A stretch of 64,000 nt of DNA, from NCBI GenBank assembly GCA_025558095.1, contig JAIVFI010000020.1, positions 248,001 through 312,000 on the forward strand, read 5' to 3'. This DNA comes from Hyaloraphidium curvatum. Lineage: Eukaryota; Monoblepharomycota; Hyaloraphidiomycetes; Hyaloraphidiales; Hyaloraphidiaceae. The position numbers and the translations under genes are program-made. How positions within the stretch are numbered: position 1 is the stretch's first letter; each line of letters opens with the position of its first letter. The notes under the pieces are model-generated. The model saw only the letters and a program-made list of their open reading frames with translations, was not told the origin of the DNA and made no database searches. Below, piece by piece: positions 1 through 64,000 of the stretch.

Positions 1-1214
1 GCCTCCCCACCCCCACCCCGGTTGTCCTTGCCGACCCTGCCCACCACGTCATTGCGCCCCCCCAAGTGACGCTGCTCCATGCCGCCTGCATGATGGCGGC
101 CGTCGCCGCCCTGTTCGCACTGGACGCTGCGATGGACTGGCTGGCTGAGGTGCTCGGGGTGAGCGAGGAGGTCGGCTGGATGGGTGCCGTTGCCCGTTGG
201 GTGGGGTCGGCGGCGTCCCGGGTGCGGGAGTGGGCGAGGAAGAATATGGGCTGCCGGGCACGCAAGAACGGCGGATTTCCGGTCGCTCAAGTCGTCACAC
301 GCACCCTAGCCGCTTCGGCCGCCGTCATCGCCATCTTGGCCGCGATGAGGCGTGCACTGGGCGGATCCGTGACCTGGTCCAACCTGACCGACGCGGCCAT
401 GCTCCTCCCTATCGGCTTCTTCACCGTGACGATGCTCCAGTGGATCCAGGCCGATTCGGCGCCCCGCAAGAGCAAACAGCTTCGCCTTCTGCGCAGGTGC
501 AGGACCGCCAAGATCCTCAAGCCCTCCGCCGCGCCGCCCGGATTCGTCAACGTCGCCACCGCGACCGGACTCGTATTCGTCGCGGCGTTTGCGTACATTC
601 TGTCCTCTCCGTGGTTGCATTCGTTCCCGTTCGACGCCGGCGTCTCCATCCTCGTCGCGGCAGTCTTTGCCTTCGCCGACAGCCAGAGATGGCACAAGTC
701 GGACACAACTGGCCGCTGGATCTCGGACGTCAGGATGACCGTCGGCGACTGGGTGAATGTGTTGTCAGATCCGTGCCTCGTAACCTTTCGCAGCGTGCGC
801 GCCCACGTGAGCGAGGCACTGGAGCGGGAGCGCAAGCTACGCGGCCTCTCGCTCGTCGCACCGAACCGCCATGCCCGCCGGCGCACGACGCGCACGGCGC
901 GCGGCCTCTCTCGCCCAAGGCTGCTGCCTCGGGCGCCGCGATGCCGCCTGCTCTTGGCCGTCGCTCTGGGAGTGGTCCGCGTGCTCTTCGGCGCGCGGTC
1001 GCTGGTCGGTAGCATCACTGCGCTGGCAGCGCACGTGCTCGAGACCCTGTGGAGCTGGGCGGCCGAGGAAGGACAGAAGGCCGGCCCGCCGACGGTCCCT
1101 GGTGCCTGGATGGACACGGACGAGGGGCCAAGGCAGCGCCTTACCACTCTGCTCACCGGTAGGCACATGCACTCGGGTCGTTGGCAGAGCGTTCTGATCG
1201 ACGTCGTCCACTGA
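1..1214 (+). CDS. Multi-pass membrane protein, 5' end outside the window
   Basis: The frame is open from the first bases of the window to a stop at 1212-1214, and the first in-frame start-like codon (66) is GTG, so the gene most likely begins upstream. The visible part is about 400 residues. Hydrophobic segments lie near residues 8-25, 75-95, 105-125, 160-180 and 185-205 counted from position 66, with another near 290-320, so five or six membrane spans are likely. Long basic stretches rich in Arg separate them. I recognise no family and see no catalytic motif. It lies 117 bp upstream of the Fanzor gene on the same strand. Whether it is cargo or passenger of the same element or an ordinary neighbour cannot be told. 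Confidence 0.5.
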   Translation, partial: LPTPTPVVLADPAHHVIAPPQVTLLHAACMMAAVAALFALDAAMDWLAEVLGVSEEVGWMGAVARWVGSAASRVREWARKNMGCRARKNGGFPVAQVVTRTLAASAAVIAILAAMRRALGGSVTWSNLTDAAMLLPIGFFTVTMLQWIQADSAPRKSKQLRLLRRCRTAKILKPSAAPPGFVNVATATGLVFVAAFAYILSSPWLHSFPFDAGVSILVAAVFAFADSQRWHKSDTTGRWISDVRMTVGDWVNVLSDPCLVTFRSVRAHVSEALERERKLRGLSLVAPNRHARRRTTRTARGLSRPRLLPRAPRCRLLLAVALGVVRVLFGARSLVGSITALAAHVLETLWSWAAEEGQKAGPPTVPGAWMDTDEGPRQRLTTLLTGRHMHSGRWQSVLIDVVH

Positions 1215-1331
1215 AGTCAAGGAGATCAACTGGTTCGTCCAGTCCGCCGCGCAACAAGGCTCCGACCACGATCAACTTGCACGCACCTTTACCTACCCCG
1301 CCTTCGCGGTTCAGGACAGACGCCTTTCTCA

Positions 1332-4300
1332 TTGGCTCACGGGTTCGTCTATTCCGCTTCGGGCCACGCGCATTCTGATGAAATGCCCACAGTGGACCAG
1401 TTCCTCGCCGCCAAGCTGTGCCGCGCGTGGCTCCGCGCCCCGTGGGACGACGCCGCGCAAGCCTGGATGTCTGTCCCTGCGGCGGCGCAGAGCCGCTCGA
1501 CCCGGCGGCGGCGGCGCAGGCAGTTCGGACTCTTCCTCCGCCCCGTACTCGCGCTTGCCACAAGGACGGCTTGGCTCGCCAACGAGGCAACGCTGAGCAT
1601 AGATACGCAGACTGCGGAGCTCAACGGCGAGAATCCTGTGCTTGGAACGGACGACCTCCCGCCGCTGTGCCGCAAGACCCGCGAGGTCATCTTGGCCGAA
1701 ATTGCATTCCTGAGCGCTCCCAGCAGGTAGGCCACGGTGCTGTTGGCCCTTGGGGCGTCGGTCCTCATTCGTACCGTTTCGAAAGGCAAGTGCCCGGCTC
1801 CGAGGGCACGGCCAAGGGCAAGGGCAAGGCCAAGGCACCTCCTGGAGGAGCGGACGGAGATGGGTTGGAGCCGCCGCCGAGCAAGGTCGGCAAGGTGTGC
1901 GGAAGATGCGGGGGGGCCGACCATGAACGGGCCAGCAACAGGCTGTGTCCGTATCACAAGCCCACCATCAAGGCGACGGCGAAGAAGGACGTCGAGCAGG
2001 TTATTAGGGCCGTCGACCATCAAGCTCCCCCTTAAGGGCCTCTGCACCTCGTCACCCGCGTCTTTCGCATCTGTCCACGACACGCTCGCGCTGGCCTACA
2101 CGCCCATGGCAATCGCCGCCGCGCTGCTGCTCAACGAGGGCGTGGCGGCCTGGGTCACGGAGAACCGCGTGCTGCCACAGCTCAACCAGTCGCTGTTGCG
2201 CCGGGTCTTTTTCCTTTGCGCCTCCGGGGAGCTACGCATTCAGGCGAGCGATTCCTTACAGGGACAGGAAGAGTTCTTGCGGTCCTTAGAGCGCATCTGG
2301 CTTGGAGACGGTGGCACACCGGGTCTTCGGGCGAGCTACCCGGCGCGCTTTGCGGCGTTTCGGGCTCCAGGGGCTCGGGGGAGCGCGTCGCCGAACCGCA
2401 TGATCGACCAGTACTTCAGCTCCGAGTTCGACAACATCTACAACGCGACGTTCAAGGACTATCAAGTCAACATCGAGGTGCACCTGGAAAGCGCGGCGAA
2501 CCGCAACTTCAAGAAGCTCGCCGAGCTCCGGTTCTACAAGCTTCCCTGGTGGAACGCGGTGGTGGACGGCGACCCGGAGAAGGAGCTCCCTGCCGAGCGC
2601 AAGTCGGCGATCTTTGCAAGCCTCCTTTCCGCCAGCAAGAGCCGACGCCGGCCCCTCAAAATCTTCAGCCGCACCGCCGCGGCCGGGGATCATTACCTGA
2701 CGGAGCAGGACGTGGAGCTGGCTGTTGCCGCTGGCCAGTCTCTGACATACGGCTGGAAGACGCCGTCGATGCAGCATCACCGAAGCGCTGTGCTGGGGCC
2801 ACACTTTCTGGAGGCGCTGCTGCGTGATGTCCGCGCCGGGCGCGACCTCCACGTTTCCATGCGAGGGGAATTTGCGTCGTGGTTCGAGGAGGAGTTCGAG
2901 ACGATTATGGAGACCGTGGTGCTCAACAAGGTGGCGAGGGCGCAGCTGGCCAAAGACCTCGTGGCCCGCATCACGAGCACCGGTGCGCACAAGTTCAGCG
3001 CGCGGCACATAGCGTTGGGGGAAGGTCCGGCCGCCATCCCCTGGGATACATTGCAGGCCGCTGCGAACACCGGAAATGGCCTTCTCCTGGACCGTCGGGC
3101 GGGCAAGACGGCGGTCGTGCGGGACAGGCTGCAGCACGCCACGATTGTCCAGCTCGTTACCTTCCTCCAGGAGGCATGGGGACATCAAAACGATATCGAA
3201 AGGAACGGGATGCAAGGCGGCGTGAAGGACTGGAACACGCGGCTACGGTTTCTGCACAGGTCGAACTGCCTGATCGGTGCTCTCTATGACATTACCGTGC
3301 CTGCCGGGCCCTTTGATCCGCAGTGGCAGCCGCCCTTGCCGCCCACCTCGGCCCTCCTGCCCTACTTCAACTACCAGACCAAGCACGTCAAGGTCGCTAC
3401 ATTCGATGCGCTGCTGGAGGTTGTGAAACGCCACAAGCGCATGTTTCCCGCCGAGCACGCAGCCGTCATGGACGACCACTTTCCGTTCGGGGAAGAGTTT
3501 GACGAGACCAACGAGTACCACCGGCGGCGTCTGTGGGCTGCGGTCTACGATACGGACAGCCTGCTGCAACGCGAGGTCCGAGGCGGCTTCAGGGACAACT
3601 ACGTTGGGGACAAGACGCGCGCCTTCGCCTTCGCCGTGTCCTCCAATGGTGTCGAGGCTTCGGTGCTTTTCAACAAGGCGGTGCCTAACGACGACTTCGA
3701 GCCGGAGGGCGAGGCTCGCGAGGCCGGTGGTGCGGATGACGAGGCCAGGATCGTCCGCGAGGCCGCCGCCGCTGCCTTCCACGCGGGCCTACGCAGGGGC
3801 ATGGAGCGGGCGGTGCAGTTCGAGGACCAGGCGAGGCGCGGCGAGATCAAGCTGCACGTCCAGGGTCTGGACCCCGGACCGGGCGGCTTCACGCTGGCTC
3901 GGCGCACGGAGGATGGCGAGGCTCGGAGCAAGGTCTTCTTCTACTCGTTCAAGCAGTATCACTACGAGTCTGGCGTGACAAAGCGCCAACGGCAGCAGGA
4001 AGCCCTAACAAAAGCAATGCACGTGACCACGGCCGCCGGGCCGGTCTCTATCCAGACTATCATCAACGCCATCCCCGCGAGCACGATCACCGCCGTCGAC
4101 GCCATCCACCGCCGCAACACGTACATCCTCACGCATCTCGACACGCTGGTCGGCTTCTACAGCGAGTTCCGGGACGAGCGTTTCCAGAACTACCGCGGCA
4201 AACAGATCGCCCTCGAACGCATGGCGCAGGAGCTGCTCGCGATGGAGCATGAAAGCAAGACCGGTTCGCCGAAAACCGCGGAGACCAAGGCGGCGCGGCG

Positions 4301-4907
4301 GAACCGGAAGGGCTGGCGCCGGTGGTTCAGGAGCAAGAGGAGGAAGCGCGCCGGCGGAAATCGTCTGCCGGAGCGCTACGTGATCGTTTGGGGTAACGCC
4401 AAGGTCGGCAGCATGTCCTGGATCAAGAAGCAGATGCGCGGCCCGTTCAAGAAGCTCATCGCGCTGCTGGAGGCACGGCCCGACGTCGTGGTCGTCATGG
4501 AGGACGAGTACGGCACGAGCAAGTGCTGCCACTCGTTCGACCAGTGGAGCCTGGACACGCGGAGGTGCCGGCAGATGCTCAAGGAGCTGGAGCCGACGTA
4601 CCGGCCTCCGGTGGTGGCGGAAGGGGAGCAGGCGGAGGAGCGCAAGTGGCACGTACCGATGGTCATCCCGACCAAAAAACCCTGGTATGTGCGCTGGTGA
4701 GTGTGCTGGCTTCTGCTGCTTTTCTCGATCTGACGCCCGCAAAGGTGCTTCAACCCCGCCTGCCCCGTCGACCACATCCACCGCGACGTGAACGCGTCGC
4801 TGAACATGCTCCGCCTTTACGAGTGGCGCCTCTGGCAGTGGCGCACGGCGCCGGGGATCGACGTGGAACAGACGGGGCGGCCCCCCGGCCTGAGGCGCTT
4901 GTCGTAG
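1332..4907 (+). CDS. Fanzor (eukaryotic TnpB-like) RNA-guided endonuclease
   Basis: This looks like a Fanzor-type nuclease, the eukaryotic relative of TnpB. Exon 1 (1332-1726) splices in phase to exon 2 at 1786. Exon 2 carries a zinc knuckle, CGRCGGADH...CP, at about 1900-1953. The large exon runs from about 2037 to 4696, and a last exon covers 4745-4907; the 48-nt intron there (GTGAGT...AAAG) joins in phase. The RuvC triad is visible: Asp in GLDPG (codon 3870), Glu in EDEYGTS (4506) and Asp in HRDVNAS (4785). Between the last two lie cysteines of the family zinc finger (SKCCHS... then CFNPAC). The link between exons 2 and 3 is the weak point: a 37-nt intron 2000-2036 would keep the frame but is short for this genome. 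The ATG at 1332 is the first in frame; M at 1383 is an alternative. Family assignment is strong; activity is inference. Confidence 0.86.
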
Positions 4908-5227
4908 AACTGCACCCATCATCTGGGTAACCCTCAACTCTTCAGAACTCCCATCGACCGACGGCGGCTCGCGAGGGCTGGCATACCCTAGGACCGAGCT
5001 CGGTGAACGATGGGATCTCATTGGCCGCTTACAGTCGGGATTCTCGAGGATCTCAGCATTCCGATTTGTAGTTGGAAGCGGAATAGGATATTCATCGTTG
5101 CGCCTCAGTACGGGGTGAGTCAGCGGTGCCGCCCTGCCTTTCCCTGAGCTCAAACACCACACGCTTTCCGTGGACCTCGCACAGAGAGCATAGCCAATCA
5201 CGCTCACATAGAGCACAGCCAATCACG
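4908..5227. other. Fanzor 3' flank and Hsp20 promoter region
   Basis: This 320-bp stretch holds no credible reading frame. In TnpB and Fanzor loci the guide (omega) RNA is usually encoded at and just beyond the 3' end of the nuclease gene, so this is where one would look. The only structural marks I can see are a 12-nt perfect palindrome (ACCGAGCTCGGT, 4993-5004) and the tandem CCAAT elements listed separately. I could not find terminal inverted repeats or a target-site duplication by eye. Confidence 0.4.
5185..5227 (+). promoter_or_regulatory. Tandem CCAAT-box repeat upstream of hsp20-like gene
   Basis: An 18-nt unit, AGAGCAYAGCCAATCACG, occurs at 5185-5202 and again at 5210-5227 with a single difference, 25 nt apart. 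The second copy ends immediately before the ATG at 5228. Each copy contains a CCAAT box. Such boxes are the binding site of the HAP/NF-Y complex; their role here is inferred. Copies so close to the ATG imply either a very short 5' UTR or that the true start lies downstream. Confidence 0.5.
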
Positions 5228-6222
5228 ATGCCCGTGCCCGCAAACGAGCCGAGCGGCACAAGTGCCTACGCCCCCGTCAAGCCGAGCGACCAGGCGCGCG
5301 AGGCGGCGACCCGCGAAGCCGCCGCGACGGACGCCACCAAGGAAGCAACTGGCCTCATCTCCTCCATGATGAGCTCACTTCCTACCCTGCCCCGCTCGAA
5401 GGACGAATTGGTGGGCGCCATGCCTCCCGCCACGTCACGTTGCCTCACGCCCCACGGAATGGGACAGCTGCAGCAAATCAACCAAATCGAGAGCAACCTC
5501 AAGGCCTTCTACGACGCGATGATGGCGGAAGCGCAGCGCTCGTACCCCGAGCAGCTGGACAAGCTCAAGGGCATCGCCGCGGCGGGCATGGCCAACATCG
5601 AAAGCCTCCGCAACAGCATCCCGACCACGCTCGAGCAGGCCAAGGAGCAGGTCCAGGGCCAGACCAGCAGCTGGAAATCCTGGCCGAGGTGGGTCCGAAA
5701 GCCCCCGCACGGACCCGGACACGCAGCTGACCTCCCCCCAAAGCGACCTGCACACCCAGGCAGCCGCCAAGTTCCCCGTCCTCGGCACCCTCGAAGCCCA
5801 GGCCACCAACGTGCTCGCCAACGTCCCCCGGCTCGGCAGCGGGATCGCCTGGGCGCCCACGGCGGACCTGTTCGAGGAGGAGGGGGCGTTCGTCGTCGTG
5901 CTCGACCTGCCGGGCGTCGACAAGGGGAGGGTCGGGGTGTCGATCAAGGGGATGATGCTCACGGTCGAGGGGACGGTCGATCCGCGCCAGGGCGAAGCTG
6001 GGACGGCCCGCATGCAGGAAAGGAGGTGGGCGATCGCTGGTCCTGTGCGCTTCTCGATTTCTGAGCATCTGTCGCAGGAGCGGCAAGTTCTTCCGCTCCA
6101 TCGCCATCCCGGCCGCCGTGAGGGACGAAATGGCCGAGATCACGCTGGACAAGGCGGTGCTGGAGGTCCGGATGCCCAAGAGCGCCGCGGTCTCGGCCGG
6201 GAAGCAGCCCGTCAGGGCCTGA
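5228..6222 (+). CDS. Small heat-shock protein (Hsp20/alpha-crystallin fold)
   Basis: The model has three exons, 5228-5688, 5744-6025 and 6081-6222, with two 55-nt introns that both keep the frame, giving 294 residues. The C-terminal half holds an alpha-crystallin-like domain: it opens with a PTADLFEEEGAFVVVLDLPG segment typical of Hsp20, continues with a VSIKGMMLTVEG strand pair, and ends with a RSIAIPAAV...AEITLDKAVLEVRMPK segment after the second intron. Family members bind unfolding clients without ATP. The N-terminal 150 residues are Ala- and Gln-rich, helical and not recognisable, which is long for the family. An extra intron inside that part (near 5410-5465) is possible. The start is the first ATG after the CCAAT repeats. 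Confidence 0.75.
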
Positions 6223-6274
6223 AGAGCTCCGTAGCGATTCCATTTTGATTGGTTCCACGCCAACACGCTCATAT

Positions 6275-7342
6275 TCACCGGCTGCGCTTCTTCTTCTTCG
6301 CCGGTTTCGGCACCGAGTCGTTGGCCGCGATCCTCACCCCGGCGTCCACGAGGTGTTGCACGATCCGGGCGATGTTGCGCGCGTCGTCGATCCCGCAGTG
6401 CGGTTTCCCCGCGAACGTGAGTCCCAGGTTTGTTAGCATTCCGTCGAGGTTCAGCCGCGGAGTCTTGCGCGCCTCGGAAAAAGCGGTGCGGAGGTCGCAC
6501 CACTCGTTCATGAAGCGCGGCCGCTTGATCTTGGAGGTCAGGCACTGCTTCCGGAGAAAGTCGCGCAGGTCCCATGGCCCGTCGGTGACGAAGAGGATGT
6601 TCTCAAAGCCCGGGGTGGGATCGAACGTCCGCAGCCACGACTGGAAGTCCTCCAGCACGGTCGTGAAGGGCGGCGCGGCGTACACCACGTCCTGCGTGAT
6701 GCCCGTCAGCTTCACGCAGAATTCCGTCAGTTCCGGCTTGACCGTCGGCCGCACAAAGGAGCGGAATTCGGCCACGACGGCGTTGGTCCGCCCGCAGAGC
6801 AGGACCACGGGCCATTCGATGATCTCGTTGTCGTAGTCGAAGCCGCGGTTCTCTTCGCAGGTGGCCTCGACGTCCAGCACCGCGAGGAACTCCCTGGAAT
6901 GCCGCTTCTCCGAGTCGAGTCTGGTTCGTAACAGCGTTTCGATCCGCGACCACTCCTCGTCGTCGAAAAACTCTGTTCCGTCCGCCCTTCGCGGCCTTTG
7001 ATCGGTGGTTTCCTCTTCCAACTGGTCGGTCGGAGCCTCTGCAGTCTCGTTCAGCTCCGGTGCGGCCGGTGTGCTATTGAGCTGGGCTTCCAGCTTTTTC
7101 CTCTTCTTCTTGAGCCATGTCTTCAGTGTCCGCTTATTGCCCCTGCTCTCCAGGCCCAGATCCTGAAGAGTCTCCCGGAGATGGACGACTGGAGGCGTGG
7201 CCTCGGCCTCCATGTATGGGAACGGCGTGGACGGTGCCCGGAGCCCGCGGGCCCCGAATCGCGCTCGCGGCGCGATGCAGCAGAGCCGCGGAAGCTGCCG
7301 AAGAATCTTTAGAGCGCAGGCCGGCCCGGCATCCGCAAGCAC
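6275..7342 (-). CDS. Eri1-type 3'-5' exoribonuclease (SAP + DEDDh)
   Basis: An uninterrupted frame of 355 residues. A SAP-like helix-extension-helix (LRETLQDLGLES... near residues 54-85) precedes a DEDDh exonuclease domain. All three exonuclease motifs are visible: LDVEAT (Exo I, Asp and Glu), TDGPWDL (Exo II, Asp) and HCGIDDARN (Exo III, His and Asp). This SAP plus DEDDh arrangement is that of Eri1/3'hExo, which trims 5.8S rRNA and histone mRNA ends and degrades siRNAs. Met at residue 44 (position 7213) is an alternative start and would remove a basic, transit-peptide-like leader. The start lies only 63 bp from that of the next gene on the opposite strand, so the two share a promoter. Confidence 0.85.
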   Translation of the reverse strand: MLADAGPACALKILRQLPRLCCIAPRARFGARGLRAPSTPFPYMEAEATPPVVHLRETLQDLGLESRGNKRTLKTWLKKKRKKLEAQLNSTPAAPELNETAEAPTDQLEEETTDQRPRRADGTEFFDDEEWSRIETLLRTRLDSEKRHSREFLAVLDVEATCEENRGFDYDNEIIEWPVVLLCGRTNAVVAEFRSFVRPTVKPELTEFCVKLTGITQDVVYAAPPFTTVLEDFQSWLRTFDPTPGFENILFVTDGPWDLRDFLRKQCLTSKIKRPRFMNEWCDLRTAFSEARKTPRLNLDGMLTNLGLTFAGKPHCGIDDARNIARIVQHLVDAGVRIAANDSVPKPAKKKKRSR

Positions 7343-7405
7343 CGCGGGAAGGTCGTGCGTTGTTGACGCCCACGCGTCATCACTGGTGTCTCCCGGCCTT
7401 CCGCC

Positions 7406-9607
7406 ATGGAGCTCGACCGGCAGGCGTCATTCAGCTCGTCGAATGAGCGGCAGCCGCCGTCGCTGCTCAATCTTCCCACGGAACTTTGTACAATAATCGT
7501 CTCCGCGGTGGTCGCGCCCGGCCGCGGCCCCGGACACGGCCCGACGTGGAGCACCGACCGGAGGCGCAACCCCGCGCCGCACGAACTCGACGTGGACTGG
7601 TTCCCGCTGAGGGACCGCAGGCGCGACGTGGTCAACCTGCTGCTGGCCACCGCTCGCCCCCGCTCGCGAGGCGCGCAGCCCAACATCGCCGAGGTCTGCG
7701 CTGACGCGCTGTGGGCCGTCGTCAAGATCCGCACCGGCGAGCAGGTGGAGATCCTGGACCGCGGGATCTCGCTCGCGGGCTTCGGCAACAAGAGCCGCGC
7801 ATCGAATCCTCCGTTAGGGGGCAGGGTCAGCGGGCTCCCCCTCGCGAGGAGCCTCTTCGGTGCCGTCGTTTCCCTCTTTCGAGGACCACAGCCCGCGGCC
7901 CAACCTGTCCAGGGCAAGTCTTCCACGGGGCCGCAGGGCCCCCCACCGGCCCCGCCTCTCTTTTCATACGTCGAGACCGTTCGGTACCTGCGGATCGACG
8001 CGACCCGGCCCTCGGAACTGCGCCGCGTCGTCTCGTTTCTGCGGCAGCTGAGGGTCCTGGAGCACCTGACTTTCGGCTACGCCGTGGACCTCCCCTCGGC
8101 AAGCACCCTGTTTGCCCTCCTCGAGGCGGTCAACGGCGGCACCCCCGAGGGGAGGGCGCGCATGAGGGGCCTCGAAATCCTCAACACCGCCATGTCGCCG
8201 GCCGAGGTCAGGACCGGGGACCGGGACGAGGTCGCCAAAGTGTGGACCGGCCTCTTTGACGTCCTGCCAAACCTGACCACCATTTGGATCCCGCACTGGA
8301 GCCCGCCCAACGACCCGTCGATCCTGCTTCGTGCTCTGGAGCGCAAGTGGACCAGCGGGGAGGGGCTGGGAATCGAGAGAATGTACGTGATCCTCAACGG
8401 CTATTCCCCCGAGAACATCCTGGAAGTCGCGAAGCGGCTGGTCGCCGCCGAGGACCGGCTTCCCGCGCTGCTGCAGCCCGAGGACGCCGGCAGGATGGTC
8501 GCCCGGGAAGCCCGGCCCCCGTTGACGGACTTTGTCCTCTACGCGCGGCCCGGGACGAACGATCCCGTGTTTGCCAAGCCCCTGGCCCGCACGCTCGTGG
8601 AGAACGTCGTCAACACCCTGTGCGCCTCTTCGATCGAACACTTTTCGTGCATGTCTACCTTTCCTGTCGTCACGCGCGACCAGCCCATCGAGCGGGGCAA
8701 CCGGCTGCCGAAGCTGACGGTCATGGGCTCGTTTGACATCGACACCCCCCAGATCCCCGACGTCGAATCGCTCGTCCGCTTCCTCTCCGTGCACAGCGTC
8801 GAGCAGCTCAACCTGCGCTACACGGCCTTTGCCCCTTCCAAGGTGGACCTGCAGTTCCTGGCGGGGGAAGGGCCCCTCCATTCGCTGCTGAAGTTGCAGA
8901 CGTTCTCGTGCCTGGGCGGGCTGTACGTCGCCAGCCCTGGGCCGGTCGGTCTCGACGAAACCGCCCCGGATCTTTTCGACTTTGACGCCTTCGATCTCGC
9001 GGCCGTCCCGGCTCCGCCGACGTCGGTGCAGACGCCGAGCGACTTTTTCGCCTGCATGGTGCACTTTTCAGCCGAAACCCTCGAGAGCCTCGAGATCGTG
9101 GACAACGCGGGCGGCGAGGACTGGTCGCGGCACGCGCTCCACCTGTGGCGGCACGCCGTGACCGTGCAGGTGCTCGGTGTCGTAGCCAGGCGGCTCCGCG
9201 GAACGGGGACGGGGAGGCGCGCGCTGCACGTGCGGGTCGGATCGCACGGGTTCGGGCCGCGGACGCTCGAGGGCATGGGCAGGGCCGTCGTGCGGCTGGC
9301 GGAGCGGGCGGCGGCGGGGGGCGAGCCGGCGAGGCTGGCCCTCAAGCTCGAGATCGACTGCCAGAGCTGGCCGTTCGACTCGAAGCGGGAGATATGCGAG
9401 GCGATGCGGGTTGCAAAGTACCGCAAGGTGCTGCCGCAGCAGGGGGCCGGGGGTAACGTATTTGCGCACTTCCCGCCCGTTTCGGACACCGTCGTCGGGG
9501 AGACGTTCCGGCTGACGATCGGGACGGACAGGCCGGATTCGATGGCAGAGTGGGCCGGGTTCATGTCGGCATGGGACTTGGTTCGCAGCCGACCGCGGAG
9601 AACGTAG
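7406..9607 (+). CDS. F-box/LRR-like protein of unknown function
   Basis: A single frame of 733 residues. It opens with a short polar leader followed by LLNLPTELCTIIVSAVV, which resembles the first helix of an F-box. The rest alternates hydrophobic strands and helices in a loosely repeated way (for example LRYTAF, LESLEIVDN) as in divergent leucine-rich repeats of fungal F-box proteins. No enzymatic motif is seen. If the F-box is genuine it would recruit SKP1-CUL1 ligases, with the repeats choosing the substrate; that is inference from weak similarity. No intron is needed to read it. It is transcribed divergently from the Eri1-type gene. Confidence 0.6.
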   Translation: MELDRQASFSSSNERQPPSLLNLPTELCTIIVSAVVAPGRGPGHGPTWSTDRRRNPAPHELDVDWFPLRDRRRDVVNLLLATARPRSRGAQPNIAEVCADALWAVVKIRTGEQVEILDRGISLAGFGNKSRASNPPLGGRVSGLPLARSLFGAVVSLFRGPQPAAQPVQGKSSTGPQGPPPAPPLFSYVETVRYLRIDATRPSELRRVVSFLRQLRVLEHLTFGYAVDLPSASTLFALLEAVNGGTPEGRARMRGLEILNTAMSPAEVRTGDRDEVAKVWTGLFDVLPNLTTIWIPHWSPPNDPSILLRALERKWTSGEGLGIERMYVILNGYSPENILEVAKRLVAAEDRLPALLQPEDAGRMVAREARPPLTDFVLYARPGTNDPVFAKPLARTLVENVVNTLCASSIEHFSCMSTFPVVTRDQPIERGNRLPKLTVMGSFDIDTPQIPDVESLVRFLSVHSVEQLNLRYTAFAPSKVDLQFLAGEGPLHSLLKLQTFSCLGGLYVASPGPVGLDETAPDLFDFDAFDLAAVPAPPTSVQTPSDFFACMVHFSAETLESLEIVDNAGGEDWSRHALHLWRHAVTVQVLGVVARRLRGTGTGRRALHVRVGSHGFGPRTLEGMGRAVVRLAERAAAGGEPARLALKLEIDCQSWPFDSKREICEAMRVAKYRKVLPQQGAGGNVFAHFPPVSDTVVGETFRLTIGTDRPDSMAEWAGFMSAWDLVRSRPRRT

Positions 9608-9643
9608 AGCAAAACTGTGAAGGAAGTATGTTTTGGGGGGAAT

Positions 9644-11074
9644 CTAGTGAATCTTTTCCTGCTCAGACGATTCCTTTTGGCACTTCGAGCAGTCGCACAG
9701 GAAAAAGTACTCGCTTGCGAGCTTGTTCCTGCGCTCCCCCAGGCGGTCGCTCACTTCCCCGTAGGCGATCGTCAGCTCCTCGCCCTCGGCAATGTCCCTG
9801 CGCGCGTAGAACTCGATCGCCTTCCCAGCCTGCATGCGGTACATGGCCGGATCGCACGAGTGGTTGAAGAAGGCCGCCGTCGGGTACACGGCTGAGCCGA
9901 GGATCTCGGATTCCTCGCCCGCGCCGGGCCGGCCGGCGGCCTCGGCGGGGTCCGTGGGCTCCCAGATGCCGAAGGTGTTGGCGCGCTCGCGGTACACGAC
10001 GCCCCTGAAGAGCTCAGCGGGTGTGAGGTCGGATGACGGGGCGGTCCAGAGCTTCTGGGGGAGGACCACGAGTAGCAAACGGAACGCCCTGACGTCCCGC
10101 ATGAAGGCATCCGATACGGTGGCCCGGGGCTTGCTGCCGGATCTGATCAAGTTCAACTGGCGCAACAGCACAAGACAATAGTCCCGTTCGCAGTTCCGCA
10201 GCAGCCAGTAATCGGCAAAGGATGGAACGCTGTCGTTGAGGCTGACGTCCGCAACCATCTCGACCCCGCCTTCACGCAAAGAGCTGTCCGATTCAACATG
10301 ACGGCGGCAAAGGGCGTACGTCACAGAACGCGCAACGTCCAGTTCGTCCTCTGTGGGCACATAATCCGGGCCGAAAGTTGCGGGTGACAGAGGTTGCTCC
10401 CACAGCAGAGCCCACTGGCTCAAACGTTCCTCCTCTTCCTGTGAGCAGCCGTCCAGCAGCTGTTCTGGGCGTGGCGACCCGTCGTCATCCGCAGGAGACT
10501 GCAATGTCCGGGCAGCGGCGGGCTCCGAAATGCTCAGCAAATCTAACCCGAGGTCCTCGACGGCGCTGTCCTCGTCCTTCCCAGCCTCGGTAGCGCGATT
10601 CTCTTTCATGACTCTTCTTTCCTCCTTTGACAGCGGCTCAATGTTGCCTCCGCTGGATCCCAGCCGTTTGCCGTCTTCCCCCGGCGCTGGACCCGCCAAG
10701 ACCTTGCCCTGTGGCTGCGATTCCCTGCGCTGCTTCAGTCGCTTCCTCCTGTTCACTTCATCCTCAATCTTTTGCAGGCACTCCTCGAGCAGATCGCACC
10801 ATGGCTCCTTCCGCGACTCCTCCAGGCACACCTCGCTGCAGAACCACCGCCTGCCTTTCGGGCTCTTGACCTTCCACTTGCTGCGGCCTCCGGTAAACAG
10901 GAAGCAGTTGGCACAGACTTCGGGTCTGAATGCGTTGCATATAACGGAGCTGTACGGGAGCGCCCGAAAGACGAGCGTCTCCTTGGGTATCGGGGCCGTA
11001 GCAAAGACAGCCCGCCCCTTGCCCGGACTTCGCCGGATTCGCGCCGGAGTGCTAGCCATTGAATCATTCAGCAT
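9644..11074 (-). CDS. SET-MYND domain protein (SMYD-like lysine methyltransferase)
   Basis: An uninterrupted frame of 476 residues. The N-terminal S-sequence (near RRSPGKGRAVFATAPIPKET) is followed by a cysteine cluster, CANCFLF...WFCSEVC, that fits a MYND zinc finger although the insert is long. The C-terminal SET core carries the diagnostic NHSCDP motif, then EGEELTIAYGE, and a post-SET CDCSKC cluster close to the end. This split SET/MYND order is that of SMYD enzymes, which methylate lysines on histones or cytosolic proteins. A low-complexity acidic insert of about 100 residues separates MYND and SET. The substrate cannot be predicted. Confidence 0.85.
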   Translation of the reverse strand: MLNDSMASTPARIRRSPGKGRAVFATAPIPKETLVFRALPYSSVICNAFRPEVCANCFLFTGGRSKWKVKSPKGRRWFCSEVCLEESRKEPWCDLLEECLQKIEDEVNRRKRLKQRRESQPQGKVLAGPAPGEDGKRLGSSGGNIEPLSKEERRVMKENRATEAGKDEDSAVEDLGLDLLSISEPAAARTLQSPADDDGSPRPEQLLDGCSQEEEERLSQWALLWEQPLSPATFGPDYVPTEDELDVARSVTYALCRRHVESDSSLREGGVEMVADVSLNDSVPSFADYWLLRNCERDYCLVLLRQLNLIRSGSKPRATVSDAFMRDVRAFRLLLVVLPQKLWTAPSSDLTPAELFRGVVYRERANTFGIWEPTDPAEAAGRPGAGEESEILGSAVYPTAAFFNHSCDPAMYRMQAGKAIEFYARRDIAEGEELTIAYGEVSDRLGERRNKLASEYFFLCDCSKCQKESSEQEKIH

Positions 11075-11245
11075 TGATATGGTATCGTAGATGACCAGAT
11101 GGAGCTTTCAAAGCTCATCGCGCGGTATGGACGTTTGTTTGGTCGCGCGCCAGCGGCGGCCCGTCGACCCAGCAATCGGCAGGGACCCTCTCCCGCGTGA
11201 CCCAGGCGACTCGGGCCGGAGGCACCCATCGGTGCAGCAGGACAG

Positions 11246-12662
11246 TTGGAAGGTGCACTCCCTCACCATCCAATGACTTTGCGGGGTGGCAGCAGCCGGC
11301 AGAACGTAGGGCAGAAGTCCGATGAGGGTCCTGGTGCACCCGGCCATCGCAGGCGCAAGAGCAGCCCGGCGGTGCTCCAAGGCACCGAACCATGCGCATG
11401 GGAGCGACCTCAGCTGACCCTGCTTACTCCGACTGTCGGGCCGGTGGCTTCCGATGTGGAATGGGGTTCGGACATCGTTCTGGGTCTTTGGAGCGACGTG
11501 GAGGCCTCGTTGCTGGAATGGGACGCCAAGGAAGCGTTGTTTCCGCCTCTGAAGTCTCCGGGAGAAGGACAGTCTGCCGCATTATCAGAACCGCGTCTCC
11601 GCGATCGGGACGAGTTGCATTCGCCAAATCCAGCTACCCGTTTCGGCACAAAGGCTCCCCTTCGCATCGTCGACCTTCCGCAGGAAGTTCTTCTGAAGAT
11701 CATGTGGCATGTTGAGGACACTGACTTGCAGGTATGCCGTTGAGGCACGCCATTTAAGCACCAGCTGACAGTGGCTGCAGACGCTGGCTCACGTGTCGCG
11801 GCTCTTTCGAGCGCTCTCTACAGACCCCGTGCTTTGGATCCGGTACATCCTGTTCACGAGGAACCCGTGGCGTTTGCGCTATCATCTGAGCCTCCCCCAA
11901 CGACCGACCCGGGAGCAGCTCGTTGAAGCCAACATCCTGAAGTGTGGAATCGCCGCGGTCCGCGACGGGGTCTACATCAACGGCCCGCAGGCGGGGGTGC
12001 AGTACGATGCAAGGAGGAAGGTCTGGCGCTCGCTCGTCGAAAGGAGCTTGGGCCGGCGGCTGGCCAAGCGACCGACCATGGAGGAGCTGCGTGAGAAGAA
12101 CGTGCTGCCAGTGGAAGCGTTCGTCCCGATCGACTCACTAGCGAACTCGCGGCCTCAAGGCCGCTTCGTTAGGAGCGCAACGGTGCCTGCGCTCTCCGGT
12201 GACTCGGACGATTCGGACCCAACTCGCAGCCGGATGGACATGCCGTCTTCTCCCAGCCCCCCGCCCCGCATCTGTTCCAGCCCCTTGCTGCCGAAGGTCG
12301 TCCAGCTATCGCAAGCTTTGAAGAAAGACAAGTTGAAGCGACGCATGGAGGGCCGCCGAATTCTCGACGATTTGCGGGAAGGAACGAGCGTCGTACCGAT
12401 CGCCAGCAGATCCGGCGCGGGCGCTACAACAGGCTCGATCCGGATGAACGAGACCCTGCACCGCGTTCCGGCCTCTGCAGATCGTTACTATCCGTTTTTC
12501 TACCTGGATTTTAAGCAGTGTCGGCGGCCTACTGCCCCGCGCAGCGCGTTGGCAGACAGCATCAGATCAAGCGTTTCCTTCTTCGAATCGGAAGCCAGGA
12601 GGTACGCACCGCCGGCTCCGGCACCGCCTCGACACCGAATCAAGAGCAGCGGTCCGATATGA
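11246..12662 (+). CDS. F-box protein with RPEL-like repeats
   Basis: Two exons, 11246-11731 and 11781-12662, are joined by a 49-nt intron that falls inside the F-box (LRIVDLPQEVLLKIMWHV / TLAHVSRLFRALSTDPVLW). The product is about 455 residues. After the F-box come two motifs, RPTREQLVEANIL and RPTMEELREKNVL, that match the RPEL consensus RPxxxELxxxxIL used by other proteins to bind G-actin. Between and after them the chain is Ser- and Pro-rich. An SCF-type ubiquitin ligase adaptor is likely; actin binding through the RPEL motifs is inference. The start codon is uncertain because the leader is unconserved. Confidence 0.7.
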
Positions 12663-13237
12663 AGGGTGTAGTCGAGGGGCCAAGTAACTGGTGATGGGAG
12701 AGCAACCTGCCGACGCCATCTCTTCAAAACGTCCCCCCCGCGGCCACACACCCGTCCGTGTGAGTTTTCGCGTTGCGTAGTCGCGGATAGGGCCTGCCGT
12801 TCGCTTCTTGCGAGGCACAGCTTGCCGGGCGGCATAGCTCGGTGGCCTGAGTTGGGGGGGACGACGGGAAGGCGCCGTCGGAAAACCGCGTCGAAGGCCC
12901 GGAAGGACGCTCTCTAGGCCGGATCTGTCGTCATTGGCGCTTGCATGAATAATGCGGCTCGCATCAGTCGCGCTCTTTCTGACCGTCTTGCGCTCTCCGC
13001 CGCTCCAGGTCGCCCTCTCGACACGTCAACGGATCTCTACCGGGGAACTCGGCTCCTCGGGGAGTAGACGGCCACGAATGCACCAGTATCTATTTTGAAC
13101 TTTCCGCGCGCACATTCCGTTTCGTTGAGGTCGGACTGCCGTTCTGGAAGCACCTCTTCAAGACCTTATCAGTTGTTCCGCAGATGCTGTTCACCGGCTG
13201 CCCACATGTCGCGGTGTGAAGCGAGCCACAAACGGAA
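12663..13237. other. Intergenic stretch without recognised feature
   Basis: Between the two same-strand F-box genes lie 575 bp. I find no convincing reading frame, repeat or RNA gene here; it should contain the 3' end of one gene and the promoter of the next. Confidence 0.4.
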
Positions 13238-16200
13238 ATGTTGGCCTCGCGCGAAGAACTGTCGGCACAACCGGGCGCGAGCGCCGGCGGTCCTCCGTCA
13301 ACGCCACCTGAGCAAACTCCAGCTTCTGAGCAGGCGACAGAAGAACACGCTGCACAAAAGCCAAGTGCAAAAACCGTTCTGAACCCGTTGGCAGAAGCCT
13401 TCGATTTTGGGCAGGACCACCGGATCACACCATTCTACTCTGTGTCGGAGAGCGGCCAGGAGTCTTTAGGTGGCGAACTTCCGGTGCCCGTGCAGCTTGC
13501 ATCTCTCGACGATGGACAACCTGGGTTCAGCTCCGCAATGGGAGGCATGTCGGGGTTCTCGCCATTCTCTGGAGCGACCGAGATCTTCGTTCCGCCTTTT
13601 CGAGCGGATCGTGCGCCGGCGAAGTCCGAGTATGCGCAGCACGTGTCGGGCTCCACCTTCTTTCCGAATCGGACCGGCATTGGAAGTGACCGAGGCATGG
13701 ATTTCGGATTCGGTGGTCTCAGCAGCGCGCAAGAAGACGTCACATCGCCGGGCCTTCGAGGCATAAGGCCGTCGATGGTGGTCGCGGATCGAATGCAACG
13801 CAGGAGCGAGGCACCGGCCGGAGATCTCGAGGGCTACTTCTCTCCAACAGATCAGGAACGGCAGTTTTCAGAGCGCTCGAGCCGCAACATGGGGGCAATT
13901 GGGTATCGGGACGAGCCAGGAGCGCGTCCAGGATTCCGGGGGAGGTCACTTGCGGACGATTGGTCGGAGCTCGATCAGAACTCCTATGCTGCCCGCGGGA
14001 TTGCGAACTGGAATCGTTGGGAATCGGGAGGTCTGGATCTCAGTGGCGCAGAAGAGTCTGCTGACCGGTCTGCGGCCGCTGGATACTTCGGCCAACTCGG
14101 CGACGAAAGCAGCAACAGGCCCCCGCTATCGCGGTTCAGTGGGGAAGCCCGGGGCGAGCCGTTTGATTTCGGTGGTGCTCGTGCAATCCGGCGCGCTCCG
14201 GACGAGTTCTTCGACTCGAGGGGCAATCAGCTACACGGGCTCGGCGTCACGCGCCGGACAGCTCCGGAAGACCTTTCGTTTCGTCAACCTGCGATGTCTC
14301 GCGCCCAAGGCATGCCAATCTCATTGGACCAAGATCTTTTTCGTGCTGCGATGCCGAGACGTCCCCGACACCCCCCGGAACCGCCTCCGCCTGTCTTGTC
14401 AAGTGAGTTAGCAGCTCTTCTCCAGCAGACTGGCAGGGCGCAGAACAAGACGTGGATGGAGACGCATGGATCCGATGCAACGATGTTTGAGCCTCGCGGT
14501 CAACGGGTTTGGGACGAGCCTCGGTCACGCACAGCAGAACCTGGGTATGGATACGGGTTGGGATCTGGTGCACCATTGGCAGGTCGAGCGCAAAGTCAAG
14601 CATCTCATGCTGCGAGCATTGGGCAGCTTTCAGCGCGTGCGCCGGGGTCCAGCCCGTCCCTGAGCTCGTCGGGTTCTGTTGCTGGACGCTTTACCTCAGG
14701 CACTGCCACGGACGAACAGCTGCTGCTGCAGCAACTGAGCCAGTTGCCTCCAAGCCAGCGTCACCTTGCTCTGCAGCGCCTAGCACAGCGCCAGATGATG
14801 TCTCCGCCTCCGGCCTCGGACGACAGGGACATCGCCGGCAAGCTTTCAAGCCTATCCCTTTCTCCCTCCTTTTCCCAGCAGATCTGGTCTCCGAACCTAC
14901 CTGCGGCAGACCCCGCGGGCACAAGGCCCTTGGCTTCTCCGATTGACAGGTCGATGCCTGGTTTCGAAGCGTTCGAAGCGGCATCATTTGCGACGACGCC
15001 CGTCAGTGGAGAAAGTGACTCAACTCGGATCGGCTCGCCCACGGGCCAGTTCGGCCGTTTTGTCGAGCCAAGCCCTCGGCCATCGGAACGGTCGACAACG
15101 CTGCCGCGTCCGACGCCTTCACAAGTGCACGGCTTGTCCCGGACCAAGAAAGCAAACCTGGATTGGCTGCCACACAGCATCCTCCTCCGAGTTCTCGGTT
15201 TCCTGAAGCCTATCCGCCATCCGTTCTCTGCGGTGCAACCTCCGGCACCTTCACCGACAAGAGATCTTCACAGCTTTGCTCGCGTCTCGCGCAAGCTGCA
15301 TTTCGCAGCAGTGCCAGTTTTGTGGTCGAGGCTAGTGCTTCGCACGGATCCGCATGTGAGGTCGTGCATCGCCAGCGTTGCTCGGCGTGTACAGTGGCAA
15401 GGCCCTGGAGCGAGTTTGGCCGTTTGGACCAGGAGCATCGAAGTCTGGGCACCGGTCGCTTCGGAAGTGGCCGCCGCTCTGCGCGTCATAATCATGGAAG
15501 CGACCCGGGCTCCGAATGGCGGGATCCAGGAGCTGGCACTCACTTGCGCTCCTGGCATGGACGAGATCATACTCTTTCGAATGTTCGAAAGCTCGAGCCC
15601 GGCGATGCTCGAGACTTTGCGCCTTCGCGGGGCGGGAGTGACTGAGCGCTTGGCCAACACCGTCGTGATGTGGTGCCGGAACGTCCGGACTGTCGAGTTT
15701 TCTTCCGCAAACCTCGTCTCTGGTGAGACGCAACGTGGGGTGCCAACTGTATTCTCGTCTCACATTCAGTTCACCAGATCAAGTCATCGCGTACATGCTG
15801 GAGAATCTGAAACTCTCCAATCTGCAGCTCCACCGCTGCCTTCGAGTCACGGACCTCACGCTTCAGGCCGTCGCTGCGCACTGCAAGAAAATCGAAGCGC
15901 TGAGTTTGGACATGTCGGCACCGACGAACCTCGCGCATTCCAGGCTCGGGGCGCCGAACAGCATTACCGATCGGGGACTGGTCGAACTCGCGAGGACGTG
16001 CCGCAGGCTCCGGAGTGCAAGGCTCGTCGATTGCGACGTCAGTGACGTCGGGCTCGATGCCCTAGTCATCGCTGGCAGGGATCTGGAGGTCGTCGAGATT
16101 TCGACGACGGACGCGGCACTCAAGACCCTTGCAGCTCTTGCGACGTCCGGATCCTCATACGATATTCCGATGTTGGCAAGCACCCTTCCGCTCCGTAACC

Positions 16201-17052
16201 TCGGAGACCGTGCGTTGCAGAACTTGTTCCGAACGTGCCATGTGAGTTTCATAACACGAGTTCGCGGAAGGTCGCTGCTTATTTGGCTTGCTCGGTCAGC
16301 TGCTGCGGCGATTCAAACTTTCTTCGAGGCATCTGGCATACGGGGTTCCCAACGATTCTCTCATCCGACTTCTTCACAACTGCCCGTATCTCGAAGCGCT
16401 CGACATCTCCAGGACGCGCGTCACCGATCAAGCGATCATCGCAGCCTTCACTGCCGCGCCTTCGTCGGACCTGGTTCCGCTATCAATCGCAACGCAAGAT
16501 AATGCTAGTTCGCATCCGACGTTCCCGGGATTGCGCTACCTCCTCCTGCACGAGTGTTCCGAGCTCGGTGCCGGCATTCTGCCGGGCATCGCAGCTGCAT
16601 GCCCCAGGCTCAGCGTTCTGAGCCTTGCGAGGGATTCTGCTCCAGCTGCTCCCCATGCGCCCAACTTCACGGACTCGGCGATCGAATCTCTTGTCGCAAG
16701 CCGGGGCTCCGCTTTGCGGGTCCTTGATCTGGCGTTCTCAGCTGCTGGACCCGGCTCGATGAAAGCCATTGCGGCGCGCTGTGGGGCGTTGGAGGTCCTC
16801 AACCTGTTCGGATGCACAAACGTAGCCGTGGCGGATCTGCACCCCGTGATCGAAAGCTGTCCTCAGCTGAGGATCCTCGGATACGACATGCACACGGAAC
16901 AGGTCTTGGCGCTGATCGCCGCGAGGCGCGCAGACCAAAACAACGGAAAACATGCTCAGCTACGTCTGGCCAGGAACAAGCTGATCTGGGACCAGTGGAA
17001 CCTCGTGGACGAGCAGTCCGGCTACGCTGTGTTTGGATCCGACTTTGCCTGA
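13238..17052 (+). CDS. Large F-box/leucine-rich-repeat protein (AMN1-like repeats)
   Basis: The model has exons 13238-15722, 15778-16241 and 16300-17052 (introns 55 and 58 nt, both in phase), giving 1233 residues. The first 640 residues are disordered, rich in Ser, Pro, Gln and Arg, with poly-Gln/Leu stretches. An F-box follows (LDWLPHSILLRVLGFLKP ... FARVSRKLHFAAVPVLW, about residues 645-705), then a long leucine-rich repeat array with repeats such as ITDRGLVELARTCRRLRSA and VTDQAIIAAF, typical of cysteine-containing LRRs in Fbxl/AMN1 proteins. It is most likely an SCF substrate receptor. Fusion of such a long disordered head to the F-box is unusual in length; the true start could lie further downstream. 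Confidence 0.75.
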
Positions 17053-17290
17053 TTAGTTTCTACTTGCCGAAGAATACCCGATACCTGACGACTCCATAGG
17101 ACAACCTGAACATACGAAACGACGAATGAACATTCGAAACGACGAATTGACGGACAGCTTTGTCTTTCACCCTCTTCACCAATACCTTGTAGGCGTTCGG
17201 CCAGGAATGACCAGCAATGAACAGCTTTTCTGATGAATGTGTAGCAAATGATTTCTTTGAATGATAAGATACAAACTGAACCATGGCCAA

Positions 17291-17366
17291 GCTTTGACGG
17301 ATGTTTGAATCAATCCGCATCGTTGGGAGAAATTTGCGATGCAGACGTCATGACGTCGAGCAAAGC
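17291..17366 (-). promoter_or_regulatory. SECIS element in the 3' UTR of the SelU-like gene
   Basis: Read on the minus strand, starting 35 nt after the stop codon of the SelU-like gene, this folds as a eukaryotic SECIS. The lower helix pairs GCTTTG (17366-17361) with CAAAGC (17296-17291). The non-Watson-Crick core is ATGAC on the 5' side (TGAC at 17350-17347) and TGAT on the 3' side (17312-17309). The upper helix pairs GTCTGCATCG (17346-17337) with CGATGCGGAT (17322-17313), ten pairs including two G-U. The apical loop begins C-AAA (17336-17333), supplying the conserved unpaired adenosines. Spacing of 12 nt from ATGA to the AA and 22 nt from AA to GA fits the family consensus. SBP2 binding is family knowledge; no folding program was run. 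Confidence 0.88.
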
Positions 17367-17400
17367 TCCAAGCCAATGGAACAGTGAGGCAGCAAGATGC

Positions 17401-18092
17401 CTAGGCGCTGGGCTTCGGTGCCACCGATCGGACGGCGGCGAGCAAGTCTGACATAACAGAAACATCGTGAGCGTCAATGGCCGTGGCTCGGTACAGTAAC
17501 CAACCTTCCAGAGGCGCGTGGTCTCCGAACTCCTTCTCCGCATACGAATAGACGACTCCCTTGTCCTTGTCGTACACGCCGATGCCGCCGAGGATGAAGC
17601 CCTCTCCCTTCATGTTCCCCGAATAGCCCTTTGACTCAGCTCTGGCTGCGTTTTGCCGGAGGCTTGAGCCGAAGAGGGAGAAGAAAGAAGCCTTGTTCAA
17701 TTCTCCTCCGGCGACATCGCGGTAAAAGGCCTTGGACTCGTCCAGGAAGAGTTCCAGCGGTTCAGGCCAGAACTCGCGGAACCCCGCAATCTCCAAGGGC
17801 TTGTTCTCCTGCGTCGGGAGGGGTTCGCTTCGGACGGAGCACGGAGCCACGACAGCCACACCTTAATGACCGCCACCAATCGGACCCCCATGTTGCGAAT
17901 CTCCTTTCCGTGCTTTGAGGATAGCTCACCAGCTTCCTCGCGACACAACAATCAGCCGGGCCGGCGGACGGCGAGGACCACGCATGGCGCATCGGCCCAG
18001 AGCGACCCCGCGGTGATGGTTTCCGGCGGTTTCGAAAAGTTGGAGAGCGGCGCGGAGCTCAGCTTCGCCAGGCGGGCGAGCGGCGACGCCAT
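17401..18092 (-). CDS. Selenoprotein U-like peroxiredoxin-fold protein (PRXL2/SelU), Sec47
   Basis: Exon 1 is 18092-17862 and exon 2 is 17808-17401, with a 53-nt intron in phase 0, giving 212 residues, close to the family length. The frame is open except for one TGA at 17954-17952. It sits exactly at the first redox position of the PRXL2 motif: the chain reads ...VLAVRRPG, TGA, then LLCREEA, where most relatives have CxxC. The downstream family signatures are intact (SGNMKGEGFILGG..., then YAEKEFGDHAPLEG). Reading TGA as selenocysteine gives a UxxC redox site at residues 47-50, as in SelU. A SECIS lies 35 nt past the stop. No acceptor AG is placed so that splicing could remove the TGA and keep the motif. 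The likely role is a thioredoxin-fold redox enzyme. Known homologues with Cys make a simple nonsense mutation the only alternative, and the SECIS argues against it. Confidence 0.9.
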
Positions 18093-18378
18093 CGTGTCCG
18101 GAGGGAGGCCGGGAGGGTGGCCTGTCCTTCGTCTGCAGAGAGAGGCAAAGTCCCTGGCCTGGGTCCTGTCCGCGCCTTGGGCACTGTCCGCGTCTCTAGT
18201 TGGGTTTCTTTAGCGCCCCGCGCTTTAGACGCGAAGGCGGCGGTCTCCGAGTGACTCGGAGATGTGGAGTAGTTGACCCGATCCGATCGGAGCGACGAGC
18301 CGCGCGAGTGGCTGATCCTGCCCATTCCACCATCCACTACCATCGTATTGGGCGCAATACATGCGTTACCACGTAATG

Positions 18379-20071
18379 CTACTTCTCAGTCCTTCTGGGG
18401 GGAAGTACATGGCCGGGATTGAGGATTAAGTTGGGATCGAGTGCCGCCTTGATCTTGCGCATCACCTCGATCGCCTCCGGCCCCAGCTCCTGCTCCAGAT
18501 ACTTGATCTTCGAGAGACCGACGCCGTGCTCGGCTGTGCACGTGCCTCCAAGCTCGATCGCGCGCGTTGCCAGCCGTCTCGAAAACTCGAGCGCCTTCGC
18601 GAGCTCGACAGGGTCGTTTCGGCGGATCGGCGTGTTACTGTGATGCGTAGCATCTCCCGCTGGCGTGCCCGGTCAACGCAGCCGTGAGTCCTCCTGCGAG
18701 AAATAGCTTACCATGCGCGAGTTGTTGCATTACGATCCCCAGCTCCTCCTTCCATGCTTTGGCCTGAGCAAAGAAGCCTGCAAGCTCCGAGCTCGGAACG
18801 CCCACGTCCGTGGTAAGAAGATCGAAATCCGAAGCCGGGCCATCGTCGCGAAGAGTGTAGACACTCCAAGTGAGGTTCCTTCGGCTTTCCCACAGCATAT
18901 CGTACTCTTCGTCCGTCTGCGCAGTTCGTGAAGAAAGCGCGCCCCGCTCCTGCGCTATCTGTTCGACCCGCTCCTTCTGCTCCTCCACGAGCCTTGGAGA
19001 TCCTGCATACTCGACGAGCAGAGTGGCCGTTTCCGGGTAGCTTGTGCCTGCGAAACGGTTCGCGCCCTTGATCGCATTCTCGTCCATCAGCTCCAGGCGA
19101 TTGATGGTCATGTTTGTCATGACAATGTCGTGCACCGCCTTTGTCGCTGAAACCACGTCCGGAAAGGCAAACACCGCAACGCTGAGCTTCTCCGGAATCT
19201 TGTGCAGTTTCACCGTGAGCTCGGTGATGATTCCAAGTGTGCCTTCGGAACCAATCATCAGGCTGGTGATGTCGTAGCCGGCCGAGGACTTGTTAGGTCT
19301 CCTCCGAGTCGTGACTATCTGGCCGTCGGGAAGAACGAAGCGCATCCCAACCACCTTTGACTTCATCGTACCGAGCCTCCACGCCCTCGTCCCGCTGCAC
19401 GAACAGGCGGCCATGCCTCCGATCGATGCACCCAGTCCGGGATCCGGCCCCAACATCAGACCGTACGGTGCGAGCTCCTCGTTCAGGTCATTCCAAGCTT
19501 TGCCTGCCTGAACCACAGCTTGCATGTCGTCGCGGTACACCGCAACGGTCGAATTCATTTGCGAAACGTCGATGACGACACCCCGCTGCAAGCTGGGCAC
19601 TGTCTGCCCTTCCAGGGACGTCAGGCTGGCATGCGGCACCACGGGCATCCGGTAACGATTGCAAATCTTGAGCGCGGTCGCCACCTCGCTTTCATTGGTG
19701 CAGAACACCACGGCGTAGGGCAGACTTGGAGGATGTATGGAGACATCCTTGGAACGCGCTCGCAGCAAGGTCTCATCGGTGGAAACGCCCCCCTCCGGCA
19801 TCGCCGACCGCAAGGATTCAAGGCATCCCGGCACGTCCAGTCGCGATTCCGCGGGAGACTCCGCGAGAACCTCGCGGCCGGCACTCGTCACGAGGAGAGA
19901 ACTAGCAATTCCGGCAAGCAAGGCTCCGAAGGCTCCGAAGGTCCTTGCGGGATGCAGACGAGCAGGTCTCACGTCCCCTGTAGCCCCGCGGAGCTGGAAT
20001 CGCGCAAAAGAACCAGATCGTTTTGCGAGCAGTCCATTGAGAAGGCCGAAACCGGCTCTGATTCGGCTCAT
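18379..20071 (-). CDS. DLD1: Mitochondrial D-lactate dehydrogenase (FAD, cytochrome c type)
   Basis: Exons 20071-18712 and 18659-18379 are joined by a 52-nt intron in phase, giving 546 residues. A basic leader with a hydrophobic stretch (about residues 45-65) suggests mitochondrial import and membrane anchoring. The FAD_binding_4 domain shows PHASLTSLEGQTVP and DPGLGASIGGMAA...GTRAWRLGTM, followed by GYDITSLMIGSEGTLGIITE. The C-terminal oxidase domain ends in GGTCTAEHGVGLSK...DPNLILNPGHV, all as in yeast DLD1. The reaction is D-lactate to pyruvate with electrons passed to cytochrome c. One oddity: the usual HAGDGNFH motif reads HAGDATHH across the splice junction, which may affect metal or substrate binding or mean the junction is slightly different. 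It is divergent from COQ3. Confidence 0.9.
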
Positions 20072-20153
20072 CGTGGCCCTAGCGGGTGACGGGTCGGTGA
20101 TGGTTGGTTGATTGAGACAGCCGCCCCCGGAGCCCCTTTTTCCCACCGCGAAG

Positions 20154-21239
20154 ATGCGTGGCCACCTTGCACGCGTGTTCCAAAGACCGCTGCTCGCTGT
20201 GCGCGCTCGGTCGGTGCCCCCGGAGGGGAGTGTCTTTCCGAGTGCTGCGACATCGCTGCGTTCCCACGCGACGTCGGCGGGACCGGGACCCGCATCCTCG
20301 ACCATCAACCAGGCAGAGGTTAACAAATTCAGCAGGCTTGCCTCTGAATGGTGGAATCCGAAGGGGCCGTATGAGCTACTGCAGCTCATGAACCCTGTTC
20401 GGGTCCGCTGGATGAGGAGCGTGGTGGACCGCTTCCGAGCTCGAGATGAGGGTGGACTCGGGAGATTGGACTCTTCTGCACTGCCGTTAGAGGGACTGAG
20501 AATCGTCGATGTCGGCAGCGGGGGTGGTTTCCTGTCGGAGGTACGCTTCGGGCAGCTGTCAGACGAGCCCACGTCACCAACACCGCCTCGCAGTCTCTGG
20601 CACGCTTAGGCGCGACAGTCACTGGGGTCGACGCGTCTGCCGAGAACGTCAAGGTGGCTTCGGCACATGCCGCTCTCGATCCCGCTCTGGAGTCTGGCAC
20701 CGGATCTCTGCGGTACATCGCAACGTCGGCAGGCGAGTTTGCCCGCAGGCACCCAGAAACACGGCAGCTGATCCCATCACCTCAACACAGAGGAGCTGGC
20801 CATCACGGAATCTGGGCAGTACGACATCGTTTGCGCTATGGAGGTTGTCGAACACGTGGCGGACGTCGACCAGCTCCTTCGATCGTGCCGGGACCTGCTG
20901 AAGCCAGGCGGCTTCCTGTTCCTGTCCAGCATCAACCGGACCCCCTTCGCGTGGTTTCTGACCATATTCGTGGCGGAAACCGTGCTCGGCCATGTTCCAC
21001 GGGGTACGCACGACTACAACAAGTACATCAGCCCCAAGGAAGTGGAAAGGGCACTCGAACACGTCAGCGGCTACGATATTGTGGACGTCAAGGGAGTCGG
21101 GTACGACCCGTTGGGGAGGAGCTGGTTCACGATGGGGGCGAGCGATCTGGAACTCATGGCGAACTACTTCCTTTGCGCTAGAAAGAAGGCTTCCAAGCGG
21201 AAGGCAAGGTGTAGCAGAATCTGTGCTCGATCATGGTGA
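20154..21239 (+). CDS. COQ3: Ubiquinone biosynthesis O-methyltransferase, mitochondrial
   Basis: Exons 20154-20540, 20594-20732 and 20791-21239 give 324 residues in frame. The leader is Arg- and Ala-rich and fits a mitochondrial presequence. COQ3 marks follow: NKFSRLASEWWNPKGPYELL, the SAM site VDVGSGGGFLSE completed across intron 1 by SLARLGATVTGVDAS, CAMEVVEHV, LLKPGGFLFLSSINRT and GTHDYNKYISP. It catalyses both O-methylations of the quinone ring in the CoQ synthome. The second intron (20733-20790) uses a GC donor with a strong GCGAGT consensus; only that choice restores the frame (SAEELAI). The last residues are basic and unconserved. Confidence 0.92.
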
Positions 21240-21426
21240 ATGAAATCTATTTCGATTCGTTTTCCGTCGGCGAGCGCGAGCGAAGTGCCGAAGGTCGGTC
21301 GATTGCGCCAGGTTGCGCCGGAGCGACGCGTCATCCACATTGAGCCTTGTCCACTTCACGAACACCGGCCGGCGCGGGTCCTCGCCAGTCCACGGACTTC
21401 GTCGATACTACCCTCCGCGTTCCGCA

Positions 21427-23214
21427 ATGAACGTGGGGGTGAGCAAGAGCTCCAACGATGTGGGTGGACTCGGTGACTGTCTTTCCGAAGCTGAGGCCTC
21501 CACGCGCTTCCAGATCCTCTTCGTCAACTTCAACCAGGAGTTCAGGTTAACAAGCCTGTATTCAACAGCGGAGAGGGTTTTCTGACGCTCCCTCGCTCCT
21601 CCATGGTTGCATTCGTCTCCGCCCTCCCCGGCCGCCCCTTGCTATCTCTCCCCGCCGGCATCGTGCGCTCCGCTGCAGCTGCATCTCGGTCGGGACGCGG
21701 CATGGCTACAAGATCTACAACTGCGACCCGTTCGGGAAATGCTACGGGAAATGTGGGGTCTTCGGAGGCAAGGCTCCGCGACGGACCTGACGCGTGCCGA
21801 CCCCGGCGACCGGTAGCCGACGGCGGAATCGGGATCGTGGAGATGCTCTTCTGCACCAGTTTGGTCGCCATGGTCGGGGCGGGAGAGCAGCCGGCGTTCT
21901 CCCCGCGGAGGCTCCAGCTCACCAATACCAAGGTGCCTTGGAATCTTTCGGGAGCGCCTCGGGGGAGCTGTTCATTCTGACGCTCCGTCTCGGACTCAGC
22001 GACAATCTACCATCTGCGAGCTGACCTTTGTCACGGCGATCCTGGCGGTGAAGCTGAACCGGAAGCGGCTCATCGTCGTCCTTGAGGAGCACATCTACAT
22101 TTACGACATCAGCAACATGAAGCTGCTTCAGACGATCGACACGAACCCGAATCCTACTGGTGGGCTTGCTTAGTTTCTTCGTTCCGCGCTGTACTTACCG
22201 GTGCGGCAAGCCCTCTGTGCGCTATCCCCATCGTCCGAGAACTCGTACCTCGCCTACCCTTCCGACACCTCGGGCACCATCTCCTCCGCCTCCACGCAAG
22301 CCGGCCCGTCGGCGGCGGGCGAGCTCCTCATCTACGACACCCTGAACCTGCAGGCCGTCTCCATCATCCGCGCGCACAAGACCGCGCTCTCGGCCGTCGT
22401 CTTCAACTTCGACGGCACGATGGTGGCGACTTCGAGCGACAAGGGCACCGTGATCCGGGTGTTTTCCGTGCCGGGAGGCGAGAAGCTGCACCAGCTCCGG
22501 AGGGGCACCTACCCCGCGCGGATCTACTCGCTGGCCTTCAACATGCTGTCGACGTTCCTGGCCGTCAGCTCGGACACGGACACGGTGCACATCTTTTACC
22601 TGGGAAGACCGGGCGGGGCGGCGTACGAGGAGCGAGGCGAGGACGGGGCGCGGCCGAGCGGGCCGGGACCGTTGGGCGCGAGCGGACTGGGGAAGTGGAT
22701 GCCGAGCCAACTTGGAGGCCTCGTCGGGTATGCTCGGATCAGCGAACTGGCACGTGGATGGGTTCTCATTCCTCTCTTTGACAGAAAACGCGGATCGCAG
22801 CTCATCTCGTCGATAGCCGGCGCGGCCCAGCAGGTCCTGCCGAATTCAATCACCGAAGTCTGGGAGCCGAAACGCGACTTTGCCTACGCAAAACTGCCGC
22901 CGGGTGCCAAGGGCTTCCAGAACATTTGCGCAATGGGGCAGTGGGTAGCGTTCGGTTGCCGAAATCGGCAACGGTTCTCATCCACCCTCTTTCAGCCAAA
23001 ACCTCTCAGCCGGGATGAATCAACCGCATAGCATCATGGTCGTCACGGCGGACGGGTACTTTTACCAGTACAGCTTGGACCCGATGAACGGCGGCGAGTG
23101 CCAGCTGCAGAAGACCTACAGGTCGGTGCCCTGTGCCGGGATCATACGGCACGCCTAACCTGCGTCATTCGCAGTCTGATCGACCTGGAAGAGGATCCGC
23201 ACATGGCACGGTGA
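21427..23214 (+). CDS. ATG18: Autophagy WD-repeat PROPPIN, Atg18/WIPI family
   Basis: Seven exons (21427-21545, 21679-21752, 21817-21932, 22000-22159, 22211-22940, 22996-23121, 23175-23214) join in frame to 454 residues. The fold is a seven-bladed propeller. Diagnostic stretches include [63 protein letters not shown] and, in blade 5, the phosphoinositide-binding LRRG in [18 protein letters not shown]. Atg18 binds PI3P and PI(3,5)P2 at the phagophore and vacuole. A stretch of about 25 residues near 22720-22800 fits the family poorly and may hide another intron. The start is the Met before [11 protein letters not shown]. Confidence 0.9.
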
Positions 23215-23416
23215 TCATGTGTTGGGTGGAAGGAAGTGCTTTCGACGAGCGACGTCCCTGGACGCTCCGAGATACCCGAGAACTCTGGCCGTGTTGTTCA
23301 TTATTTTTGACAATTGAACCGATGCTATAGTACACCGATCAAAGCCGTTGTGGAGCTCGGGAAGCCGAGCAAAGAGTCCGCAGTCCAGATGCCGGCGTCT
23401 CCGAAAGTACGCCGCC

Positions 23417-23944
23417 TCACGATGCCTTGGCGTGCGATTCGGCAGACACCCCGTGGGCATGCCTGTGCGTCGAGTCGTTCTTCACGACCGTCACGGGCAC
23501 CGCGAGGTGTTGCAGCAGGTACTCGCTAACCGAGCCCAGGATCCACTTCCGGATGCCCTGCAGGTTCCTCGAGCCAACGACCACCATGTCGCAGTCCGGA
23601 TGAGTGGTCGTCACGTAGGCCTCAATCACCGGGCCGACCTCGCCTTCCCCTTCGACCTCGATGAGCTCGTACGAGACGAGGCCCTCGTAGTCCGCGAGCT
23701 TCTCCTTGCACGCCTCGATTTCGCGCTCCGCCTTCGACTGAATCTCCAGGTTCGCCGCCTTGTCGAGGTGGTCCAAGTACGGCAGCGATTGCGGCGGGTT
23801 CAGGGCGACAATGTACACGAGCAGGAGTCTATATGGAAGCTTCAGGGAGCGCACGAGCTGGACGGCGTGGTCCAGGGAATGCCATGCCTCCGGAGTGTCA
23901 TTCAAAGGCACAAGGACCTTGTACGGCTTTGCCTGGTCCGCCAT
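23417..23944 (-). CDS. Universal stress protein (UspA fold)
   Basis: A single exon of 175 residues covering one Usp domain. It starts YKVLVPLNDTPEAWHSLDHA, as in the family, and ends with the ATP-binding signature VVGSRNLQGIRKWILGS...HLAVPVTVVK, matching G-2x-G-9x-G(S/T). Such proteins bind ATP and act in stress responses; the exact job in fungi is poorly known. There is no leader, so it is probably cytosolic. It is divergent from the complex I gene across about 360 bp. Confidence 0.88.
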   Translation of the reverse strand: MADQAKPYKVLVPLNDTPEAWHSLDHAVQLVRSLKLPYRLLLVYIVALNPPQSLPYLDHLDKAANLEIQSKAEREIEACKEKLADYEGLVSYELIEVEGEGEVGPVIEAYVTTTHPDCDMVVVGSRNLQGIRKWILGSVSEYLLQHLAVPVTVVKNDSTHRHAHGVSAESHAKAS

Positions 23945-24302
23945 CGTGTAAATGAACGCAGCGAGAGCCGCTGGAGCGGGAAGAAGAGGAGTGACTCAAG
24001 CGGGGCAAGGGATCAGTGCAGACGAGGTCTCCGCCTGCGCGAGTCGATCCGCCGTCGCGTTCTCAGGCACCCCATCCGTCGCCGCGCAGCCGTCCAGGTG
24101 GGCGGTTCTGCTGCGAGGATTGCGGCGACAGCGCGCTGACACGGAGTGCTCCCGCGATTCCCCGTCTCCGTCGACGCGCGTGCGGCGTCGCCCACGGACT
24201 TCGCATCTCCGCGGCAAACGCACCCGCCGGCCCCTCCCCGCCTTGCCGCCGGCTCCCGCGCGCCTCCCTGCGCTCTGCTTGTGTGTTTCTGCGCGGCGCA
24301 GG
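23945..24302. other. Divergent intergenic region, Usp / NDUFV1
   Basis: The 358 bp between the divergent Usp and complex I starts have no frame I trust; upstream open frames on the plus strand are arginine-rich and lack family similarity. The stretch should hold promoters for both genes. Confidence 0.35.
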
Positions 24303-25807
24303 ATGCTCGCGGCGCCGGCGTCGTCGATGGCCCTGCGCAGGGCGGCCCCGGCAATGGCCCGCGCGATGGCGACGACCGCCCCGCAGAAGACCAGCTACGG
24401 CGGTGCGTGGCGCCGTGCTGGGGGAGCCCGATTGCCGCTTACCCCCAGCAGGCCTGTCGGACGACGACAGGATCTTCACAAACATCTACGGCCGGCACGA
24501 CTGGGGCCTCAAGGGCGCCATGCGCCGGGGCGATTGGTACAAGACCAAGGAGATCCTGCTCAAGGGGCGGGAGTGGATCGTCAACGAGATGAAGAACTCG
24601 GGCATGCGCGGGCGCGGCGGCGCCGGCTTCCCGACGGGCCTCAAGTGGTCGTTCATGAACAAGCCCCTGGACGGCCGGCCGCGCTACCTGGTCATCAACG
24701 CCGACGAGGGCGAGCCGCAGACCTGCAAGGACCGCGAGATCCTGCGCCACGAGCCCCACAAGCTCATCGAGGGCTGCGTCATCGCCGGCTTCTCCATGCA
24801 GGCCAACGCCGCCTACATCTACATCCGCGGCGAGTTCTACAACGAGGCCAGCAACCTGCAGGAGGCCATCAACGAGTGCTACAGGCACGGTCTCATCGGC
24901 AAGAACGCGTGCGGGTCCGGGTGGGACTTTGACGTCATCCTGCACCCCGGCGCCGGCGCCTACGTGTGCGGCGAGGAGACCGCGCTCATCGAGTCGCTCG
25001 AGGGCAAGGCCGGCAAACCCCGGCTCAAGCCCCCGTTCCCGGCCGACGTCGGCGTGTTCGGCTGCCCCACCACGGTCAACAACGTGGAGACGGTCGCGGC
25101 CGCGCCGACCATCATGCGGCGGGGCGCCGACTGGTTCGCGTCGTTCGGGCGCGAGCGCAACCGGGGCACCAAGCTCTTTGCCATCTCGGGCCACGTGAAC
25201 GAGCCCTGCGTCGTGGAGGAGGAGATGTCGATCCCGCTCAAGGAGCTCATCGAGCGGCACGCCGGCGGCGTGCGCGGGGGCTGGGACAACCTCCTCGCCG
25301 TCATCCCCGGCGGGTCCTCCGTGCCGGTTCTGACTGCGCAGCAGGCTAGCACGGTGAGTTGTGTCGCGTTGCCCATCCTCGAAGACGACGCTGACGCCGC
25401 CGTAGGCGCTCATGGACTACGAGTCGCTCATCGACAACAAGTCGGGCCTGGGCACCGCCGCCGTCCTCGTCATGGACAAGTCCACCGACCTCGTCAAGTG
25501 CATCGCGCGCTACGCCGAGTTCTACAAGCACGAGAGCTGCGGGCAGTGCACCCCCTGCCGCGAGGGCACCACGTGGCTCGCGCACATGATGCGCCGCTTC
25601 GAAAAGGGCGACGCCAAGCTCGCCGAGATCGACCAGATGATCGAAATCAGCAAGCAGATCGAGGGGCACACCATCTGCGCGCTGGGCGACGCCGCGGCGT
25701 GGCCGGTGCAGGGCCTGGTGCGCAACTTCCGGCCGCTGCTGGAGGAGAGGATCGCGGGCTTCCAGGCGAAGAAGGCGGCGGGCAAGGCGGCCGAGGCGCA
25801 TGCGTAG
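24303..25807 (+). CDS. NDUFV1: NADH:ubiquinone oxidoreductase 51 kDa subunit (complex I, NDUFV1)
   Basis: Exons 24303-24402, 24452-25353 and 25406-25807 (introns 49 and 52 nt) give 467 residues, the family length. A short Ala- and Arg-rich presequence precedes [16 protein letters not shown]. The FMN/NADH site shows [17 protein letters not shown] and [15 protein letters not shown]. The N3 4Fe-4S cluster ligands are [12 protein letters not shown] plus the Cys in [16 protein letters not shown]. This subunit accepts electrons from NADH in the matrix arm of complex I. The second intron falls between TAQQAST and ALMDYESL. Its presence shows the organism has a canonical respiratory complex I. Confidence 0.95.
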
Positions 25808-26026
25808 AGGCGGCACGCGGGTGTACAAACGAGGGTAGACGATGATTCGTTCGTTACAGCTCAATCTCGCGTTGCAGAGTCCGCGTGTGCGTATACTATA
25901 GCCGCAGTCCCCCACGGCGTTTTTGAGACGGCGAGTCTCACGGGTCGTTGAGACTTGAGAGCAGGAACCGTCCTCAACAACGCGTTTCGTGTGCTGCGAA
26001 CGACGCTTTGCAGCTGCTTCCCCGCG

Positions 26027-27085
26027 ATGTCCGGCGGGGAACCACCCACCACGGTCCTCGTCACCGGAGGCGTCCTCCTGGACATCTTCCTCGGTCTGCC
26101 TCCCGCGGGCCTTCCCCCTCCCGGCGGCGCCGCCCTCGTCTCCACCATCCTCCCCGCCGCGGGTGGCTGCGCTGCCAACACCGCCTCGTGCCTCGCGCTC
26201 CTGCTCTCCTCCAGCTCGTCCCCCTTGCGCGTCCACGCGTGGGCGCGGAATGCAAAGGGCGGCGCGGGCGCGGTGGTCCGCGCCGAATTGGATTCGAACG
26301 GCGTGGATGCCGAAAAGCACTGGATCGACGATCCTCGGTGGCCGGTCAAGACGGCCGCGGTGCTGCTTTCCCCGGGAGGCGACCGGTCCTTCCTCAAGAC
26401 GGCCGGGATGGGCAACGCGATCTGCCGCGCGGATTTCGACGCCGTTGACTGGACCCGCGTGCGGCACCTGCACGTGGGCGGCAACCTCTCCCTGCGCAAC
26501 GTCTCCGGCGCCGACCTGGCGGAAGGCATCGGCGCCGCGCGGGCGGCCAACCCGCTGCTGACCGTCAGCCTGGACACGGTGGCGAGCTCGGATCCGGCCA
26601 GGTGGTGCGAGGTGCTGCCGTCTTTGCCCTTCGTGGACTGCTTTCTGCCCAGCCTGGACGAGGCGAGGGCGATCACGGGTGCGAAGGAGGGGGCGACGAG
26701 GGATCCGACGGAGGAGGAGTGCGTGTGGGAGCCGGGGGACGTGGCGAGGTGGTTCCATGCCAGGGGCTCCAAAGTGGTCTGCATCAAGATGGGAGCGGAG
26801 GGGGCGCTGCTGAGCGAAGCCCCGGACGGGGACGAGCCGAAGCAGGTCCGGATCCCTGCTCATCCCGTGGAGAGCGTCGTGGACACGACCGGGGCGGGCG
26901 ACGCCTTCTGTGCGGGGTTCATCCACGGTCTTTTGCACGGCCGGACTTTGGAGAATTGCACCGTGCTGGGCACACTGTGCGGGGCTGCGGCGGTTGGGGC
27001 GCTGGGGAGCACAAACGGCGTTAAGGACTGGACGGGCACGGAGGACGCGATCGCCGCCCTGCGCGGAATAAATCCATTAACTTGA
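26027..27085 (+). CDS. pfkB-family sugar kinase (ketohexokinase-like)
   Basis: A single exon of 352 residues, started at the Met of MSGGEPPTTVLVTGGVLLD; an upstream in-frame Met-like codon at 25955 gives only an unconserved leader. The pfkB fold is marked by the early GGVLLDIFL, AAGGCAANTASCLALL and the C-terminal catalytic signature VVDTTGAGDAFCAGFIHGLL, in which GAGD supplies the anion hole and the base. The family phosphorylates sugars or nucleosides with ATP. The general similarity is to ketohexokinase/ribokinase; the substrate is not certain. An AATAAA lies at 27067-27072, inside the last codons. Confidence 0.82.
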   Translation: MSGGEPPTTVLVTGGVLLDIFLGLPPAGLPPPGGAALVSTILPAAGGCAANTASCLALLLSSSSSPLRVHAWARNAKGGAGAVVRAELDSNGVDAEKHWIDDPRWPVKTAAVLLSPGGDRSFLKTAGMGNAICRADFDAVDWTRVRHLHVGGNLSLRNVSGADLAEGIGAARAANPLLTVSLDTVASSDPARWCEVLPSLPFVDCFLPSLDEARAITGAKEGATRDPTEEECVWEPGDVARWFHARGSKVVCIKMGAEGALLSEAPDGDEPKQVRIPAHPVESVVDTTGAGDAFCAGFIHGLLHGRTLENCTVLGTLCGAAAVGALGSTNGVKDWTGTEDAIAALRGINPLT

Positions 27086-27174
27086 ACCGTCTGACATCCG
27101 TCCGCCTGTCCACTTTTGCCGTCCGCCCTGGCCGAATCCAGCACCAGCGATTCCAACCTCCAGGGAACAACCCA

Positions 27175-28362
27175 TCACTTGTCCTTTTTCGAGTCGCCCG
27201 ATTTCGACCCGCCCCGCTCCTTCAGCGAGTCCAGGCTGTCCTTCACGCCGTTCCTCCATCCGACCTTGGGTTGGAAGCCCAGCTCGCGCTTGGCGCGGTT
27301 GCTGGGAATGTCCCCGTCCACGAGCTCGCGGTGCATGCGCCTGCTCGTCAGCCAAGGCGCCTCGGCGTACCACCCCATCATGCGGTACAGCATCTCGAAG
27401 ATCCAGACGAGATAGTAGACGAGGAAGCCCGGGAGCGGCAGCGTCGGCGGCTCCTCGCCGATGCCCTTGGCCACGGTGGAGTAGAGGTCCTTCCAGGTGA
27501 GCTCCGTGTCGTCCCCGCACACGTTGTACACCTGGCCCTCGGCGTGCGGCGCGGCGGCGGCGAGCAGCACGGCGTCTGCGGCGTCGTCGGCGTGCAGCAA
27601 CCCGGGGTTCTTTGTGCCCCCGTCGATCACGAAGGCCCAGCCGCGGCGGATGCGGCGCGCGCACTCGGCGACCTCGCCGCCGCCGGGGCCGTAGACGGCG
27701 CCCAGGCGCAGCACGGTCAGCGGCAGCTTCAGCTCCATGAACTTTGCGGCCGCCAGCTCGGCGATGGTCTTTGAGTAGGCGTAGGGGATGCCGACGTCGT
27801 GCGGCAGCACGCCCTCCGTGGGCGGGTTGACGCGGTAGCCGTACACCTCGCCGGACGACAGGTGCACGAGCCGCCTGAGGCGGCCGCGGTCGCGCCAGCC
27901 CGATGCCAGGCGGAAGACGGCGCGCGCGACGTCCGCGTTGTCCTCGAGGAAGTCCGCGTCGCGCGCCCAGTCCGCTGCGCGCTCGTGCGCGTTGACTGCG
28001 AAGTCGACGTCGGGCGGCAGGCCGTCGAGCCGCGTGATCTGCGAGTGCACGTTGAATCGGTGCACTTTGGCGCGCGGGTCCGACGGCAGCCCGTCGAGGG
28101 CGGCGTCGGCCGGCGCGAGCACGTGCAGCTCCGCGACGTCCAGCGCGAGCAGCTTCGCCCACAGCGCGCGCGCGGCGGGCCCCGCGCCCGCAACGAGCAC
28201 GACCGCGCCGCGGAACGCGTCCGCCACAGACGGCACCGCAGACGGCGTCTCGAACGGGCCGAGCGCATCGAACGCCCGCTTCACAGCCGCGCGGTAGTCG
28301 CCGGACGAGCCGTTGCCGCTGCCGCCGAGCGCGCCGAGATCCTGCGGCAGGAGGAACGCCAT
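27175..28362 (-). CDS. Extended short-chain dehydrogenase (3beta-HSD/SDR42E-like), membrane-associated
   Basis: One exon of 395 residues from the Met of MAFLLPQDLG; a Met 28 codons upstream is possible. The Rossmann glycine motif is degenerate (VLVAGAGPAARAL rather than TGxxGxxG). The active-site region is good: HLSSGEVYGY supplies Ser and PYAYSK supplies Tyr and Lys, followed by LRLGAVYGPG. Later come NVCGDDTELTWKDL and a hydrophobic helix FLVYYLVWIFEMLYRMMGW. This arrangement is that of sterol or hydroxysteroid-type extended SDRs attached to membranes. The substrate is unknown, and the altered glycine motif could mean changed cofactor preference. Confidence 0.75.
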   Translation of the reverse strand: MAFLLPQDLGALGGSGNGSSGDYRAAVKRAFDALGPFETPSAVPSVADAFRGAVVLVAGAGPAARALWAKLLALDVAELHVLAPADAALDGLPSDPRAKVHRFNVHSQITRLDGLPPDVDFAVNAHERAADWARDADFLEDNADVARAVFRLASGWRDRGRLRRLVHLSSGEVYGYRVNPPTEGVLPHDVGIPYAYSKTIAELAAAKFMELKLPLTVLRLGAVYGPGGGEVAECARRIRRGWAFVIDGGTKNPGLLHADDAADAVLLAAAAPHAEGQVYNVCGDDTELTWKDLYSTVAKGIGEEPPTLPLPGFLVYYLVWIFEMLYRMMGWYAEAPWLTSRRMHRELVDGDIPSNRAKRELGFQPKVGWRNGVKDSLDSLKERGGSKSGDSKKDK

Positions 28363-28554
28363 CCCGCGAAATGGGGGACGAGGAGAGGCGGACGTGACGC
28401 GGCTGACCGATCGGCGGTGGTGAACAGCATCGATCAAAAAGAACAAGAAGGCCTAATGGCAGTTCCAGAGAGAGATTCCTTCCAAGAATCAAGACGTCCA
28501 AGATCCAAGCACATCCAGCGCAGCCATGAGAGAGCATGAGCGGTATCTCCGCCA

Positions 28555-29847
28555 TCACTGCCAAACATTCCTCGCCGCAGGGTCCTCGGCCCTGTTCGGT
28601 ATCATGGGCTTGTCCCTATCAATTCCGTACAGGTCGATGGCATCCTGGACGGCCGCGGTTAGCTCAGCGAAGCCAGATCGGAAACCGAACCCAACCTCCC
28701 ACATGTCCTGAGTCAGATTGACGAGAAGCTGACGATTGCCTTGCTTCGCCTGGTTATCGTCGGCCCGGTACCCTTCTTCGAGCTCGTGGTAGGTTTCTGC
28801 ACCGGCGTCCATGAGCCCGTCGCAAACACATGACCGACCGAACCCACCGATGTAGAGAAGGCCGTCCTCTTCCTTCACGAAGCACCTGACCCGGTTGTCG
28901 CGGACCAGAAAGGACACGTAGAATAGGTTCTCGACCGTCTGGCCGAACCCGCGCACGGGATCGGCGTTGGCGATGAACCTGATGAGGTCGACCGGCCCCC
29001 CCGCACGGTCCAGGCTCTTGTACACCTCCCGCACCAGCTTGGTGGTCTCCTGTGTCGCCTGCTCTGCTCTTTCCTGGTCGGTCAGCTTTGGAGTATAGCG
29101 CTCTCGGTCGGTGATCGGCCAAAGACAAAGTGCGCAACTTTTGCTCACCTCCTTGACCACGACGGCCTCCTCCTTCTTCTTGCGCTCCGCCGGCTTCCTC
29201 TTCTTCCGTTCTCTGGGCTCGAACTGCAGCGTCCCGAGCCTGAAATGGCCGCCGCGTAAGACAGCTGTCAGCTCCTTTTTCCAGCCGACTACGCCTGCAA
29301 CCCACATAAAACCGGTTGTCGGAGGTCGTCTGCAGAACCCAAACGCGAGCCGGCCCGCGCCGACCCATCCCGCACTCGCATTCCCGGCGCCCCACCCCTC
29401 GAGCTTCGCCCCGACGTGCCGCACGAACTCGTCCACGTTCAGAGAGACGTGCTGCCTCGCCAGCTTATCCGCCCGCTCCGCACCGATGTCCGCGACCATC
29501 TTGAGCGCCTTGGCGTCCAGGACGGCCTCCTGCGGCCTGTGGACTGGGAAGGCCGCCGCCGTCAGGTCCAGCTCCCTGTTGAGAGGGCCACCCCCCGGCG
29601 AAATGCCGACCTTCCTCGAAGAGCACATTCAGCTTCCGCACTTTCGGAGTCAGGCTTTTACCGTCGGCCCTGGACAGCTCCTCCTTGTCGGCTTTGGTGG
29701 CACCGTCAGCAAGGAAGAGCGCGGGGGGCAGAGACGCGCACCGTCGAGCTCCGAGATTTCGGCGCGGTAGGCGCCCCGGATCCGCCGGAGCGTGGCTTCA
29801 TCCTGCACGGGAAAGTCGACAGGCTCGTCGTCGTCGGACTCAGACAT
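28555..29847 (-). CDS. NSE4: Nse4, kleisin of the SMC5-SMC6 complex
   Basis: The start is at 29847 (MSESDDDEPVDF). Two introns near the 5' end are supported by phase, and the second (29610-29544) restores the family block NVLFEEVHRPQEAVLDAKAL. Next come VNVDEFVRHVG-like and charged linker segments. The hallmark C-terminal kleisin region follows: GFGQTVENLFYVSFLVRDNRV and RQLLVNLTQDMWEVGF. Nse4 bridges the SMC5 and SMC6 heads and is needed for recombination repair. The region 29280-29400 has an odd insert of about 50 residues that may be an unspliced intron. The gene is divergent from the dynein light chain, with 196 bp between starts. Confidence 0.85.
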
Positions 29848-30043
29848 CGCCAGACTCAGAACGGAGATTCCGCACTCAAGTTCGTGTCCGCGCGAGTCCG
29901 CGCGATCACTCCCTTGGTCGATCGTCCGCGAGACATCTATAGTTCTGCTGCCTTCTCCCGGCTCTCGGTCTCTCCACGCGTCGCCACTCCTCCGTGTACC
30001 GGCTCTCCCCGCGCCCCACGCGATTCGCCCGTTCCCCGCCGCA

Positions 30044-30683
30044 ATGGCCGCCCCCGAGGTCGGCGAACCCCTGGCCCACCCCCGGCGTCCCTCACGCCCC
30101 CGCGCAGCCCAAGGGCTTCTCGCCGCAGGAGGTCGACGAGATCATCAAGGAGGTGCCGATCCCCGCGCTCCCCGGCCCGGCGGGCCAGGCTGACCCCCGG
30201 TCGCGCGGTCCCCCGCAAGGCCGTCGAGGCGACCATCCAGAACGCGCAGTACAACTACTCCAAGGTCGCGCAGTGGAATTCGAACATTGTGGAGCAGACG
30301 CTGAAGCGGCTGGCGGGCCTGAACAGGCCATACAAATACGTCGGTGGGTTCGCTCGAGTTCTTGTCGGCTTCGACCACTTCGCTGACAGAGACACACTCA
30401 CGGTGACCCACAGTGACGTGCTTGATAATGCAGCGCAACGGAGCGGGTCTGCATTGCGCGTCGTCGTGTTTCTGGGATAACTCGACGGACGGTGGGGGGG
30501 TCTTGCCGCACCATGTCACCTTCTCTGACGACCTCCGTACTTCATGGCTCATCCGCGCCCTGATCACGGCGGATCTCGGAATCTCCTTTTCCTTGGTGTT
30601 GTTGCCGGACAGGCTCGACCACGTATCGATGGGAAAACAAGTCGATGCACGTGATCGTTCACGTTTTCGGCCTCGCCATCTGA
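30044..30683 (+). CDS. DYNLT1: Dynein light chain, Tctex-1 type
   Basis: Five small exons (30044-30058, 30108-30152, 30220-30343, 30414-30491, 30613-30683) join in frame to 110 residues, matching the usual 113. Exon 1 codes only MAAPE. Family blocks are [48 protein letters not shown] and the final [17 protein letters not shown], almost as in animal DYNLT1. It forms a dimer that links cargo and intermediate chain in cytoplasmic or axonemal dynein. Every junction is a GT...AG with matched phase, so confidence in the structure is high despite the tiny exons. Confidence 0.93.
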
Positions 30684-30808
30684 TGGGACGGCGACTACGG
30701 ACTCTTGGAGCGCGTACGATACGCATACTCATTCTCTTTCATATCCTATGTCTTTCCAATACCCTTGTACAAGCTACGATCCCCGAATGCGGGGTAATGG
30801 ATCTGCCC

Positions 30809-32876
30809 TCAGAGCTTGGCCGTCGCCGGCATCTTCTTCATCGCCTGCTTGATCCCCAGTGTTGCCTTTGGTGAAGGGAGGAAGAGGGTCAGCGGAGTGC
30901 ATTAACGCGCGGCGGGCCCTGCCCACCATGATTTCCTCGCTGCCGCCGTAGACCGCCGAGTGCTTGGCGGCCGAAAAGAAGGCGCGGATCACCCGCCCCA
31001 TGCCGTTCTTGGTGATCGCCCGCCCGCCAAAGATCTGCACCGCGTGGTCGGCGACGAGGTAGCCCGTCCGGGTCACCTTGTGCTTGGCGATCGCGATCGG
31101 CCCCGCCAGGTGCTCGCTCATCCCCGCGTAGTCCATGGCGTTCATCTGCCACGTGAGCTGCTCGATGAGCGCGTGGTCCGCCTCGATATTGCCGACCATC
31201 TCGGCGAGCTTCGTCTGGATCACGGGCTGCTCCACCAGGGGGCGGCCAAAGACCTTGCGGTTCGCAGCCCACTTGAAGCACTCCTCCAGGACCACGCGGC
31301 ACATCCGGTGGTGGTTGATGAGGATGGCCCAGCGCTCGTGGTTGAAGTTGGAGAGCACCACCTTCATGCCTTCGTTCACTTTGCCGAGCACGTTCTCGAC
31401 GGGCACCTTGACGTTCTCATAGGTCACGTAGGTGGTGCCGGCCGAAGTGCCGTACGACGTGTGCATGATCTTGGTGTCGAGGCCCTCTTGGCGCTCGATG
31501 AGCATCATGGTCAGGCCCTTGTCCGTCCGGACCGCGGTCGAGAAGTAGTCGGCGCGGACGCCGTTGGTAATCCACTTCCTGGAAGCGAGACCGTTGTCAA
31601 CGGGGGTGTCTGGCGGTCATCCGCGGCCAACCCACTTGTGCCCGTTCACGATGTAGTGCTTCCCGTCCTCAGTCAACCGTGCCGTGGTTTGCACGCCCGC
31701 GACGTCCGACCCCGCCGTCGCCTCTGTTGCGAAAGGATTAGCACGAGTGGCCACAATCCAGGGCCGAGGTGCTGAACCAGCCTGTGATCGCCAAACAGAT
31801 GTTCTTCTGCCCCGAAAGCACCTCCTTCATCACCCGGCGAGCCAATTCCGGCGATCCGAAGTTGAAGGTCGGGGGTAGGCCGATCAAGATGCCCGTTCCC
31901 AAAGCATCGAAAAAGCCGGGAGCCCCAGTGCGCGATAGTTCTTCCGCAACGATCTTCTCGTGGAAGTAGTCCAGCTCGTCCGGCTTGATCCCGCACGGAA
32001 GCTTGAAGCCCAGCTCCGCCGCCATGTGCTGGTGTTTCCCGGGTCCCAGGCGGACCAGAAAGATGCCGGCATCGGCGCAGCGCTTCCACAGCTCAGGTGT
32101 AGGACCCTTCGGGTCGTCGTCGCGCTCGATGGCCTCCGGGGTCACGTAGAGCTCGACAAACTCGCGCATGAAGCAGCGAAGGGCGCGGTGCGAGTCCTTG
32201 TAGTACGGCGAAGGGAAGAAGCCCTCCCGCTCGTCCATGGTCTCGGCGTAGGGGACCTTGCTCCACTCGAGCTTGGTCACGCGCCGCGGCGGAATCTTGG
32301 GCAGCTCGTTGGCAACCTGCCCCACAATCAGCCTCGGCCCGAACTTCTCCAGGACCTCGCTGCGATGCAGCCCGTAGAACTGCTCCGTGGCATCCTTGCC
32401 CGCGAGCTGCTGGATCGCGTGGGCGCCACCGGGGTGCTGCGGAATAGTGAGTAAGCGGAGAGCGGAAAACGATCGGGGAATAGGCGGGGGGCCAAAGGCC
32501 CAGTACAGAGCCGAAAATGGTGACCGCATTGTGCAGAGCATGCAGGAAACCTCCTTGAGCAGGCGGGTCTCCCGCGCTCGCCGCCCCGGTACCCGTCACC
32601 CCGCCTGGGACTGAAGACGCCACTGGAACCCACCAAATCCGCGAAGGTGGTGACATCGTAGATGAACGAGTCGATCGTGATCCCTGCAGGAAGTGCAGCA
32701 CCGACGCGCGCAGACGAAATCAGTTCCCCGGTGTGCCGGGAGACGGGTTCGGGGGACGCACAGGTCGAGGACGGAGTGTTGTGCTGCGCGACCTCGGAGC
32801 GCGCGTACACCTTGAGCGCCGCGAGCTTCGCAGGCGGGACTTCAAAGGGCAGCTGGTCGGCCACAACGAGCGCCAT
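30809..32876 (-). CDS. Cytochrome b5 / acyl-CoA dehydrogenase fusion
   Basis: The protein starts at 32876 and ends in [10 protein letters not shown] at 30809. An N-terminal cytochrome b5 domain is split by introns: [16 protein letters not shown], then [17 protein letters not shown], then [13 protein letters not shown], where His of HPGG is a heme ligand. The acyl-CoA dehydrogenase part follows: substrate-binding helices, LAIT / [31 protein letters not shown], and [16 protein letters not shown]...YGGSEEIM. At least five introns are needed; one near 31776 uses a GC donor. The last is 61 nt and joins SEEIM to ATLGIK. This fusion is known in fungi and probably oxidises acyl-CoA in mitochondria or peroxisomes with the heme domain as electron carrier. 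Confidence 0.85.
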
Positions 32877-33007
32877 TGCTTCGTTCGTTGGAGGTGCGGA
32901 ACTTCGCGCGGATTTGTCGTCGTCACGAGCTTGAGGGTACGATCGGTCCTTGAAAGACCCCGATCGATAGTACGCGAAAATCTGCGGTCAAACAACCAAC
33001 GTTGAAA

Positions 33008-34880
33008 ATGTCTGCGATCGGCCTGGCGTGCAAGCGCGCCCTGCGATCCACGCCCACGCTCATCTCGGTGCTGGCACTATTGCCACGTATCGCTCAGGCG
33101 CCTCGGTTGCCTGCTGCAGCCTCGCCGGCTCTCGCGAGCCACGTGCAACTGTCTCAGAGGCGGGCGGCCGGTCAGGCGACCAAATCTCGCAGCAGGCCGT
33201 CATGTCCCGGTGCGTTTGCTCCTTGATGATATTTCATCTTCCGCAAGCTCTGATCGTGTGCTGCGTTTGCCTCTTGGGGTCTCACCCGGCCACGAATCAC
33301 GCGCCTGCCCTCCAGGCTGTGGAGCCCGATTCCAGCACACGGATCCGGAGGGTGCGGGCTACCAACCCCCGGTGCGCTCGCAGACACGCCCATCAATCCA
33401 TGCCCGGATAGCCTCGCGGCTCAAGGATCAAGGGCCGTTGAACGCCGCGACCGAGATCCCGGACGGCGTCGAGCACATCAACCCCGGGCAGCTCAGAAAG
33501 CTGCTCAAGGCGCGGAAGGAGGCAAAGAAGCTCGGACAGCGTGTGCCTGATACGGATACGCCCATTGCCGATGTGGAGGCGGCGGCGGCGGAGCGCAGGA
33601 TCTGCCGGAGATGCCACGCGCTGCTGCACCATTCCGAGGAGCCCACGCGGCGGTTCCCGGACCCGACGCGGTCCTTTGCGGAGCTGCTGCTGACGCCGAC
33701 CGGCATCGTGGTGAACGTGCTGGATGCCACGGACCTCCCGGGCAGCCTGGTCCCCGAGCTTCGAAAGATGGTCGGGAACGATAAGCGGGTGATCCTCGCC
33801 GTCAACAAGATCGATGCGATGCCTGCGGGATGGGATCCTTCGACGCTGGAGGACTACGTGGACAACGCGGCGAGGAAGGCGGGCGTGCAGGTCGACGATG
33901 TGGTCCTGGTATCGGCCTCGACCAAGGAGGGGATCCCGGAGCTCGCGGCCGCGGTGAAGGAACAGATGGCGTCGCTGCGGGCGCGCGGCGAGGACCCCTC
34001 GATCTGGTTCGTGGGGAGGACCAACGTCGGCAAATCCCGGCTGCTCAACACGCTCGTGGACGTGGCCGTGCGGCGGTTCGGAGGTGGCCCGTTCGAGGCC
34101 CTGTCGACCATCGCGCCCCTGCCGGGGACGACGGTCGACCTCGTGAGGACGCCGCTGGAGCGCTATGGAACTCTTTTCAACGTCGACGAGGATCCTGCCG
34201 CGGGTGCCGCGACTTCGGCCGCAGAAACCCCACGGGGCAAGGCGAAATCGTCTCCCGCTCTCGTCGATACCCCCGGCCTCCCCCATCCGACCAACCTCCT
34301 GAACCTCCTCACCCTCTCCGAATGCCGCTCCGTGGCACCGAAACGCGCCCTCTCCCCGCGCGGGTACATCGTTCAGGAGGGCAAGACCCTCTTTATCGGC
34401 GGGGTCGCGCGGCTCGACTGCGTCGAGGGCGAGATCGAGGCGGACGTGTACGCTTCGAGGAATGTCACGACGCACAGGACGGACTCGGAGAGGGCCGCGG
34501 AGCTTTACGAGCGACACCTGGGAGGCCTGCTCGTTCCCCCCGTGCCCGCTGGGGAGGTTCCGTCTGAACGAGACGACGAAGCCGGTGCCGAATCGGCAAT
34601 CGATCGGAAGCTCCCGGAAGACGATCCACGGCTGGCGGCATTCCCTCCTCTGAAGCCGGCCCTGACCTTGGACGTGCCCGCCGGGCCCAAGAGCGCCGCG
34701 GGCACCGACGTCGTGCTTTCGGGTCTCGGTTGGGTCACGCTCAGGAGCCGCAACGGTGCTACCATCAAGGTTTGGAGCGCCGGGGGCGGTGGCGTCGGCG
34801 TGCGGGAGGGCGTGGTGCGGGGCGGAGTCGGCGAGGTCGTGCTGCCGAGCGGCAGGCGGAAGAGGAGGGACACGCGCTGA
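33008..34880 (+). CDS. Circularly permuted mitochondrial GTPase (YqeH/NOA1/Gep3 family)
   Basis: Exon 1 (33008-33209) codes a basic, Ala-rich presequence. A 106-nt intron joins it in phase at 33316, rebuilding the zinc motif CPGCGARFQHTDP, which pairs with ICRRCHALLHH further on. The GTPase motifs come in permuted order: G4 NKID, G5-like SASTKEG, then G1 GRTNVGKSRLLNTL, G2 and G3 DTPG. This is the YqeH/NOA1 layout; family members assemble the small mitochondrial ribosomal subunit. The C-terminal part contains a conserved YIVQEGKTLFIGG-type strand region. A further intron near 33370-33430 is possible but not required. Confidence 0.88.
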
Positions 34881-34908
34881 ATTGACTGATTGCTGGTCAT
34901 CAATTGCC

Positions 34909-34914
34909 AATAAA
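34909..34914 (+). terminator. Poly(A) signal AATAAA
   Basis: A canonical AATAAA occurs 29 nt after the stop codon of the permuted GTPase gene, in a locally AT-rich stretch. It is the likely 3' end-processing signal. Confidence 0.5.
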
Positions 34915-35071
34915 CTTGAACAGATCGTTTGAATTCCAGTGTCCCGCAGAGGCTTCATTTGCGCCACAATTCCGCATTGCCGCCCGGTGCAGGTTCGTGT
35001 CACCGGCGCCCCAACTCCGCCCCACACAGCGCGCGGTCCTGTCTGCGCCCCAACCCACATCCCCCGCAAGC

Positions 35072-36073
35072 ATGGCGGCGGCACTCTCACGCCTCCTCCT
35101 CCTCCTCTCCCTCTCCTCCGCCTGCCTCGCACAGCTCCCCCTGGACCCCACCGCCCCCAAGCCCGACTTCCAGCCCGACGCGCTGCACCTCCGCCGCTCC
35201 CTGTACGTCGACCACCTCGACGCCGGCACCCCCGCCGCGCCGCGCGACCCGTGCATGATCCGCGAGGGGTGCTTCGGCGGGTGGGGGAACAGGACCGTCG
35301 TGCGGTTCGGGACGGCGATCTGGAACAGGGGGGCGGGGGACGCGGTGCTCGGTGGGTCTTGCGCTGCTCCAGGGAATCTCGGAATCTGATCGGGATCTGA
35401 CAGGACTGCCACCGGAGGACTGCACGCCCGACATGCCGGAGTGGTGGGAGTTCGATCTGGTGCGTGGCAGGGTTGCGCCCAATCGCGGTCGCACGGGCGG
35501 TCTTCTGACGCCGAGCTCGTCCGCAGTGTCACCAGCACTTCCGTGCGTATCGATGCCGCTTTCGGCGCCATTACGTTGAACCTGACGCCGGAATAGATTA
35601 CCAAGGCTACGCAAAGTACCAGCTGTACAAAGGGAACGACGCCGTCGCCGTGGGCCACAAGATGGGCTTCTGCCTGGAAGACTCGTTCTGCCCCCCGGGG
35701 ACGGACGGCAAGTTCAACTGCGCCTGGCAGGGCGTGACGTCCGGGTGCGGCGATCTGTACGGGGACAACCTGGCCTGTCAGGTACGTCGCGCTGCCGATC
35801 GACGGGAAGGAGCTGACAATTTCGTGCCTGCAGTGGATCGACGTCACAGACTACGTCCTCTCGCGATCGTTCGACCCCGAGGCCGAGCTGACGCTCACGG
35901 TCCGGGTCAACAGCGACCGGCGGTTCCCGGAGGAGGACTACGACAACAACGTCGCCGAGGCCCGGTTCAGGATGTCGGAGCTGGAGAGGCGGGCGACCGA
36001 CACGTGGAGCAAGCCGCGGCACGGGCCGGTTCCGCCCGGCTGCCGCGCCCTAGACGCCCAGGGCAGGCCTTGA
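35072..36073 (+). CDS. Secreted lysyl oxidase (copper amine oxidase of the LOX family)
   Basis: Exons 35072-35351, 35404-35459, 35527-35542, 35597-35781 and 35834-36073 give 258 residues in frame. A signal peptide is clear (MAAALSRLLLLLSLSSACLA). LOX core blocks follow: CTPDMPEWWEFD, the copper site, VGHKMGFCLEDSFCPPG, SGCGDLYGDNLACQ, WIDVTDYVL and EEDYDNNVAEARF. The copper site HxHxH (CHQHFH) is only complete if a 16-nt microexon is used: reading straight on would give CHQHFR. Lys of GHK and Tyr of DLY align with the residues that form the LTQ cofactor in animal LOX. The enzyme oxidises lysines in extracellular proteins; the natural substrate in a fungus is unknown. Confidence 0.88.
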
Positions 36074-36394
36074 CAGGTTGAAGGACCGTGACAGGTTGTG
36101 GGACCGGGTGAGCTTGAGAGGTCGAAGCCTTTCCAGCAGGGCAAACCTGTAGTGAACGCTCGCAGAGTGTCTTTCTTGGTAGACTGATTGCGCGTATGCG
36201 ATGCCGTGGCCCCTTCGGTCCTTCGAGATTCGTGGACGGTGTTGACCGGGCTGGCCGGCGCGCCGAAGCCCAACTCCACTTCCGGACTCGTTGCCAGCCT
36301 CTGACTGCTATTTGCGGGCCGCCCGACAGCCTTTTGCGGCCTCCTCTTCCTGCAGCTCGTTTTCCTGGCGCGCATTCCGCAGCCAGTGGTGCGA
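36074..36394. other. Intergenic region LOX / ASH protein
   Basis: This 321-bp stretch contains open frames but none with family similarity. Short direct repeats of the type TGACAGGTTG are seen at 36071-36095, right after the lysyl oxidase stop. It should hold the promoter of the next gene. Confidence 0.35.
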
Positions 36395-39300
36395 ATGCTG
36401 CGTGGCGACGCGTCTCCGCTGCCGGGCTCGTGGGGCGCGCCGCGGTCCCGCCGCGGCCGTGCGGAGCGGCCGTCGTGGGCGCCCGAGCCGCCGTCGTTTT
36501 CCGCGCTCGACCGCCTCGGCGAGGAGTTCCTCGACGCGCTGGAGGACCTCGGAGGCCCCACGGCGGGCGCGCGCGACAGAGACCCCCGTCCGAAGCACGG
36601 CCCGCCCGCGAAGCAGGCCCGCCCGCCGGCGTTCCAAGCGGCCGACGACCTCTCCGACGCGGGAAGCCGTGCGGAACGGCCCCGCCCCGCGCCCTCGCGG
36701 TCGCCTTCAACCTCGCCGCCCCCGGCCGCGTACCGCACCCCGCGCGCGCGCCCCGGCGAGCGGCTGGCCGCGCTGCTCGAAAAGGCCGGCGACCCGGGCT
36801 CGCGCTATGCCACACCGGCTTCGGCCTCGCGCTCGCGCTCGCCGGATGACGAGTTTGCAACGCCTTCCGCTCGCAATGACAGGCCACCAAAGACGCCCTA
36901 CTACACCCCCGGGGCCGCGAAGCCGCGGTCCACATACCACACGCCGCGCGCTCACCCCGCGGGCTCCGAGTACGGAACACCCATGGCCGCCCTGGGAGAG
37001 CCCGACGGCGACTTTTCGGACGGATACGACAGCGAGGACGGTTCGGCGCGCGGGAGCTCTTCCGCGGCGAGGCGGCGGGACATCTTCCACACCCCTGGAA
37101 AGGGGATCCCGCGCGAAGAACGGGCCGCGCGGCCCGAACGGACCCCGCATTCGCGCCGCGACGCGTTCCCAGGGACCTACCCCGCTTCGGCGCCCCGCGC
37201 GGAACCCGCTGCCCGTCGCATGGAGCGCTCCCCTCCTCCCTTCAACGACACGAAGGAATGGATGCGCTCCCCCCCGCTGTCCAGCCGCAAGGAAAGGACA
37301 TCGCCCCCGAGCTCCCGTATCCTTGACACGTCGCCTCCCTACGCCGCTCGCGGGGAAAGGTCGCCTCCACCTGCCGCCCGGCGCCAGCTATCGCCTCCAC
37401 CTGCCGTACGGCGCGAACGATCGCCTCCACCTGCCGTGCGGCGCGAGCGATCGCCTCCATATGCCGCACGGCGCGAGCGATCGCCTCCGCGAACCGTCCC
37501 GCGCGATCGATCCCCTCCGCGCTCCATCCCGCGGGAACGATCCCCTCCGCGCTCGAGCAGGTGCGCCCGATCGCCGCCTCAGGTCTTTTCCTCCCCCGCC
37601 GAGCGGCCCGATCGCCGCCGCTCGCCCATTCCCTCCGTCCGGCGGCCCCGCTCGCCGCCCTCGGCGTACTCTCCCTTCCCCTCTTCGGCCCGATCCCGCG
37701 CGCCGCGGCAGCCGAGCTCCCTCCGCCGCGAGATCCTGCCCTCGCCGGCTTCGGGCACGGCCAGCTCGCTCGATTCGCCCTTCTTCTCACCCGACTCGCG
37801 GGACGGCCGCAAAGGTTGGTCATGTCGAGCCTCTCCCTGCGCCGGTTGCTTATATAGTTCTCCCTCACAGTCCGCTTCCGCTCCACCGTCTCGGAGCGCA
37901 CCCTTTCCTACCACTCCCCCGCCTCCACCTCCCCCTTCCGCTCCCCCGACCGCTGGGACCCCTCGGAACGGGACAGCTCGGACGACGAGGCCCTCGGACG
38001 GGTCCTGGCCGAGGTCGGCGGCGTGGAGATGGATCTGGAGCCGTTTGAGGACATTGTCCGCGGCGCGCGGGAGCCGCCGCGGGACAGGGAAGCCGAGGTG
38101 GACATCGGGAGGCCGGATCCGGACGACGAGTACCTGCGGCGTTCGAGGAGCTCGAGGGGTTCGGGGTCAATGGATGACCGTAGGTGCCGCAACGCTGCGC
38201 TCGATTCGCCTTCTGACATTCGCGACCCGAAATAGCCGAGGAGAACGCATTCTGGTCCACGCCCTCGTCCCGCCGCCACGCTGCACCCCGCTCCCCGCCG
38301 CCGGCGCGGTCGCGGTCCGAGTCGCCCCCCGGCAACGGGCCCGGCATGGCCGAGATGTACGCCCGCGCGGTCGGGGACAGCCCGGCGCGGGACGACGTCT
38401 GGGGCGACGGGTTCGTCAACTTTGACGAGGGTAGCCTGGGGGAAGACTGGCTCCCCGCCGCCGGGGCGGGCGAAAGTGGGTACCCTGATCCTTCGCCGGC
38501 GGTCACTCTGATCGGCGTCCTTCCAGGCCCTGCAGACGAGGGCTCGATCTCGGGCGCGAGCATGCACTCTGATCGCTCCATCCTCTCCGGCGCCCGCTTC
38601 CCGGAGCCGCAGATCGTCACCCCCTCCATGCCCGAGGTCGTAAAGCCCGCCGTGCTCCCCAGCCCTGGTGCGTTCTTCGCCTCGAGGTCCGGCGCGCTCG
38701 GCACCCTGGAGGAAGGCGGTGCGACGCCGGGCTCCAGGCCGAGGTTCTACACCCCGCAGGCAGGCGAGTCTCCCACCGCCGCGGCGGCGCAAGCCAACGC
38801 GGCCCAGGAGCCAGAATCGGGAGCTGCCCACGCGCAGGTGCGTCCTCATATGCTGTTCCCGTCCATATGCTGATCCGCGTTCCCAGGCTTTCTTTGCCGC
38901 CGGCGCACCGTCTTCCGATCCGGCCGTCCCCGTGATCTCGCTCCGCCCCGCCGAGGGCGGCTTCGTGCTCAGCCCGCCGCCGCAGGTTCCCGAAGGACCC
39001 AGAGAGATCCGGCGTCGCGCCGCGGGCTGGACGTCGGGCCTCGGCACCCCGGTCGCGGGCGCGGCGGACAAGCCGCCGATCGCGCCGCAGGTGCCCAAGG
39101 AGCAGGCGGCGGCGCCTTCCAAAGCCGAGGCCGCGCATACCACCACGCGGGAGCAGGCTCGTTCCCCAATGGGCGACCGCACCGCACGGCCTCCCCCTGC
39201 GCTTTCGGCTCCGGTGCCGCAGCCGTCGCCCAAACCTCCTGCGACCGCCCCAGCCCCGAGCCCGAGGCGGGCGGGTTGGGCGACGACGCAACCGGAACCT

Positions 39301-40764
39301 TCGGCGCCGGCTCTGCCGAGCTACGTCCCGGAAACGGAGATGGCCGAGCCGGCGAGGCACTTTGGGCCAGACACCGCGACGAGGGTTTCCCCTGGCAATG
39401 CGGCACCGCGGCGGACGCCACCGCGGGAGGCTGAGTGGCCCGAAAGGACCCCGCGCGAAACTATTCTGCCGTACCACCGCAAACGGTCTCCAACCCCCGA
39501 CCTTCTGAAGGAACCGATGCCGTCGGTGACAGGTCGCGACTCCTTGCCCAAAGATGCGACTCCGGAGCAGATCGAACGATGGCTCGGGCCGCAAATTCCC
39601 CCCGAGGAGCCGATATCGGAGCCTCCGCATCGGGAGCACTCATCGATCGACGATTCGGCGACGGCCCGCGGAACCATGACCTCGCCGGATTCGGCGGCTT
39701 CGCGTGGCAACCCGGTCATCATCCTCCCGGCGACCCAGCTCGCCGCTCCGGGCCGTTCGTCGCCGGCACCCGTGGCGATGGTCAGCATCAGGCCCCCGGC
39801 AACGACGCCCGGCGTTCCCGCGCGGCTCCGCTGCACCCTCGTCAACCCGGCAACCACGTCTGCGCCATGGCTCCTCGTCCGCTGCGGCAGCGCCCGCGCG
39901 CGGGTGCCCGAGATGCCACCCGAGGAGGGTGCGATCGCCGCCGGCGACGACGTGTTCCGCTTCGCCGAGGAGCGCGGCGTCGTCCGCGGGCGCGACGCCT
40001 CGCTGCGGCTTACGTTCCTGCCCACCTTCGTGGGGCGGTACCAGCAGACGTTCCACATCCGGTGCCGCGGGAGGATCGTCGTGCTGGACGTCGTCGGCGT
40101 CGCGGTGACCAAGAGCGGCCTCGGGATCAGCGCGAGGAAGATGTGGGAGCTCCAAGGGGCGCCGGCATCGGCGCCCAACCCCGTCGTCGATGCCGATCGG
40201 CACACCGGGCTCCGTGCGGAGCCGTCGACGCCGTCCGGTCGGCTCTTGGATCGGCCCGGTGCGCGGCTTGTCGACGCACCGGCTGCAGCGGCGGATGCAA
40301 AGCCGTTTCGCCCTACTGAGACGTCCGCTTCTGCTGTCAAGGCTGAAACAGCGGAACAGGCAAGGTCATCGGCCACTTTGCCATTCAAGCTCGAGGTCCT
40401 GCGGAGGCCGACCGGCTCTGACCCCCCGATTCTGCGGAAGCATCCAGCGCATGAAGGGGAACACCAGCAGGTCCTCGATTTTGGGGTCGTGCGCGCTGGT
40501 GCCTCCTCGAAAATGACTCTGCGCGCCTGCAACGCGGGAACGCGGCCCGTCTTGATCCGCGCGGCCGTGGCCAACGGCGCGCGAGGGTTCGCGCTCCCGT
40601 TCAGGTCGTTGCTGGTGCCCAAGACCTCTTTCGTGCCCTTCCCCATTGCGTTCGAACCTTCGTCACCGGGCACGTACGAGCAGGAAGTGACCCTCGAGGC
40701 GCCGTCCGATGGCTCCACGGGCAAGCTGTATCTCTTGCTGACCGGCACCGCCACCGGGACGTGA
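36395..40764 (+). CDS. Large proline/arginine-rich protein with C-terminal ASH (ASPM-SPD2-Hydin) domains
   Basis: At least four exons: about 36395-37813, 37861-38176, 38235-38840 and 38887-40764, with short GT...AG introns between. The N-terminal half is disordered, rich in Pro, Arg and Ser, with a tandem RERSPP repeat. The middle is acidic (SSDDEALGRVLAEVGG...). The C-terminal 350 residues contain two immunoglobulin-like ASH folds; the last is the clearer, with LDFGVVRAGASSKMTLRACN, then FPIAFEPSSPGTYEQEV and KLYLLLTGTAT. ASH domains occur in centrosome, basal-body and cilium proteins such as SPD-2/Cep192. The layout, disordered head with terminal ASH domains, fits that group, but I cannot name an orthologue. 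Confidence 0.7.
37330..37575 (+). repeat. 30-bp tandem repeat coding for RERSPP units
   Basis: A 30-bp unit is repeated about seven or eight times in frame, each giving ten residues of the kind xRRERSPPxA. Copies diverge mainly at third positions and in the last two codons. Such Ser-Pro/Arg arrays are typical phosphorylation targets; length variation between strains would be expected. Confidence 0.8.
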
Positions 40765-40787
40765 AGGAGCCGAGAATAGAGTCATGT

Positions 40788-42186
40788 CTAGCGACGTCGC
40801 ATCCTTTGCTCCGTCCACTTCGCGAGCGTCTCGGCGACGGTCACGTCTTGCACCAGGTTGCTGGGTTTCCACGGCATGCCGTAGGACAAGTAGGTGCCAG
40901 ACGGATGCTTTTGGGAACAGATGAGCGCGGCATCGTTTCGGATCGCAATGTACTTACGTCACCAAGGCACGCAGCAAGCACCGTCCAACTTCCTTCCACC
41001 TCATCCAGCATGACCAGCCTCAGCAAGAGTCGGAGAATGGGCGTCGATGCAAACGCCGCAAACAGTCTTCCAAGCCCGACGGGATTGTGCGCGTACAGCT
41101 TGGTAGGAATCAGCCCGGGATGCGCAACAAGGACGTCGACTTCGCCCCGAAGAGCAGGTGCGAGAGTGTGCACCGAGTGAATTGCAACGCAAGCCTTGCT
41201 TTGTGCGTAGTTTCCGAGGCGCGAATATGCGACACGCGAATGAAAGGATAGAAGTCGAATCGTTGACGCTGTCTGGGTTGTCAGAAGAACATCGTTCCCC
41301 CTTACGGTTGAAACGCACCTCCATAGTGTGCACTGGAGCCCACATTCACAATCCTAGCTCCGCGCTGGGACTTCAATTGTCCAAGTAGAAGCTCGGTGAG
41401 TCTTGCATGCCCCACGTAGTTCTTGCAACGTGTCAGCAAAGTGCCAGGGAAAGAAAGCGCAAATGCCCACCACCGATGTCTGCATGTCCACGTTCTGTGC
41501 GTCGCGCGAGAAAGGAACGTCCATGAGGCCAGCATTGTCTGGCAATCGCGGTTATCATGCGTTGGACGACCAGGCGTTCGAGGAACCCACTGACTAGCAG
41601 CGAGACGGAACCCTGGGGTTCTCTCTGCCGAAATCGTTCGACAAAGGTGTCGATCGAGCTGTAGTCACTGAGATCCAGTTCGACGTGGTAAACCTCTGTG
41701 CCGTGCAGGTCCGCCTCCGGCGCGAGGTCCTTCGTGGCTTTTTCGCCCGCGTCACGCCGGTGGGAAGCTAGTTCAGTGTCGATGAAAGGCCAACAGCATG
41801 GTCTTGAGTTTCCTGGGAAAACGGGAATTTCATGCGCTTACCGATGCAGACGCGATAGCCGGCCCGTAGGAGCCCGCGGCAGACTTCGAAACCGACGCCC
41901 GAATCGCCTCCTGTGACTATCGCAAGACGGTTCGAACGTCGGGTTCCGACGCGTTCTTGGTGCGATGTAGCGAGACTTTCAAGAAATCAGATGGAAGTCT
42001 CCGGAATCGGGTTCACGCCCACCTCTCGACCTCGCGGCGCGCATCGACCCCTGAGTACACGTGCCACAGCACGATGAAGACGATCTCGAGCACCGCGACC
42101 AGGTAGACTTTGAAGTACGCAGGCAATGATTCCCAAGCCGAGATCCGCACTTGGGCGGCCTGGAGAGCACGGGCCGGAGGCCACAT
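40788..42186 (-). CDS. Membrane-anchored short-chain dehydrogenase (retinol-dehydrogenase-like SDR)
   Basis: Exon 1 starts at 42186 and codes a transmembrane helix (AYFKVYLVAVLEIVFIVLWH). It ends at 42023; a 47-nt intron joins in phase to 41975, giving the cofactor site LAIVTGGDSGVGFEVCRGLL. Further exons supply VELDLSDYSSIDTFV, the NAG motif of NAGLMDVPFS, NYVGHARLTELLLGQL, IVNVGSSAHYGG with the catalytic Ser, and NYAQSKACV with Tyr and Lys, then VAHPGLIPTKLY. The stop is at 40788, 23 bp past the convergent ASH gene. It is a classical NAD(P)H-dependent SDR, likely on the ER facing the cytosol; the substrate is unknown. Some internal exon edges between 41560 and 41860 are unresolved. Confidence 0.8.
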
Positions 42187-42405
42187 GCGGAGTGATGTTT
42201 GCTGGCGTCGCTGGGTAGTCACGGGGCAGGCACGAATCTGTCGTCCGTTCCCGCCTGAAGCACCGGAACCGTCCGTCCGAGAGCAAAGCAACGAAAGGAA
42301 GCGAGCAGGCACGCTAGTTGAAGGACCACTGCCGACTTCATCGTACAAATCTCCCGCGGTTGTGTCGGGCGGTGTTTGAAGCTCCGCCGCCCTTGGCTTT
42401 GCGAC

Positions 42406-43467
42406 ATGGCCCGCGTTGCTCCTGAAGCCGAATGCGCCGAAGTTGCCGATGCCTCGGCCATCGTCTACTCCGCTGGGAAGGACTCGCTCGGTCGGCCCAT
42501 TCTGGTCATCGCGCTCGCGAACCTGCCGGACCCTGCCCGCGTCCCGTACGATCTGTTGCTGGACGACATGGTTCGTCGAACGTCGGAGTTCGTGAGCGGA
42601 GACTACGTGCTCGTCCTCTTTGCCAAGGCCGGCACGCATTTGCCGACCACGTGGTTCCTCTACCGCGCCTATTCGACGCTCGGCCGCGCGGTACGCAAGA
42701 ACGTCAAGGCGGTTTACGTTGTGCATACTTCGACCTGGATCAAGTGGCTCTTCCACGTGTTTGCCGCGATCGTGAGCCCGAAGTTTGCGAGGAAGCTCGT
42801 CTGGATCGATCGCTTGAGCAAGCTTGCCGACTACTGCGTCGTCACGGAGATTCCGGAGGCAGTGCTGCAGTACAACAAACAGCTCGAGGATTGGGCCCCG
42901 CAACGTGTTTTCGGCACCGAACTTCCCGCTCTTGGCCTGCCGCGAATCGTCGAAGATGCTTGCGCTTCCATTGTCGAAAACGGACTCGAGATCGAAGGCA
43001 TCTTTCGGAAATCTCCGAGCGCTGCGAGAGTGCGGTCGTGGAGGGAACGTTACGAATCGGGCACGGTGGAGGGCGATGCTTTCGACGGAGATGCCAACGT
43101 CGCAGCCTCGCTGCTAAAGGCGTACGTCCGAGAAATGCCGCGGCCCATCGTCTCCAAGGACTCGTACTCGAGCCTCGGCGAAGCTTTTGGCAGCGGTGGC
43201 TGGGATCGCTTTTGGACGAAGGAGCTTATCCCAACTCTGGATCAGTCTCGCTTGAACCTGCTCACCAGACTGCTGCTGGTCCTCCATGAGGTTCAGAAGC
43301 ACGCTGGTGTGAACAAGATGTCGGCCTCGAACCTCGCTCTGGTCTGGGCTCCGAATTTTGCTGGGTCGGACATGACAATGACGGCGCAACTTGCCGAGGC
43401 GTTGGCTTTTGCCATCGAGGACCCGTCCCGTGTCGGGATCACAGAAGAGGGGTATCATCAGATCTAG
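42406..43467 (+). CDS. Sec14/CRAL-TRIO plus RhoGAP protein (ARHGAP1/p50RhoGAP-like)
   Basis: One exon of 353 residues from the Met of MARVAPEAECAE. The first part is a CRAL-TRIO/BCH-type domain (VIALANLPD, GDYVLVLFAKAG, KNVKAVYVVHTSTWIKWLF). The second is RhoGAP, with the arginine finger in EGIFRKS, KAYVREMPRPIV and NKMSASNLALVWAPN. The order and spacing match p50RhoGAP (ARHGAP1), which stimulates GTP hydrolysis by Cdc42/Rho at membranes. There is no long linker between domains, so the protein is shorter than the animal form (about 440). An upstream exon cannot be excluded, because the chain begins close to the first lipid-domain strand. Confidence 0.9.
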   Translation: MARVAPEAECAEVADASAIVYSAGKDSLGRPILVIALANLPDPARVPYDLLLDDMVRRTSEFVSGDYVLVLFAKAGTHLPTTWFLYRAYSTLGRAVRKNVKAVYVVHTSTWIKWLFHVFAAIVSPKFARKLVWIDRLSKLADYCVVTEIPEAVLQYNKQLEDWAPQRVFGTELPALGLPRIVEDACASIVENGLEIEGIFRKSPSAARVRSWRERYESGTVEGDAFDGDANVAASLLKAYVREMPRPIVSKDSYSSLGEAFGSGGWDRFWTKELIPTLDQSRLNLLTRLLLVLHEVQKHAGVNKMSASNLALVWAPNFAGSDMTMTAQLAEALAFAIEDPSRVGITEEGYHQI

Positions 43468-43539
43468 TGACCAAGTCTACAATGAAAGAGCAGCAACACT
43501 CTGCCTGCCAGTATTTACAGGATGATCTGTGCTGTTGTG

Positions 43540-44992
43540 CTATCGCACCAGCACCTTCATCCCCGCGTGCCCGTCGTCCTGGTGAAGGATCTGTCCGTTG
43601 CCCTCCACAAAATTGCTCCTCTCCCGGGTCGGGCTCATTCGCTTCATCTCGCTGACGGCGGGCGACATGTACCCGTTCGGCGCCGAGACGACATTGACTG
43701 GGCTCTCCTTGGAGTGCATGACTAGCAACCGCTGGGACGCCTGCTTGCTTTGCAGGTCCACGTAGCTGTAGTACGCTCCGCCGCAAAGCGTCAGCACAAT
43801 CCCGACCCCGTTTGTGCCGGTGATGTGGAGCGAGAAAACGGTGACGGCAATGAGGATCGAAAGAACCTGCTTTACGTTCCCTGTGCGACAAAGGACTGTC
43901 AAACGCTGACTCTTGCGGAACGAACGGCACCCCTTACCCGCAACGCCCATCGTAAGGGCACTGGTCTTCTTGTTGGCGGTGAAGCTGACCAAGTTCATGC
44001 TGAACGCGAGGATCCCGTTTCCCCCCAGCACCAAGCAAGCATAGGGGGTCCACTCGAAGTTTGCGGACATCTTGGCCAGCTCCCCGGTGTACCAAGAAGC
44101 AACAAAGGTCTGAATGCAGCCCAACGGAGCCATCCGCATGAGCAGGTCCATTGGGTGGAGCTTCAGCTCCCCGACCTGGACCTGGTTGGTCACGACGCCC
44201 TTGAGCGCCGAAAGGACGGTGCCGAGCACCGTCAAAAAGAAACCCATCATGGTGAAGTAGTAGTCGCCGTAGGTGGCGATCGCGACACCAAGAATGGTCT
44301 GTGGGCGAGACTGGACTTAGAAGGACACACGGAGCAAACAGAATGTCGACCCACGGGAAGAAGAGACACCAAAACCCTCTGCGATGGGTACTTGCTCAAC
44401 CACAAAGCGTTGATTCCAAGCACCCAAACGGGGGTCGTGGCCCGGATAACTGGGTAGGCAGGCCGCGGGATCAGTCGCCATCCCCGGGCCGGAAAGCAGG
44501 CCGATACCCACTTTGGTGAAACGGCACCGTCACCAGGTTCAAAGAAACGTTGCTCATAGCAATGTTGATAGTATAGAGGAAGCTGAATGCCAGCATGATG
44601 TAGTTTCCTCTCGGGCTAAGCTTCGCCGGCTTGAATGCCCCAGTGCTGAAGAGGATGTAGCACCCAACCGCCGAAAACAGATTATGGATCCCAGTAAGTG
44701 CCCAAGGGTATTTGAAGTTGAGGAATTGCATCGCCGCCTGGGTTCCGAATGGGACCGGCGTTGAGCGGGGACGAGTCACGGGCAAACGGCGCCACGCACC
44801 TTGTTGTAGATTGTGAGGATCAGGCCATTGAAAAAGTACGCAGCAAGCCAGAGGTAGCTGGCAGAGTGAGAGAGTTCGCCGGCGCGGGCAGGTGTCAGGA
44901 CAGCAAGGCGGGACAGGCAGAGACAAGCACCTTGTGTCCACACTGTACCGGCTCCCGCCGACACGGCCGTCCACCGCCGCGAAGACCGCCAT
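43540..44992 (-). CDS. Nucleotide-sugar / triose-phosphate translocator family transporter
   Basis: The start is at 44992 (MAVFAAVDGRVGG) and the stop at 43540, with about four introns. Exon order gives YLWLAAYFFNGLILTIYNK, then FKYPWALTGIHNLFSAVGCY, SFLYTIN IAMSNVSLNLVTVPFHQ, the block with ATTPVWVLGINA, YGDYYFTMMGFFLTVLGTV, KGVVTNQVQ, and near the end SFTANKKTSALTMGVAGNVK followed by IAVTVFSLHITG and GGAYYSYVDL. These are hallmarks of the TPT/SLC35 drug-metabolite superfamily with ten helices. The conserved NKKTSALT...GNVKQ region fits Golgi or ER nucleotide-sugar carriers of the SLC35E type. The substrate cannot be given. The C-terminal tail is cytosolic and Ser-rich. Confidence 0.83.
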
Positions 44993-45615
44993 GACCTCGG
45001 AAGAGGTAGGCGGCGGTCGCGCGGTGCAATCGCCGGGATTAGGGGCACAAATCGGTTGTCCCAACAAGCAGCTTCGAGTGGCAGGTGGGCTGGTCACCGC
45101 CGTCAGCCCAAATGCGGACGCCCGCCCTTCACACAGGATTGATCTCCAAAAAGCCGGACTGAGACTGTAAGCCACTATGAATTGTTATGAATTGTTCGAT
45201 CTGAACGATCTGTTGGTACCCGAGGAGAAGCTCGTTGGTGGGGTGACTCGTACTGATTGTCCACTAGCAAGCAACCAGCAACCACGATCTAATCTAGTCA
45301 GCCGCTAGAGTATCCAACCTAACACGCCGTAGCACCATGCAGGATGAATAGGTCGCGCGAGTTCGCCACTTCCATCCAAGGTCCACTTGCCGGCCAACCC
45401 CGTGTTCCCGCGTCGACTGCAACCATGTTAAAGCAGTCCATGTCCGAGCTCTGAATTGCAAAGGGCAGACACGTCACTTCCTGCCTGCCAATGGTACCGA
45501 GAGAGAGAGAGCTCAATCCGTCAGACACATCTTTGGCTGAATGAAGTAGTCCACGCGAGATCCCCCAACTCGAAACGCTCCACAGCACGTCCGAAGTCAA
45601 AACAATCAGTCCTCA
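44993..45615. other. Intergenic region, transporter / PET191
   Basis: No supported gene. It lies upstream of the transporter and downstream of the Pet191 stop, both on the minus strand. An inexact repeat TGAATTGTTATGAATTGTT occurs at about 45178-45196. Nothing else stands out. Confidence 0.35.
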
Positions 45616-45952
45616 TCAGTCCTCGAGTTCGCCGTCGTGTACCACGTTCATCTCTTCTTCCGTGAACTTCCTTTCCCGCATCGGCCGTGCCCGGAACCTC
45701 TTCCGCATGTCCCACTGCGCGTACGAAGCCAAGTGAGCGGCAAATCGAGATGCTTCGGACCAAGAAACCCACCATTGCCCGCTTGCAGTCCACGAAGGAG
45801 CGGAAGTAGCGCAGGCACTGGTCCGGCACGGTCCCGTCGTACTGGCCGGTCTTCAGGCACTCCTTGACGGTCTTGCCGTCCCGCAGCACGCAGTCCGACT
45901 TGAGGACGCACTCGATGACGTCCTCGCGGAGATCCTTGCAGCTCGCCGGCAT
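45616..45952 (-). CDS. PET191: Cytochrome c oxidase assembly factor Pet191/COA5
   Basis: Exons 45952-45773 and 45714-45616 (58-nt intron, phase 0) give 92 residues. The twin CX9C arrangement is intact: Cys5 with Cys15, then CLRYFRSFVDC near the end of exon 1. The downstream MWDMRKRFRARP helix corresponds to the family DMxKRF segment. Pet191 is imported into the intermembrane space by Mia40 and is needed to assemble complex IV. Small size, cysteine spacing and conserved ends make the assignment firm. Confidence 0.93.
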
Positions 45953-45982
45953 CGCGCGAGGCTCTCACACAGGCGGGTGAAG

Positions 45983-46024
45983 TTTGGTTGATGTTGGGCG
46001 ATTGGGCGAGGACGCGCCTCCCTG
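45983..46024 (+). repeat. Dispersed promoter repeat, copy 1
   Basis: This 42-nt stretch, TTTGGTTGATGTTGGGCG followed by ATTGGGCGAGGACGCGCCTC and CCTGT, recurs nearly identically at 51567-51612 in the same orientation. It begins 31 bp upstream of the Pet191 start (read outward). It contains an inverted CCAAT box (ATTGG). Confidence 0.8.
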
Positions 46025-46628
46025 TCGATGTTCGCGGCGCAGAGGAGGAAACTCGCGTCTCCCAGCATCGTCCGCAAATGAGGGCCTTGACCATCAACCA
46101 TTCCGACAAGTTGACCCCCCGAAAAGGGCGGAATAGGTAGTCTTTTGCGATGGCAAGGACGCCCCCGGCCCGAATGGACGTTGATCTATTGGTCCGTCCG
46201 CGGTAGGAAGCCAGGACCGTGGGCAGAGGCATCAACGATAGATCCGCTCCCACTGTCAATAGATCCGAGATCTTCATGAAGAGAGAATCACAAGAAGAGC
46301 ATCAGATCTCCCTCTTTGCTGGGTGATTGATCCGCCTGCTTCCGGGAGACAAGTGAGCCTCGCTTCGGCATCCGGTGGCAAGCCGGGTCGCGATTCCGCT
46401 TCATCACCCCCTCGTCGCACGCGCGCATCACGGGGCGCTCGTGCGTCGGGCCGTGCGGCTCGCATTCTACGGAATCGCCTTTGTGCGCGCTGGGCCGCGG
46501 AATCTTGGCCGGGCCCTCGCGGGAGGCCCCGGAAGCTTTGGACGCGACATTTCGAAACCGGCCCGATACGTGGCCCCGGGGCTGCACCGGCGCCGGAACG
46601 CGCGTGATTTGCCTCTTTCCTCGTCCAT
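46025..46628. other. Intergenic region upstream of the unassigned gene
   Basis: Roughly 600 bp with no coding frame I can support on either strand. It separates the divergent PET191 gene from the many-exon plus-strand region. Confidence 0.35.
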
Positions 46629-49600
46629 TTGCTGCTCTTGAACATGCCCTTTGATGCGCGGAACCCGGACCTGCGATGGGAGGGCCACCGGGCCGGGCGA
46701 TTCGCCAACATCATCAGCAGGACCACGTTCCAAACCGGACTGGAGCAACAGGCAGTAGTCTTTGTCATTGAATGCCTGCTCAAGTGCGTTTCCATCGCCC
46801 GGGACCGCGCCGTGCCGCATATGGCTTTCAAGGGAGCCTACGAGGCGGACCGTATCCTCGCGCACCCCGACGTTGACATGATGAGATATGATCACCAACT
46901 CGGCATCCTCCGGCCGACGGGTACGTTATCTGAATGCAGCTCATCGTCCCAGACCGCGCTGACGACGCCTCATTCGCAGATTTCAGCCCGCTCACCGGCG
47001 ACGTGGAGTACGCCGACAACTACATCGCCACATCGGAATTTCAGATGTTCGGCGACTACGACCTTGCCTCGTGGGATCGCGACGGCCAACTCCTGTCGGG
47101 ACACTGTGAGAGCCGCTTTGGTCTTGGCTTCAGGTCGCTTGCTGATGACCGATCACGCGTCAGTTCGGGACCCGCTCGAGATCCCTCCCCACTTGTGGGA
47201 GATGATGAGGATAACGGACAACGATCAGGACTTTGCAAAGGCGCTGAGGGTCGAATGGCCGGGGCGGCCATGTAGGTTTCGGTTGCTTTCACGGCTGACG
47301 ACAGTTGACATTGCGCTGCAGGGGTCTCGGAAAGCAACAAGCCGCCGTCGCCCTTCGAGACGTCGTACCGAAACTTCCGGGAGCGGTTCATCGTCCCGGC
47401 AATGCACGAAGACTACGGTCAGGGTCTCAGATTGCCGCTTGCTTCCGACATGCTGACGTCTTCCCCCCGACAGATTGGCCCGACGGAGATCGCGCACCGC
47501 GCTTCGACGTCCACGCTACAGAAGTGGACCCCTCGCCGGCACACCTTCGCTGCATTCCATACCTGATGGGTCACGAGATTGTGCAAGACATCGGTGCAGA
47601 ACTGGAGACCAGTCCGTCCATCATGCGTCTTGCACTCTTCCTCAGACTGATTCCTCCTGTAGGCTCTCGAGCACTTTTCGCCGAAAACTTCATCGACTAC
47701 CTGGATCGATTTTTCAAATCGCTCGTGGACGCCTGTCCGCACACGCAGAACCTCCACCCGGATGACCGCAAGCGGCTTCGTAAGCACTTCATTCTTGATT
47801 GCGTCTGGTTGTCTGACGGGCTCCGCATCTCTCTCGCAGTCAAGCGTATGCGGCTCCTGGTGTCGCCACGCGTGGTCAAGAGTCGCATGCTCTTCTTCAT
47901 GATGTTATTCTCGTCGGCATTCCTGTTCGAGGGGATCCACTTCCCTTCCGACGTCGCGCCGTACGTCAACGCCCGGCGCGCAATCGCAGGCATGATTTTG
48001 TGGGCGCTTGAGCGTTGCTTCGATGACTACGTCGTCCCTGATTTCGCTCCATCAGACGTGCTCGGCGATGGCTTCAGACCATCGCCGATTCCATTCGCGA
48101 CCTCGCTCCTTGGGATCCGGAGGTCGCTCCGACGGAGGAGAACCTTTCGTCGCGCGTTCATGCCGGCTTTTGGGGATACGTATTCGAGAATGACATGCTC
48201 GCCGCATCGCGCGCGCGTGGCTTCGTCCGGTGAGCTGCATCGTGGTCATCTCGTATCCACTTTCTCAATTCTTGCAGGTTCATGTCCTTCGCCGTGCCTC
48301 CACCGGTCAAGACGCACCCCAAGGCCAAGGTCGACCCGCCAATGAAGCTCTACTCGTCGCACTGGAACTTCACCGTCGGTGAGCTGTGATGTGCGACAGG
48401 CCGATGGATCTGTCTCTCACGCCCGTTCGTCACCAGATTCTATCGACATTTCGGGAAATACGGCGGCTCGAATCCTGGCCTTGCTCCGTATTGCCGTGAG
48501 CTGCCTTCTGCCGATGCCTTCGGCAGTCACACATCATCGCGTGCCCAGGACATCCCATTCTTGCCAGCAGGCTGGCAGCAGCCGGACCTGCCACCTTTCA
48601 TACATCGAACCAAAGCTCGTACGCAAACCAGTGGCTTTTTCATCACCGCCAAAGGCACTCCTGCCAAAGGCGACCAGCTGGTCGGCATGCAGCTTCGCAG
48701 CCAGGCGGAACTCTTTGAGCTCGAGCGCAACAAGGCGCTCGTCATGAACAAGCCTGCTTTCGCCGACCGTCGCCGGATCTTCTCCAAGGCTATCACCATG
48801 TACATCAACAAGGGCAACGAGTGGCGCGACGGTATGTCGTTTGTGAGGTTCGGCAGTTGCGGGTGATGACGACGGTGCGGCAGGAAAACCGAGCGAAGGA
48901 CCGATCCCCGTCAACCACTACCTCATAAACACCAACTCGACCGATGCGTTCCACTTGTATCGGCTCAACACAGGCGGCCTCTTGAAGTCCGACCCGTTCA
49001 AGAAGCGTGAGTTCCGTGGCTGCTTCGCGCCCAGCTCTTCTAATTCCCCGTCACGTCCCAGGGCGCCACACCACGTGGCAGGAATTGAACGGCCCGCGGT
49101 TCCGTCGCCCGCCGCGGCACTACACGCCGCCGGATCCGGCGCTTGTTGACGGGCAGTTCAACGACTTCACTCTGCAGCCAGTCACGCCACACGAGCAGTG
49201 GTACCAGCCGGGGCAGACCAATCTTGGGGCCGATCTCGGTGAGAGTTTGACGCCGTTGCACCACCGCAGACCGCTGGCTGATCGCGCTCGACTTGCAGGA
49301 TACGCGTTCGGTGCTGTTCTCGTCAACCTCAACCTCGTCCTGGACCCGCCGGACCCCGTCGGCTTCTACGACGTCGCTGGTCGGGCGAACGCGAAGGAAA
49401 CGCGACGCGAGAACGTGCGGAAGCTCCGCGGCCGGACGATTCAGTGGGTCTTCGTCGACCTTCTCTTCGGACATCTGAGTTGATTACTTTGTACAGGAAA
49501 GTCCAAGGTGGCCAACGGTTCAACGCCCTCATGCGAAGGCACAAGACCGACGAGATCAAGGGCAAGTAGCGGACCGTGGCCTGATTCTCTTTCTCCTCAC

Positions 49601-50420
49601 ACCCCCCAACAGATGCCGAGGACTTCCTCGAGGGGCGAGTCGTCGAGTTTGAGCACGGCGCGTCGCTGGAGTCCATGGGCTACTGGCTCGCCAAGCGCCA
49701 CTTTGTCGCACCCACGTGAGTCGCCTATCGCTCACGCGAGTCGAAGCGTTGACTTTGTTTCGGCAGCCTCCGCGAATACTACATGTCCCGGCGCCACCGC
49801 GCCATGCTCTTTGAGCGTCGCACAACAAGGCAGGCCACCAACTACGACCTGCAGCACCACCTGCTCAAGACCGGGGTTCGTCACCTCTCTTCCCCGCACA
49901 CCAATGCGACTAAAGTCTGCTTCTCGCCTTTCACAGATGCCATTCACCCTCCGCCAGCCTCGGCCGGGCAACGCGCGCGAGGAGGCGCAGGGATACCGCT
50001 ACCTACCTTTTGCCTGGCCGTTTGCGCGCCGCCAGGCGCCCAACGGCAAGCGGCACCACACCGCCAACCGCAAGACAAAGCGAGCGGATCGAAAGACCTG
50101 GAACGACCCCTCGATCGTCGACAGCCGGTTTCGCGCTCCGGAGTTCCAGCGCCCGCGCGGGTTTCCGAAACCGATCCGCATCGCCGTCGGCAAGGGCGGC
50201 ACGAAGCCGGACAAGCGCTACCCGCCCATCGGCGTGCGGGTGAGTTTGAAGCTCGCTAGTACTCTGCAGCATCTGAGCGTCGCACCGACAGGCAATCCTT
50301 CGCACGGCCATGTTCGAGGGTGTTCACCTCGATGGCATGACCGAGACCGGGACCACCGGCACGTGCATGCCGGCCGTCGTCGCAGACGGAGGCACCGGCC
50401 ACAAGATGAAGCGAGCAGGA
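46629..50420 (+). CDS. Many-exon gene of unknown function
   Basis: At least fourteen exons can be threaded with matched phases. The 5' ones are 46629-46920, 46980-47105, 47164-47271, 47322-47417 and 47474-48030, then 48078-48229, 48278-48378, 48437-48495 and 48549 onward to about 50420. Introns are 47-60 nt. One donor (near 49562) is GC with a perfect GCAAGT. The product would exceed 1000 residues, rich in Arg, Pro and aromatic residues. Readable stretches include SFETSYRNFRERFIVPAM-like, ESMGYWLAKRHFVAPT and LREYYMSRRHRAMLFERRTT. I recognise no domain, no signal peptide and at most one membrane-like stretch (near 47890-47930). The consistent splicing argues strongly that it is a real gene. 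The start and end are uncertain. Confidence 0.6.
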
Positions 50421-51262
50421 GTTTCAGCACGAGCAGTCGATGGAGGCGCTCGTGGTTCCTGCATCCCACGCTCGCCCGGCGCTACCCGGATGTGCGCTTC
50501 GTCCCCGATGCCATGGTGGTGGACGACGGCTCCTGCCTCACCGGTGCCGCGGCCATGGCGCAGGGAGACGTCATGCTGGCGCTGGTGCGCCGCGTGGCAT
50601 CGCCCGAAATCGCCGACCTGACGGCACGCTGTCTTCAATGAAGGATGTGTCCTTCACCGCATTGCTTTGGCCCATCTGCAGTTGTTGTGGAATACGCACC
50701 GACGTCGTCGGTACGGCAACATCACCATCACCATTCACGACTCCGATCACCAGTGAGTGATCGCCAGACGCCTTCCGCCGACTCTTGCGCTGACCATCTG
50801 ACGGTGTGGCCAGGACGAGACGCCGGAACGACGGAACCAAGCACCATAGCAAGCGGTTCTGTGTCACGGAAAGGGTTCCTGTCTCGCAGTGCACGACTCG
50901 CGATGAGGAAGGTGAGCTACGGCGCTCTGGATCTTCTTTTGCGCCGACCCAATGATCTCCTTCCCGCTTTAGAGGTCAGCACGTGGCGGCTCTTGGTCTG
51001 CGGGGGGCCGCAGGCCCAGCAGCACGACCACGGCGGTCACCGGCACCTGATCCTTCCCCGAGCCCAAGGGAGGGACGAGACGGTCTACAACCGCGACGTG
51101 CCCTCCGCGGGGCTCATGATCTACAACAACCTCTACGCCACCGAGAACCGCGGCGCCCGCCCGCCGTACAACCGGAACAAGTGGTATCGCGGCCCCGTGC
51201 CGCAGCGGATCTGGGAGGGCCACCCGCCCAACCAGGAGCTCGACGCCGCGGGGATTGGGTGA
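50421..51262 (+). CDS. Coding segment with GlxA/DJ-1 (GATase1-like) similarity, gene limits unclear
   Basis: Position 50459-50630 reads HPTLARRYPDVRFVPDAMVV..., then LTGAAAMAQGDVMLALVRR, then ASPEIADLTAR. This matches the end of the DJ-1/PfpI-like domain found in GlxA-type regulators, where a similar ARRYPDVR...DDG...T...LAL...ARRLVV block is standard. A 51-nt intron (50631-50681) would continue it as FVVEYAPTSSVRQ. A last exon ends at about 51259 with a GTGAGT donor, so more lies beyond. I could not join this in phase to the gene upstream, nor find the first part of the DJ-1 fold. It could be the 3' exons of that gene, a separate gene, or a fragment. Confidence 0.4.
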
Positions 51263-51297
51263 GTCGCTCGATCCCCCGGCGTCGGGCCGGGGGCGTC

Positions 51298-51391
51298 GAT
51301 ACCCTTATACCCGCGATACCCCTCGGACTCTCCTCTATACCTCCGGCCCGCGATGAGCTGGTCGTTCGATACCCCTGGTCGTCCGATACCC
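51298..51391 (+). repeat. Cluster of GATACCC motifs
   Basis: GATACCC occurs at 51298, 51315, 51367 and 51385, with ATACCC or TATACC variants between, in a stretch without coding potential upstream of the BAR-SH3 gene. It may be a protein-binding cluster or a decayed satellite; nothing more can be said. Confidence 0.5.
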
Positions 51392-51566
51392 TCCTCTCCT
51401 TATTGATAGAGTAGACGGCTCTCGGGAGCCGGTGCTAACCCGTGGATGGGCTGACCATAGCGATCTGCGGGCGGGGCACCATCATCTAGTTCACGCGCGA
51501 GATGCAGACGGCGCCGCATACAACGGCGTGTGATCAACGTGTCATCGCATGAAGTGTAGCAATACA

Positions 51567-51612
51567 TTTGGTTGATGTTACTTGGGCGATTGGGCGAGGA
51601 CGCGCCTCCCTG
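51567..51612 (+). repeat. Dispersed promoter repeat, copy 2
   Basis: Near-identical to 45983-46024 apart from a 4-nt insertion (ACTT, with one G fewer flanking) after TTGATGTT. It ends 22 bp upstream of the ATG of the BAR-SH3 gene, and carries the same inverted CCAAT box. Confidence 0.8.
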
Positions 51613-51634
51613 TTCAGTCACCCCATTCCACAAA

Positions 51635-53103
51635 ATGAGCTGGAAGGGCTTCAAAAAGGCGGTCGAGCGGCTGCCGCACCAGGTCATGGGCGGCGGCGCG
51701 ACGACGGTGGACGAGGACTTCAACGAGCTCGAGTCGGAGCTCAAGCACCTCGAGACGTGCGCGACGAAGCTGCGGAACGACGCGGAGAAGTTCAAGGAGG
51801 CCGTGCATGCGAGCCTGGACCACCAGGAGAAGATGGCCCAGGTCCTCTCCGAGGTGCGGCCGACCGGGGGAAGGCGCGGCGCGGCCCTGAGCACCCCGCG
51901 CAGGCCTACCAACCGATACCATCGCGCGTGCTGTCGCCCACGGGTCAGCAGCGCGAGCTGACCCAGGCTTCGGAGGAGTCGCAGAGGACGGTGCAGGAGT
52001 ACGCGGATTCAATGCGGCGGGCGAAGGAGGAGCTTATACCCGAGCTGGTCTGTGCCCGAGCGCAGTGGACCGCCCTGTTCCCTGCTTTATCCATTCGGCC
52101 GTCTCCAGGATCTCATCGACCGGCGTATCGTGCAGCCGACCAAGGATTTCCTTGAGATCATCGGGAACATCAAGAAACTGATCGTGAAGCGCGGCCACAA
52201 GCTGCTGGACTACGACCGGCACCGCCTGGCGCTCCAAAAGGCCAAGGAGCGCAAGGACCGACAGGCCGCGGACGAGCGCCGGATCGCCGAGCTCGAGCAG
52301 AAGTTCGAGCAGGCCACGCGCGAGTACACCACCATCAACAACGCCCTCCTCTCCGAGCTTCCCACCTTCCTCCAGTACCGCGTGCACTTTGTGGACCCCT
52401 GCTTCCAGACCCTCTTTGCCGTGCAGCTCCGCGTGCACCGCACCATGGCCGACACCTTCTACCGGCTGGCCCAGAACACGTGCGACCTGACCACTTCGCC
52501 GCTGGAGGGCTTCGAGCGGCGCAAGGGCGAAGGGGAGCAGCTCCTCGGGGAGCTCACCATCCTCAAGGGGTCCTGGAAGACGGCCGCGGGCGGGCCGACG
52601 CCGCAAGGGTCCACGGACGACCTGGCGTACGGGAGTCCCGTGCGGAGCAACGCGCGGGGGTCGCAGGACGGGCTGGAGGAGGGGCAGCAGGCGCCGCCGC
52701 CGTACGAGTCGGCGAAGCTGTTCCCGGCGCCGCAGCCGGCGGCCGCCGGGCCCGCCGGGCCGAGGAAACAGGCGCCGCCGCCACCTGCGGCGAAGAAGAA
52801 GCCCATGGTGCAGGCGCTCTACGACTTCGAGGCGCAGCAGCAAGGGGATCTGAGCTTCCGGAAGGTGGGGCGAGAAGGCGGCGGTGTGGTTCAGCGGCTC
52901 ACATTTCTTCCGCTTGCCTTTCCCAGGGCGACCAAATCGAGATTTTGGAGCGCACGGCGGACGTGAACGACTGGTGGACAGGGCGGATCGGGAACCGCGA
53001 GGGCCAGTTCCCTGGAAACGTAGGTCACCGCTCCTGCTTGCCAAGCTCCTCTCTCTGACCCGGCCCCGGTTCGCAAACTCGCCAGTACGTTGCAGAATTA
53101 TAG
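51635..53103 (+). CDS. RVS167: BAR-SH3 membrane-curvature protein (Rvs167/Hob1, amphiphysin family)
   Basis: Exons 51635-51853, 51904-52047, 52109-52864, 52927-53019 and 53086-53103 give 409 residues in frame. It starts with MSWKGFKKAVERLPHQVM, the N-BAR amphipathic helix typical of Rvs167 and Hob1. The BAR coiled coil runs through residues 30-240 (DLIDRRIVQPTKDFLEI, LDYDRHRLALQKAKERKD). A Pro- and Ala-rich linker leads to one SH3 domain (MVQALYDFEAQQQGDLSF / GDQIEILER...WWTGRIG / GQFPGNYVAEL). It scissions endocytic vesicles with Rvs161 and binds actin regulators through SH3. The last coding exon is only 18 nt. Confidence 0.93.
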
Positions 53104-53311
53104 TTTCTGCTCTCGTTATTTACAATTCAGGAGGAGTGCTACGTATACAAAGCGTGAGCCCAGCCCCGCCCCGTCCTCTTCGCATTAGCGCCCCGGCGCC
53201 CCATCATCCACATTGTGCACGGCATCACCGCCGGCGGGTATCGGAAAAGGCATCTCATCTCGTCGCTGCGCGCCGGCGCGCGCGGGTATCGGCCCCCGGC
53301 GGACGCGCGGC

Positions 53312-54959
53312 CTACTTGCCGCCGCGCTTGAGCTGCCCGCTGTTTTCGGCCGAGCTCTCCACCGTCACGTGGTGCCGGTGGTCCGGCGCCGCGCGCTGCC
53401 CGTAGTGCTGCATGACCCCGTGGATCACGCGGGGGAACATCGAGTCGGCGAGGAAGCGGTCCTCGAGGTGCTCCGAGGGCCGGTAGAGCTCCGTGCCCTC
53501 CATGAACATGTCGCACAGCTTGGGGCCCTGGTCCTTGCGCCAGCTGAAGGTCATGTTGGCCAGCCGCGGGTCGTTGGCCTTTTGGAGGCACTCGGAGTAG
53601 GAACGGGTGAGGTAGTGGTTGAGCCGGAGCGGTTCTACGAAAGAAGGTCAGCTTCTGGAGGAAGCAAAGCGCCGCGGGGCAACCCACCAATCACGACGCG
53701 CTCCCTGTGCTCGTAGTTCCACGTGTTGTGCAGCGCATCCACCGCCTTGTTCCCGTCCGCCGGCTCGATGCGGTGCGGGTTGGCTACCCGCTTGGTCCCC
53801 GCCAGGTTGAAGAGCCCCTTGCCGGCCTGGTTCTGCTGCTCCTTGTAGATCGTCAGCTTGCGCCGCGTGTACGACTCGATCGAGAGCAGGTGGCCCGGAC
53901 GCATGGCGTGGCCCGAGGAGCCAAAGTCGGAGCGGAAGAGCATGACAACCGATTCGTTGCGGGACTGGGACTCGGAGAGGAAGTAGTGCAGCGGCGAGCC
54001 CCACAGGCCGTTGAGGATAAAGTCGGGGTTGAAGTCGTGTGGGAGGTAGGTGATGAACTCGTCCACGTCGATGATGCCGACCCTGGAGGGTTGGGTGGCG
54101 CAGGTGGGGGGATCGTTTAGGGATCCACTCCCTTCGCAAGCCGCCCGCGGCCACATACCATGTGGACTCGTCGCGCCGCGTGATGTTGACGCAGTGCGCG
54201 ATGTGCCGCTCCTGCGCCAGCCGTTTGGGGCCGGGCCAGCGGAAGACGGTGGCGATGCCGATGTCGACGAAGAGCTTGAGCTTCTGCCACGTCTTGTCGG
54301 TCGACTCGTTGTCGTAGAGGTAGAAGTGGTGGACCCCGAGCAGATAGTGGTACCAGATCCACTCCTCGATGTAGTGCTGGGCGGGCAGGGCGGGTGAGCG
54401 GGGGATGTGGCCGGCGGGCGGGGTTGCCCACCTCCTCGTTCCGGACGATGGCGCATATCGAGAGGTAGTTCCGCGGCGGCTTGGCGTAGGGCGAGGTGAC
54501 GACGGCGGTCACGTAGCGCTTGACCAGCTCGTCGTCGAGGTGCTCCTTGCCCCAGTGGACGTGCACGGCGGTGGTCATCTTGGAGACCCACTGTATGGGC
54601 GGCGGCGTCGCGCGCCGCGCCCGCATGTCCGGCATCATCAGCATGGTCGAGAGGAAGATGATCGTCATGAGCAGCGCGCCGATGACGAACGGGCGGAAGG
54701 TCTGGGGGATGTGGTGCAGGCCGGCGATGGGGCCGAAGGGGGATGCCCTGCCGGGCGGCGGGGCAGATAGCCGCTTGATCTTGGGCGCGGCGACAAAGGG
54801 CAGCTGGGCGTCCGGCTCCAGCTTGTTGTAAGGCGGCGGCGGCTCGTCCACATATTCGTCCGAGGTCGTCGGCGACGGGATGGGCACGGGGATGCCGGCT
54901 CGGGAGGGGTCCGGCCCGTTGTTTGCGGGGCCTGCCCCGGGCAGGGGCGGCGGCCCCAT
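53312..54959 (-). CDS. Type II membrane glycosyltransferase, family GT92 (DUF23-like)
   Basis: The start is the Met at 54959. A Pro-rich cytosolic tail is followed by one transmembrane helix (RPFVIGALLMTIIFLSTMLM, about residue 90). The catalytic domain shows LSICAIVRNEE, then after an intron YIEEWIWYHYLLGVHHFYLYDN, KLFVDIGIATVFRWPGP, and after another the metal-binding DVDEF in GIIDVDEFITYLP. NHYLTRSYSEC closes the domain near the C-terminus. Four exons are needed. GT92 enzymes transfer galactose or related sugars in the Golgi; acceptor and sugar cannot be predicted. It may decorate the fungal surface together with the neighbouring FkbM-like and GH18 genes. Confidence 0.85.
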
Positions 54960-55531
54960 CGCGGGCGCGGTGCCGGGAGGGCGGCCCGGATCCGTTGCGC
55001 GCAGGCCCGCAGTCCGGGGGCGTTTGACAGGCGCCGCGGTGGGTGCCCGAAATGGGCACGCCGCAAACTCTGCTGCGGCACTGCACCGCCCGGCGCCTCT
55101 CCGCCTCAGTAACCCCGGGTTACGGCGATCGCCCGGCGCTCGCCATGCAGCCCGGCTCTCACGGGGCCGGGCAGTCTGGAAAGCGAGGGGCGCACCGGGA
55201 ACTCGGAAGACTTTGTGACTCGGTGCCCGTGCGAGTGGTGGGGCGTTGCACCAGCCACCACAGCTCTGATTGACTGACTTTTGATCCCGATTCCTCCCTT
55301 TCTGCCTGCGGTCCTGCGGGATATGCGCCGCCGGCTCGGGTCCGCGACGCGCAGAAGATCGCGGAGGACCGCCCCGTGAAAGGGCGGGCCGACGCGCTTC
55401 AGTCGCCGCGTTGCCGAACCCAAGCCCTCCTATCTGCCCTTGCTCGAAAGGGCGAGGAGTCACTCTGCTGGTGGCCCTCGAGGCAGAAACCAAGTCCAGG
55501 CGTGGACTGATCCTTTTGGACCGAGCGGGAC
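54960..55531. other. Divergent intergenic region, GT92 / FkbM genes
   Basis: The 572 bp between two divergent starts contain open frames on both strands with strongly biased composition, none with family similarity. It should hold both promoters; no repeats were noticed. Confidence 0.35.
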
Positions 55532-57022
55532 ATGCTCGCCGCCGCGGCGTCGCGACGGGCCTACGCCTTCCTTGCGTTCGTCGCGGATCCCCGCCGCACC
55601 TCGCGGATTGTGCTGGGCGTGCTGCTGGCCGCCACCGTGGCCTTTGCCATCTGGCACACGCGGATCCCCGCGTCCCACCTGGACCCCGCCGCGCCCGCCG
55701 AGGCCGGCCCACTCGCCGCCCAGGATGCCGCACTGCCGCTGGCCGTCGCCGCCGCAGCGGGCGCCGTGGGCTCGCACTCCAAGGACTTTTACTACAACCT
55801 GCTCAAGGAAAAGACAAAGGGCGAGCTCATGGGCGAGTGGAACACCAACCTGCTCGTGCCCCTCCTGGCGGCCTTCTACACGCACCAGCGGCAGAACAAG
55901 GTCATTGGGAAGGGGAACATCTTTATCGACGTCGGGGCGCATACCGGGTGGTATTCCGGCCTCGTGATCGACTACTTTTCGAACCACCGATGCCGGAAAA
56001 TCCGGAAGCGCAACGGAGCGCTGCACCCGTGGCACTGCGAGGAGATGCACGAAGTGTTTATCGCATTTGAGCCGCTGGAGTCGAATCTCCAGTACCAGGT
56101 GGGGAGAACCGCCGCCGACGACGAGGAATTTTCTGATGGCTCCATTTTCGGGCCGTTGTCAGCGACTACGGGCGCAGGCCGAAGAGTGGAGCTTGGCGCC
56201 GTGGATCGGCGTGAAGGCCGCAGGTGGGCCCCGCGTTCCGTCCCCGCCGTCCGGCCACTCACCCCACCTTCCAGTCTCGGACCGCGACGCCAACATGAAA
56301 ATCTACTCCCGTTCCGTCGGCCAGCCCGGCCCGCCCGAAGCCCCGCGGATCGACCGCCAGGCCAGCCTGGCCCCCGCCGCCGCGCGCGCGGCGGAGAACG
56401 ACAGCGCCGATGTGCGCAGCTTCCGCTTGGACAGCTTCCTCTTCCGCGGACCCCATTTCGCGGGCAAAGAGGGCGGACTGCTGGTGCCGGAGCTGATCGG
56501 GGAGGTGGAGGTGCTGCAGGACGCGATGAAGATCCCGGACTGGCAGGTGTACCTCCTCAAGATCGACGCCGAGGGGTTCGACGGGTGGGTTGTCAGGGGG
56601 ACCGAGGAGCTGCTGAGGCAGAAGAGGGTCAAGTACCTCGTCTTTGGTGGGTTGCTCCAAAGCCCCCAGGCGAGCCCCCGTTTACGACGTCACCCGGCAG
56701 AGTACAACCCCAAATGGTTCGAGACGGGGCGGCAGATCACGCTCAAGGAAACGCTGTCTTTCTTGGACGGGCTCGGATACATCTGCTACTGGATCCTCAA
56801 GGACGTGGGTGTCCTTTGCCCCATTTCGGCGCGCCCCCCGCCTAACGGTCCGCCCGGCCGCCGCAGTACCTCATCCCCGCATCGGGGACCTACTGGGTCG
56901 ACGCATACGAGGACAAGTCGTGGTCCAACTTCTTCTGCGGGCGCAAGACGGACCCTGAGCTGGCCATCGTGCTGCGGCTCTATTCCCATGACCTGTTTAT
57001 CGGTCCGTTGACGACCGCATAG
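55532..57022 (+). CDS. FkbM-type SAM-dependent methyltransferase, membrane-anchored
   Basis: The start is the ATG at 55532. A short tail and one transmembrane helix (IVLGVLLAATVAFAIWHT) suggest a type II Golgi protein. Exon 1 ends at 56098 and holds the SAM-binding motif NIFIDVGAHTGWYSGLVIDY and VFIAFEPLESNLQYQ. Later exons give DANMKIYS, the FkbM-typical VYLLKIDAEGFDGWVVRG and LRQKRVKYLVFG, then KETLSFLDGLGYICYWILKD and YLIPASGTYWVDAYEDKSW. The region 56099-56280 is ambiguous: it could be one long intron or hide a short exon. FkbM enzymes methylate sugar or polyketide hydroxyls; here a glycan is the likely substrate. Confidence 0.8.
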
Positions 57023-57242
57023 CGGGATGTAATTCCGCAGAGCGAATATCAGCGATACCCGTGTGTTTGGACCCCAGCGCGGCGTTGCGCGCAATACCAC
57101 GCCGCTTTGGGGTCTGCCCTGGATGTTTGTGGCGACGCAATGCCAGCCTCGTTCAAAGCCGCCGCAGTCTGTTGTTTGGGCCGCCGAATCAACTGCAAAC
57201 ACTGAACTTCCCTCCCGCGCCGCCACTGCAATTCGCCGCGCA

Positions 57243-59036
57243 ATGGAGAAGAAGCAGAGCGAGAAGGCCACCGCGCCCGCCGCGGCTGCGCCGCCGGCGC
57301 CGTCGCGGTTCACGCGCGCGGGCCGCTGGCTCGCCTACGCATTCGTGCCGCTGCTCGCCGCGCTGCTGTATCCCCACGGCAGCAGCATGCTCGGCGGCGT
57401 CGAGAACGTGCGCGTCAAGCGCGCGCCGCTCATCCCCGTCTCCGAGTTCGGCAACATCATCAGCTACACCGGCGCGCCCGAGACCGAGGTCATCCTCTAC
57501 TACTTCGGCACCAACGCGACCTGGGAGCAGCTCGCCACCTCGCCCTTCACGCTCATCTACCTGTGCTTCGGCGTCATCGAGGAGGCCAACCTGAACCTGC
57601 TCACCTGGCCCGAGTGGTGCGACAACGGCAACCCGCTCAACCCCGACAAGGACTGCGAGCTCGGCGTGTCGATCCTCAAGAAGTACGGCAAGAAGGTCGG
57701 CATCTCCATCGGCGGCGGCGACGGCCAGCGCAAGGTGCCGCGCGTCTTCACCAAGGGCTACGAAGAGTGGAAGCGCCGGGGCCGCGGCCACGACATCATC
57801 GAGAACTGGGTCAAGGGCATGCTTGCCTTCGTCAAGGACCACGGCATGGACGCGCTGGACTTTGACAACGAGGAGGCGCACACCTCCTGGACCGGCGGCA
57901 CCAAGCACGACACAACCGAGGTCGAGGCCCTTTCCAGCCGCGGGGTGAGTGTTAGCGATGATCAGGAGAACGCCGCGCGACGCGCGTCCATCCTGCCGTC
58001 GGCCTGCACCGTGGATGCAGTTTCTGATGCATGCATTTCCGCCCCACTTCAGGGTCTTGACTTCATGGGCGAGCTCCAGGTCGAGCTGCGCAAGCAGGCC
58101 GGCATCGAGTTCATCTTCACCGTGTCGCTCCAGCCGCCCTTTTACTGCCCCGTCATCCCTATCGAGGACCCTGGCGCGCGCACCGGCGACCCGAACAACC
58201 TCACGTTCCCCGTCGAGCCCCGTGCGCCCTGGTACAACAACTACATGTACCTCTTCGAGGCCCACCCGGAGTCGTACAACGCCCTGACCTACCTCATCTT
58301 CATGTGCGTCCGCTGCCTCCGTGCGCATGCAATGGTGCTGATGCTTGCCGTGAATTCTAGGTACTACCCGTTCGAGAACATGTGGGAGTGGGTCAGCTCC
58401 ATCGAGTCAATCAGCCGCAACTTCTCGATCATGGAAGGCCAGACCAAGTACGCCAACCTCTCGGCCATCTACCGCTCGCAGATCAACTACGACATGAAGG
58501 CCGGCACGGTCGGCAGGCTCGAGGCCAAGAAGATGATCATCGCCACCCAGACCAACGAGCCCACGGCCGACAAGGCCTGGATCCCCCGGGACATGCTCCG
58601 CGACCAGCTCCGCACGCTCAACGGGCGGGACAGGCCTGCCGGTGTTGCCGTCTGGTCTCACCCCCACTCGATGTCGGAGGCCAGCTGCGGCTTCCTCGCC
58701 GCCGCATGCGAGTTCTCGAAGCAGTGCGCCACGGCGGAGCAGCTCATCTGCCCGCCCAAGCAGGGCCTGGCCCAGGTGAACCCCACCCCCGGCACCAACG
58801 GCAACGCGGGCAACGTCAACCTGACCCAGGCCTACGACTGGGGTCTGAGCCCCCGCGCGGCCTCTTCCTCCTCGACGGCGAGGTCGACGGCCACTCGCAC
58901 TTCCTCGGCGGGCGCCGTGCCCACCTCCGCCCCCAGCGGCACGGACAACACCAGCGCGGCAGAGCCCGCCCACGGCGCCTCTAGGGCCGTGATGGCGATG
59001 CTCATGTTCGTCTTGGGCTGCCTTTTCCTGCTTTAG
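57243..59036 (+). CDS. GH18 chitinase-like protein with signal anchor and GPI-type tail
   Basis: Exons 57243-57944, 58053-58303 and 58361-59036 give 542 residues. A hydrophobic N-terminal stretch (RWLAYAFVPLLAALLYPHGS) is a signal or anchor; the end, a Ser/Thr/Ala-rich spacer plus AVMAMLMFVLGCLFLL, fits a GPI signal. The TIM-barrel marks of family 18 are VGISIGGGDGQRK and the catalytic DxxDxDxE, here DALDFDNE at residues 203-210 with Glu210 as acid. Family members cut chitin or act as transglycosylases or lectins. Other blocks are divergent, so the sugar specificity is open. Intron 1 is a multiple of three with no stop, so retention would give a longer protein. Confidence 0.82.
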   Translation: MEKKQSEKATAPAAAAPPAPSRFTRAGRWLAYAFVPLLAALLYPHGSSMLGGVENVRVKRAPLIPVSEFGNIISYTGAPETEVILYYFGTNATWEQLATSPFTLIYLCFGVIEEANLNLLTWPEWCDNGNPLNPDKDCELGVSILKKYGKKVGISIGGGDGQRKVPRVFTKGYEEWKRRGRGHDIIENWVKGMLAFVKDHGMDALDFDNEEAHTSWTGGTKHDTTEVEALSSRGVSVSDDQENAARRASILPSACTVDAVSDACISAPLQGLDFMGELQVELRKQAGIEFIFTVSLQPPFYCPVIPIEDPGARTGDPNNLTFPVEPRAPWYNNYMYLFEAHPESYNALTYLIFMCVRCLRAHAMVLMLAVNSRYYPFENMWEWVSSIESISRNFSIMEGQTKYANLSAIYRSQINYDMKAGTVGRLEAKKMIIATQTNEPTADKAWIPRDMLRDQLRTLNGRDRPAGVAVWSHPHSMSEASCGFLAAACEFSKQCATAEQLICPPKQGLAQVNPTPGTNGNAGNVNLTQAYDWGLSPRAASSSSTARSTATRTSSAGAVPTSAPSGTDNTSAAEPAHGASRAVMAMLMFVLGCLFLL

Positions 59037-59698
59037 ATCTTGACACTTGATCCCGCGGAGCGGCATACGCGGCGGACGGCGATTCCCCATTCCCGTCACT
59101 ATACCCGTACTATAGCTACACAGGAGGACTTGTATTTGCGTGAAAATGAACTGTATCTTGGGTTTCTCATCGTGATTCGGGAAGCGCCTCCTGTCCGCCA
59201 CCATTGTAGTCAGACGCAGCAGTGCGGATCCCTTTCGTTTTCTCCCACATCTGCGCATCGGGCCGCAGGACACAGGAATCACGTCTATCCCATCTATTTT
59301 GGCGACTTTCACATCGTCGCTTTACGCGTCGTGCGGACCCTGTCCCCTCGGACCCTCCAACTTGCGGGTGAGTCTCCAGAGGCCACGAGCGGGACGGAAC
59401 GACTTGGGATGCCATGATGAGGCAAATCTTTCACCAATCGCAATGCTATGTCGGAGGACATCAATGACGATACCGAAAGAACGGCCAGCTGAGCTTCGCA
59501 GCCGGGGACGGGACCTTTGGCTGGTTCCAAGCTAACGCACATTCGCATAGGCAGGTGGCAGGCACAAGAGGTCTCATCGGAATCAGGTCCGTCTTTTAAG
59601 TTTCATCATCAACGATGTACAGAATGGGGATATACAACGAGTATCGTATCAGAAAGTCATCATTCGACGCAGAGATCAATCCTGCAGCCTTCAAATCT
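59037..59698. other. Convergent 3' region, GH18 / WSS1
   Basis: These 662 bp lie between two convergent stops and are less GC-rich than the genes around them. I see no coding frame, RNA gene or repeat that I can defend. Confidence 0.35.
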
Positions 59699-60945
59699 TC
59701 ACATCGAGCGAACAAACTGGCACGCCGAGCACATCCTGAAGCGGTCGTCGGGGTTGTGTGCGAGACAGTTTGGGCAATACCATCCCGTGGCCAAACTTGG
59801 TGCCGGTTTGTTCGCAGGAGTTGCAGCAAGCCCGGGCCTCAGCGAGTCGCAGGCATCGCACCTCGTCTTGGTGGCCGGATTCCGCAACGTGCACGCCGCG
59901 CAGCTCCATCCGGTTTGCTGCCCGGATTCCGGCCGCGGCTTTGGCGGGGGCCGATACACCGCGCCTTCATCGTCGCTGTCCAAGCTGATGACCTCGACCG
60001 CCCCTTTTGGCTGAAGCCTGTCCTTCGCGCGCGCCGGCTCCTCCTTCTCCTTCCCGCCCTGGTCTCCGTCCCGTTCGTCCGCAGCCGGCGATGGATTCCT
60101 TGCTGGCGCTGGCAACGATGCCGACGATGCGCTTGCCTGCACGGGCTCGCCGGCCCCATCATTCCCGCTGTGCTCGTGCTCGTCACTCCCGCACCAAATA
60201 CGATCCTGCGCCGCACGCTTCTCCGCAGCCATGGCAGCGAGCTGTCCCGGGTTGTAGACCCTCTCCAGAGATTTGAGGTCGCTGGAGCCGCCAAGCTTCT
60301 GCCCCGACTGCGCCGTCCCGATCCAGCCGTTGTACCTCAAGCGTTTCTGGGCAGCTTCCACCGCTTTCTGCCTCGCCAGATGGGGCGGCGGATCGTGAGA
60401 AACGCCTTCCCCGACCCTCTTCCCCGGTGCGTCGAAGCCGTCGCCCTTGAATCCGGAAGCGAGGAGGCCGTCGTACTCCTTGTTCAGCTCGTCCAACAGC
60501 TTGTAGAACTGGGCATCGTGCGGACCGCGAACGATGTGCACAAGCTCATGCAACATAGTGCCAAGGCAATGGTCAAAGTCGTAGAACCTTGTTCGACCCC
60601 GCATGAATCCTCGAGAACAGAGAATTGACGGAGCGGGGGCACTCACGACTTCTCGTCCCCGCCGTGCCGCAGCCGGAGCAGAATCTGCTGGCCTCGGTTC
60701 ACGTTGAGCCCGTGTAAGGAGTGATTGGCCGGGTAGAACTCCTTGAGGGCTCCGACGAACCAGCCGCGCTTCTTCATAATCGGCCGGACCTGGGTCGCCC
60801 GTCACCAGTGAACCATGAGCCGTCCGCGCCATCGACAGTCTCAGGCCCACCTGCGATGCAATTTTGCGGAGTATCGCTGCTGCCTCCTCGTCATTGTGCT
60901 TCCCCAGCGTCGAGAAACTGCCAATGATGTCCTTGTACCTGTCCC
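59699..60945 (-). CDS. WSS1: Wss1-type DNA-protein crosslink protease
   Basis: The C-terminus is at 59699. The first recognisable exon (GSFSTLGKHNDEEAAAIL...KIASQ) joins through a 61-nt intron to VRPIMKKRGWFVGALKEFYP and LHGLNVNRGQQILLRLRHGGD. A second intron leads to the WLM metalloprotease site, CLGTMLHELVHIVRGPHD (HExxH plus third His). The tail carries a Cdc48-binding-like KLGGSSDLKSL, a SUMO-interacting VEVISLDSDDE and two RanBP2-type zinc fingers (WSCAACTLRN...CDAC, WYCPNCLAHN...CSAC). Wss1 removes proteins covalently trapped on DNA. The first codons are unresolved: no ATG fits upstream of GSFSTL in the same frame, so a short first exon is missing. Confidence 0.88.
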
Positions 60946-61162
60946 GACATCAGATGCCTGTGTCGGCCCATTCGCGAAGGAGATCCCCACTTGTTCTCCC
61001 CTGGAGGCGCCCGCTGGGCAGAGTCCTTCCCGCCCTTGGCCATCCCGGCAGACAATGGCAGGAGCAACCTCGGGCTTGCGCAACCGCTCCCGAAACGGAA
61101 GTGCGCAAATCCGACCGTCTCAGAGATTCCGGGAATAGCGGCGCACCGCCGATCCGCACCCG

Positions 61163-62271
61163 ATGGAGGACCTTGCAGACCGCGTTAAGCGGCGAAAACG
61201 GCCAGCTGCCCACGGCGATGGGGACGAAACGGAAACGGACTCGCTGGGGAGGCACGGCAGCGTGGAACCAATCACTCCCGCGTCGGCGGTGCCGTCGCTG
61301 AAGCCGTCCGAACCTCCTTCGACGAACGACGTGCTGTCTGCGTGGCAGAGGATGTTTGCCAAGCTTCTGCAACTGTTGGATACCGTAATGTCTAAGTCAC
61401 TGGACCCCATCGGGCTGCTGGAGGACGAGATCGAGTTCGCCCAGCATCGATTCCGCTACGCGAACTTTGAGAACTTGAACGCCCAGAAGAAGCTGCACCT
61501 GAAAGGCCTTGCACCGGACTCCTTGACGAACGATATCCTTCCTGAGCTGCCGCCGGCGTTCGGGGCGAATGCCGAGGTGGACGCCTACTTTCGATCATTC
61601 TTCGAAGCTACTCGCCTGGCGCAAGTGCTGCTCGAGATGAAGAAGAAGCTCGAGGCGGAAAAGCTCGCGGACCACAAGGAGCGTCCCGAGTACGAACGCG
61701 CCGAAGCCTTGCGTGCCAGCGTTGACACAGTGAGGAAGGAACTCTCTGCAAGCGTACAGAACTTTTACCAACGTGGGTTGCCATCTCGGTCGCAGGCCTA
61801 ATGGGGTTCTAATCTTTCGCAGCATTGCAGAAGCTGAACTCCTCCCTAGCCAAGCCTCCGGACCTGGTCATTGCTTCTCATCCCGATGCCGTCTACGATC
61901 TCTCCACGCTTCTGCAGGCGCTACTGAGGCTATTGCTGGTCACGTTGACTGAATCACAACGACGTTTGGCCCACGAGTCGCAGCTCGTCATGCGATTGAT
62001 TTCGCACAACCTGAGGCAGCTGGCCAAAACGTGCGACCAGATTTCGGTTCTGCTGGCCAAGCACGAATTTGCCACGGAGCCGATTGGGGCTTGGACCGAC
62101 GTGGTTGCCATGTACGAAAAGCGACTTCGCCTTGCGGACGAGGCCAACCCGGGGTTTCGGCGGACAAAGCTTAGGGACATGTCGCAGAGGACGGCGGAGA
62201 TTGTTGCGTGGGTCGACAGTGTTGCCGCTCAAGCGGCCGCCGGCGCAGGACCGAATGTGGGTGCCACTTAG
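61163..62271 (+). CDS. Helical protein of unknown function
   Basis: Exons 61163-61772 and 61823-62271 (50-nt intron) give 352 residues. A short disordered leader (MEDLADRVKRRKRPAAHGDG) carries a basic cluster that could act as a nuclear signal. The rest is predicted by eye to be almost all alpha-helix, with heptad-like stretches around residues 150-210 and 230-300. I recognise no family. Structure and length recall subunits of multi-protein scaffolds such as Mediator or kinetochore complexes, but that is only an impression. It is divergent from WSS1. Confidence 0.7.
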
Positions 62272-62387
62272 GTTGAGATCAGAGTTATCAGATTGTACGA
62301 GATCTAGCTACAAGAGGCATATGCAATGCAAAGTCTATCATGCTTCAATCAAGATCCAGAACCACGGAGCATTCCAGCATTCCTTGT

Positions 62388-63219
62388 TCACTCCAGATCG
62401 AGAACGACCACCTCTGCCCTCACGTCGCCGACGTTCTCGATCCTGAGCTTGCCGTTGAAGTCCGTCACGAAGGCGCCGTCTCCCTTGGCGAGCGTGAGGG
62501 TCTGGCCGGAATCGTGCTCGATCTTGACCTTTGAGTCCCCGGTCATGACGTTGTGCACGTACAACCGGCGGCCGGCGTCGCCGAATGCCTGGTGCTCGAC
62601 CGCCTTGCCGGGATCGAGGAGCGTCGCTTCCATGTAGAGGTCGGCATGGATCTTGATGGGCGCCTCCTGGCCCGCGGGAGCTTTGGCGGGATCAAAGTCG
62701 TCGGGAGCCACGATCAGCGCAAGTTTGTTCTCCTTGACCGAGTCCGGGAAGTGGCCGGTCTGGTAGCCAGGCTTGGGGACCTTGATCCTGGGTTCGGCCC
62801 AGCTATTTGCAAGTGTCAGAGAAGGCCAAAAGTAGGTCAGCGAACAAAACTCACAGCTGAAGGAACCTGACCGGCGTCGAAGGTGAGACGTTGTATTCGG
62901 AGTGCCGAATTCCTGTCGAAGTGTGCGTCATCTGGACGCCGCCGCGGGGAATGATCTCCCGAGTACCCAAGGAATCCCGATGCTCGAGCTCCCCGGAATA
63001 CACGTAGGAAAAGATATCGAACCGGGAATGCCCGTGGGTCCCGAAACCCTCCATCGGCTCGACGTGGTCCTCGTTCAAGACCCGGAGGCTTCCGAAGGAG
63101 GTGTAGGCCTTATCGTAATAGTTCGCAAATGAAAAGGTGTGGTAGGTGTCGAGCCAGCCGTGGTTGGCGTGGCCCCTGGTCGCCGAAGGGCGGAGCGTGA
63201 AGGTGGGTGTGCGGGTCAT
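62388..63219 (-). CDS. Pirin-family bicupin
   Basis: Two exons with a short intron (about 62859-62810) that joins RFLQL to WAEPRIKVPKPGYQTG in phase. The start is the Met of MTRTPTFTLRPSATRG; an upstream Met (MLSRIG) is possible. The first cupin has HTFSFANYYD, the metal-binding HGHSRFDIFSYVYSGELEHRD, and GGVQMTHTSTGIRHSEYN. The second cupin ends VTDFNGKLRIENVGDVRAEVVVLDL. Pirins bind iron; some act as quercetin dioxygenases, others as transcription cofactors. The first ligand motif HGH replaces the common HPH. The protein is about 260 residues, within the family range. Confidence 0.88.
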
Positions 63220-63475
63220 GGTCTTTCCGATGCGAGAGAGCATGTGTGTCTCGATGAGTCTGTGATGACCAGAGTCCGAGCGGGGCTCCATCCTTTTATA
63301 CTCGAGAGGCTGTTTGTAAACGAATCGGCGAATCGGAATCGGAGGTCGGATCCGGGATTCCGGGGGGTTGCCGGTTTCGTTGTTGGTGCTGTGATCGATC
63401 GACCCGCAGCTCCGATTTTCCGATCGGTGATCGGCGGCCACATCCACGAGCGTCGCGCTTGGCAACTCGGAGAAC

Positions 63476-63945
63476 ATGGTGTTCTCGCTCGGCCAGCTCC
63501 TTTATGCCACCGTGCTGTTCGTGAACGCAATTGCCATTCTCCACGAGGAGCGTTTCCTGGCGCGAAGTGGGACCCAGCGCCGGCGGACCCCGACGCGTCT
63601 CTCATTGGCTCCTCTCGGCAACGGCATGACTTTTCCAGTCGGCTGGTCAACCTCGCAAGCCTTCCAACAACAGGATCGATTTGGGAATGACGGAGGAGGG
63701 CCCTCGATAAAGGCCAGACTAGTCGCCCTCATCAGCGCGGTCCGGACACTGCTTCGATGTGGGTGGACCGAACGCTTCGCCCGTCCTGGCACGAGGTCTT
63801 ACCGAGCTCAATCACTTTGTGCTGTTGGCGTGAATGTGCTCCTGACTCCGCACCTTCGGACCCTCTTTTCCCCCTGCCACGCGACCCAGTTCCCCTAATC
63901 GCCCTGAACATTCTCATAATTGTCTACGAGCTGATTCTGGGTTAA
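63476..63945 (+). CDS. YOS1: Yos1/IER3IP1, ER-Golgi transport protein
   Basis: Exons 63476-63566, 63660-63758 and 63890-63945 give 81 residues, the family size. It opens with a hydrophobic helix, MVFSLGQLLYATVLFVNAIA, followed by the signature ILHEERFLAR. The middle has KARLVALISAVRTLLR and the third exon PLIALNILIIVYELILG, the second membrane helix. Yos1 works with Yip1 and Yif1 in COPII vesicles. Introns are 93 and 131 nt, longer than usual here, but the phases match and both ends are conserved. Confidence 0.92.
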
Positions 63946-64000
63946 TGATGGTCTGCCGCTCTCGTAGAGCGACAGGGGGTGGTGGGAATATGGTTGAACG

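Follow-up and report, generated by a model that had tools for sequence, protein, structure and literature searches.

An in-frame TGA at the redox position of a PRXL2/SelU gene suggests selenocysteine decoding in the fungus Hyaloraphidium curvatum

Hyaloraphidium curvatum, a member of the Fungi placed by taxonomy in the Monoblepharomycota, carries on the minus strand of the window (the 64-kb stretch of DNA analyzed here) a three-exon PRXL2/SelU gene at 18092-17401 that is open but for a single TGA. In all probability, the product is a PRXL2 thiol-type oxidoreductase whose UGA codon 47 is decoded as selenocysteine (Sec) through the SECIS/SBP2/eEFSec route. A fungal SelU with Sec at its redox position had been proposed in an initial annotation made from the sequence, and the gene, its TGA, a SECIS core, the decoding machinery and a set of parallel genes together make that reading very likely.

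The gene model comprises 193 residues encoded on the minus strand. Exon 1 (17862-18092) runs from the ATG to VIK and carries the Sec codon; it is followed by a GT..AG intron of 53 nt (17809-17861), exon 2 (17505-17808), a second GT..AG intron of 57 nt (17448-17504), and exon 3 (17401-17447), whose TAG stop ends at 17401. Direct reading and a scripted model both place the in-frame TGA at 17954-17952, residue 47, within the context RRPG-U-LLC-REEA, and the sequence and the homologue alignment both give a U-L-L-C (UxxC) redox motif at 17943-17954. The initial annotation had given the same strand, coordinates, flanking residues, motif and residue number, and its description of a gene otherwise intact and spliced in phase also stands, there being one TGA only. 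An upstream in-frame stop lies at 18212, with no in-frame ATG between it and the start at 18092. Just upstream of SelU, on the same strand at 18600-18380, the window holds the end of another gene that by eye appears to encode an FAD-linked oxidase similar to D-lactate dehydrogenase.

Family membership is supported by PF13911 (AhpC-TSA_2), which matches residues 57-169 with 60.3 bits against a cut-off of 27. For alignment, 10 of the 12 protein-search matches were used, the two left out being the deposited fragment of the same gene and P0004; no named row from another fungus occurs among the 12. The Sec47 column is Cys in all 10 aligned homologues, and the flanking RRPG, L, C and R are invariant, in keeping with the earlier claim that the TGA replaces the first Cys of the family CxxC. 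The PDB relative, a prostamide/PGF synthase, is alignable at the same place. With the sole in-frame TGA in an invariant column, a SECIS core behind the gene and six parallel genes elsewhere in the genome, the placement of this TGA is more than one would expect by chance.

The deposited gene models bypass such codons. The deposited SelU (DFJ74DRAFT_675324) is a protein of 126 aa that has its start at Met68, past the TGA, and is missing the redox site. Because these 126 residues are contained letter for letter in the 193-residue model, both introns agree with the deposited protein, which is in accord with intron 1 and skips the residues encoded by the stretch of intron 2. Similarly, the deposited H. 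curvatum deiodinase is missing 23 residues around its TGA, including the catalytic motif, by way of an apparent false intron. The TGA is thus avoided in both of the deposited models read, neither of which is modeled as a selenoprotein.

Behind SelU lies a candidate SECIS-type element absent from the initial annotation (17296-17361, minus strand), with ATGA from 17351, TGAT reaching to 17309, a 10-bp helix and an apical AAA. Its core (ATGAC, helix, AAA, TGAT) starts 49 nt past the stop and, after splicing, about 490 nt past the Sec codon; the hairpin would be carried in the mRNA. When 2 kb were searched, the Rfam SECIS_1 model gave a full-length match of 22.6 bits (E 0.24), under the gathering score of 35. 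With the Rfam model as the sole criterion this SECIS would be missed, since the hairpin is absent from the lists of both the 64-kb scan (E up to 10) and the genome scan. The folding z-score is -1.69, with 9 of 200 shuffles equally good, and the stem score, which alone does not separate the element from controls, was matched by 4.3% of 1600 shuffled sequences. By itself, then, the hairpin is weak evidence. The strict core, CATGA[AC]G followed by 10 or 11 nt and AAA, has a single occurrence on the two strands of the window taken together, behind SelU, and the same holds for a relaxed core with a helix of 12 kcal/mol or more.

Sec decoding would require a dedicated machinery, and the initial annotation accordingly predicted genes for tRNA-Sec, SBP2, eEFSec, SecS, PSTK and SPS2. 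All six were found in the same assembly, including the five (tRNA-Sec, SepSecS, PSTK, SPS2 and eEFSec) that it had proposed to search for; a genome with no Sec machinery would, by its account, have spoken against the reading. The tRNA-Sec gene on C14 scores 78.2 bits against a cut-off of 47, in a search that gave matches in all 14 prokaryote controls and exceeded the cut-off in 5 of them, and ARAGORN independently calls the same tRNA-Sec with anticodon TCA. SepSecS on C8 is represented by exon matches of 198.9 (the largest exon), 64 and 27.1 bits; a second match to the SepSecS model, of 30.6 bits, lies on C6. SPS2 on C2 reaches 169.8 bits with the selD model when neighboring exons are included (cut-off 125), and it has one TGA inside that reads LKG-U-GCK, which makes it a predicted Sec-type gene itself. 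The PDB structure of selenide, water dikinase 1, which we take to be the human protein, matches SPS2 with E 1.9e-34 and has LKG-T-GCK at the Sec site.

The eEFSec gene on C1 was located with PF21208 and not with the selB model; it scores 54.5 bits with euk_SelB_III and 69.3 bits with eEFSec_4th, and with exons joined by eye it matches PDB eEFSec at E 8.1e-74. The selB model gave 17 matches, and those read by eye are eEF1A, eRF3-like, mitochondrial EF-Tu, IF2-like and other GTPases, not eEFSec; the eEF1A shows a 12-residue insertion, presumably the one of opisthokonts. PSTK on C2 appears as two weak co-linear exon matches of 22.7 and 15.2 bits, with a reading frame that continues the family, and scored exon by exon it reaches 22.7 of the 382 bits that TIGR03575 asks for. 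The call is based on the two co-linear exons and on the PDB search, in which two entries for PSTK came out best (E 8.5e-8 and 8.6e-8). Another PSTK candidate, on C22, was dropped by eye as KTI12; it carries RYEEPIETNRWDSP, which we take to be a KTI12 motif. SBP2 on C31 was recognized through an L7Ae match of 27.5 bits.

Six genes besides SelU have a TGA at the Sec position together with a SECIS-like hairpin, namely SPS2, thioredoxin reductase (TrxR), SelenoK, SelenoH, a deiodinase homologue and a SelW-like gene. Including SelU, this makes seven candidate selenoprotein genes, of which the SelW-like one is weak. None of the seven hairpins reaches the Rfam SECIS gathering score, and the argument is thus one from the core motif, its location and the gene in combination. 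The deiodinase homologue (C3, about 1122545-1123270, plus strand) reads SHS-U-PPF, scores 84.1 bits with PF00837, matches a deiodinase type II structure at E 2.1e-13, and is followed by a SECIS match of 32.8 bits. SelenoK ends in MPGGGGSUGR and has a SECIS match of 28.7 bits and a PF10961 score of 37.1 bits, its gene model allowing four splice-acceptor choices. In SelenoH, whose SECIS match is 21.6 bits, the motif CNSU arises across a splice; CNSU and KPRRGAF are presumably SelenoH motifs, while TIGR02174 gives 24.4 bits, under its cut-off of 34.2, and Pfam gives no match. The minus-strand gene at C41:18500-21500 (SECIS 21.9 bits) has the motif GVKU in place of CxxU, so that the usual partner Cys is missing, and its family scores lie below the cut-offs (Rdx 17.8 of 22.6 bits, TIGR02174 22.3 of 34.2); for these reasons it is named SelW-like only.

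The thioredoxin reductase gene (C15:697192-698834, minus strand) is built from exon matches of 250.9, 168.4 and 157.8 bits, each of which alone is below the cut-off of 475.85 of the thioredoxin/glutathione reductase model TIGR01438. Its frame ends SGCUG-stop, i.e., with a GCUG C-terminus, and the hairpin lies about 140 nt further on along the same strand. The gene appears to be of the large type; Dikarya have the small TrxR and are not known to have the large type. Two more reductase-family matches with one TGA inside, which may or may not belong to an intron, were seen on the minus strand, at C1:1423969-1425174 and C3:328377-329348. Glutathione peroxidase (GPx) loci were found on C34, C16, C14 and C19, and the two that were read, on C34 and C16, are by eye of the Cys type and were rejected as Sec genes.

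The hairpins were also considered genome-wide. When the genome was searched with the Rfam SECIS model, accepting E up to 10, five matches were obtained, of 36.2, 32.8, 28.7, 21.9 and 21.6 bits (E between 1.7e-4 and 1.79), and a selenoprotein-type gene lies upstream of four of the five (the deiodinase homologue, SelenoK, the SelW-like gene and SelenoH). The same scan gave matches in 4 of 14 prokaryote controls, none above the cut-off. Seven SECIS-like elements were aligned, six from Sec genes and one from a gene of the Cys type on C30, and each shows CATGA[AC]G, a spacer of 10 or 11 nt, and AAA; the MAFFT alignment is good on the 5' side only. The SPS2 hairpin, which has the same core as the others, was missed by the Rfam genome scan. 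A SECIS pattern scan of the genome produced 137 matches vs 84 for the reversed pattern. From 100 of these matches, up to C28 and in part overlapping, 80 regions were taken and scored together with the seven known SECIS elements, giving 87 rows, of which 65 were without a helix, SPS2 being among those that failed this filter. The top unassigned candidate, fourth of 87, was C15:696838-696943, and it was so ranked before the TrxR gene was searched for. The Rfam model does not recognize the TrxR hairpin, and the score that put this hairpin fourth was reached by 2.1% of shuffled controls; at that rate 80 candidates should contain one or two such hairpins, and on its own the score therefore carries little weight. 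TrxR is one further candidate from the scoring confirmed through its gene, and upstream of two other scored candidates no selenoprotein was recognizable by eye. The scoring also gave weaker SECIS-like candidates (L140, L142, L093 and others) to which no confirmed gene belongs.

The best SECIS match in the genome belongs to a gene of the Cys type. A PRXL2-like gene on the minus strand of C30 (526000-529500) reads, when spliced by eye, RRAG-CCLC-RED, and it matches family models weakly (Redoxin 15.7 bits, SelL_rel_redox 15.8). The hairpin behind it (527729-527668), at 36.2 bits, is the only match above the Rfam cut-off. It could be a relic SECIS left after a Sec-to-Cys change, or it could be due to chance.

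Other explanations of the SelU TGA can be weighed against these data. The Cys found at this site in all 10 relatives is what one would expect if the TGA were a nonsense mutation or a miscall in an ordinary Cys-type PRXL2 gene; however, the remainder of the gene is intact, a SECIS core lies behind it, and the genome has both the Sec machinery and six other genes in which a TGA stands where Sec is expected, and we judge a pseudogene or sequencing error to be very improbable. Translation might instead halt at the TGA or start downstream of it, the true product then being the 126-aa protein from Met68, just as the deposited model has it. Such a product would lose the RRPGxLC active site conserved in 10 of 10 homologues, and the deposited deiodinase avoids its TGA in the same way at the cost of 23 residues with the catalytic motif, which leaves this alternative extremely unlikely.

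There is scarcely any probability, in our estimate, that the TGA is read as another amino acid, through plain readthrough or a changed code. An in-frame TGA with conserved sequence on either side would suit this reading, but TGA also terminates the deiodinase and SelenoH frames in the models, the deiodinase end being the deposited end, and it is therefore not generally a sense codon; moreover, the genome has the Sec machinery and the gene is followed by a SECIS core. Decoding as Sec remains the preferred reading. By this route, the 3' SECIS hairpin would recruit SBP2 and eEFSec bearing Sec-tRNA(Sec), and the ribosome would insert Sec at the UGA, which precedes the hairpin by about 490 nt in the spliced message, and terminate at the TAG. 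The tRNA-Sec would first be charged with Ser; Sec would then be made on the tRNA through phosphorylation by PSTK and the subsequent action of SepSecS with selenophosphate from SPS2, a selenophosphate source that would itself be a selenoprotein. Mature SelU would have a UxxC redox site, of the selenenylsulfide type, replacing the usual CxxC.

The predicted SECIS reader has an unusual architecture. The SBP2 exon (C31 near 198350; L060 1939-3150) is open from the L7Ae part straight into ankyrin repeats, and the encompassing region (L060 1704-3150, with the letters before the exon joined by eye) scores 65.5 bits with PF12796 and 28.2 bits with PF01248. Its RNA-binding region resembles that of the SBP2 in PDB 7zjw (presumably human), with KAKxKRRxVLGLREV and VGIxSYDGA in common (E 1.8e-19; next protein E 0.009), whereas the Hyaloraphidium protein adds the ankyrin-repeat region in the same open exon. 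A metagenome protein of 404 aa, P0021, also has the repeats, preceded by a counterpart of the SBP2-type domain's second half (64% identity, with 62% of the queried region aligned); its SBP2 half is assigned from the alignment, because Pfam scores its ankyrin part only. The remaining 17 of the 18 matches of the SBP2 search have PF01248 only. On balance, we favor the view that this lineage keeps a sizeable selenoproteome of seven genes, uses canonical ATGA/AAA/TGA SECIS rather than altered RNA signals, and reads them with a new SBP2-ankyrin architecture.

SelU of H. curvatum belongs to the same family as animal SelU/PRXL2, animal SelU having Sec at the first position of the motif. Its redox residue stands between RRPG and LCREEA, and the frog Cys forms agree with it in this. 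It differs from frog PRXL2A in that it has, by eye, no N-terminal hydrophobic extension, and in that its host is a fungus. For a long time the ability to read a stop codon as Sec was believed to be lost in fungi. Mariotti et al. in 2019 reportedly state in their abstract that most fungal selenoproteins are without a consensus SECIS, and Gonapodya, a relative of Hyaloraphidium, is said to be among their nine Sec-using fungi. As far as the available text of the sources goes, the nine are early-branching species, seven of them gut fungi of the order Harpellales, and belong to Chytridiomycota, Zoopagomycota and Mucoromycota (PMC10386755, PMC11378755, PMC10778597, PMC6627142); one, Zancudomyces culisetae, has SecS and expressed selenoprotein genes, according to the portion consulted (PMC12611240). 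These fungi and Hyaloraphidium are alike, to the extent covered by those texts, in having the machinery and selenoproteins outside Dikarya (Mariotti et al. 2019; PMC10386755, PMC12611240, PMC11378755, PMC10778597, PMC6627142), whereas the SECIS of Hyaloraphidium are of the canonical ATGA/AAA/TGA type. The Dictyostelium selenoproteome, as described in the accessible part of PMC2375036, similarly has Sec in SPS2, in SelK and in a deiodinase homologue, and SECIS with unpaired AAA; Dictyostelium is not a fungus, however, and relative to that set Hyaloraphidium adds SelU, SelH, TrxR and a SelW-like gene.

The initial annotation considered this a sign of a rarely described system. Rare it is, yet not undescribed, because Sec has already been published, in the sources as far as available, for nine fungal species. 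Sec use by early-branching fungi is thus already known, and what appears to be new is the species, the canonical-type SECIS set, the fusion of SBP2 with ankyrin repeats and a SECIS-like hairpin behind a PRXL2-like gene of the Cys type. No report of Sec in Hyaloraphidium was found in the literature searched, which misses most subscription journals. The two deposited models that avoid their TGA illustrate how standard annotation hides such genes. If the reading of SelU is true, it adds a case of Sec use in another fungal phylum, where the machinery is complete and accompanied by seven candidate selenoproteins and SECIS of canonical type, and would fit vertical inheritance of the Sec trait in opisthokonts; fungal Sec decoding would thereby become testable.
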